This document shows positions 1 to 36,238 of a DNA stretch of 36,238 nucleotides, piece by piece. Where the stretch lies: contig JAPKCM010000041.1 of the NCBI GenBank assembly GCA_028822935.1, forward strand, positions 1-36,238, written 5' to 3'. The notes under the pieces are model-generated. The model had not been told where the DNA came from, made no database searches, and was given only the letters and a program-made list of their open reading frames with translations. This DNA is from Akkermansiaceae bacterium (GTDB taxonomy: Bacteria > Verrucomicrobiota > Verrucomicrobiia > Verrucomicrobiales > Akkermansiaceae). Position 1 is the first letter of the stretch. Each line of letters begins with the position of its first letter. A program made the translations under genes and the position numbers.

Positions 1-15
1 AAAAGCAGGCCAGGA

Positions 16-30
16 GCTGATTTAATCAGC
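16..30. repeat. Short perfect palindrome upstream of IS30 stub
   Basis: The bases GCTGATT and AATCAGC form a perfect 7-bp inverted repeat around one central T. It lies 36 bases upstream of the transposase fragment. It may be part of the insertion sequence's leading end or its promoter region. The window starts too close to see a terminal inverted repeat, so the role is a guess. Confidence 0.35.
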
Positions 31-65
31 ACTGGTTCCGCCGTTCAAAACCGAACCAATGCACA

Positions 66-290
66 ATGTCTTATCAACACCTGACCTACGAAGAGCGTCA
101 TACCATTTCTACTTTACGACGCAATGGCTCAAAGCCTTCTCACATCGCCCAGCAACTTGGTCGGCACGTTTCCACGATCAATCGGGAACTACGTCGTAAT
201 GCCACTCAGGAGGGAGGCGATCAATATAGATACGCTCACTCGAAGGCGCGGAGGGTGGCGAGATCAAGGGTGGGTGACCTTGAACGTTGA
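66..290 (+). pseudogene. IS30-family transposase, N-terminal fragment
   Basis: The 74-residue reading frame opens with the helix-turn-helix region typical of IS30-family transposases: YQHLTYEERH, then an IAQQLGRHVSTINRELRRN stretch and a basic tail. Full IS30 transposases have more than 300 residues with a DDE catalytic domain. Here the frame stops two bases before the end of moaC on the other strand, so the catalytic domain is absent. It is a dead stub of an insertion sequence. Family assignment is confident from the N-terminal motif; the right end of the element cannot be located. Confidence 0.8.
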
Positions 291-292
291 AC

Positions 293-778
293 TTAGGATT
301 TCCCTTTTAAGGAATAGTCCGATTTTCCGCCGGTTTTTGTTTGGAGTTTGAGTTCAGAGATGACGATGGCGGGGTTGGCGGATTTGCACATGTCGTAGAG
401 GGTGAGGGCTGCGGTGGAAGCGCCGGTGAGGGCTTCCATTTCGACGCCGGTCTTGCCGGTGGTGCGGGCGGTGGCGGTGACCAGGAGGGTGTGGGCGTCG
501 TGCGGGGTGATTTCTACCTTAGCGGAATCGAGGGGCAGAGGGTGGCAGAGAGGGATGAGCTCTGAGGTTTTCTTGGTGCCCATGATGCCGGCCAGGATCG
601 CGGTGTGGAGGACGGGGCCTTTTTTGTTTTGAAGCTCGCCATTTTCCATGCGGGAAAGGATGTCGGAGCCCAGAGAGACGAGGCAGGTGGCGGTGGCCGT
701 GCGGACGGTGGCTACCTTGCTGGAGACGTCGACCATGCGAGGTTGGTTCGAGTCGTTGAGGTGGGTGAGATCGGCCAT
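293..778 (-). CDS. moaC: Cyclic pyranopterin monophosphate synthase MoaC
   Basis: MoaC makes cyclic pyranopterin monophosphate (with MoaA) in the first step of molybdenum cofactor synthesis in the cytoplasm. The product shows the family signatures: MVDVSSK near the N-terminus, KKGPVLHTAILAGIMGTKKT, LIPLCHPL, and TGVEMEALTGAS followed by LYDMCKS. The start at 778 gives 161 residues, the usual family length, beginning MADLTHLN. An in-frame ATG at 811 would add 11 residues with no family counterpart. It lies about 116 bases downstream of apbE on the same strand and may be co-transcribed. Its 3' end abuts the IS30 stub. No other moa genes are visible here. Confidence 0.95.
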   Translation of the reverse strand: MADLTHLNDSNQPRMVDVSSKVATVRTATATCLVSLGSDILSRMENGELQNKKGPVLHTAILAGIMGTKKTSELIPLCHPLPLDSAKVEITPHDAHTLLVTATARTTGKTGVEMEALTGASTAALTLYDMCKSANPAIVISELKLQTKTGGKSDYSLKGKS

Positions 779-894
779 GGGGAAAGGTGGCATTTTGTGG
801 TGGATGGGCAAGTGGAGATGGAAAGAGTGGGCCGTGGGAATTTTGATTGGAGCCTTTTTTTGATCGCGCTGTGCTATCCCGCAGCGGGGTTAGG

Positions 895-1914
895 TTATTT
901 TTTCTCAAAAACTCCGTTCTTCACCGGGCGGATGGTTTTGTTCTCCGAGAGAACACGGAAGGAGGCATCTGGGAAAAGTTTGAGAAGCTTTTTGGGGTCA
1001 GGATGGACGCAGGCTGCGGTCGCTAAGGGGTCGGTGAGCGATGCGGAAGGGGCGATGACGGAGGCGGCTTTTTGCTCGGTGAGGCCGAGGCCGGTTTGGG
1101 GATCGATGATGTGGGCGTAGCGTTTCCCTCGGATCATGACGTGCTGATGGAGGTCGCCGGAGGTGGAAATAGCGCAGTTTTTGAGCGGAAGCGATCCAGT
1201 GGGGCTAAGGCTGAAAGTGCGGAGGGCGACTTGCCATCCGTCTTTTTCTGGAGGTGGGTCGCCGAGTCGGAGATCGCCTCCGGCTGCCACGAGCGTTTGC
1301 GTCAGACCTGCGGCGGCGAGGTGATCGAAAATGGCATCGGCGGCATATCCTTTGGCAATTCCGCCGAGGTCGAGTCGCATGCCGGATCGGGTGAGGGTCG
1401 CGGTTTGCTGATCCGAGTCGAGGACGAGAGATTGGTATCCGCCGGTGGCGCGCGCTTTTTCGAGCAGTGGGGGAGCGGGGAGGCGTTGCGTCATCCGGGC
1501 CTGGCGCCAGAGCCGGGTAGAAGCTCCGAGAGTGGGGTCGTAGGATCCTTCGGTGATTTTTGCGATTTGCAGCGCCTGTTGGAGGAGATCGAAAAGAGTG
1601 TCGCTGATGAAAACCGGGGTGTTGATCGGGGCGTCGCAAAGCTGATTGAGCTCGGAATCGGCTTCGTAGTCGGTCGCGATTTGGCTAATTTTCTCGGCTT
1701 TATCGAGGGCTTCACCGATTGTTCCCAGCGTTTTTGGCCGATCCGTGCTGTAGGTAATGACCCGAAAAAGGGTACCCATGAGGGGCCGCTCGAGCTCAAT
1801 TCGAGTTGGAATGGGTCGAGAAGGCGATTTTTCGCAGGCCGCAAGAAGAAGAATAAGGAGTTTTAGAATAAGGCGCACGCGGGGAAAATGCCACTGAAAG
1901 GCTAATCTCACCAC
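895..1914 (-). CDS. apbE: FAD:protein FMN transferase, ApbE lipoprotein
   Basis: ApbE family enzymes use FAD to attach FMN covalently to Thr or Ser of target flavoproteins (Rnf/Nqr and related complexes) outside the cytoplasmic membrane. The product has an ApbE-like core: MGTLFRV near residue 46, YDPTLG around 145, DLGGIAKGYAADA around 198, and an AAGGDLR stretch. The N-terminus has a hydrophobic run ending LLAAC, a lipobox, so it is probably a lipoprotein. The listed start is GTG at 1914. A second in-frame GTG at 1878 would give MRLILKLLILLLAAC, a more standard lipoprotein signal, and may be the true start. The modified flavoprotein is not in this window. Confidence 0.92.
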   Translation of the reverse strand: MVRLAFQWHFPRVRLILKLLILLLAACEKSPSRPIPTRIELERPLMGTLFRVITYSTDRPKTLGTIGEALDKAEKISQIATDYEADSELNQLCDAPINTPVFISDTLFDLLQQALQIAKITEGSYDPTLGASTRLWRQARMTQRLPAPPLLEKARATGGYQSLVLDSDQQTATLTRSGMRLDLGGIAKGYAADAIFDHLAAAGLTQTLVAAGGDLRLGDPPPEKDGWQVALRTFSLSPTGSLPLKNCAISTSGDLHQHVMIRGKRYAHIIDPQTGLGLTEQKAASVIAPSASLTDPLATAACVHPDPKKLLKLFPDASFRVLSENKTIRPVKNGVFEKK

Positions 1915-1929
1915 CCTGAAAACATGTGA

Positions 1930-1960
1930 CCTGGCTCTCTCTTGGGGGAGAAGAGCCAGG
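1930..1960. other. Strong hairpin between divergent apbE and galactose mutarotase genes
   Basis: CCTGGCTCT at 1930-1938 is the exact reverse complement of AGAGCCAGG at 1952-1960, and CTCT/GGAG inside extends the stem with one bulged A. No run of T follows on either strand, so it is not a classical terminator. It sits about 16 bases upstream of the apbE start, in the leader of that gene, and could be an RNA leader structure or a protein-binding palindrome. Confidence 0.45.
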
Positions 1961-2103
1961 CCTAGGGGGGTAGCAGTTGTTATGCTGCTTGTAGGGAAGG
2001 CGAGCCTTCCTTTGTAGATGACGCACCTGTATTTATCGTATGCACAAAACTTTCACTTTCTTGACGCGTCACCTCGAAAACGCTGCTGGTCATGAAGAGC
2101 TAG

Positions 2104-3255
2104 GTGCTGCTCCCCCTCCTCCTCTTCTTTTTGTTGGTATTTACTAGCTGTAAAGATTCCGATACGAGCAAAACCGAACCCAATAAATTCTCTGTGGAAA
2201 AACAACCTTTTGGCACCACTATTGACGGACAAAACGTCGAACTTTTTACGCTCCGTAACGAATTTGGCATGGTGGCCAATATTTCCGAATATGGTGCGGT
2301 CTTAGTTTCCCTCTATGTGCCGGATAGGGATGGCAACGCAGGGGATGTCACGGTGGGTTTCGATGACACCGATTTTGATTCCTGGGAAGGGAACGCGTCC
2401 TACTTCGGAGCAACGGTGGGCCGCTATGGAAACCGCATCGGGGACGGTCGCTTCATTCTCGATGGGAAAGAGTATGGGCTCGCCAAAAATCACGACTCCG
2501 GCATTCCCTGTCATCTTCACGGTGGCGTGAAGGGATTCGACAAGGTTGTTTGGGAAGGTGAGTCCGTTAAAAAAGAGGGCGCGACTGGCATCAAGCTGAC
2601 TTATCTTTCCAAGGACGGAGAGGAAGGCTACCCTGGAAATCTCAGTGTCGCCGTGACCTACTGGCTGACCGATTCCAACGAGTTGATCTGGGAGGCGGAG
2701 GCCACTACGGACCAAGCGACGCCGGTGAATCTCGTTCACCACAGCTACTGGAACCTCTCGGCTGATCATGAGACGACGATCTACGATCACGAGCTTCAGA
2801 TTCTCGCGGACCACTTTCTTCCTACCGATAAGGGACTCATTCCCACTGGGGAAAAAGCGCCCGTGGCGGGAACTCCGATGGATTTCCGGGAGCTCACCGC
2901 AATTGGGGTAGGGGTTGAGGCGGACTTTGAGCCGCTGAAAATTGCTGGCGGTTACGACCATTGCTGGGTGCTTCGTGAAGGCGAAGGGATTCGCCCGGCA
3001 GCGAAAGTGACCGATCCTAAGACGGGACGGACGATGGAAATTCTGACCGACCAAGCGGGAGTTCAGTTTTACGGCGGTAATTTTATCGATGGAACCTCCA
3101 AAGGAAAGAATGGGACGGTGAATCCTCATCGAGGTGCCCTTTGTCTTGAGACTGAGTGCTTCCCGGATTCTCCCAACAAGCCGGACTTTCCGAACGGTAT
3201 TCTTCGTCCCGGCGAAACTTACAAGCACACTCTCATCCACCGCTTTAGCTGGTAG
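2104..3255 (+). CDS. Galactose mutarotase (aldose 1-epimerase), exported; signal peptide interrupted by TAG
   Basis: The enzyme interconverts alpha and beta anomers of aldoses. The fold markers are present: GATVGRYGNRIG, HLHGGVKGFD, VHHSYWNLS with the catalytic His, and LETECFPDSPN with the catalytic Glu. The N-terminus is a hydrophobic run ending FTSC, a lipobox, so an outward-facing lipoprotein is expected. The annotated start is a GTG at 2104. Directly upstream and in frame, ATG-AAG-AGC-TAG (2092-2103) looks like the original start of a standard MKS-type lipoprotein signal with a stop at codon 4. Starting at the GTG removes the positive charge normally needed at the signal's N-terminus. 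The pxp genes begin 24 bases downstream. Confidence 0.88.
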   Translation: MLLPLLLFFLLVFTSCKDSDTSKTEPNKFSVEKQPFGTTIDGQNVELFTLRNEFGMVANISEYGAVLVSLYVPDRDGNAGDVTVGFDDTDFDSWEGNASYFGATVGRYGNRIGDGRFILDGKEYGLAKNHDSGIPCHLHGGVKGFDKVVWEGESVKKEGATGIKLTYLSKDGEEGYPGNLSVAVTYWLTDSNELIWEAEATTDQATPVNLVHHSYWNLSADHETTIYDHELQILADHFLPTDKGLIPTGEKAPVAGTPMDFRELTAIGVGVEADFEPLKIAGGYDHCWVLREGEGIRPAAKVTDPKTGRTMEILTDQAGVQFYGGNFIDGTSKGKNGTVNPHRGALCLETECFPDSPNKPDFPNGILRPGETYKHTLIHRFSW

Positions 3256-3279
3256 GAAAAGGAGCTATACAATCAGACG

Positions 3280-4854
3280 ATGACATGGCTTCCCCTTGGT
3301 GACGGTGCTTTACTTGCTCAAGTAGAAGGGGCGGCGCGGCTCGCGCGGAAATTGCGTGAGGACGCGATTCCAGAGTGCTTGGACGTGGTGTCATCGTATC
3401 ACCACCTGGCGGTCTATTTTTCGCCGGCTGACCATGAGGTAGTCAGGGCGTGGCTTGCGGAAACCGGACCTTCAATAAAGGAAGGTGTTGCTAATTCGAG
3501 GACGCATCACGTCCTAGTGAAGTATGATCGTGAAATGATTCAGCCCTTGGCTGATGCGCTGGAACTTTCGGTGGATGAAGTGATCTCGCTTCACCAGTCG
3601 GCCCGCTACACGGTGGCTGCGATAGGGTTTTCTCCGGGCTTTCCTTATCTCGAAGGGCTTCCTAAGGAGCTTTTCGTACCACGGCGGAATCTTCCGGTGC
3701 GAATCCCAGAGGGGACGGTGGCGATTGCGGGGGAGCAGGCTGGGATTTATCCGACGGATTCTTTTGGGGGATGGCACGCGCTCGGGACGACGCGCTTCTC
3801 CTTGTTTGATGCTGAGAGGTTTCCTTACTCGCCCTTGGAGCCGGGAGACGAAATCGTTTTTGAAGCGGAAGATGGTCCGCTTCGTGAAGCGAATTTGTCG
3901 GAGGATGATTCAATCCCTGCGGGTCACCCTGTTCTTGAAATCATTAGTTCCGGGACTGGCACAACGGTGCAGGATTTGGGGCGCCCGGGCTTTCGTCATC
4001 TCGGGGTGACATCGGGTGGCGCGGCTGATTGGGAGTCCGCCATGGTCGCGAATCTCTTGCTGGGGAATGAGGTCGGAGCGCCGCTGATTGAGTTTTGTTT
4101 GCAGGGTCCCGAGGTGACTTTTCTGCGAGATGTTACAATGGCATTTGTGGGGATCGATCATTCAAGGGCGGGGTCTCCCCAGCGCTATCGGGCGGGAGAG
4201 ACCCTGCAATTTAGAGGGCGAGCGACTTCCTCCTATGGCTACCTCGCGATTGCGGGCGGGTTTGATGTTCGTGAGATTCTTGGAAGCGCGTCGACTGATG
4301 TGCGAGCTGGTTTGGGAGGGCGGGTTCTTCGGGTCGGGGATTCTTTTGGGCAAGGGGAGGCCGTTTCTCGTCTCGTTCTCGAGCCGGGTCAGCGGGTGCT
4401 GTGGCCGGGTCAGCCGACGAAGGAGCGCTTGCTCACGCTACGCGTTTTATTGGGATTGCAGGAAGAGTGGTTCGATGAGGATTCGCGCGAGAGTCTCACG
4501 GCGGGAAGCTTTCTAAAGTCGGCGCAATTTGATCGGACGGGGGCTCGTTTGGAAGGACCTTCACTTATGTTAGAGGAAGCGCGGGAGCTGACTTCGCAAC
4601 CGGTGGTGCCCGGGACGATTCAGGTTCCTCCGAGTGGCGAGCCCATCGTTCTTACCGCCGAGTGCCAAACGATAGGCGGCTATCCTGTCATTGCCCATAT
4701 TATCAGTGCCGATCTTCCGGCATTTACCCGGGCGCTTCCTGGGACGCAGATTCGTTTTCAGAAGGTGACTTTGGAAGAGGCTCTCGAAGCGAATCGCTTG
4801 AGGAAACAAGAGCTGGCCTTTCTCAAAACCGGACTTCAACTTCTTCAGTCATGA
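3280..4854 (+). CDS. pxpBC: Fused 5-oxoprolinase subunits B and C (PxpB-PxpC)
   Basis: This 524-residue protein joins two subunits of prokaryotic ATP-dependent 5-oxoprolinase, which opens 5-oxoproline to glutamate. Residues 1 to about 215 match PxpB (KipI-like: IGFSPGFPYLEGLP, AIAGEQAGIYPTDSFGGWHALGTT). Residues from about 220 match PxpC (KipA-like: SSGTGTTVQDLGRPGFRHLG, then AIAGGFDV, and ECQTIGGYPVIA near the end). In E. coli and Bacillus these are separate proteins; the fusion is known in other bacteria. The stop codon overlaps the start of pxpA as ATGA, so translation is probably coupled. Confidence 0.93.
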   Translation: MTWLPLGDGALLAQVEGAARLARKLREDAIPECLDVVSSYHHLAVYFSPADHEVVRAWLAETGPSIKEGVANSRTHHVLVKYDREMIQPLADALELSVDEVISLHQSARYTVAAIGFSPGFPYLEGLPKELFVPRRNLPVRIPEGTVAIAGEQAGIYPTDSFGGWHALGTTRFSLFDAERFPYSPLEPGDEIVFEAEDGPLREANLSEDDSIPAGHPVLEIISSGTGTTVQDLGRPGFRHLGVTSGGAADWESAMVANLLLGNEVGAPLIEFCLQGPEVTFLRDVTMAFVGIDHSRAGSPQRYRAGETLQFRGRATSSYGYLAIAGGFDVREILGSASTDVRAGLGGRVLRVGDSFGQGEAVSRLVLEPGQRVLWPGQPTKERLLTLRVLLGLQEEWFDEDSRESLTAGSFLKSAQFDRTGARLEGPSLMLEEARELTSQPVVPGTIQVPPSGEPIVLTAECQTIGGYPVIAHIISADLPAFTRALPGTQIRFQKVTLEEALEANRLRKQELAFLKTGLQLLQS

Positions 4855-5516
4855 TGATCGATCTCAATGTCGACCTTGGAGAAGGAGGTGCGCATGACCC
4901 GGAGCTGACTGCTCTTGCTAGCTCCGTGAATGTCGCGTGCGGGGGACATGCGGGTGATGAGGAGTCGATGCGGCGTGCGGTGGAATTGGCGCAAGCGAGT
5001 GGGACGGCAATCGGGGCGCATCCTTCTTATGAGGATCGGGAGGGATTTGGGCGGCGGTCTTTGGAGTTGCCGGCTGATGAGATTGCGGGCTCGATTGCGT
5101 GGCAGGTGGAGGCGCTTGCTAGGATTTCGCCGCTTCATCACGTGAAGCCTCATGGGGCACTTTACAATCGGGCGCAGGTCGATGAGGAGGTCGCCCGGGC
5201 GGTGGTGGAGGGGATTTCGAGAGTGCTTCCTGAGACGTTGATTTATACCTTACCGGGTGGGGCGTTGGCGCGGGTGGCTTTGGAAAAGGGGCACCGGGTT
5301 TGGGGTGAGGGGTTTATTGATCGGGGGTATGGCGAGGATGGGAAATTGATTCCGCGTGGGGAAGAGGGGGCGGTGATTGAAGATTTAGAACTCGCGGTGA
5401 AGCAGGCGATCCGGCTTGCGGAGTGGGAGGAGATTGAGACGCTTTGTGTTCATGGGGATGGGGTGAAGGGGGTGGAGATTCTTACGAGGCTGAGGGCGAT
5501 AGAGTTTCTTGGGTGA
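4851..5516 (+). CDS. pxpA: 5-oxoprolinase subunit A (PxpA, LamB/YcsF family)
   Basis: PxpA is the third subunit of prokaryotic 5-oxoprolinase and completes the enzyme with the PxpB-PxpC fusion upstream. The protein starts MMIDLNVDLGEG and contains SVNVACGGHAGD, GAHPSYEDREGFGRR, VKPHGALYN and EGFIDRGYGEDGKLIPR, all typical of the family. The start at 4851 overlaps the previous stop as ATGA. An ATG three bases later is equivalent. At 221 residues it is somewhat shorter than the usual 245 to 255, but the C-terminal CVHGDGVKG segment is present. No 5-oxoproline transporter is adjacent. Confidence 0.95.
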   Translation: MMIDLNVDLGEGGAHDPELTALASSVNVACGGHAGDEESMRRAVELAQASGTAIGAHPSYEDREGFGRRSLELPADEIAGSIAWQVEALARISPLHHVKPHGALYNRAQVDEEVARAVVEGISRVLPETLIYTLPGGALARVALEKGHRVWGEGFIDRGYGEDGKLIPRGEEGAVIEDLELAVKQAIRLAEWEEIETLCVHGDGVKGVEILTRLRAIEFLG

Positions 5517-5546
5517 TCTTTGTGAAAAGAAACTTCTAATTTGGGT

Positions 5547-5580
5547 GGTTTTTCGGGTGGTTAGATCGCCCTTTCAGGGC
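5547..5580 (+). repeat. Direct repeat copy 1 beside the Fic gene
   Basis: This 34-base stretch aligns with 7219-7251 at 28 positions with a one-base gap. The core is TTAGATCGCCCTTTCAGG here and TTAGATCGCCCTTCAGG there. The two copies bracket the Fic gene and its control region. They could be an insertion footprint, or two members of a dispersed intergenic repeat family (read in reverse the core encodes the peptide ALKGRSN). Confidence 0.6.
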
Positions 5581-5597
5581 TTGTGATTTATGGGTGG

Positions 5598-5616
5598 CCT
5601 CGTGGAGGCTGGAGAG
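5598..5616 (+). repeat. 19-bp exact duplicate of a segment inside the Fic gene
   Basis: CCTCGTGGAGGCTGGAGAG occurs here and again at 5754-5772 within the 3' end of the Fic coding region, where it encodes SSLHEG on the minus strand. The flanks differ. The same frame downstream of the Fic stop reads LSSLHEA, so it could be a remnant of a duplicated 3' end or of another gene copy. Confidence 0.5.
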
Positions 5617-5664
5617 TTGTGGGGATTTTAGGTTCACTTCTGGGCCGAGGGGGATACGAGGAAA

Positions 5665-5677
5665 GCTTCATTGAAGC
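5665..5677. terminator. Possible hairpin downstream of the Fic gene
   Basis: GCTTCA and TGAAGC pair perfectly around one T, just beyond the Fic stop codon. The tight loop and the absence of a clear T run make a terminator role only possible. The pxpA and Fic genes converge here, and 5517-5691 otherwise holds only the repeats listed separately. Confidence 0.25.
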
Positions 5678-5691
5678 GGCTCCGATGATGG

Positions 5692-7125
5692 CTACCACTG
5701 GGTGAACCATTTTCTGAAAGCGGGGAGCCGGAGGCGGTAGCGGGCGATGTTTCCCTCGTGGAGGCTGGAGAGGACATTTTCTACCAGTTCAATAAAGGCG
5801 GCTCGGTTCTCCGGGGAAATCTCGCGCGTGCTCTCGTCGAAAATCCACGCGATGGCGGCTTTTTTATCGAGACCATTTCCAACGATGTGTTGCACGTACC
5901 GATGGACGTCCCGGCGGTAGCGGACGTGTAAGGGGTCGGGTTCACCGATCACTTGCCGAATGGCGGAGTAGCGATCACATGACTTACGATAGGCCGAGAC
6001 GAAGACATCCCGGAGGTAGTCAATTTTATGCAGTTCGTAGACCGCGAGGGTGGCCTGCAAATAGTCCTCACGTGGCACTCCCACAAACGAGAGCGGGCAG
6101 AGATTGTGCAACATCATGGGAACATTGGCCACCAATCGGGAGACCCGTTTATTGACGTCGATGAAGGGTTGCAGGTAAGGCAGGTGAACCATTGCAAAAA
6201 AGGATTGCTCGAAGGGGTCGGAAATGGCCGAAGCTTTTTCCAAGATTCGTTCAAAGTTTTCCTCAATGCGTGGGGGATCTAACAAGGGTCGGAAAGAGGT
6301 CCCGGTGACGCCGACTGGCTCATGCCGTAGACGGCCGCTGGCTTCCTCGTAGGGTAAGAGCGCTTCCGCGAGTGCGGCATGGAGATTGAAGAGAGTGTAG
6401 CGGTTAAAGCCGATATCCTCGGACTGCTCGGCCAGAATTTCGATCGCGGTTTTGTGATTCAGGATCATCTGGGCTTCTGCCAACGACTTTCCATCTGCGC
6501 CCTCTCCCATGTCGAACAGTCTTTGAGTTTCGAGGATTGAGTAAGTGTTGCCCTCCAAGCGACTAGAGTTCCAGGAGAGATCGATGATCAGCCGGTCCAT
6601 CACCTGGCGGAGGTAGGTTCCCGCCGGATGAGCGACCATTCCGACTTTCCCCATCTTTGCCAACTCGGCGCGGAGGGCAGGGGGGAGATATTCTGTCACG
6701 TTCGGTTGGTAGGCCTTTAAAAAGCGATCGTCGTAGGGGGCTAGTTTACGTTCGGCCACTGGACGAGTGACGGCAGCACGTTGCTCCTTGGCGGCATGGG
6801 AGAGCCAGTCACCCTTGGGTTGCTCGCGTTCTGGCACGCGGTAGACCTCCTCGGATTCTGCAACGAGAGCATTTGTAATGGCCCGAGGTGAACGATCGGT
6901 GATTTTATTTTTCGCGAGGAGATACTTGAACCCTCGTCCTGCGCCGATGGTGGTCAATTCTCCTTCTTGGATGAGATGGTCTAATCGGCGTTGTAACGTG
7001 CGCTTGGAGACACTTGCCATCTCGGGCTGATCCAAGAACTCACGAATCGCAATCGTGCCACCTAATCGTGCCATAATGGCAATTATTGTGTCGTTTCCAG
7101 GTGATTTGGCGTGATTAGGGGGCAT
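5692..7125 (-). CDS. Fic/DOC-family protein with N-terminal winged helix and degenerate catalytic motif
   Basis: This 477-residue protein begins with a helix-turn-helix region (SKRTLQRRLDHLIQEGELTTIG, about residues 40-61) and carries a Fido domain. SSRLEGN at 187-193 matches the Fic inhibitory helix motif [ST]xxxE[GN]. The usual catalytic motif HPFxxGNGRxxR is replaced by QPFIDVNKRVSR at 319-330, so the general-base His is Gln and the GNG anion-binding turn is VNK. Canonical AMP transfer is therefore doubtful; a regulatory or different activity is possible. A second ATG at residue 18 (7074) is an alternative start. Repeats over the start region suggest autoregulation. It stands alone, bracketed by direct repeats, and may be a mobile or recently acquired gene. 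Confidence 0.85.
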   Translation of the reverse strand: MPPNHAKSPGNDTIIAIMARLGGTIAIREFLDQPEMASVSKRTLQRRLDHLIQEGELTTIGAGRGFKYLLAKNKITDRSPRAITNALVAESEEVYRVPEREQPKGDWLSHAAKEQRAAVTRPVAERKLAPYDDRFLKAYQPNVTEYLPPALRAELAKMGKVGMVAHPAGTYLRQVMDRLIIDLSWNSSRLEGNTYSILETQRLFDMGEGADGKSLAEAQMILNHKTAIEILAEQSEDIGFNRYTLFNLHAALAEALLPYEEASGRLRHEPVGVTGTSFRPLLDPPRIEENFERILEKASAISDPFEQSFFAMVHLPYLQPFIDVNKRVSRLVANVPMMLHNLCPLSFVGVPREDYLQATLAVYELHKIDYLRDVFVSAYRKSCDRYSAIRQVIGEPDPLHVRYRRDVHRYVQHIVGNGLDKKAAIAWIFDESTREISPENRAAFIELVENVLSSLHEGNIARYRLRLPAFRKWFTQW

Positions 7126-7185
7126 TTCAGCTCTAATCGTGCCGTTTATGTGCCATATTGCAAGATCTATTCTTTAATCGTGCCA
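7051..7185 (-). promoter_or_regulatory. Four operator-like repeats over the Fic gene start
   Basis: The decamer AATCGTGCC(A/G) occurs four times in one orientation, at 7051-7060, 7064-7073, 7135-7144 and 7176-7185. Three copies extend to TAATCGTGCC. Two lie upstream of the start at 7125, one overlaps the alternative start at 7074 and one lies inside the coding region. In the gene's direction the unit reads TGGCACGATTA. Because the product has an N-terminal DNA-binding region, autorepression is the simplest reading. That is an inference. Confidence 0.6.
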
Positions 7186-7218
7186 TTTTCTAACTAAGGA
7201 AGAAGGCTGAACCTTAGG

Positions 7219-7251
7219 GGCTTTCCGGGGGATTAGATCGCCCTTCAGGCC
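7219..7251 (+). repeat. Direct repeat copy 2 beside the Fic gene
   Basis: Partner of the repeat at 5547-5580, in the same orientation, lying between the Fic promoter region and the 3' end of the DUF1501 gene. It is followed by GGCC-ACCGC-GGCC (7248-7260), a small hairpin that could help end transcription of the DUF1501 operon. Confidence 0.6.
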
Positions 7252-7266
7252 ACCGCGGCCATGTTT

Positions 7267-8655
7267 TTAGGCGAGGAGCTGGGGGATGATTTGGCCGCCG
7301 AATTGGGAGAGTTGTTTGTGGCGGCCGGCGTGGTAGTAGGTGAGCTTGTTGTCATCCAGGCCGAGGAGGTGGAGGAGGGTGCAGTGGACGTCGCGGATGT
7401 GGTGGACGCAATCGACCGCTTCGTTTCCGATGTCATCGGTAGCTCCGATGGTGTGGCCGGCTTTGGTGCCGCCGCCGGCGAACCACATGGTCATGGCTTT
7501 TGAGTTGTGGTCGCGGCCGTAGTTGGCTCCGCCATCGCGCTTGCCATTGTCCGGGGTACGGCCGAATTCGCCGCACCAGACGACGAGGGTGTCATCGAGC
7601 ATGCCGCGTTGTTTGAGGTCTTGGAGGAGGGCGGCGATGGGTTTGTCGACGGAGCGGATGAGGGAGCCGTGGGCGCGTTCGATGTAGTCGTGGCTGTCCC
7701 AGTTTCCGGCGTAGGCTTGGACGAAGCGGACGCCTTTTTCGAGGAGGCGTCGGGCGAGGAGGCATTTCCGGCCGAAGGCATCGGTGTCGGGATTTCCGAC
7801 GCCGTAGGAGTCGAGGGTGCTTTGTTTTTCGCTTTTGAGGTCGATGAGGTCGGGAACTTCTATCTGCATGCGGTAGGCGAGCTCGTAGGAGGCCATGCGG
7901 GCGGAGAGGTCGCTGCGATCCGGGCGGGTATCGAGGTGGCCTTGGTTGAGTTTTGCGAGGAGGTCGAGGTTTGCGCGTTGTCGCTGGGCGCTCATTCCGG
8001 CGGGGCGGTTGAGGTCAAGGATGGGGCTGCCGGTGGGGCGGAGAGGGGTGCCTTGGAAGTCGGCAGGGAGGAAGCCATTTGACCAATTACCAGCGCCGCC
8101 TTGGGGGTAGGCGGTGCGGGGAAGGACGACGAAGCCAGGGAGGTTTTCGTTTTCGGTGCCGAGGCCGTAGGTGACCCAAGAGCCGATTCCGGGGTCGCCG
8201 CCGAAGCGGTTTCCAGTGTTGAGTTGGTAGCAGGCGGTGGGGTGGTTGACGGAGTCGACCTGGGCGCCGCGGTAGAAGCAGATATCATCGACTCTCTCCT
8301 TGAGGTGGATCCACTCAGTGGAGATGTCGGCGCCGCTTTTCCCGGCTTTGATGAAGTCGAAGGGGCTCTGGACGAAGTAGCGTTCGCCGGAGGACATGGC
8401 GCTTTCACGCTCTCCGCTGCGCTTGAATCGCTGGAGGTGTCGCTTGGTGAGCTCGGGCTTGGGATCGAAGGTATCGATGTGGGAAGGGCCTCCCTCCATC
8501 ATAAGGAAGATGCAGCGTTTTGCACGAGCGGGATGGTGGACGACCCGAGAGCTGGCTCCCTGAAGCATGGAGGAGAGGGCGACGGAGCCGAGGCCTGCGC
8601 CGAGTCCGTAGAGGGCTTCACGGCGGGTGGGGTTTGCGTGGAAGTGATTGAACAT
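7267..8655 (-). CDS. DUF1501 protein, Tat-exported, sulfatase/alkaline-phosphatase-like fold
   Basis: The product starts MFNHFHANPTRREALYGLGA, a twin-arginine signal followed by a hydrophobic segment, so export of a folded protein is likely. It then has FLMMEGGPSHIDTFDPKPEL near residue 50, the hallmark of DUF1501, and later WDSHDY, VVWCGEFGRTPD and GRDHNSKAMTMWFAGGG, consistent with a metal site of the alkaline-phosphatase superfamily. The start at 8655 gives 462 residues; the frame is open farther upstream but that sequence is composition noise. It begins 4 bases after the stop of the PSCyt1/PSD1 gene, the usual pairing in planctomycetes and Verrucomicrobia. Substrate unknown; polysaccharide use is often proposed. 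Confidence 0.92.
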   Translation of the reverse strand: MFNHFHANPTRREALYGLGAGLGSVALSSMLQGASSRVVHHPARAKRCIFLMMEGGPSHIDTFDPKPELTKRHLQRFKRSGERESAMSSGERYFVQSPFDFIKAGKSGADISTEWIHLKERVDDICFYRGAQVDSVNHPTACYQLNTGNRFGGDPGIGSWVTYGLGTENENLPGFVVLPRTAYPQGGAGNWSNGFLPADFQGTPLRPTGSPILDLNRPAGMSAQRQRANLDLLAKLNQGHLDTRPDRSDLSARMASYELAYRMQIEVPDLIDLKSEKQSTLDSYGVGNPDTDAFGRKCLLARRLLEKGVRFVQAYAGNWDSHDYIERAHGSLIRSVDKPIAALLQDLKQRGMLDDTLVVWCGEFGRTPDNGKRDGGANYGRDHNSKAMTMWFAGGGTKAGHTIGATDDIGNEAVDCVHHIRDVHCTLLHLLGLDDNKLTYYHAGRHKQLSQFGGQIIPQLLA

Positions 8656-8659
8656 GGGC

Positions 8660-11356
8660 TTAATCAAGGTACGAAAACTCGTTTGAGTTAAAGAGGACGA
8701 GGCAGAGGTGGGAAAGGGCGCGGGTGCGGGGGTCTGCGTCGGCGGGTTGGAGGTCGGGTTGGTAGGTTTCGAAGACGGGGAGGTGCTCGGTGAAGGTGTA
8801 GAGTTCTCCGGTTTTCTCGGCGCGGATGGTGCGCTGGAGGGTGGTGGTGAAGCTCTTGGGTTGAGGCGTTTGTTGGGCTTCTTTGTCGGTGGCATTTTTC
8901 CACTCGGTGAGGAAGGCGCTGGTCTCGGTGGAGTTGGGTGGGCGGCCGAGGGCGAGCTGGAAGGCGCGGTGGATGACTTGGGTGCCGTCGCTTTTTTCCA
9001 TGAGGAGTCGGTGGGCGAAAGCGAGGGAGCGGTCCTGCATTTCCTGGGCATTGAGGAGAGTAAGGGCCTGAGGTGCAACGGTGGAAGTTTCGCGGTTTTC
9101 GCAGGAGTTATCGGTGCCGGGTTGGTTAAAGGTTTCGAAGAAAGGATCGCGGAGGCCGCGGAGTTTTTCGGCGTAGATACTGCGGCGGTTGCGCTGGGCG
9201 GGGAGGGGGTCAGGCTCGTAGATGGAGGCGGTTCCGCCCATGATCTGGAGGGGCTGGGTGGCGACCTCCCAGTTGATGTCGGGCTTGGCCGGGAGGCCTC
9301 CGATTTCGGAGTTCATTTCGCCGCTGGCGATGAGCATGGCATCGCGGAGTTCCTCGGCGGTGAGGCGGCGGGGAAGGAAGGTGGCGTAGAGTTTGTTGCC
9401 GGGGTCGGCGAGGGTTTGGCTCTGAGCATCGGGGTGGCGTGAGCTTCTTTGGTAGGCTTTGGAGGAGATGATAAGGGTGTTGAGTTTTTTGATGGAGGAG
9501 CCGTGCTGGGTGAACCAGTGGGCGAGGTGGTCGAGGAGTTCGGGATGGGTGGGGAGTGCGCCGGTGCCGCCGAAGTTGTTGGGGTTTCCGGCGAGGCCTT
9601 TGCCGAAGTACCAGGACCAGACGCGGTTGACGATGACGCGAGCGGTGAGGGGGTTTTTTGGATCGACGATCCAGTTGGCGAGGGCGAGGCGGCGATTTCC
9701 TTGGGCGGCGGGGAATTCGGTGGGGGTCATTTGGCCGAGTGATTCGGCTGCGCTGATGGCACCGGGGATGACGGGTGCGCCGAGGGAGTAGGCGCTGCCG
9801 CCGGTGAGGATGTGGTCTTTTTCTAGGGTGCCTTTTGCCCAGGGGTTGGCGGGCTTGGGGATGTGGCCGCTGATGCTATTGCGCTGGATCGTTTTTCCGG
9901 TGTAGACGCCGTGGGCGCGTGGCTTGGTGCGGTCGGACTCGATGGTGTGACGGATGATGTTTTTTGACATGCGTGCATTGGATGCTTCATCGCCGGGATC
10001 GAGGCCGTTGTCGCCGGTGCGAGCTGTGGCGTTCTCCTGTTTTTTGCGCGAGGCCATGGCTTGCTTGAGCTCGGCGCTTTGTCTTTGGTAGTGACCAATT
10101 TTGGCGGTGACGATTTTTTTGGAGGCTTCGAATTTGCTACGGTTCTCGTTTTTTAAAAATAGGACTTGGTGGTCGGCGAATTGGGTGGAAGAGAAGACGG
10201 CCATCATGCGGTAGTAGTCGCGGGTGGGGATGGGGTCGAATTTATGGTCGTGGCACTTGGCGCACTGGAGAGGGTGGGCGAGGAAGGTTTGGCCGACGGA
10301 ATCGACGACGTCATCGAGCCAGAACTGGCGGGTCTCCTTGAAAACGGACATGGCGGTTTGCTCCCAAGGTCCCATGCGGAGGAAGCCGGTGGCGATGAGG
10401 GAGTCGGGGTTTCCGGGGGCGAGTTCGTCGCCGGCAAGTTGCTCGCGGACGAAGGTGGGGAAGGGTTTATCTTGGTTGAAGCTGCGGATGACGTAATCGC
10501 GGTAACGCCAGGCGTGGGGACGGGAGTAGTCGTTTGCGAAGCCGGCGGAATCGGCGTAGCGGACGACATCGAGCCAGTGGCGGCCGAAGTGCTCTCCGTA
10601 GTGTGGGGAGGCCATGAGTTGCTCGGCAAGCGAGGTGACGGCGGCTTGCGGTTCGGCTTTGAACTGGGATTCAAACCGGGCGGCTTGCTTTGGGGACGGG
10701 GGGAGTCCGGTGAGGCCAAAGTGGAGGCGGCGGGCGAGCTCGCGGGCGGTTGCGCCTGGGGCGGCGGTGAGGTCGATCTTGGCGAGTTGGGCATCGATGA
10801 AGTGATCGATGGGATTTTTGCCGGTGGGGACTTCGGTTTGCTTGAGAGGGCGGTAGGCCCAGAGTTTTTCGGCTTCGTAGCGTCGGTTTTGCCAGGAGTC
10901 GTCGAGGGCTTTGGAGGTGGAGACCTGTTCGCCCTCGGCATATTGCTGCTGGATTTCGGTGACGCGATTTTCATCAGGCCAGGGGGCTCCGGCGGTGATC
11001 CAATCGCGGATGGTCCAGCTTTCTTTCTCGGAGAGCTTGTCGGCTTCCTTGGGTGGCATTTCGTAGTCCTCAATGGTGCGGGTGGTGAGGAGGTAGAGGT
11101 AGCTTTCCCCGCCCTTTCCGAGGGTGAGGACTTCGTCGGCATATTCGTCACCGCCGAGGAGGACGGATTCGCGGGTGCGCATGTCGAAGCCGCCTTTGAT
11201 TTTTTTGCCTTTGGCGCCGTGGCAGGCCATGCATTTTTCAGCGAAGAGGGGCTGGACGTGGAGGGCGAAGAGTTTTTCGCCATCGGTGGGCTCGGCGGCG
11301 GGAAGGGTGGCGATCCCGAGGAGCCAGATGAGGGGGAATCGCAGTATTTTGATCAT
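8660..11356 (-). CDS. PSCyt1-PSCyt2 (DUF1549)-PSD1 (DUF1553) exported cytochrome-like protein
   Basis: The 898-residue protein has a signal peptide (hydrophobic residues 4-20), then a planctomycete cytochrome domain with the haem motif CMACH at 42-46 followed by GAKGKKIKGG. DUF1549 follows (DHFIDAQLAK, LARRLHFGLTGLPPSPKQ, HWLDVVRYADSAGFANDY, and a second Cys pair CAKCHDHKFDPI). DUF1553 fills the C-terminal half (NRRLALANWIVDPKNPLTARV, NRVWSWYFGKGL, RRLTAEELRDAML, LNAQEM). It heads an operon with the DUF1501 gene 4 bases downstream. The family is abundant in PVC bacteria; its reaction is not established. A long antisense open frame here is an effect of base composition. Confidence 0.93.
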   Translation of the reverse strand: MIKILRFPLIWLLGIATLPAAEPTDGEKLFALHVQPLFAEKCMACHGAKGKKIKGGFDMRTRESVLLGGDEYADEVLTLGKGGESYLYLLTTRTIEDYEMPPKEADKLSEKESWTIRDWITAGAPWPDENRVTEIQQQYAEGEQVSTSKALDDSWQNRRYEAEKLWAYRPLKQTEVPTGKNPIDHFIDAQLAKIDLTAAPGATARELARRLHFGLTGLPPSPKQAARFESQFKAEPQAAVTSLAEQLMASPHYGEHFGRHWLDVVRYADSAGFANDYSRPHAWRYRDYVIRSFNQDKPFPTFVREQLAGDELAPGNPDSLIATGFLRMGPWEQTAMSVFKETRQFWLDDVVDSVGQTFLAHPLQCAKCHDHKFDPIPTRDYYRMMAVFSSTQFADHQVLFLKNENRSKFEASKKIVTAKIGHYQRQSAELKQAMASRKKQENATARTGDNGLDPGDEASNARMSKNIIRHTIESDRTKPRAHGVYTGKTIQRNSISGHIPKPANPWAKGTLEKDHILTGGSAYSLGAPVIPGAISAAESLGQMTPTEFPAAQGNRRLALANWIVDPKNPLTARVIVNRVWSWYFGKGLAGNPNNFGGTGALPTHPELLDHLAHWFTQHGSSIKKLNTLIISSKAYQRSSRHPDAQSQTLADPGNKLYATFLPRRLTAEELRDAMLIASGEMNSEIGGLPAKPDINWEVATQPLQIMGGTASIYEPDPLPAQRNRRSIYAEKLRGLRDPFFETFNQPGTDNSCENRETSTVAPQALTLLNAQEMQDRSLAFAHRLLMEKSDGTQVIHRAFQLALGRPPNSTETSAFLTEWKNATDKEAQQTPQPKSFTTTLQRTIRAEKTGELYTFTEHLPVFETYQPDLQPADADPRTRALSHLCLVLFNSNEFSYLD

Positions 11357-11406
11357 CGGTCCAGATGCATACTGAGATGCTTGGGGGAAGCTTTCTGTTT
11401 TCGATG

Positions 11407-11424
11407 TCCACTAAAGTGGGGACG
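11407..11424. promoter_or_regulatory. Imperfect inverted repeat upstream of the PSCyt1 operon
   Basis: GTCCACT and AGTGG-GGAC face each other around AA, with two extra G on one arm. It lies about 50 bases upstream of the PSCyt1 gene start on the minus strand, in the 134-base gap after nadE, so it could be an operator. Nothing else is recognisable in that gap. Confidence 0.25.
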
Positions 11425-11490
11425 TCAAGGGGGAGTGAAGGTTGAACAGTGAGATTTGGACTTTGAAGGCTTTCTCCTACACCCTTTGGG

Positions 11491-13434
11491 CTACAGTTCG
11501 GCGAGTTCCTCGGCGAAGCCGGAGGAGAGGATCGGGAAGCGGCACCAGGATTTGGGGTCGAGGTTGAGGTCGTCGACGTGGAACGAGACGGCGTAGCGCT
11601 CGCGTTTCCATTGGTTGCGGCACCAGAGTTTGAAGAATTTGATGACCCACTGCTTCATCTCTTTTTCGGAGTGGTCTGGATGATGAAGCATCGCGAAATC
11701 GAGGGCGGCTTGCGGGCCTTTTTTGTCGCGGATGGCGGCGCGCTCGATGGTGTCGAGGACGCCGTAAGGCATGAGGTCGCCTTCGTCGGTTTGCTTGTCT
11801 GCCTTGGGACGGAGTTCGGCGGTGGGTTGCTGCTCGTTGATAAGACTGAGCGCAGGGTAGGGGCCGGTTTCCGGGAGGCCGGTGGTTTCCATCCAGCGGA
11901 GCCAGGTGCGGAGGTAGTCCTTATCGATGCCGGCGAGGGGGCTGACGCCGCCGGCGGTGTCGCCATCCATGGTGGCGTAGCCGACGGCTGCTTCCGAGCG
12001 GTTGCTGGTGGAGAGGAGGAGACCGTTGCGGATATTGGCGAACATCCAGATGCCGGGGGCGCGGACGCGGGCTTGGATGTTTTGGCGGGTGAGGTCGTCT
12101 TTTTCCCAGCTGAGCTGGCGTTTGAGGACGGACTCGATGGTGCGTTCGTAGCCCTCGACGAGTTGATCGACTTCCCACTCGGCGTAGTCGCAGTCGAGCA
12201 TTTCGGCGACGGCTTGGGCAGCTTGGCGGGTGACGTCCCCGCTATTCTTTGTGCCTTGGTAGGCGCAGAAGAGGAGTTGCTTCATCCAGGTGGATGGGTC
12301 CTCGGGGAGGTCGAGATAGGCGAGGCGCTTGCGGACTGCTTCGACACCGAGCTCGGCGGTGGCGAGGTCGAGCATGATCTTGGCGAAGCTGGAGACGGCG
12401 GCGGAATCGGCGCCTCCGCTGAGGGAGACGACGAAGCCATTTGACCAGCTTTTGCGCATGTAGTCGAAGTAAGCGAGGGCCATGGCGCGGGTGAATTCTT
12501 CTTCCTTACTCATGGGCGCGACGGCTTGGTGGCCATCGCGGCGCTCGACTCTTGGCCAGTCGAAGAAGAGGTCGATTTCGGCGCGGCCTTCGACATCGAC
12601 CTTTCGGCTGACGGTGCGGGCTTGGTGGAGGCGGTTGCGTTCGATATCGACTGATTTCACGGCAAGGGTGACTTCTTCGAAAGAGAAGCGGCGTCCTTCG
12701 GCGGTGATTTTTCCGTGGTCGGCGATGAGTCCGCCGCCATCGAAAATGGCGCGGCCGGATTCGTTGCCGAGGAGGTTGGCGTAGACGTATGCGACACCGA
12801 AGGCGCGCGATCCTTCGATCACGAAATGCTCGCGCACTTCTTGTTTTCCGAAGGCGAAGTGGCTTGCGCTGGGATTGAGAATGATGTCGATTCCGCTGCC
12901 TGAAAAATGCGCTCCGGGGCGATTTGCGACCCAGGCGTCCTCGCAGACTTCCAGTGCGATGCGGATGCCATCGATGTTAAAAATAGGATCTCCGATGGGG
13001 ATAAGATCGCCTTCGAATTCTTCGCCCACTACCACGCCTTCAGGCCAGGCGCGGAACCAACGGGGCTCGTAGTGGAGGCCATCGCCGGCGAGATTTTGTT
13101 TTGCGACGAGGCCTGCGATTTGACCATCGACGAGAAGCGCGACGGCATTGTAAACGGCATTTTTGACCCAGACGGGGAGGCCGACGGCGACGATGAGCCC
13201 TTGGGTTTCGGGTGCTATTTCTAAAAGGCTGGCCCAGGCGCGCTCGCTGACTTCGTGGGAGAGGAAGTGATCTTCACAGCCGTAGCCGGTGATGGCGAGC
13301 TCGGGGAGGCAGAGGACGGAGACGTCGGCTTCACGGGCTTTTGAAATGGCTTCTAGGATGCGGCGGCGGTTTCCGGCCCAATCGAGGGGAATCTGGTTGA
13401 GGCAGCCCGCGCCTACGCGTATCGTGTCGGTCAT
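11491..13434 (-). CDS. nadE: Glutamine-dependent NAD+ synthetase
   Basis: The enzyme amidates nicotinic acid adenine dinucleotide to NAD+ using ATP and glutamine, the last step of NAD synthesis in the cytoplasm. The N-terminal nitrilase-like glutaminase domain shows the Glu-Lys-Cys triad: E45 in LPELAITGYG, K112 in VAKQNLAGDG and C164 in LEVCEDAW. The C-terminal synthetase domain has the PP-loop SGGADS at 339-344 and later STSNRSEAAVGYATMDGD. At 647 residues it is the normal length of the two-domain form. It starts with ATG at 13434 and seems to be transcribed alone. Confidence 0.96.
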   Translation of the reverse strand: MTDTIRVGAGCLNQIPLDWAGNRRRILEAISKAREADVSVLCLPELAITGYGCEDHFLSHEVSERAWASLLEIAPETQGLIVAVGLPVWVKNAVYNAVALLVDGQIAGLVAKQNLAGDGLHYEPRWFRAWPEGVVVGEEFEGDLIPIGDPIFNIDGIRIALEVCEDAWVANRPGAHFSGSGIDIILNPSASHFAFGKQEVREHFVIEGSRAFGVAYVYANLLGNESGRAIFDGGGLIADHGKITAEGRRFSFEEVTLAVKSVDIERNRLHQARTVSRKVDVEGRAEIDLFFDWPRVERRDGHQAVAPMSKEEEFTRAMALAYFDYMRKSWSNGFVVSLSGGADSAAVSSFAKIMLDLATAELGVEAVRKRLAYLDLPEDPSTWMKQLLFCAYQGTKNSGDVTRQAAQAVAEMLDCDYAEWEVDQLVEGYERTIESVLKRQLSWEKDDLTRQNIQARVRAPGIWMFANIRNGLLLSTSNRSEAAVGYATMDGDTAGGVSPLAGIDKDYLRTWLRWMETTGLPETGPYPALSLINEQQPTAELRPKADKQTDEGDLMPYGVLDTIERAAIRDKKGPQAALDFAMLHHPDHSEKEMKQWVIKFFKLWCRNQWKRERYAVSFHVDDLNLDPKSWCRFPILSSGFAEELAEL

Positions 13435-13509
13435 GACGGGGGAGAGTTTAACGGAAGATGTGAATAAGCCAAGGCTGGGGGAAGGGGGACTTCGTTGGGA
13501 GAGGTGATC

Positions 13510-13537
13510 CGCAGATTTCGCAGATTAGCGCAGATTG
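13510..13537. repeat. Three near-tandem CGCAGATT units
   Basis: CGCAGATT occurs at 13510, 13519 and 13530, separated by one or a few bases, in the gap between nadE and the small membrane protein gene. Similar strings are common between genes in many bacteria, so this may be a member of a dispersed repeat or a binding site. No function can be assigned. Confidence 0.4.
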
Positions 13538-13590
13538 CAGTTGGGTGATTTTGGTTTTGGGATTTTGGGAATCGGTGTAAGTTATGAGGT

Positions 13591-13713
13591 ATGGCTAAGG
13601 AAAGTTGGATGGCTGAAGAAGGTATTGAGGAGGCTCCAAGAAAGAAATCTGGGTGGTCGATTTTGGTGAGAGTGTTGATGTGGGGATGTTTTGGGTTGGT
13701 GGTCAATCGTTGA
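13591..13713 (+). CDS. Small membrane protein, 40 residues, unknown
   Basis: The frame begins MAKESWMAEEGIEEAPRKK and ends with one hydrophobic segment (SILVRVLMWGCFGLVV). A charged N-terminus followed by a single membrane span suggests a small single-pass protein. Its stop at 13711-13713 lies 8 bases before the ATG of the next gene, or overlaps an alternative TTG start as TTGA. It could instead be the first part of the next gene separated by a frameshift. No family is recognised. Confidence 0.4.
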   Translation: MAKESWMAEEGIEEAPRKKSGWSILVRVLMWGCFGLVVNR

Positions 13714-13721
13714 AAAAGAAG

Positions 13722-14075
13722 ATGAGTAAAGATGGGCGTCAACTGAGAGAGAGGTGGGTCAAGCATGGGGTCGAGCTGCTGAGGGCGCATAAGGGCCACA
13801 TGGGGATCATCATTTACCTCAGAAGAGAGGGTCTCTCGGCGGAGATTGCGAAGCAGACGTCCTACGACATCTTTGATGAAGCGAAACGGCGCTTTAAGAA
13901 GAAGCAACGTTGGCTTGTGGTGCTTGCTTGGATCCTCATCGCAGTGGGATTGGGGATGCCCGTAGTGCAGGCGATGATTGGGATTCCGGTTGTCTTGATC
14001 TGGTTTGGACCTTTTGTTGCGGGGGTAAGTCTTCTCGGAAGACTTCACAACCCGGGAAGATTGCCAGAGGAGTGA
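13722..14075 (+). CDS. Small two-span membrane protein, unknown
   Basis: The 117-residue product has a basic, mostly helical N-terminal half (RQLRERWVKHGVELLRAHKG; RREGLSAEIAKQTSYDIFDE) and then two hydrophobic segments (WLVVLAWILIAVGLGMPVV and IPVVLIWFGPFVAGVSLLG, about residues 67-110). The N-terminal half would face the cytoplasm. The ATG at 13722 was chosen because upstream codons overlap the preceding small ORF. No known family is recognised. The 234 bases that follow, up to the preferred permease start, hold no gene I can support. Confidence 0.6.
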   Translation: MSKDGRQLRERWVKHGVELLRAHKGHMGIIIYLRREGLSAEIAKQTSYDIFDEAKRRFKKKQRWLVVLAWILIAVGLGMPVVQAMIGIPVVLIWFGPFVAGVSLLGRLHNPGRLPEE

Positions 14076-14309
14076 TTATCCGTCCTTCTTGAGGATCATG
14101 AAGGGGAGGTAGGGTTTCTCAAGTTGCTTGAGGGCTTCGGCCTGCTGAAGGATTATCGAGAGGAGGGCTGGGTGCGGATTTTGGGAGAGGAGGGGTCTTG
14201 GGGTTGGGAACCCCGCTCGATCGTTTGGGTTCCCGCTGGAGATCTTGGGAGTTGGATTTATGGCGAACTTCGGTATCGCGCGTTGGCGATCCTCATTTAT
14301 GGTGTTGCC

Positions 14310-17300
14310 GTGACTGCAGGTAGTTTCATTTGGAAAGGAGTTCGGCATTATCGTGCGGCTTATCTTGGGGTGCTCGCGGGGGCGGCGGTGGGAGCAATGG
14401 TTCTTTTGGGGGCGCTTATGGCAGGGGACTCAGTGAAAGGGAGTTTGCGCGAGGCGGCGGAACTGCGGACGGGGAAAGTGGCGACAATTTTCTCGGGCGG
14501 AGAACGTTTTTTCAACGATGCTCTTTCTGAGCGGGCTGGAGGGGCGGCGATTCTTTATTTGAAGGGGCAGGTGAATGTGGGCAATCGTGCCGAGGGGCAG
14601 GTGCAGGTGATGGGGGTGGAAGAGGATTTTTGGGAGTTCGCTCCGGAGCTGACGAAGGGGATGTCGGGGACCGACGAGGACGCGGTGGCGGTCAGTGAGC
14701 GACTGGCGAAGGCGCTTGATTTGGAAGTGGGATCGCAGGTGGTGGTGCGGCTGCAGAAGCCGGGGCTTCTTTCGCGCGATGCACCGTTATCGGGTGAGGG
14801 AGAGACGGTGACGGCAATTCGGGGGAAGGTGGCCTGGGTGGTGCGTGATGAGCAATTTGGGCGCTTTAGCTTGGAGGGAACGCAGGTGGCACCGTCGTCG
14901 GTTTTTCTTCCGCGGGAGCGTTTGCAGAAGGCGCTCGATCTTCCGGAGAAGGCGAATCTCTTATTGCTGGATGAAGAGAGAGATTTTGTGGCTGATCAGA
15001 TGACGCTGGTCGATTACGGGATGAGCGTGGAAGAAGTTCCGGGTGGGGTGGCGGTGCGGTCGTCGCGTATTTTTATCGGGCCTCAAATTGAGAATGCGAT
15101 CGCGGCGAAGCTGTCGGTTGAGCGGGTTGCGACCTATCTTGTAAACACGCTGGCGACCGAGGTGGGGGAGACGCCTTACACGATGGTGACGGCGGTGAGT
15201 GCCGGGGCGGCGGACTTTCTTCCGAAGGATTTGAATGAGGATGAGATTGTCATCAACGAGTGGCTTTCGGAGGACTTGGGTGCGGTTGTGGGTGATGAGG
15301 TTTCGCTCGATTATTTTACGGTGGAGGCGGGGAGCAAGTTGGAGGAAAAACGGAAGAGTTTTACGGTGCGCGCGGTCATTCCGATGACCGGTGCGGCGGC
15401 GGATCGGCGATGGATGCCGGATTTCCCCGGAGTGGCGGATGTGGACAGCGCGCGTGATTGGTCGCCGGGGCTGCCGCTCGATCTCAAACGGATTCGCGAT
15501 AAGGACGATACTTACTGGGAGAAATATAAAGGGACGCCGAAGGCCTTTGTGAGTTACGCTGCGGGCGAGGCGATGTGGAAGAATCGCTGGGGCGCGGTCA
15601 CCGGACTGCGGGTGATGGGTGGGAAGAAAGAGGAGGTCGAGGCGGCGGTCTTGAGCGTGCTCTCTCCGGACATTGCCGGGATGCGCGTGTTGGATTTTAA
15701 AGCGCAGGCGGAGAGTGCGGCGAAGTCGCCGGTGGATTTTGGGATGCTCTTTATCAGCATGAGTTTTTTCCTGATTGTGGCCTCAATCGCGCTGGTGGTG
15801 ATGCTCTTTAACTTCAATGTGCAGCAGCGTACGAGCGAAAGCGGGCTGATGGCGGCGCTTGGGATCCCAGCGAAGAAGGTGAGGAACTGGCGGATGGGTG
15901 AGGCGTTTTTCGTGATTCTCTTTGGAAACATTTTGGGCGCGATTCTTGCGGTGGGGTTCTGTCTTGTGGTTTTGAAAGTGATTGGTTCGATTTGGGGCGG
16001 AGCGGGCAGTAGCTTTTCGTTTCACTTGGGAGTGGGGACCTTTTTCACGGGCTTCCTGACCTTCCTGGGGCTGTCGCTTTTGTCGATCTGGTTTACGCTT
16101 TGGCGTCAGTCGAAGCGCAGTGCGAGTGTGCGGCTTGCGAGTGGGGCTGAGGAGGAAGCGGGGCATCGGAGTCGCTGGACTTGGGTCTTTTTAGGATTGG
16201 GAGTTTTGATGATTCTTGGAGCGATCGGGCTCGGTTTCACGGTGGGGCCGCAGGGGGCATTCTTCCTTGGCGGATTTGGATTACTTTTGCTCGGACTCGG
16301 AATTTTCCGTCTCGCGATGGCACGGACGACATCGCTTGCGGAGCTGAGCGGGAATGCTTTGGCCAAGGTGAACTTGAGTCGGCGGTCCTCGCGGAGTATC
16401 ACGGTGGTGGGCATTCTGGCGGCGGGAGTTTTTCTGGTGCTTTCGGTGACCGCGTTTCGGAAAAACGATGGGGGCGATTGGCAGCAACTCAGCAGTGGGG
16501 CGGGAGGCTTTGCTTGGTGGGTGGAAACGACGAACCCGGTGAATCGGCCTGCTGATGCCGAAGGCGAAGTGGCTTGGTTCGGCCTGCCTGCTGATGAGGT
16601 GGTTCCTTTTAGAGTGGGTGCTGGTGACAGCGTGGACTGTTTTAATCTCAACTCGACGAATCGGCCCCGGCTTTTGGGAGTCGATCCGGCGCGCCTGGAG
16701 GGACATTTTAAAATGGACGCTGCTTGGAGCGAGCTCGATGGAGAGGGGGAGGAAGTGGAGGCATTTGTCGATGAGACCACGATGATGTGGGTCCTCAAGA
16801 TGAAGGTTGGGGACACGCTGAGCTACGACGATGAGTTTGGGCAGCCCTTCACGGTGAAGCTTGCAGGGGTGGTGAAGGATTCTATTTTTCAGGGAAGCAT
16901 CATCATTCGGGAGGACGATCTTTTAGAAAAATTTCCGTCGGCTGGAGGCTATTCACTTTTCCTGGTGGAAGATGTGGGTGCCAAGGCGGCGCTGCAAACG
17001 GCGACGTCGGATCTCGGTGGCCAAGTGATAGCGACTCAGGATCGCTTGGCGGCGTTTCACGAAGTTGAAAATACTTACATCGCGATCTTCCACGTCCTTG
17101 GAGGGCTTGGAATGATCTTGGGTAGTGTGGGCGTGGGCGTAGTGACGGCGCGGAATTTGGTGGAGCGGCGAAGCGAGTTTGAAATCTTGCGTGTGCTTGG
17201 TATTTCGGAAGCGGGGCGAAAAGCAATCGTGATGAAGGAAGTAGCGACGCTCATTCGATGGGGGCTCGGGATTGGTGCGGTGTCCTCGGCTCTTGCGGTG

Positions 17301-17450
17301 CTTCCGCTGTTGGGAGATAAGGTGAGCGTGCTTGATCTCGGGTGGATGCTTGGGCTCCTACTTCTTATGGGTGGGGTGGCTTGGGTGACTGCGGTGCTTG
17401 CGCGGGAGAAGTCGAAGGTTCTACAATCAAATCATGAGCTTCCTAGCTGA
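14310..17450 (+). CDS. FtsX/MacB-type ABC transporter permease
   Basis: A large permease of the MacB/LolC/FtsX type. The first span (RAAYLGVLAGAAVGAMVLLGALMAG) is followed by a long periplasmic MacB-like domain, a central block with several spans (around 15740-16110 and 16180-16320), a second periplasmic domain and C-terminal spans (17080-17150, 17250-17400). Two FtsX domains are seen. GTG at 14310 is preferred because family members place the VRHYRAAYLG segment within a few residues of the start; a TTG at 14124 would add 62 atypical residues. No ATPase gene is adjacent, so the energising partner must be elsewhere. The stop overlaps the YjbR gene. Confidence 0.85.
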   Translation: MTAGSFIWKGVRHYRAAYLGVLAGAAVGAMVLLGALMAGDSVKGSLREAAELRTGKVATIFSGGERFFNDALSERAGGAAILYLKGQVNVGNRAEGQVQVMGVEEDFWEFAPELTKGMSGTDEDAVAVSERLAKALDLEVGSQVVVRLQKPGLLSRDAPLSGEGETVTAIRGKVAWVVRDEQFGRFSLEGTQVAPSSVFLPRERLQKALDLPEKANLLLLDEERDFVADQMTLVDYGMSVEEVPGGVAVRSSRIFIGPQIENAIAAKLSVERVATYLVNTLATEVGETPYTMVTAVSAGAADFLPKDLNEDEIVINEWLSEDLGAVVGDEVSLDYFTVEAGSKLEEKRKSFTVRAVIPMTGAAADRRWMPDFPGVADVDSARDWSPGLPLDLKRIRDKDDTYWEKYKGTPKAFVSYAAGEAMWKNRWGAVTGLRVMGGKKEEVEAAVLSVLSPDIAGMRVLDFKAQAESAAKSPVDFGMLFISMSFFLIVASIALVVMLFNFNVQQRTSESGLMAALGIPAKKVRNWRMGEAFFVILFGNILGAILAVGFCLVVLKVIGSIWGGAGSSFSFHLGVGTFFTGFLTFLGLSLLSIWFTLWRQSKRSASVRLASGAEEEAGHRSRWTWVFLGLGVLMILGAIGLGFTVGPQGAFFLGGFGLLLLGLGIFRLAMARTTSLAELSGNALAKVNLSRRSSRSITVVGILAAGVFLVLSVTAFRKNDGGDWQQLSSGAGGFAWWVETTNPVNRPADAEGEVAWFGLPADEVVPFRVGAGDSVDCFNLNSTNRPRLLGVDPARLEGHFKMDAAWSELDGEGEEVEAFVDETTMMWVLKMKVGDTLSYDDEFGQPFTVKLAGVVKDSIFQGSIIIREDDLLEKFPSAGGYSLFLVEDVGAKAALQTATSDLGGQVIATQDRLAAFHEVENTYIAIFHVLGGLGMILGSVGVGVVTARNLVERRSEFEILRVLGISEAGRKAIVMKEVATLIRWGLGIGAVSSALAVLPLLGDKVSVLDLGWMLGLLLLMGGVAWVTAVLAREKSKVLQSNHELPS

Positions 17451-17799
17451 CGATGCGCAAGCCTCCCTTCTTTCGAAGGCGGTGGTGACGGAAGAGACGC
17501 CTTTTGGCCCAGATGTCTTGGTTTACAAGGTGGCGGGAAAGATGTTTGCGACGCTGGGTTTCGAGGACGAAGTGGGGCGGATGAATTTGAAATATGATCC
17601 TGAACGCTCGCCGGAACTTCGAGATGAGTTTGAAGCAATTCTTCCCGGTTGGCACATGAACAAGAAGCACTGGAACACGCTGGTGCTGGATGGCTCGCTT
17701 CCTGCGGCACTGGTTTCGGAATTGATCGAGCACTCTTATGAATTGGTGATCAAGGGGATGACGAAGGCGCAACGCGAACTCTTAAACGATGCAAGCTGA
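17434..17799 (+). CDS. MmcQ/YjbR family protein
   Basis: The 121-residue product matches the YjbR/MmcQ family: GPDVLVYKVAGKMFATLGF, then MNLKYDPERSPELRDEFE, PGWHMNKKHWNTLVLDG and a C-terminal helix with SYELVIKGMTKAQREL. The fold is like that of double-stranded DNA-binding proteins, but the role is poorly known. The ATG at 17434 overlaps the permease stop by 17 bases, and its stop overlaps the rhomboid start by 11 bases, so the three genes are probably one transcript. Confidence 0.9.
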   Translation: MSFLADDAQASLLSKAVVTEETPFGPDVLVYKVAGKMFATLGFEDEVGRMNLKYDPERSPELRDEFEAILPGWHMNKKHWNTLVLDGSLPAALVSELIEHSYELVIKGMTKAQRELLNDAS

Positions 17800-18418
17800 A
17801 CTAAAAAAACGACTCCCGGTGGTCCTCCTGATGGTGGTGGTGATTATCGCAACTTTTTACGATTGGATCGTGGGGTTGGACGGATGGATGGCGGTTCCGC
17901 TGGAGATCACACAAGCCTGGAAGCAAGCGCTGGAGGGGAACTTTTCCAGTGAGGTGGTGGCAGAATTGGCTTCGGTGATGGGGGCGAATTTTCTACACGC
18001 CGGCGGTAGTCACCTCATGGGAAACATGCTGATGTTTTGGATCTTTGGGGCGGTTGTTTTAGAGATTGTCGGTTGGCGTTGGTTGTTTGCGATCTTCGTG
18101 TTGACGGGGATCGGGGCGGTCGTGGGCCATACGTTACTCGATCCTTATTCGCCTATCCCGATGCTGGGAGCAAGTGGGGTTGTGAAGGGCTTTCAGGGGG
18201 CTTATTTGGGGTTATCGGTGCAGCGACCACGTGGGGACACGCGGGTTTGGCCAATTGCTCATCCAGTGAGCCCCAGTCAATTGGCGGGCTTGGCAATTTT
18301 TGGGGTGATGCTTGATTTTATGGGCGTGACTGGTCCTGGCGGTTCTAATACCGCTTATGGCGCGCATATTGGGGGTTTTGTGACCGGGATGGTGGTGAGT
18401 TATTTGCGGCGGGGTTGA
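17789..18418 (+). CDS. Rhomboid family intramembrane serine protease
   Basis: Rhomboids cleave membrane-spanning segments of substrate proteins. The 209-residue protein has six or so hydrophobic segments and an intact catalytic dyad: Ser129 in LGASGVV and His193 in YGAHIGGFVTG. The HxxxN pair of transmembrane helix 2 (H75, N79 in SHLMGNM) is also present. It starts within the last codons of the YjbR gene. The substrate is not predictable from the context. An active protease is expected. Confidence 0.92.
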   Translation: MQAELKKRLPVVLLMVVVIIATFYDWIVGLDGWMAVPLEITQAWKQALEGNFSSEVVAELASVMGANFLHAGGSHLMGNMLMFWIFGAVVLEIVGWRWLFAIFVLTGIGAVVGHTLLDPYSPIPMLGASGVVKGFQGAYLGLSVQRPRGDTRVWPIAHPVSPSQLAGLAIFGVMLDFMGVTGPGGSNTAYGAHIGGFVTGMVVSYLRRG

Positions 18419-18478
18419 AACTTGAGAGGATTTAGGATGATTTCACAGATTTTTTTGAAGGGGAGGTTCGCTGGCTGA

Positions 18479-19579
18479 GTGAGAGGGGTTCTTGCTAAGG
18501 TGTCGTGTTTGCTTCAAATTTTGAGGGTGAATTTTTTCTTACTCGCGCTCCTTCTTGTTGCTCCTCTTTTTGGTGATTTGCAGGAGACTTTGGATACTCA
18601 GGTGGAAAAGAACGGGACCCCGGGGATGGCGGTGATTATTTTCGATCAGGACAAGATCATTAGCGAACTCTACTCCGGGGTTCGCGAGGCGGGAAAGAGG
18701 GCTCTTCTTGAAAAGGGAGATCTCTGGCACATTGGTTCGGATGGTAAGGCGATGACGGCTACGTTGATGGCGCGTTTGGTGGAAAAGGGATTGGCAAAAT
18801 GGGACAGCCCTCTTAGTGAGATTTTTCCGGAGGAGAGCAAAAAATTTCATCTTGATGCGAGCGCGATCACGATCGAGCAGCTCTTGAGTCACACGGCGGG
18901 GTTGCCTGCGAATGTGGATCGTGACCTTTTCAACGAAGGACGAAAACTTGGGGTAAAGCGGATTGAGAAGCAGCGCCTTGAGGTGGTAAAAGTGATGCTT
19001 AAGGACGCGCCTGCGAGTGAGCCCGGGAGCAAGTATCTTTATTCAAATACGGGGTATGTCATTGCTGGGGCGGTGATTGAGAAGCTGCTCGATACTCCGT
19101 ATGAAAAAGCGATCGTGAAGGAAGTCTTCGGGCCTTTGGGGATAAAGAGTGCGGGATTTGGCGCGCCTGAGGGGAAATCGCCTCGGGGTCATGTCGTCAG
19201 AGGGGGAAGGCGGAGCGCGACTCCGACCGGCTATGAGGGAGACAATCCTGCGATTTATGCGCCTGCGGGAGGGATGTATTTTAGCTTGGAAGACTGGGCC
19301 AAGTTTGGGCAAGCCCATTTAAAGGGAGAGGGGATTTTGAAGCCGGAGACTTTTGCGAAGCTCCACAAGGTGGTCCTCAACGATTACGGCTTGGGCTGGC
19401 TCGTGCGTGAGAGGGACGGCAAGGCAGTCCGGCTGGGCCACGATGGAACCAACACGATGTGGCGCGCGCGCATCACGCTGGATCTTGAAATGGGTAAAGG
19501 CGTTTGCGTGGTCGCGAACGACAATGATGATGCGACGGTGAAGGGTGTTGGAGCTGTTGAGAAAGAGGGTCTCAAGTAA
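18479..19579 (+). CDS. Serine hydrolase, class C beta-lactamase / DD-peptidase fold, exported
   Basis: The three motifs of the fold are present: SDGK at 87-90 (catalytic Ser and Lys), YSN at 188-190, and HDG at 321-323. A hydrophobic run ending LFG at the N-terminus is a signal peptide, so the protein acts in the periplasm or outside. The annotated start is GTG at 18479; a GTG at 18527 (VNFFLLALLL) would give a more compact signal. The family includes peptidases, esterases and beta-lactamases, and sequence alone does not choose between them. There is no sign of a resistance cassette. Confidence 0.88.
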   Translation: MRGVLAKVSCLLQILRVNFFLLALLLVAPLFGDLQETLDTQVEKNGTPGMAVIIFDQDKIISELYSGVREAGKRALLEKGDLWHIGSDGKAMTATLMARLVEKGLAKWDSPLSEIFPEESKKFHLDASAITIEQLLSHTAGLPANVDRDLFNEGRKLGVKRIEKQRLEVVKVMLKDAPASEPGSKYLYSNTGYVIAGAVIEKLLDTPYEKAIVKEVFGPLGIKSAGFGAPEGKSPRGHVVRGGRRSATPTGYEGDNPAIYAPAGGMYFSLEDWAKFGQAHLKGEGILKPETFAKLHKVVLNDYGLGWLVRERDGKAVRLGHDGTNTMWRARITLDLEMGKGVCVVANDNDDATVKGVGAVEKEGLK

Positions 19580-19596
19580 TGAGAAAGAGCGCGTGA

Positions 19597-19836
19597 TTTT
19601 ATAGCGAGATTGGAAGAATCGGTGTTGCTGTCCTGAGGTATGGAGATGACTTATCTCAAAAAGAAGTGGCAGAACTGTTGTGGAGCTTATCTTTTCGTCA
19701 CTTGCGTGGTGCTCCCGGCGAGGGCGAGTATTTTATGATGGGAGACAACCGCGACAATTCGAAGGATTCGCGCATCTTCGGCACGGTCTCTCGGGAGCGC
19801 ATCGTGGGGAAAGTGACGCACGTGGTGATGTTTTGA
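19597..19836 (+). pseudogene. Chimeric remnant: sigma-factor-like piece joined to signal peptidase I C-terminus
   Basis: One open frame without a usual start codon contains two unrelated fragments. At 19702-19836 it reads [16 protein letters not shown] followed by [13 protein letters not shown], which is the conserved box E and the C-terminus of type I signal peptidases, ending in a natural stop. The catalytic Ser and Lys boxes are absent. Upstream, around 19630-19700, it reads [17 protein letters not shown], which resembles sigma-70 region 4. The 334-base gap 19580-19913 holds only this remnant. The signal peptidase assignment is firm; the sigma one is tentative. Confidence 0.7.
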
Positions 19837-19913
19837 TAAGACTGATTTGTATCAGCCGCGTTGGGGGCGCTTCTTCACTGGCCTGAAATAAAAATCGAGC
19901 TATAATTACTCCC

Positions 19914-20417
19914 ATGAAAGCGCTTCTTTTTTTTCTCCTCGCGGCTAGTAGACTCTTCGCCGGTGAAACGATCACGGCAGGAAATTTCATTTTTTCTCCG
20001 CCGAAGCCGTGGGTAGTGCAGGACACGCCGAGCCACATGCTTAAGGGCGCGGCCACTCATGGAGAGAAGGGGCCGATGGTCAAATTTTACCATTTTGGGA
20101 CCGGACAGGGCGGCGGGGTCGAAGCGAACGTTATCCGCTGGAAAAAGCAGTTTGAGGGCGAGGTGAAGGTCACCCCAGAGAAGCTCACCTATGATAAACA
20201 AGAGGTCACCATTGTCATGATGGAAGGCACCTTTCTAGATGGTGGAATCATGGAGCGTAAGACGTCGAAGGAAGGTTATCTTCTCCTTGGCGCAATCATT
20301 CCTCATGCAAGTGGCGATGTTTTCCTAAAGGTGACAGGCCCCAAGGCGGATCTGTCGAAGGCGAAAAGAGACTTTAAAAAGCTCGTGGCCAGTGCTTTCA
20401 CGAAAGAGGCGAAGTAG
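19914..20417 (+). CDS. Small exported protein of unknown function
   Basis: The 167-residue product starts MKALLFFLLAASRLFAGET, a clear signal peptide with a cleavage site after FAG. The mature part has no transmembrane segment and includes EVTIVMMEGTFLDGG, a KTSKEGYLLLGAII stretch and VFLKVTGPKADLSKAKRDF. Similar small exported proteins occur in planctomycetes and Verrucomicrobia as far as I recall, without a function. It converges with the kinase gene. Confidence 0.75.
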   Translation: MKALLFFLLAASRLFAGETITAGNFIFSPPKPWVVQDTPSHMLKGAATHGEKGPMVKFYHFGTGQGGGVEANVIRWKKQFEGEVKVTPEKLTYDKQEVTIVMMEGTFLDGGIMERKTSKEGYLLLGAIIPHASGDVFLKVTGPKADLSKAKRDFKKLVASAFTKEAK

Positions 20418-20431
20418 CTACCAAGGGGAAC

Positions 20432-23104
20432 TTAGTCGCTGACGCCAAGGTAGGCGCGGAAGGGAGTGGATCCCTGACCGACGTCTTGAATTTCTTTTTC
20501 GATGGCTGCGATTTTCACTTTGAGATTGGATTTTTCGAAGCGGTTCTGTTCGGCGAGGAGTTTGGCGAGGTAGTTGTTTCGGAGGTTCAGGATGTCGGCC
20601 TCAAGCTTGTTGTCGAAGCGGACCTGACGTGCGATGGCATCCTGAATGGTTTCAATGACGGGACCGGGGAGGGCGCTGCCCTTGATTTCATTGGAAACGC
20701 TGCCGTCGTCCGGGAGGTTATTTTTGAAGGTTGCGATATTGGGGCTGTGGGTCCTGATCACGGGTTTCTTTTGACCGCGCATCCAGGAATCGATGGACCA
20801 TACCATGTTTTTTTGATTGTCTTTGAGACGGGTGCGGTGGGTGGCAGCCATGCCGCGGAGGAGCTTGGCGGCCATGATCTTGGTCTTGATCAGGGCTCCA
20901 TTGCCATCTTGCGCGGCTTCAGGTTCTACGTTCTTGGCGTCATTGCTCCATTCGATGAAGAAGGCGTTGACGCGCAGGTATTCATCGGGGTGTGCATCAT
21001 CCCAGCCCGAGTCTTCTCCGGCGGAGGTGAAGCGGAGGGCGGAATCATTTTTCCCGCCATCGGGGGAACTTTCCCGCCAGCCGGGCTTGTCCCATTTTTC
21101 TCCGGTAATCCAGGTCCATTTTTCTTCGACGAGGCGTCCGCCGAGCCAGGCGGATTGATTAAGGGTGAGGAAGTTCGAGAGAGTTTCGCTGAGGTAATCT
21201 TTCTCTACGCTGTTACTGGGGACTGCCAGATGTCCGCCGGCGGAGGTGGCGATGAGATCGGCTTCATCCCAGGGGAGGGCGCGCTGCACGAGGAGGTAAT
21301 TACGACCGTCGTATGCGAGCGTTCCTGGAGGCCAGGCTGGGCTGGGTGCGCCCAATGTTCCTTTTAAACGATTCAGCTGGGCGTCGAGTGCTCCTTCATT
21401 GGTGCCATCATTTTCCCATTGAATAAAGAAGGGGAGGTTCTCGCCGTTCGGGCGGGCGCTGATGATGCCGGTGTTGGTCATCGCGGCGCAGGTGCCAAGG
21501 CTGGTGGAAGGTTTTTTGTGGTTCCACTCGGCACCGGTGACCCAGCCCCAGTCTGTGAGGCCCAGGGCTCCTCCGCCTAGCCAGATGCGGCGGACGTCGC
21601 CTTGTTTTTCCGCGATCCAAGAGAGATCTGAAGTGAGAGCGGGGGTTGCGAGGTGGCCGCCGTGTGATTCTGCGAACTCGGAGGCTACAGACCAGGACAT
21701 GGGAGTCTCGACGAAGAAGAGGCTGATGTCTCCGCGCTCAATAGTTCCTTCCGGGAAAACGTCGCGAACTCCTCCGACGAGGGAGCCTTTGTATTTATCA
21801 AGTTGTTCGAGAGGAGTGAGCTTGGGCTCCTTGGCGATGGTTTCTTCCACCATGACGGCGTCCTCCTTGCGCTTTTTCTTGGCTGTTACTGCGGCAATTT
21901 TCTTCTCCTCAGCGGCGCGAAGAACATTTTCGCGGGCGACTTTTTGTTCCCGTTCGATGTTCTCTTTTTCGATGCGTTCTTTTTCATCGATGGCAGCCCG
22001 ATCTTTCTCCCTCTCCTTATATATTCCCCATGTAAAAATGAGGGCAGGAACGAGGAGGGCGATGATCATCAAGTTCCGAACGAGTGGCCAGTTGGTGCTG
22101 GGTGCCAGCGCGATGACTGCGGGAGGAGTTTCCTGAAAAGCGGCATCGGAAGTCGGTCTATCGCTGGGCTCGAGCTTGCGAAGTCTGGGACGGTTGGGGG
22201 AGCCGGAAGCCTTGGTTTTTTCCAAGGGCGTGGCAGTGGCGGCAGTCCGCTTGAGCAGTGAGGGTTTGGCGGCTGGGGGAGCTGCTGTGATGACTTTGCG
22301 TGCGCTTCTGTCAGGAATGGCGCTGAGGTCTTTCAGCATTTCCTCACAGGTCTGGTAGCGTTCTGCGGGATCCTCGCGCGTGGCCTTTCTGACAATTCGG
22401 TCCAAGCGGGTATCGCATCCTCCGATCCGTGAGGGAACTCTGGGATCGTCTTTAGGCATCTTACCGGTGAGAAGTAAGTGGAGAATGACGCCGACAGCAA
22501 AGATGTCTGAGGGGATCCCAACGTTCGCTGCGTCTTGTAGGATTTCGGGAGCGGCGTAGTCGGGGGTGCCGAAGATAAGACCGGAGTCGTTGTCATCATC
22601 GGTTCCACTGGCGAGCCCGAAGTCACCAATCTTGGCATGGGCATGGGAATCGAGAAGAATATTGGCGGGCTTGATATCCCGGTGGATGATGCCGTGGCTG
22701 TGGGCGTGTCCCAGACCGGCGCAAATCTCGGAGGTGAGCCGAATTGCCTCGCTTTGCTCGATCGCCTTTTTGTAGCAGGAATAGTAGAGTGACTTGCCTG
22801 GAACGAACTCCATCACGATGTAAGGTAGGCCATCGGTTTCACCGAAATCGTAAATCGAGATCAGATTTGGGTGGTTCAATTTCGCCATTGCCTTGGCTTC
22901 GGTGGCGAACTGTGCGCGGAACGCATCACCGCCGAACTCGGCAGGCAGGAGCTTGATCGCGACATCTCGGTCTAGTGAGGTCTGATTAGCGTGATAAACG
23001 GCTCCCATGCCGCCTACCGCGATGAGGCTAGAAACGTCATAGTTTTCTAAATGCGCCGAAAGTTCATCGGGTTCGGGGGCGTCGAAAGAAATGGCGTCGC
23101 TCAT
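20432..23104 (-). CDS. Membrane Ser/Thr protein kinase with coiled coil and two C-type-lectin-like domains
   Basis: Residues 1-265 are a Hanks-type kinase with an intact active site: GGMGAVY at 31-37, K51 in VAIKLL, HRDIKPAN at 141-148 and DFG at 161-163. A proline-rich linker leads to one transmembrane span at about 341-362. Then comes a charged coiled coil (363-430, rich in Glu, Lys, Arg), followed by two C-type-lectin-like domains at about 455-570 and 600-730. Each has the HGGHLATP or AGGHLAVP entry motif and a WLGG...W.WITGE-type core. A helical tail ends the protein. The kinase faces the cytoplasm and the lectin-like part the periplasm, so it may sense an external ligand. Divergent from the globin gene. 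Confidence 0.93.
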   Translation of the reverse strand: MSDAISFDAPEPDELSAHLENYDVSSLIAVGGMGAVYHANQTSLDRDVAIKLLPAEFGGDAFRAQFATEAKAMAKLNHPNLISIYDFGETDGLPYIVMEFVPGKSLYYSCYKKAIEQSEAIRLTSEICAGLGHAHSHGIIHRDIKPANILLDSHAHAKIGDFGLASGTDDDNDSGLIFGTPDYAAPEILQDAANVGIPSDIFAVGVILHLLLTGKMPKDDPRVPSRIGGCDTRLDRIVRKATREDPAERYQTCEEMLKDLSAIPDRSARKVITAAPPAAKPSLLKRTAATATPLEKTKASGSPNRPRLRKLEPSDRPTSDAAFQETPPAVIALAPSTNWPLVRNLMIIALLVPALIFTWGIYKEREKDRAAIDEKERIEKENIEREQKVARENVLRAAEEKKIAAVTAKKKRKEDAVMVEETIAKEPKLTPLEQLDKYKGSLVGGVRDVFPEGTIERGDISLFFVETPMSWSVASEFAESHGGHLATPALTSDLSWIAEKQGDVRRIWLGGGALGLTDWGWVTGAEWNHKKPSTSLGTCAAMTNTGIISARPNGENLPFFIQWENDGTNEGALDAQLNRLKGTLGAPSPAWPPGTLAYDGRNYLLVQRALPWDEADLIATSAGGHLAVPSNSVEKDYLSETLSNFLTLNQSAWLGGRLVEEKWTWITGEKWDKPGWRESSPDGGKNDSALRFTSAGEDSGWDDAHPDEYLRVNAFFIEWSNDAKNVEPEAAQDGNGALIKTKIMAAKLLRGMAATHRTRLKDNQKNMVWSIDSWMRGQKKPVIRTHSPNIATFKNNLPDDGSVSNEIKGSALPGPVIETIQDAIARQVRFDNKLEADILNLRNNYLAKLLAEQNRFEKSNLKVKIAAIEKEIQDVGQGSTPFRAYLGVSD

Positions 23105-23199
23105 GGATCGAAATTAGTGGTGAATGAATAGAGTGGCGAATGGAAGGGGAACGAAGCAATCCTTGAATTTTGTTTCGGGAGAGTACTGGATCATTTTCG

Positions 23200-23598
23200 A
23201 TGATGAATGAGGCAGAAATCTACCGTGTGGTAGGAGAAGAGGGTTTCGGGAGATTGACGGCGAGTTTCTATAAGCGAGTCAAGGAGGATGATCTCATCGG
23301 GCCGATGTATCCCTCTGATGATTGGGAGGGTTCCGAGGAGCGGCTTCGCGAATTTCTTTTGTTTCGCTTTGGCGCGGATCAGAGTTATCTTGAGAAACGT
23401 GGGCATCCACGGCTGCGCGGACGGCACATGCCCTTTCGAATTGGGGTGGCGGCGCGTGACCGCTGGATCGAACTGATGGGCGCAGCAGCTGAGGAAACGA
23501 TTCCGGATGATGAGATCCGAGGAAGCATCATGGCATTCTTCAACCAAGTGGCTGATTTTATGAGAAATCAGCCGGAGGGAGAGATTAGCGGTTCGTGA
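23200..23598 (+). CDS. Truncated haemoglobin, group II (trHbO type)
   Basis: The 132-residue globin starts MMNEAEIYRVVG. It has the B10 region FYKRV, a LIGPMYP segment, LREFLLFRFGAD, RLRGRHMPF with proximal His76, and RDRWIELM with the G8 Trp89 typical of group II. These proteins bind O2, NO or peroxide at haem. The ATG at 23200 is chosen; a TTG at 23170 would add ten non-family residues. Transcribed divergently from the kinase, with a 95-base shared promoter region. Confidence 0.93.
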   Translation: MMNEAEIYRVVGEEGFGRLTASFYKRVKEDDLIGPMYPSDDWEGSEERLREFLLFRFGADQSYLEKRGHPRLRGRHMPFRIGVAARDRWIELMGAAAEETIPDDEIRGSIMAFFNQVADFMRNQPEGEISGS

Positions 23599-23857
23599 TA
23601 ACGTCCTTCACATTTTTTAGGTCCCCTCTCATAATGGGTCTTTCGGGAACCTTGATGAAGCTAGCGCCGGTAACATCCCCGGCATCGAGAGTGATGATAT
23701 TCTTTGACGCTCTCTCGAGAGAGGCGGTGGGTGAGCTAAGATGGATGCGGCGACCGTTGCGCTTTCGTTGAATGAGGAGAACGTATCCGAGATCACGGTG
23801 GCCAGTTTGGAAGGATTGTCCGTCCCGATAGTGATTGTTGATGTCCTTAAAAATCAC
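23585..23857 (-). CDS. Hypothetical protein, 90 residues, possibly a remnant
   Basis: The frame starts at a GTG and ends DLKNVKDVITNR, overlapping the globin 3' end by 14 bases on the other strand. The sequence looks like real protein (TGHRDLGYVLLIQRKRNG; ITLDAGDVTGASFIKVPE), but no family is recognised. Directly upstream on the same strand another short frame (about 23856-23945) reads ILKSTIDKNYKILARQVLKK and ends in TGA overlapping the GTG. The two may be fragments of one decayed gene, or a coupled pair. Confidence 0.4.
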   Translation of the reverse strand: MIFKDINNHYRDGQSFQTGHRDLGYVLLIQRKRNGRRIHLSSPTASLERASKNIITLDAGDVTGASFIKVPERPIMRGDLKNVKDVITNR

Positions 23858-24000
23858 TGTTTTTTATCCTTGGCGGGGACGGTTTTTTTGAGGACCTGTC
23901 GTGCAAGGATTTTGTAGTTTTTATCGATGGTGCTTTTAAGAATCTCTCAGCAGAGCCAATTATTTGATTACTGGCAAAGTATGTCTGGCGCTCATAGAGT

Positions 24001-24840
24001 GTGCGAGTGAGCGTTGGTGAACATGCTTTTTTAGGCTTTCTTCTACTTGGGATTGTGGTGGCTTTTTTTGGGCTGGCACTTCCGGGTTATAAGCTGATTC
24101 GGAAGATTTGGCCGGAAAGCGGGTGGAATTTAGGGGGGAGCGTGAGCACATCTGCGATCCGCGCCTTTGATCTGCTGGTTTTGGTGGGGCTGTGTGTGTT
24201 GTATTTTACGGTCTGGAAAGGATACCCGGACTCTGCAGAAAAAATTCTCGAAGCCACTCCGGAACTCTTTCTTTCCAGTTCGCTGAGTATGTTAGTCCTA
24301 GCGTCATTGGTTCCGCTTTTGCTTCTTTGGCGGGTGAATTTGGCTGAGTTTTTCGGTCTCCGCTGGCTGGAATGGCGCAAGGTGATTTGGATTGCGCCGG
24401 TTTTTGTGGTGGTGGTTTTCCTGCTGAACATTGTTTTGTATTTCACCGGTTGGCAGGAGTGGGTTCAAGTAAGGTTCGGAAGTGATGCCCAGGATACAGT
24501 GCAGCTTCTGACGAAAACGGATGACTGGTGGCTGATTGGGGCGGCGGCATTTTCAGCGGTAATTGCTGCGCCGATTGCGGAGGAGGTCATTTTTCGAGGC
24601 TATATTTATCCCGTGGTGAAGTGTTTTTCGGAGAAGTGGTTTGCTGCGCTTTTTTCAGGTTTTTTGTTTGGGGTGGTTCATTTCAATTTGATGAGCTTTC
24701 CCATTTTGGTTTTGATGGGGATCGGCTTTGTCATTCTTTATGAATGGACGGGATCGCTTTGGCCATCGATTGCTTGTCATTTGCTATTCAACGCCACCAC
24801 CATTTCGATCATTCTATTGGGTAGATTGGCGGGCGCATGA
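24001..24840 (+). CDS. CPBP family intramembrane metalloprotease (CAAX-like)
   Basis: A 279-residue membrane protein with about seven hydrophobic segments and the ABI/CPBP active-site motifs: EE at 194-195 in IAEEVIFRGYIY, H227 in FGVVHFN, and H260 with N264 in HLLFNATT. Members include prenyl-protein proteases and bacteriocin-immunity proteins; the substrate here is unknown. The start is GTG at 24001, with a GTG at 24007 as an alternative. The stop overlaps the thiL start (ATGA), so the two are probably translated together. Confidence 0.92.
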   Translation: MRVSVGEHAFLGFLLLGIVVAFFGLALPGYKLIRKIWPESGWNLGGSVSTSAIRAFDLLVLVGLCVLYFTVWKGYPDSAEKILEATPELFLSSSLSMLVLASLVPLLLLWRVNLAEFFGLRWLEWRKVIWIAPVFVVVVFLLNIVLYFTGWQEWVQVRFGSDAQDTVQLLTKTDDWWLIGAAAFSAVIAAPIAEEVIFRGYIYPVVKCFSEKWFAALFSGFLFGVVHFNLMSFPILVLMGIGFVILYEWTGSLWPSIACHLLFNATTISIILLGRLAGA

Positions 24841-25730
24841 AAACGGTGGGTGATTTAGGAGAGGATCCACTTATCGCGCAGCTTTGCGGTGGTCTGGCAG
24901 TCTCGGACGAAGTCCTCGTGGGCCCTGGAGATGACTGTGCGGTGATTCGAGACGGACGGACGTTAACCCTTTTGAAAACAGATGCAGTGGTTGAGGGAAT
25001 TCATTTTTTACCAAATGCCCCTGCCAAGAAAGTGGGCTGGAAAGCGGTGGCGCGGGTCCTCAGTGATTTCGCGGCGATGGGGGGAGAGCCTGGCGAGTTG
25101 CTGATCACGATCGCGCTTTCGAGGGAGACTCCATTACGTTGGGTGAAAGAACTTTATCGTGGAATGAGTCAATGCCTGGAGCTCCATGGCGGGGTGATCG
25201 TGGGGGGCGAGACGACCTCGCTTCCAGCGGGCGCGCCCACCATGATATCGGTCGCGGGGCGCGGGAAGGTGACGAAGCGGAGGCTCGTGACGCGGAGTGG
25301 CGGGAAGGCGGGAGATTCCGTGTTTGTCACGGGTCGTTTAGGGGGATCGATCAAGGGTAAGCATCTGAGCTTCACTCCGCGCCTTGAGGAGGTCGCGTGG
25401 CTGACGGAGAATTTTCGGCTGCGGACGATGATGGATCTCTCGGATGGCCTTGCGAAGGATCTTCCGCGACTGGCGAAGATGAGCGGATGTGGATTTCAAA
25501 TCGAGCGCGATCAGATCCCCCGATCTCCCGGGTCTACAATTGATGAGGCCCTTTCCGATGGCGAAGATTACGAACTCCTTTTTACGATTTCGGAACGGAG
25601 TGCGGATCGCCTTGAGAAAGAATGGAGCGAGCGCTTTCCTAAGTTGCCCCTGACGCGTATCGGATCACTGACTAAGGAGAAGAGTGATTCTCTGAGCGGC
25701 GGGTGGGACCATTTTACGAGTCCTTCTTGA
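24837..25730 (+). CDS. thiL: Thiamine-monophosphate kinase
   Basis: ThiL phosphorylates thiamine monophosphate to thiamine diphosphate with ATP. The product shows GPGDDCAVIRDG near the N-terminus, LLKTDAVVEGIHF, KAVARVLSDFAAMGGEP, GGETTSLPAG and MMDLSDGLAKDLPRL, all metal- and ATP-binding segments of the family. At 297 residues it is slightly shorter than the usual 320 or so but complete. It starts inside the CPBP stop codon. Its 3' end overlaps the convergent TraB-like gene by 17 bases. Confidence 0.95.
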   Translation: MKTVGDLGEDPLIAQLCGGLAVSDEVLVGPGDDCAVIRDGRTLTLLKTDAVVEGIHFLPNAPAKKVGWKAVARVLSDFAAMGGEPGELLITIALSRETPLRWVKELYRGMSQCLELHGGVIVGGETTSLPAGAPTMISVAGRGKVTKRRLVTRSGGKAGDSVFVTGRLGGSIKGKHLSFTPRLEEVAWLTENFRLRTMMDLSDGLAKDLPRLAKMSGCGFQIERDQIPRSPGSTIDEALSDGEDYELLFTISERSADRLEKEWSERFPKLPLTRIGSLTKEKSDSLSGGWDHFTSPS

Positions 25731-26529
25731 TCGTCCAGGCGTTGAGCCATTCTTGTTGGGCTTGGCGGTAGCCGCGTTCCAGGAGCTTCTTTTCGATGTC
25801 GGGAAAATGGGCCGCGCCGTAGAAAATACCGAGATTCGTTTGGCCTTCGAGTAACTGATCGTCAAGGACTTGGATGCACTTGGCGTTACGATCGGTGATG
25901 ATGACAGACTGGCCGGCGAACCCGCCGATCTGGTCGTCTCCCGCGCCCAGGGTGCCGATGAGCTGGAGTTTGACCTTATTTGAGTTCCCGGTGAGCAGGG
26001 CCGTGAGGAGTTTGGCGATGTTAAGTTGCTTTTTTTGATCTGCGGACTTGCTGGCATCCATGGCAAAGCTGAGCAGCGACTCATCGCGTTCTTCCTGGAG
26101 CTTCTTGAATTCGGCGAGAGAGAAATCCGCGTGGACAAAGTTCTTGGCGGAGTAGTCCACTTCCTTTTTTTGATCGGTGAGTTCGAGGAACTTCGCGATC
26201 ATGGCGTAGGTCTTACCGAGGAGGGTCTGCTTTTCGCCCTTCTTCTGGATTTCGCCCATGCGCTTGCCGCCGATCATTTCGTAAAGGACACGGTCGTAGC
26301 CGGTGAATTTCGTATTGAGAAACTCGTAGTAGGATTTATCGGCGATGTGGATCGCTCCGATGAGGGCAATCTTGGTGCCATCTTTTTCGTAAGTGGTGAT
26401 CGCGGTCTGCAGGTGGGCAGACTTTTCGTTCTGCCGGACGCGGAGGAAATCGGTTTTCTTCTCCACGAGAGCCACCTCCTTGGCCAGGCCGAGAAGGGTG
26501 AGGAAGAAGAGAATCACGACAACTTTCAT
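25714..26529 (-). CDS. TraB/GumN-like exported protein
   Basis: The 271-residue product starts MKVVVILFFLTLLGLAKEV, a signal peptide. It has ALIGAIHIADKSYYEFLN followed by YDRVLYEMIGG near the N-terminus and FYGAAHFPDIEKKLLERGY near the C-terminus. The two GxxH motifs and the YE acid are the signature of the TraB/GumN/Tiki superfamily of putative metalloproteases. ATG at 26529 was chosen over 26565 because it opens the signal peptide. Activity is not established. The promoter region is shared with divergent ispG. Confidence 0.8.
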   Translation of the reverse strand: MKVVVILFFLTLLGLAKEVALVEKKTDFLRVRQNEKSAHLQTAITTYEKDGTKIALIGAIHIADKSYYEFLNTKFTGYDRVLYEMIGGKRMGEIQKKGEKQTLLGKTYAMIAKFLELTDQKKEVDYSAKNFVHADFSLAEFKKLQEERDESLLSFAMDASKSADQKKQLNIAKLLTALLTGNSNKVKLQLIGTLGAGDDQIGGFAGQSVIITDRNAKCIQVLDDQLLEGQTNLGIFYGAAHFPDIEKKLLERGYRQAQQEWLNAWTIKKDS

Positions 26530-26621
26530 CAAGATAAGAATAGGAGGAGAAGCCTCCGAAGGCAATGGGCGAATTCCAGCGATTGCCCAGCGGAGGATTT
26601 TCCCCTACATAGTTCCCCAGG

Positions 26622-28394
26622 ATGTCAGTCGAGCTGCAATATTGTAAGGATCTCTTTCGCTATCAACGGCGGAAGTCGCGTGAGGTCACGGTGGGAAATG
26701 TCAAAATGGGGGCGGATCATCCAGTCGTGGTGCAGTCGATGATCACCTCGGACACGCGAGATACCGAGGCTTGTGTCGCGGAGGTCCTTCAGCTGGCTGA
26801 AGCGGGTTGTCAGATTGTCCGCATCACGGCGCAGACGAAAAAATATGCTGCGAATTTGGAAAACATTCGCGATGGAGTGAGGGCTGCGGGCTGCGATGTT
26901 CCTCTTGTTGCGGACATTCACTTCAAGCCGGATGCGGCCTTTGAAGCGGCCAAGTGGGTCGAAAAGATCCGCGTGAATCCCGGAAACTTCGTCGATAAAA
27001 AGAAATTCGAAATCCGCGAATACACGGACGAGCAATACGAGGAAGAGCTTGAGCGCATCCGGGAGGAATTTTCTCCGCTAGTGGCTCTTTGTAAGGAGCT
27101 GGGCCGGGCGATGCGAATTGGCACGAATCACGGATCGCTGAGCGACCGCATCATGAATCGTTATGGTGACACGCCGCTGGGGATGGTGGAAAGTGCGCTG
27201 GAGTTTGCCCGTTTGGCCCGGGAGCAGGATTACCATAATTTTGTTTTCTCGATGAAGGCTTCGAACCCGAAGGTCATGATCGAGGCTTATCGTCTTCTCG
27301 TCGCGCGCCTTGCGACCGAGGGTCCTAATTGGAACTACCCGCTTCACCTTGGGGTGACCGAAGCAGGCGATGGCGAAGATGGTCGTATTAAAAGTGCGAT
27401 CGGGATCGGCAGTCTCCTGGCCGATGGCATCGGCGACACCATCCGGGTGAGCCTCACCGAGGATGCGGTTTATGAAATTCCCGTGGCCCAGGCTTTGGTC
27501 GAAGAGGCCAAGAATCTTCCAGAGGGAACGATCAATGAGTCGTTTGCTCCTTCGTGGAATCCTTTCGAATACGAGCGTCGTAAAAGTGACCTCGTTTCCC
27601 GATGCGGGCATCAACTTGGCGGGACCGAGCTGATGCGTGTCTTCATTTCGCGGAAAAAGTGGGATGCGGTGTCGCACAAGCTGGATCAGATGGGTGACTA
27701 CCAACCCGAGATCGTTTTGGAAGACTCCGGCGTCATGGCGATTGATCCCCGGGATGCGGAGGCCATCAACGCGATCAATGCCGAGTCCGAGCCGCAACTT
27801 GTGACGGTGTCCGATGGACTCGACCTCGCGCCGATTGCCGCTTTCCGGCTTCTCGCGGCGCGCCTCGATTCTCGCCATGTTATTCTCCTAAAAGACACCC
27901 TCAACCCTCGGGATGATGACTTCCTGCCCACTCTTCTCCGGGCCGCGATTACGCTGGGTTCTTTGATCTGCGATGGCATCGGCGATGCGGTGATCTTGCA
28001 GGGCGAATCAGCGCCCGGGCAGTCGCTCCGCCTGACCTACAATATTCTTCAGGCAGCTGGAGCTCGTATTTTCAAGACGGACTACGTCGCTTGTCCGAGT
28101 TGTGGACGCACCCTTTTCAATCTCCAAGACACGACTCAGAAAATCCGGGAAGCGACGGGCCACCTCAAGGGCGTGCGCATTGCGGTGATGGGTTGCATTG
28201 TCAACGGCCCTGGGGAAATGGCGGATGCTGATTTCGGCTACGTCGGTGGTGCTCCGGGCAAGATTAACCTCTACGTTGGGAAGCAGGCGGTAAAGTTCAA
28301 CATCCCGGAAGCGGAGGCGGTGGATCGCTTGACGGATCTGATCAGCGAACATGGGAAATGGATCGAGGCACCCGCGACCCGGGTGGAAATTTGA
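26622..28394 (+). CDS. ispG: 4-hydroxy-3-methylbut-2-enyl diphosphate synthase, long form
   Basis: IspG (GcpE) carries out the sixth step of the MEP isoprenoid pathway, converting MEcPP to HMBPP with a 4Fe-4S cluster. The N-terminal barrel shows VTVGNVKMGADHPVVVQSM, PLVADIHFKP and RIGTNHGSLS. The cluster cysteines are C491 and C494 in ACPSCGR and C525 in MGCIVNGPGEM. At 590 residues it is the long form with an inserted domain, seen in plants, Chlamydiae, Bacteroidetes and PVC bacteria, against about 370 in E. coli. Its TGA overlaps the ATG of clpS by one base. Confidence 0.97.
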   Translation: MSVELQYCKDLFRYQRRKSREVTVGNVKMGADHPVVVQSMITSDTRDTEACVAEVLQLAEAGCQIVRITAQTKKYAANLENIRDGVRAAGCDVPLVADIHFKPDAAFEAAKWVEKIRVNPGNFVDKKKFEIREYTDEQYEEELERIREEFSPLVALCKELGRAMRIGTNHGSLSDRIMNRYGDTPLGMVESALEFARLAREQDYHNFVFSMKASNPKVMIEAYRLLVARLATEGPNWNYPLHLGVTEAGDGEDGRIKSAIGIGSLLADGIGDTIRVSLTEDAVYEIPVAQALVEEAKNLPEGTINESFAPSWNPFEYERRKSDLVSRCGHQLGGTELMRVFISRKKWDAVSHKLDQMGDYQPEIVLEDSGVMAIDPRDAEAINAINAESEPQLVTVSDGLDLAPIAAFRLLAARLDSRHVILLKDTLNPRDDDFLPTLLRAAITLGSLICDGIGDAVILQGESAPGQSLRLTYNILQAAGARIFKTDYVACPSCGRTLFNLQDTTQKIREATGHLKGVRIAVMGCIVNGPGEMADADFGYVGGAPGKINLYVGKQAVKFNIPEAEAVDRLTDLISEHGKWIEAPATRVEI

Positions 28395-28684
28395 TGAATA
28401 CTGTCGACGCACCTGCGCGCGAAAGTGCCACCAAGAAAAAGGAAAAAACGGCCACTCCGTGGAACGTTGTCGTGCTCGATGATCCCGTGAATCTCATGGA
28501 ATATGTCGCCCGCGTGCTCATGCGCATCTTCGGGTTTTCGCGGGAAAAGGCGGAAGAGCTGATGCTGGCGGTGCACCAAAAAGGGAAGGCCGTGGTTTGG
28601 TCCGGCGGACGGGAAAAGGCCGAGATGTATGTTCAGGAACTGCACGGTTCCCAGCTTCACGCCACTCTAGAAAAGTCGTCATGA
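28394..28684 (+). CDS. clpS: ATP-dependent Clp protease adaptor ClpS
   Basis: ClpS delivers proteins with N-degron residues to ClpAP. The 96-residue product has a disordered N-terminal tail (about 30 residues), then WNVVVLDDPVNLMEYV, a VLMRIFGFSREKAEELM helix with VHQKGKAVVWSG, and the final AEMYVQELHGSQLHATLE, the typical core. It starts at the ispG stop (TGATG) and its own stop overlaps the DUF2017 gene as ATGA. No clpA or clpC is in the window. Confidence 0.95.
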   Translation: MNTVDAPARESATKKKEKTATPWNVVVLDDPVNLMEYVARVLMRIFGFSREKAEELMLAVHQKGKAVVWSGGREKAEMYVQELHGSQLHATLEKSS

Positions 28685-29124
28685 CCGTGATGCCCACTAT
28701 CAACGGCGGAATAAAACTGACGCCGGAGAACGACAAAGATTGGGCCGTTTTGAAGGCGATTGCCTTCGATGCTCATGAAGAATTGGCTGCCCGGCTGGGG
28801 GGGCTGATGGATGAGGAATCGATGTGGGAGGACATCGTCGTTCCTGATTTAGAAACTCACTTTTCCGGCCAACTTGATCATGTCGTCAAGGCGGTCAACG
28901 AAGGGAAAGAGAAGGATGAGATCACTATTCCGAAAGAGGAGGGCGAGCTCTGGTACGGCGCTCTCAATCAGGCGCGTCTCGGTTTGGAATCAAAATATCA
29001 CTTTGGTCAGGAAGAAGACATCGAGCCCGACGAACTCGAAAAGGAAGAGAGGCAAGGCTACCTTCGTGGCCGCTTCTACTGCACGGTCCAGACGGTGCTC
29101 ATGGAGTATGTTTTGGAGATGTAG
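28681..29124 (+). CDS. DUF2017-family protein, clpS neighbour
   Basis: A 147-residue acidic, mostly helical protein with LWYGALNQARLGLESKY, which matches the conserved LNxxRLAL region of DUF2017, and a C-terminal YCTVQTVLMEYVLEM. In Actinobacteria DUF2017 proteins are also encoded next to clpS. The function is uncertain; pairing with clpS in an overlapping operon suggests a role with the Clp system. ATG at 28681 overlaps the clpS stop. Confidence 0.75.
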   Translation: MTVMPTINGGIKLTPENDKDWAVLKAIAFDAHEELAARLGGLMDEESMWEDIVVPDLETHFSGQLDHVVKAVNEGKEKDEITIPKEEGELWYGALNQARLGLESKYHFGQEEDIEPDELEKEERQGYLRGRFYCTVQTVLMEYVLEM

Positions 29125-29136
29125 TGGTCCTAAATC

Positions 29137-29289
29137 AAGCGGCAGCTTCATTGCCAACTACCAGTATGAGGCCGCTGGGCGGCGCATTTCAAAGGTGACC
29201 AAAGTGATCTCCGCTCAGGGCGAAGAGGAAGTTGTTTTCCCCCACGACGGATGGAATGTGATCCAAGAATGGGAAGCCCAAGCTGCTAC
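29137..29289 (+). pseudogene. RHS/YD-repeat protein, short remnant
   Basis: A frame without a start reads ANYQYEAAGRRISKVTKV, then EVVFPHDGWNVIQEWEAQ. This matches the end of RHS-repeat proteins (YxYDxxGRR...K, then YDGWNxxxE). Only about 50 residues survive between the DUF2017 stop and the end of the GT9 gene. GCTGCTACAA is repeated at 29282 and 29336, flanking the segment up to the GT9 stop. It is a leftover of a large, variable surface or toxin gene. Confidence 0.6.
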
Positions 29290-29339
29290 AAATCTCCTTG
29301 CTGCCATCCCACCGGGATTTCAAGACCAGAAAGAGGCTG

Positions 29340-30293
29340 CTACAAGGATCGGCTTGAGAGCATCTTGGGGACCATCTCGAGAACCTCATCGACGGAAATT
29401 TCGGTCATGCAGCGGTGGTCCGTTTGGCACTTTTCGAGGAAGCATCCGCTGCAGGCGACGACTTTACGAATGATGACATGGGCCTTGCCCAGGGGGCGCT
29501 TCCACTCGGGTTCGTTCGGGCCGAAAAGGACGAGGCTGGGGGTGCCCATATGAGCGGCGAGGTGAGGAAGGGCGCCATCGTTTCCGATGAAGAGATGGCA
29601 GGTGGCAAGGAGGTCGAGTGTCTCGCTGGGACTGCCGTCGAAGAGGGTGACGTCGTTTCCGAGGGCCTCGCCAAGGGCTTTTGCTGGGCCGGGGTGATCG
29701 GGCGAGTGGAGGAGGTAAAGTTCGTTGCCCAAGAGGCGTTGGGTGAGCTCGCGAAAGCGGTCGGGGTCCCATTCGGAAGCGGGTCCAAAGTCGGAGCCAG
29801 GAGCAATGGCGATACGGGTTTGCGATGGTGCCGGGGGCCGGGGCGGGGATTGGAAATTGACGCCTTCGAAGGCCACCGCGCCCATTTTTTCGACGAAGGC
29901 GAGGTAGTGTCGGACGCGGTGAATGACGGGCCCGACTTTTTGCTCGATGACGATGGGGTCGGTGAGGAATTTCTTGAGTCTCTCTACGGGAGGTCCGATG
30001 CGCTTTGGAATGCTTGCTTTAGAAAAGGCGATGGCGGCGGGGCCGGGGGCCCAGGCGAGGGATTCGGAAAAATCCCGTACTTCCTTGGCGATCTTGCGAG
30101 CTGACCCGTTGTGCGGGATGACGCCAGTGACTTCGCTTACGGTTTCCCAGAGCGGAGCGATATCTTCGGGCGCGGTGACGTAGATGGGCGTGCCAGGGTT
30201 GGCATAGTGAAGGGCGCGCACGGCGGGGACGCTGAAGCAGGCTTCATCGGTTACTTCCGGTGAGGCGATGATGGTGGCTCCAGCGTGTGACAT
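29340..30293 (-). CDS. Glycosyltransferase family 9 (heptosyltransferase-like)
   Basis: The 317-residue GT-B protein resembles ADP-heptose:LPS heptosyltransferases: IAIAPGSDFGPASEWDPDRF in the middle, FIGNDGALPHLAAHMGTPSL with GPNEPEWKRPLG, and a Cys-rich segment (ACSGCFLEKCQTDHRCM) before the final ISVDEVL. It probably works on the inside of the membrane in lipopolysaccharide or other glycan assembly. The exact sugar is not predictable. The last residues may have been altered by the RHS remnant next to it. Confidence 0.9.
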   Translation of the reverse strand: MSHAGATIIASPEVTDEACFSVPAVRALHYANPGTPIYVTAPEDIAPLWETVSEVTGVIPHNGSARKIAKEVRDFSESLAWAPGPAAIAFSKASIPKRIGPPVERLKKFLTDPIVIEQKVGPVIHRVRHYLAFVEKMGAVAFEGVNFQSPPRPPAPSQTRIAIAPGSDFGPASEWDPDRFRELTQRLLGNELYLLHSPDHPGPAKALGEALGNDVTLFDGSPSETLDLLATCHLFIGNDGALPHLAAHMGTPSLVLFGPNEPEWKRPLGKAHVIIRKVVACSGCFLEKCQTDHRCMTEISVDEVLEMVPKMLSSRSL

Positions 30294-30319
30294 CCGGGAA
30301 GATTATGGAGGGCATCGAC

Positions 30320-30934
30320 TCAGGAGGAAAGGCTGATTGGCAGGAATTCCGAAGGTCGGTGAAAATCGGGTTCAGCAGAGGAGAGGGGAGCAGAGGTGAA
30401 GAAGCGTTGCTTTGGGGTTCCCAAAATGAAGGTGACGTTCAAGAGGGACTCCGGAGTGAAGCCGATCTCGGAGAGGGGAATCGAGGCCCGGACCTGCCAT
30501 CCGTCGTCGGTTTGCTCGCCGAAGGTTTCAACGCCAGCCAGGCGAGGGCGGTCGAGGGCGACTCTGGGTTCTTCGAAGAATTCCGACCACCAAGCGCCAT
30601 TGGGAGCGAGATTGAATTCGAGATAGGACGAGCTGTCGGACGAGGCCAAAAAGAACTCGGCGACATCGTATTTCCAAAGTTCCGGCTGAAATTTCCCCGG
30701 CTGAGCCTCAGGATGGATGGTGGGGGGATTGCGATCGCCGGCGAGAAAGTGAAAGTGGGTGGCATCGAGAGTGCATAAAAACTGAGGGGCCAGAGAGGAG
30801 ATTTTTCCATACCAGTCTAATTTTATGGAGTCGCCATAGCTCCAAAGAGAAGGGAATTTGGATCGCTGTTCTCGACGAGTAATATTTATAGTGTTCAAAA
30901 GAGTTAGTCTTTGGGTAAAAAGGCGATATTTCAA
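30320..30934 (-). CDS. CBM9-like carbohydrate-binding domain protein
   Basis: The 204-residue product contains WKYDVAEFFLASSDSSSYLE, then FNLAPNGAWWSEFFEEPRV and GWQVRASIPLSEIGF, which match the family-9-like carbohydrate-binding fold. No signal peptide is apparent, and there is no catalytic domain. It ends 26 bases before the GT9 gene start, so the two may share a transcript. The annotated N-terminus (MKYRLFTQRLTLLNTINI) may be too long, since the domain starts around residue 20. Confidence 0.72.
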   Translation of the reverse strand: MKYRLFTQRLTLLNTINITRREQRSKFPSLWSYGDSIKLDWYGKISSLAPQFLCTLDATHFHFLAGDRNPPTIHPEAQPGKFQPELWKYDVAEFFLASSDSSSYLEFNLAPNGAWWSEFFEEPRVALDRPRLAGVETFGEQTDDGWQVRASIPLSEIGFTPESLLNVTFILGTPKQRFFTSAPLSSAEPDFHRPSEFLPISLSS

Positions 30935-30997
30935 GGATTACGACAGATAATCTCTGGTCTGCTGTAATTTATTCGGGTATCTATATTCCCCTGCCTA

Positions 30998-31723
30998 ATG
31001 AGACATAGCACACTAGAATATGTGGGAGCAGCCCCCACAAGAAGGAAAAGACGTAACCCATTGGGTGGATGGCTTTTGATCGCCTTCGCTCTCGTTCTAG
31101 GTGGATTTTTCGTTCGTCCCCTTCTTCCCTTTCTTCAGGCCCAGCAAAAATTGACCTCTACGGGCAACCTCAACGAGGCTATTGAGAGCCTCGAAAGTGA
31201 TGGAGATTTCGCCTCTCGTCTTGCTGCTCAGGCACTGGGTCGGACCAAGGCCGAAGTGAGCTTCGAGGACGCTTACTACACCATCGATTTTCCCAATGGG
31301 GACATCCCCGATAACAAGGGAAACCGTGCCGATGTTATCGTGCGTTCGTTCCGTGGCGTGGGCATCGATCTTCAGCAGGACGTGCACATGGACATGAGCG
31401 AAAATTTCCGCCGCTATCCACAGATTTATCGTCGCAAGGAGGCCGATTCTAATATCGACCACCGCCTTGTTCCGAACCTTCAGCGCTTCTTCTCACGTAA
31501 GGGGCAGACGCTCGCAGTGACCACTGATACTTTTGACTATGGTGTGGGCGACCTCGTTGTCTGGCGCTTGGTCGATGGCAATCCTCACATCGGAATCGTT
31601 GTTCCTGGCCCTGGTGCCAAAAAGAGCGAAAAGTGGATCGTTCATAACATGAGCGGCAGCCCGGTATGGGAGGATCGCCTTTTTGATTACAAGGTGATCG
31701 GCCATTACCGCTACGGGCAGTAG
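30998..31723 (+). CDS. DUF1287-family exported protein
   Basis: A 241-residue protein with one N-terminal membrane anchor (WLLIAFALVLGGFFV, about residues 25-40) and a DUF1287 domain: YYTIDFPNGDIPDNKG, then ADVIVRSFRGVGIDLQQDVH, FRRYPQIY, NIDHRLVPNLQRFF and PHIGIVVPG near the end. The His and Asp residues fit a papain-like or NlpC/P60-like amidase fold, but the reaction is unknown. It is oriented divergently from the CBM9-like gene and is followed by the DUF3472 remnant. Confidence 0.88.
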   Translation: MRHSTLEYVGAAPTRRKRRNPLGGWLLIAFALVLGGFFVRPLLPFLQAQQKLTSTGNLNEAIESLESDGDFASRLAAQALGRTKAEVSFEDAYYTIDFPNGDIPDNKGNRADVIVRSFRGVGIDLQQDVHMDMSENFRRYPQIYRRKEADSNIDHRLVPNLQRFFSRKGQTLAVTTDTFDYGVGDLVVWRLVDGNPHIGIVVPGPGAKKSEKWIVHNMSGSPVWEDRLFDYKVIGHYRYGQ

Positions 31724-32200
31724 TCCTTTATTGCGGTCGACGGCTTCGCCACCGCTATATCCCGGACGCTGAAAATGATACGTCGTTCGGTGGGGCTGTT
31801 GACTTGCATGCCGAGGTAGCCCCGGTGCCAGCCGCAGGCCATGTAGTAGTCCAAAGCGGGTCCTCCACTCCGGTCATCTCACCGTCGAAAGCGGTGATCT
31901 CATTGCCTCGCTCGGTGGGATAGGCGAGATGGACCGAGGCGGCATTTCGACGTGGCTTGAGATTGAAGTGGGCTGTCTTGGCGATCGCTCCATCGAGGAG
32001 GAGCGCTTTGATGATGCCCATAGGTTTGGGTGAAGTGAGGCGGAACGATTGGTAACCGGTCTACTTGCTGATGCTTGTGTCAGAGACCTGGGCCCTCTGG
32101 GGTTGGGGTCGAGATAGGCGGGCGCTCCGGGAACTTCGATCGGAGCAGCCGAGAGGAAGGAGGTGAGAAAAACGGTGAGGAGGATTGAAAGCAGTTTCAT
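31711..32200 (-). pseudogene. DUF3472-family exported protein, decayed and truncated
   Basis: The start is a perfect signal peptide (MKLLSILLTVFLTSFLSAAP) at 32200. After about 35 codons the meaningful sequence moves to another frame, crosses a TAG at 32061-32063 and reads SFRLTSPKPMGIIKALLLDG and ASVHLAYPTERGNEI. It then shifts again to YMACGWHRGYLGMQVNSPTE followed by RRIIFSV, a DUF3472 signature. The C-terminal half is missing. Two frameshifts, a stop and a truncation make it a pseudogene. A hairpin (GCGGT...ACCGC, 31733-31755) sits at the break. Confidence 0.8.
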
Positions 32201-32250
32201 CGGTTGAGCTACCTATGTTGTTCACGATACCTTTCTGATGAAAGGCATTT

Positions 32251-33420
32251 TCAGTGCTTCTCTGCTTCCCAGTAACCTTGTTCCCAGTGCATCCCTTGGG
32301 GTGGGATTTGATCTTCGGGTTTGGTGGCAGAAGTGAGAGAGAAGACATGGCCGAGAGGACTTTTCCCTGGTCGAGCGCCGCGAGTGAATTGCCCCTCACC
32401 CCAGTGCGAACCAAGAGTGAAGAGGTCAAAGCGTTGAAGATTGCCGTTCTTATCGAAAGAAATGGTGCCGGTGAGGGCGCCCTCATAACCCATTTTTCCG
32501 TCGCGGGAATTGATCAAAATGGTGCCCGTGACTTCTCCACTAGGTGTCAAAGTGAGGGTGCAGTTTTTGACTTCAGAGCGCTTCCAGGGTCTGGGCTCGC
32601 CACGGATGCTGTCGTTGAGATGGAATCGTGCCATTCGTTCCGTAAGTCGGTCAGGAAGATAGCCGCCAGATTTAGAGAGGGCGTGAAGTGCTGCCACCTC
32701 CTCTTTCTTGAGCCAAAGAAAATCAACGGCAGCGAGCGGCGTATTTCCGCCGATGACGGCAGCCTTCAGTTGACCATCTTTTCCTTCGAGTGCCCGGCTG
32801 TGGACCTTCACAACTGTTCCTCCTTTGGGGAACTCACGTGCATACTTGGCATCTTGTTTTCCTCGATCAGGAATAGTTGCGGTCTTTTCGGAGTCAGGAA
32901 GGGCTTCCCATTTTTTGAGGGCATCCCGCATCATCGCGAGACGCTTCTTCGGGTCACGGTTGTTATTGTAGCCGAGAAGCTTTCCTCCGGCGGTAAAGAC
33001 GTAGTGGCCCTGTCGGGTGCCGCCTTCGGTCCGTCGAGGTCCTTGGGCAGCGACGCTGCGGAAGAAGTGACCTTCGGCGTCCTGACGGCGGCGTTGATAC
33101 CAATCATTTGCGGCGACCGGGATGAACTCCTCACCTAGGAGCTTCTGAACCTTGGGCTTTGAAAACACCAACAACCTGTCGGTGACTCCGTTGTTTCAGA
33201 CACAGCCGAGCGGATGCCCGTCCATTTCCCAGAGGTAGATCGGCTTCTTCGCTTTAGCGGCCTCGCGCCGCGCTTCCCAGAGATCGGTGCGCCAGCCGAT
33301 CTGCAGCCATGCGGTTTCTTCTGCCTTAGGAAGAATCTCGGCGATGGCGGCCTTTTGCTCAGCAGACCATTGACCTAAAAGTGAACCTGCTCCGAGGAGG
33401 GAAATGAGAATTGCTTTCAT
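32251..33420 (-). CDS. Probable selenoprotein: exported thioredoxin-like protein, Cys-Val-Sec, TGA at 33196-33198
   Basis: Two frames joined by one in-frame TGA make a 389-residue protein. Residues 1-16 are a signal peptide (MKAILISLLGAGSLLG). Then comes WEARREAAKAKKPIYLWEMD, a typical thioredoxin-like lead-in, and GHPLGCV followed by the TGA as codon 75, so Cys73-Val-Sec75. After the TGA the same frame continues NNGVTDRLLVFSKPKVQKLL, FIPVAANDWYQRR, YVFTAGGKLLGYNNNRDP, and a C-terminal region ending QGYWEAEKH. The join is natural and the following bases form a SECIS-like hairpin, so the TGA is probably Sec rather than a mutation. It starts 2 bases after the stop of the LTxxQ-repeat gene. Alternatives: a nonsense mutation, or a short 74-residue product. 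Confidence 0.82.
33161..33198 (-). promoter_or_regulatory. SECIS-like hairpin after the in-frame TGA
   Basis: On the minus strand the TGA (33198-33196) is followed by AACAAC, then GGAG (33189-33186), a U, CACCGAC (33184-33178), loop AGGUU (33177-33173), GUUGGUG (33172-33166), a U and UUUC (33164-33161). The seven-base stem pairs completely with one G-U, and GGAG/UUUC extends it past a U-U mismatch. The loop starts 18 nt after the UGA. Established bacterial SECIS features are a hairpin just downstream of UGA with G early in the loop; the E. coli fdhF loop is AGGUCU with nearly the same spacing. Confidence 0.75.
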
Positions 33421-33422
33421 GA

Positions 33423-34436
33423 TTATTCTTCTACGGCCCCGGTGGTGGGGATTTCGATGTCAAGTTCCTGCTCGGTTTGGAAGCCGCCGAGAAATCCTCC
33501 GAGGATGCCGCCATTTTTCGACTCAAGGCTCTCACGATAGCGAGTGAGCTGATCTTTATCGAGGACGGGTTCGAGCGCTTCGACTTTCTCATCGATTCGC
33601 TTTTGTGAGCTTTCCTTCATCCTTGCCATGATGTCGTTCTGGTCGACATTTTCATTTCCTCCTTCGATCTGCTCTTCGATGATACTTCCAAGCCCAAGGC
33701 CTTCGATATCGAGTTCAATCCCGAGTCCTTCGGTCATCATGCTCATCATGGCGCCACCGGCGGAGCCCGACTTTTCTTGTTCTTCAGCCTGGTCGTAAAG
33801 AATGTCCATGACGGCGTCTTTTTGGTCGGATTTAAGATCGAGGAAGCTCAATTTTGCGAGGCTCTTGAGTGCCCGTGACTCGACGCGGTTGTCAAATTCC
33901 CGTCCTTGGAGAGCGGCGAGCTCCTCCTTCTGTTCGTCGGTGAGGAGAGGTTCGAGTGTTTCCTCGATTCCTGATCCACTCATCAGTTTGGCAATATCTC
34001 CTACGTTTTCCATTCCCTTACCCGACCGCATCATTTCTGCAAGCCCCTCTGTTTTCTTGCTCCACTGGGCGCGGAGTTCCTTTTCTTGCTCAGGAGTGAG
34101 GTTGAGCTCTTTCACAAGGCGGGCAATGCGCGCGTCGAACTTCTTCTCCTGCCGCTTCTTCATCATTTTTTCGAAGCCGGAGCTGGTGCCATCGATGACA
34201 GGAGTGGTTAGGGCGGGAGAGTCGCTTTCCTCGATAGAATCACGCTTCTTGACGATTGTTGCTCGGGTGGTGACCCGGGGTTCCTTTGGCGCGGTAGAAG
34301 AATCCGGCGCATTCACCTTAGAGGGAGGGGAAGGATCAGGGGACGCTGCGGTGCCTGGGTTATTTGGCTTAACGAACCATGCGGCGGCAAAGCCAAGGGC
34401 GATTCCAACGATGGCGACAAGGACGGTGTTTTTCAT
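33423..34436 (-). CDS. Membrane-anchored or exported helical protein with LTxxQ-like repeats
   Basis: The 337-residue product starts MKNTVLVAIVGIALGFAAAW, a signal anchor, followed by a Pro/Ser/Thr-rich linker to about residue 85. A helical part repeats the LTxxQ theme: LNLTPEQEKELRAQW, LLTDEQKEEL, LDLKSDQKDAVMDIL and VLDKDQLTRYRESL, as in Spy/CpxP-type periplasmic proteins. It ends in a Gly-rich and acidic tail. It precedes the Sec-containing gene with a 2-base gap, so the two are one operon. Function unknown; a chaperone-like or stress role is a guess. Confidence 0.8.
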   Translation of the reverse strand: MKNTVLVAIVGIALGFAAAWFVKPNNPGTAASPDPSPPSKVNAPDSSTAPKEPRVTTRATIVKKRDSIEESDSPALTTPVIDGTSSGFEKMMKKRQEKKFDARIARLVKELNLTPEQEKELRAQWSKKTEGLAEMMRSGKGMENVGDIAKLMSGSGIEETLEPLLTDEQKEELAALQGREFDNRVESRALKSLAKLSFLDLKSDQKDAVMDILYDQAEEQEKSGSAGGAMMSMMTEGLGIELDIEGLGLGSIIEEQIEGGNENVDQNDIMARMKESSQKRIDEKVEALEPVLDKDQLTRYRESLESKNGGILGGFLGGFQTEQELDIEIPTTGAVEE

Positions 34437-34564
34437 ACGATTTCTTTCGGTGTAGTTGAATTGAAGCGGTTGGCAACGCAGTGGAAGCGAACCGAAAGAG
34501 TGGATTCGTCATTTCATTTACGAAATCGATTGGCTGGATCACTCACTTTATGACAGTTTTTGCC

Positions 34565-35344
34565 ATGGTTCTTCGTCTTTTGATTCTCGCATTCCTGTCG
34601 ACCAGCTTCCTCCTTGCCGAGGAAAAGACGTCTTTGAAGATCGTCTCGTATAACATCCATCATGGGGAAGGGATCGATGGGAAAATGGATCTGCCACGCA
34701 TCGCGGCGGTTATTGCGAAAGAGAATCCGGATCTCGTCACCCTCCAGGAGGTCGACAAAATTTGCACTCGTAGTGGAGGGGTCGATCAAGCTGCGGAGCT
34801 CGGGAAGCTCCTTAAAATGGAACATCGTTTTGGCAAATTCATGGACTTCCAGGGGGGCGAATATGGCATGGCGGTGCTTTCGCGTTTACCGATCAAAAAA
34901 ACGACCCGTCACGAACTTCCGAAAGGAGCCGAGCCTCGTTGTGCCTTGGAAATTGTGGTGCAGCCGATGGGCTGGGAGAAGCCGCTCTCTCTCATCGGGA
35001 TTCACAATGACTGGACGAAGGAAGAGATTCGGGTCCGGCAGGTGACGGATTTGCTGGGAAAGTTGGAAACGATCGACCAGCCCGTGGTCCTCGCCGGGGA
35101 TTTCAATGCCGAGCCCGGAAGTGGGTCTCTCGAGTTGTTGAAAAAGAAGGGATGGCAGACCTTGCGAAAGAAGCGTGCCAACACCTGGCCCTCGGTGAAA
35201 CCCAAGGTGGAGATCGATTTCTTCATCATTAGGGATCTTCCTCCATTCACCTACGCCGAACGAATCCTTGATGAAGAAGTGGCTTCTGATCATCGACCCA
35301 TCGCGGTGAAAATTTCTGTCAGCTCTTTCAAGAAGAAGCCGTAA
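34565..35344 (+). CDS. Exported endonuclease/exonuclease/phosphatase-fold protein
   Basis: Family motifs are intact: VSYNIHHGEGIDGK, LQEVD with the metal-binding Glu, GIHNDW, LAGDFNAEPGSG with the catalytic Asp, and ASDHRPIAV near the end. The N-terminus (MVLRLLILAFLSTSFLLAEE) is a signal peptide, so it acts outside the cytoplasm on a phosphodiester or phosphomonoester. The ATG at 34565 gives the neatest signal peptide; starts at 34550 and farther upstream at 34481 are open. It is divergent from the LTxxQ gene. Confidence 0.9.
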   Translation: MVLRLLILAFLSTSFLLAEEKTSLKIVSYNIHHGEGIDGKMDLPRIAAVIAKENPDLVTLQEVDKICTRSGGVDQAAELGKLLKMEHRFGKFMDFQGGEYGMAVLSRLPIKKTTRHELPKGAEPRCALEIVVQPMGWEKPLSLIGIHNDWTKEEIRVRQVTDLLGKLETIDQPVVLAGDFNAEPGSGSLELLKKKGWQTLRKKRANTWPSVKPKVEIDFFIIRDLPPFTYAERILDEEVASDHRPIAVKISVSSFKKKP

Positions 35345-35410
35345 TAGGAGAAAGCGCCTGGCTCATTTTCTCATTTTTCAACGCATAACACTAAACGAAC
35401 TCATCAAACC

Positions 35411-36112
35411 ATGAAACTTCTCGTAATTCTATCCCTCCTCCTCCCGCTTCACGCCCAGCAGCTTCCCAAGTGGACCTCCCTTTTTAATGGGAAAGACCTT
35501 AGTGGCTGGGTTGATGTGAATACCTCGCCCGAGACTTGGAAAGTCAAGGAAGGCCTTCTCGTGTGCACCGGGAAGCCGATTGGGGTGATGCGTTCAGAGA
35601 AGCAGTATGAAAATTTCGTACTCCACATCGAGTGGCGGCATATGGAGGCGGGCGGGAATTCGGGCGTCTTCGTCTGGAGCGAGGGAACGACGCCGGCCAA
35701 CCGCCCTCTTCCGAAAGGGATGGAGGTGCAAATGCTCGAGTTGGAGTGGCCCACGATCAATGCAACGAAGGACGGGACTCCGCGCGATATCCGCTATGTT
35801 TCAGGGGAACTTTTTGGAGCCAATGGGCTCACCGCGACGCCCGATCATCCGAGAGGGAATCGGAGTTCTTCGGTGGAGATGCGCTGTAAGGGAAAGGGTG
35901 AGTGGAACACTTACGATGTCGTTTGCGTCGATGGCACGGTGAAGCTTTCGATCAACGGGAAGTTCGTGAACAGCATTCGTGATTCCTCCGTTCGGAAAGG
36001 TTACCTCTGCCTTGAGGCCGAGGGAGCGGAGATCCATTTTCGAAAGATCAAGATCATGGAACTCCCATCGGGGATGGTCACGCCGGAACAGACAGCGGCA
36101 GTGGTGAAGTAG
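35411..36112 (+). CDS. DUF1080 protein (3-keto-disaccharide hydrolase family), exported
   Basis: The 233-residue product has a signal peptide ([17 protein letters not shown]) and one DUF1080 domain: [17 protein letters not shown], then [28 protein letters not shown] and [20 protein letters not shown]. The fold is a concanavalin-like sandwich; some relatives hydrolyse 3-keto-disaccharides. It is abundant in PVC bacteria. It follows the previous gene by 66 bases and may be independent. The final 126 bases of the window hold nothing I can identify. Confidence 0.9.
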
Positions 36113-36238
36113 AAGCTTAATAGCGTTGGAATCAAGAGCGGGGCGCTTTCTCGAAATGGCAGCGTTGATCCTCAGTGGTGGTTCACCCAAGGGCATTTCA
36201 CCCGCACCGCGCCTTCGTCCCGCCTTGCCCTTTCATGA

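What the first reader, a model, noticed from the sequence alone, without database searches (positions are those of the whole stretch)
32251..33420. Probable new selenoprotein with a Cys-x-Sec motif in an exported thioredoxin-like protein
An in-frame TGA joins a signal-peptide-bearing N-terminal part (ending HPLGCV) to a continuous remainder (NNGVTDRLLVF...) giving 389 residues with Cys73-Val-Sec75. Both sides look like one protein, with no frameshift and no second defect. I recall no named family for it. Seen: the frame and hairpin. Inference: Sec insertion.
Basis: partly seen in the sequence, partly recalled or inferred. Interest (0 to 1): 0.93.

Follow-up and report, generated by a model that had tools for sequence, protein, structure and literature searches.

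The report
New exported thioredoxin-like selenoprotein family
A gene that annotation would cut short at a stop codon most likely makes a full-length exported redox protein with the rare amino acid selenocysteine at its active site, and many related bacteria carry the same arrangement.

Summary
The gene is on the minus strand (33420-32251): 389 residues, in-frame TGA at codon 75, Cys73-Val-Sec75. The genome has tRNA-Sec(UCA), SelA, SelB and a SelD that itself carries an in-frame TGA. Of 110 related loci read from the same order, 105 have TGA at the aligned codon, in 74 genomes, 72 of them with a selA match, 68 above cut-off. The hairpin after the UGA meets the published bacterial SECIS limits and covaries: 48 double changes against 14 (sd 7) in shuffles; its folding energy alone is ordinary. 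None of 66 members scanned matches an NCBIfam model better than E 0.0012. Weak profile similarity points to a thioredoxin-like domain. Sec is constant while the partner Cys moves (-2 in 64, -1 in 22, -4 alone in 15 of 105), and +3 is Gly or Ala in 103 of 105. No full-length Cys form was seen, but my scan of named genomes failed. Sec insertion is close to certain by sequence, not shown biochemically; the reaction is inferred.

The parts
32251..33420 (-). selenoprotein gene, 389 codons with TGA75 read as Sec, terminal TGA 32251-32253
   Evidence: 105 of 110 related loci read have TGA at the aligned codon
33367..33420 (-). probable signal peptide, about residues 1-18 (MKAILISLLGAGSLLGQW)
   Evidence: read by eye; a hydrophobic 12-mer lies upstream in 74 of 95 complete relatives, 52 of 57 in the CxU clade; cleavage site not predicted
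33196..33198 (-). Sec75 codon TGA
   Evidence: aligned column Sec in 59 of 59
33202..33204 (-). Cys73 codon, likely redox partner of Sec75
   Evidence: Cys at -2 in 64 of 105 loci
33166..33184 (-). SECIS-type hairpin (bases 15-33 counted from the U of UGA; covarying core 17-21 with 27-31, loop AGGUU)
32881..33303 (-). thioredoxin-like domain, about residues 40-180
   Evidence: profile similarity; borders approximate
32254..32853 (-). conserved C-terminal domain without a name, about residues 190-389
   Evidence: aligned across 59 relatives; no Pfam or NCBIfam match near a cut-off; borders approximate

Best explanation
The gene encodes an exported two-domain selenoprotein. Shown by sequence: in-frame UGA, a complete set of Sec genes, UGA kept at the same codon in relatives, a covarying hairpin after it. 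Inferred: SelB bound to the hairpin delivers Sec-tRNA to UGA75, so translation runs on to 389 residues; a signal peptide sends the protein across the inner membrane; in the thioredoxin-like domain Sec75 attacks the substrate and Cys73 resolves the Se-S intermediate, in place of the second Cys of a classical CxxC site. The role is most likely that of a thiol/selenol oxidoreductase or peroxidase of the cell envelope; the substrate is unknown. Separate odds: Sec insertion 0.97, export 0.85, thioredoxin-like first domain 0.85, Sec75-Cys73 pair 0.65, any one named substrate under 0.3.
For: tRNA-Sec with anticodon TCA, SelA 485.6 bits, SelB 278.3 bits in a 651-residue frame, SelD 386.5 bits with its own in-frame TGA. 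TGA at the aligned codon in 105 of 110 loci read, while the same genes end in TGA 42, TAA 34, TAG 25. Of 74 genomes with such a locus 72 have a selA match, 68 above cut-off; 47 of the other 312 have selA above cut-off. Third-position substitutions 75% before, 73% in the 60 codons after the TGA, 62% in the rest, 26 related pairs. Hairpin covariation 0.523 against 0.254 (sd 0.021) shuffled and at most 0.111 slid. A Cys within four residues upstream in 102 of 105 and Gly or Ala at +3 in 103 of 105.
Against: No biochemical proof. Hairpin energy is ordinary. Two genomes with the gene show no selA match (G389 83% complete, G722 72%) and four more only a match below cut-off, one of them (G559) at 18.9 bits. 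L019 and L139 have no Cys within eight residues upstream, and L139 has the classical UxxC instead. The profile aligner sets Sec75 on the second Cys of CxxC, not the first. Fold not confirmed.
Confidence: 0.88

Rival explanations
1. The TGA is a true stop: a 74-residue exported peptide, with the rest a decaying tail or a separately started gene.
For: A TGA is a stop by table 11, and TGA is used as a terminal stop in the same genes (42 of 101). Hairpin energy is ordinary.
Against: 105 of 110 loci read keep TGA, none TAA or TAG, at that codon; coding-type substitution pattern on both sides; strong link with selA; covarying hairpin.
Confidence: 0.02
2. TGA is read as another residue (reassigned code or a suppressor tRNA).
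For: Only that the frame is open across the TGA.
Against: TGA ends 42 of 101 of these genes; ARAGORN found a tRNA-Sec with TCA anticodon at the best Rfam hit; genomes with the gene have selA. I did not scan the whole genome for another UCA-reading tRNA.
Confidence: 0.01
3. A selenoprotein, but Sec75 and Cys73 bind or transfer a metal or metalloid instead of turning over as a redox pair.
For: The Cys position differs between clades and is missing in L019 and L139; CU motifs are listed for SaoL, SaoC and HgcA, proteins of organometallic pathways, in Table 1 of PMC13188914.
Against: Profile similarity is to thioredoxin-like domains, and 17 of 63 CxU-clade genes (three of them truncated or broken) have that Cys as their only one, as a redox pair needs.
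Confidence: 0.15

Closest known systems
VPGUxxT family thioredoxin-like (seleno)protein (NCBIfam NF041382, NF041383)
   Same: Thioredoxin-like first domain with Sec; same 12-residue spacing from Sec to the S of the following (F/L)S-x-P, counted by eye; hhalign 84.7% over that domain.
   Different: Best member scores 18.6 bits against a cut-off of 275; no similarity beyond the first domain; it keeps the second Cys (PGUAGC) and has Cys forms in the same order.
Thioredoxin-like selenoprotein Sec.1 (PF13192, CxU), as listed in PMC13188914 Table 1
   Same: CxU motif in a thioredoxin-like protein.
   Different: PF13192 is not among the 25 families listed for 59 members (the list may be capped at 25). 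Its sequence was not compared directly.
Trx7/PDZ domain (seleno)protein (NF041199)
   Same: Thioredoxin_7-type domain with Sec.
   Different: CxxU by Table 1; only 3 of 59 members match weakly, best E 0.017; window protein none.
NEPxGxxU motif selenoprotein TsoC (NF045708)
   Same: P-x-G-x-x-U also occurs in HPLGCVU.
   Different: Not among the 11 families matched by 59 members at E up to 1; its source paper is not held.

Membership tests
bacterial selenoprotein | in-frame UGA conserved among relatives in Sec-using genomes | tested here: met
   105 of 110 loci; 72 of 74 genomes with a selA match
bacterial selenoprotein | tRNA-Sec, SelA, SelB and SelD in the genome | tested here: met
bacterial selenoprotein | SECIS hairpin: loop 3-9 nt, stem 4-16 bp, G in first two loop positions, 16-37 nt from UGA, MFE at most -7.5 | tested here: met
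   loop AGGUU, 18 nt, -12.1 kcal/mol; covariation; 93 of 104 relatives
bacterial selenoprotein | selenium present in the protein | not testable with these tools
   needs labelling or mass spectrometry
thioredoxin-like superfamily | profile similarity to a thioredoxin-like family | tested here: met
   31 of 59 members at E up to 1, best 4.8e-5; hhalign 95.7%; window protein alone none
thioredoxin-like superfamily | CxxC or UxxC active site | tested here: not met
   +3 is Gly or Ala in 103 of 105; one (L139) has Cys, one unread
thioredoxin-like superfamily | thioredoxin fold | tested here: inconclusive
   models at mean pLDDT 41
VPGUxxT family | score over the curated cut-off | tested here: not met
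   at most 18.6 of 275 and 15.2 of 350 bits for the ten proteins; for 59 members best E 0.0049
Trx7/PDZ selenoprotein (NF041199) | match to the curated model | tested here: not met
   window protein no hit; 3 of 59 members, best E 0.017
Thioredoxin-like selenoprotein Sec.1 (PF13192) | Thioredoxin_3 domain | tested here: inconclusive
   window protein no Pfam hit at E up to 1; not in the 25 families listed for members

The most novel reading that the evidence does not exclude
A Sec-obligate thioredoxin-like family: in full-length members Sec is never replaced by Cys, the second Cys of the classical site is gone (Gly or Ala), and the partner Cys has moved to -1, -2 or -4 in different clades. Such a family escapes discovery methods that look for Cys/TGA pairs, so selenoproteins of this order may be badly undercounted, and the chemistry may truly need selenium.
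Probability: 0.4. Interest if true: 0.78.

Novelty: new variant of a known kind. Interest (0 to 1): 0.64.

Why it matters
It adds a selenoprotein family, unnamed in the curated libraries searched here, in a bacterial order for which my literature searches found no selenoprotein study. [quoted passage not shown] the full-length members read here show none, so such methods would be expected to miss the family and annotation would cut each gene in two. The natural series of partner-Cys positions gives a direct way to test how a selenol is resolved in a thioredoxin-like site.

Tried and rejected
Hairpin energy as evidence: 48-nt windows at the UGA rank near the median of other codons in the same genes. 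I relied on covariation and on the published SECIS limits instead. Shuffle control (a) does not correct for relatedness; the slid control (b) does, but favours a structure taken from the consensus.

I take its two hits (L148, L149) as chance. Nothing is known from it about spread outside the phylum or about organism names.

Structure: two single-sequence predictions, mean pLDDT 41. Structure comparison of the first: best Z 5.1, residues 201-365, against unrelated beta barrels; treated as noise.

PDB by sequence: 3ira_A (named only 'Conserved protein'; I recall it as a DUF255 protein) at E 0.38 and a kinase at 1.9. Rfam: no match in the window. Neighbourhood: the largest neighbouring cluster spans 10 of 105 places (sulfatase-like by my reading) and lies on both sides and strands; raw open frames were used, and loci L019 and L040-L067 hold only about 1.5 kb on each side.

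Considered and dropped: that CxU defines the family (one clade only); that the first-found thioredoxin-like proteins of genus g2 are Cys forms of this family (they match the first domain only).

Rows dropped before counts. Of 110 loci, five had no TGA near the Sec column: L138 (C-terminal fragment) and L144-L147 (weak first-domain hits, 15.8-24.8 bits). In the 105, the TGA was accepted within 30 residues of the expected column; in the 95-protein alignment all fell in one column, but sequences were trimmed to 45 residues before Sec, which eases that. Of 80 matching genomes, five had no TGA-bearing match (G021, G027, G063, G082, G619), and G458 only a C-terminal part, leaving 74. still counted G458 (75 genomes, 73 with selA). 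A2 holds the 59 distinct of 63 CxU-clade sequences, A6 the 15 distinct of 16 ET sequences. A3 holds 59 of 98 complete proteins, without the most divergent subgroups.

Full report
What is in the sequence. The minus strand from 33420 to 32251 is one open frame of 389 codons if the TGA at 33196-33198 is read as selenocysteine. The protein begins MKAILISLLGAGSLLGQW, by eye a signal peptide, and has Cys73-Val-Sec75 in GHPLGCV-U-NNGVTDRLLVF.

The genome can make selenocysteine. The window is contig C65 of G000 (4.59 Mb, 156 contigs, completeness 96.1). The best Rfam tRNA-Sec hit has 53.9 bits against a cut-off of 47 (weaker hits are uninformative, since all 14 control genomes give some), and ARAGORN calls it tRNA-Sec with anticodon TCA. 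SelA scores 485.6 bits. SelB scores 278.3 bits against 242.25, in a 651-residue frame that runs on beyond the matched part. SelD scores 386.5 bits and itself has an in-frame TGA, in CGGUASK. Another stretch of the genome holds a frame with GMG-U-FWG that I take, by recall, for a Sec form of methionine sulfoxide reductase A.

Relatives. A search of 387 genomes of the phylum with the protein alone found matches in 13; besides itself, one is a full-length relative (G240, 32% identity, TGA at the same codon in GHPAGET-U-NNGV) and 11 are weak first-domain hits. A profile of the two matched 80 of 386 genomes of the order. I read 110 loci: 105 have TGA at the aligned codon. The same genes end in TGA 42, TAA 34 and TAG 25 times (101 ends in view), so a codon used for termination would hardly be TGA only. 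In 26 related pairs, 75% of substitutions before the TGA, 73% in the next 60 codons and 62% in the rest fall on third positions. The 105 loci lie in 74 genomes: 68 have SelA above cut-off, four below it (G422, G469 and G541 at 92-245 bits as pieces; G559 at 18.9 bits, hardly evidence), two none (G389, G722; 83% and 72% complete). Of the other 312 genomes, 47 have SelA above cut-off. The Fisher p values (1e-43, 6e-37) do not correct for kinship.

SECIS. After the UGA, 59 distinct CxU-clade sequences align without a gap. Bases 17-21 pair with 27-31 in 98.3% of cells; pair 17-31 is UA 27, CG 25, UG 4, GU 2, other 1, and pair 18-30 is CG 37, GC 15, GU 3, UG 3, other 1. 48 cells changed on both sides against 14.0 (sd 7.1) in shuffles; covariation score 0.523 against 0.254 (sd 0.021), and at most 0.111 when slid. 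G23, in the loop, is invariant. In the window the loop is AGGUU, 18 nt after the UGA. The published model asks for a loop of 3-9 nt, a stem of 4-16 bp, a G in the first two loop positions, 16-37 nt spacing and at most -7.5 kcal/mol (PMC13188914, passage); all are met. A simple form of these rules holds at the UGA in 93 of 104 relatives and at 345 of 1030 control codons. The ET clade of G240 has another hairpin, bases 30-34 with 39-43, with weaker covariation (0.185 against 0.106, sd 0.028). Folding energy alone is ordinary.

What the protein is. The window protein matches nothing in Pfam or NCBIfam at E up to 1. Of 59 aligned relatives, 31 match Thioredoxin_7 (best 4.8e-5) and 10 match DUF255 (best 0.0014), at E up to 1. 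Profile comparison gives 95.7% with thioredoxin-like proteins of genus g2, which I take for Akkermansia by recall, and 84.7% with VPGUxxT proteins, over the first domain only. Invariant in 59 of 59: W43, G68, Sec75, N77, G78, R82, Q137, G138. Cys lies at -2 in 64, at -1 in 22 (one also at -4), at -4 alone in 15, at -3 in 1 of 105; L019 and L139 have none within eight residues, L126 none in the bases read. Position +3 is Gly in 90, Ala in 13, Cys in 1 (L139), unread in 1. In 17 of 63 CxU-clade genes, three of them truncated or broken, that Cys is the only one counted from 75 residues before Sec. So the likely pair is Sec75-Cys73. Whether Sec75 stands at the first or second Cys of a classical site is open: hhalign sets it on the second, while the 12-residue spacing to the S of FSKP equals that of the first Cys in the g2 proteins and of the Sec in VPGUxxT (counted by eye). 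Matches outside the order in the phylum sample cover the first domain only.

Clades. In a FastTree of 95 proteins the CxU proteins group together (57 plus one other, support 0.991), and ET (14), NCU-Q (7) and RCU-V (7) are clades with support 1.0; the remaining CU proteins do not group. The divergent groups reach the first profile only weakly, so I count them as a wider superfamily.

No Cys form. No full-length member read has another residue at the site. The 264 genomes of the order sample without a selA match and without a TGA-bearing member gave matches in four only, all weak first-domain hits. L147 (ELSC-ANSR) looks by eye like a Cys counterpart of the outlying group of L141, L142 and L189 (EFCU-ANG), so the wider superfamily may have Cys forms. 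VPGUxxT in the same order has both Sec and Cys forms. Absence elsewhere is untested, as one search failed.

Literature. Of the 2026 review PMC13188914 I read Table 1 (119 families) in full and passages. The nearest entry by motif is thioredoxin-like selenoprotein Sec.1 (PF13192, CxU); no entry combines a Thioredoxin_7-type domain with CxU or UxxG. Passages only were seen of PMC9312934, PMC12013277, PMC5029168 and PMC2398784, whose held main texts do not contain 'Verrucomicrob', and of PMC4807772. Listings: selenoprotein with Verrucomicrobia 68 papers, 25 seen; with UGA and SECIS 2; with Verrucomicrobiota 6; with names of the order 21, 8 seen; new selenoproteins in Planctomycetes 1. None of those seen announces such a family. 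Haft and Tolstoy 2025 is not held, so a description there is not excluded.

Verdict. A real selenoprotein gene by all sequence tests, very probably of an unnamed family, with an unusual active site. Selenium in the protein and the reaction remain to be shown.

Noticed in passing
L188 (G000:C136:42262-44621): Same genome: frame with in-frame TGA in GMG-U-FWG, 92 residues before and 199 after; by recall a Sec form of methionine sulfoxide reductase A.
   Followed up: partly
L170 (G000:C53:6429-7358): SelD of this genome has an in-frame TGA (SCGGUASK), an internal control that the genome uses Sec.
   Followed up: partly
window 31731-32200 (-): Just downstream, pieces of what looks like one exported protein lie in different frames; it reminds me by recall of DUF3472 proteins and looks like a broken gene.
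   Followed up: no
window 33423-34436 (-): A 337-residue frame ends two bases before the selenoprotein start, possibly one transcript; weak LTXXQ match below cut-off (14.1 of 24.3 bits).
   Followed up: partly
L127, L129, L130, L132-L135, L140; L117-L119, L122, L123, L125, L137; L121, L124, L128, L136, L141-L143: Divergent TGA-bearing thioredoxin-like groups in the same order with Cys next to Sec (for example DDKRCU-VFAGAARE, GNCU-QNGVKTRQ), perhaps further selenoprotein families.
   Followed up: partly
L147 with L141, L142, L189: ELSC-ANSR against EFCU-ANG: a possible Cys/Sec pair in an outlying group.
   Followed up: no
L175 (G399:C93) and L173-L182: VPGUxxT proteins of the order: Sec form in L175, Cys forms in the other nine aligned.
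   Followed up: partly
window 24837-25730 (+): Frame with a weak SelD-model match (43.9 bits, under the cut-off of 125); by recall this could be a ThiL-type kinase.
   Followed up: no
window 32254-33138 (+): A 294-codon open frame antisense to the selenoprotein gene, probably spurious.
   Followed up: no
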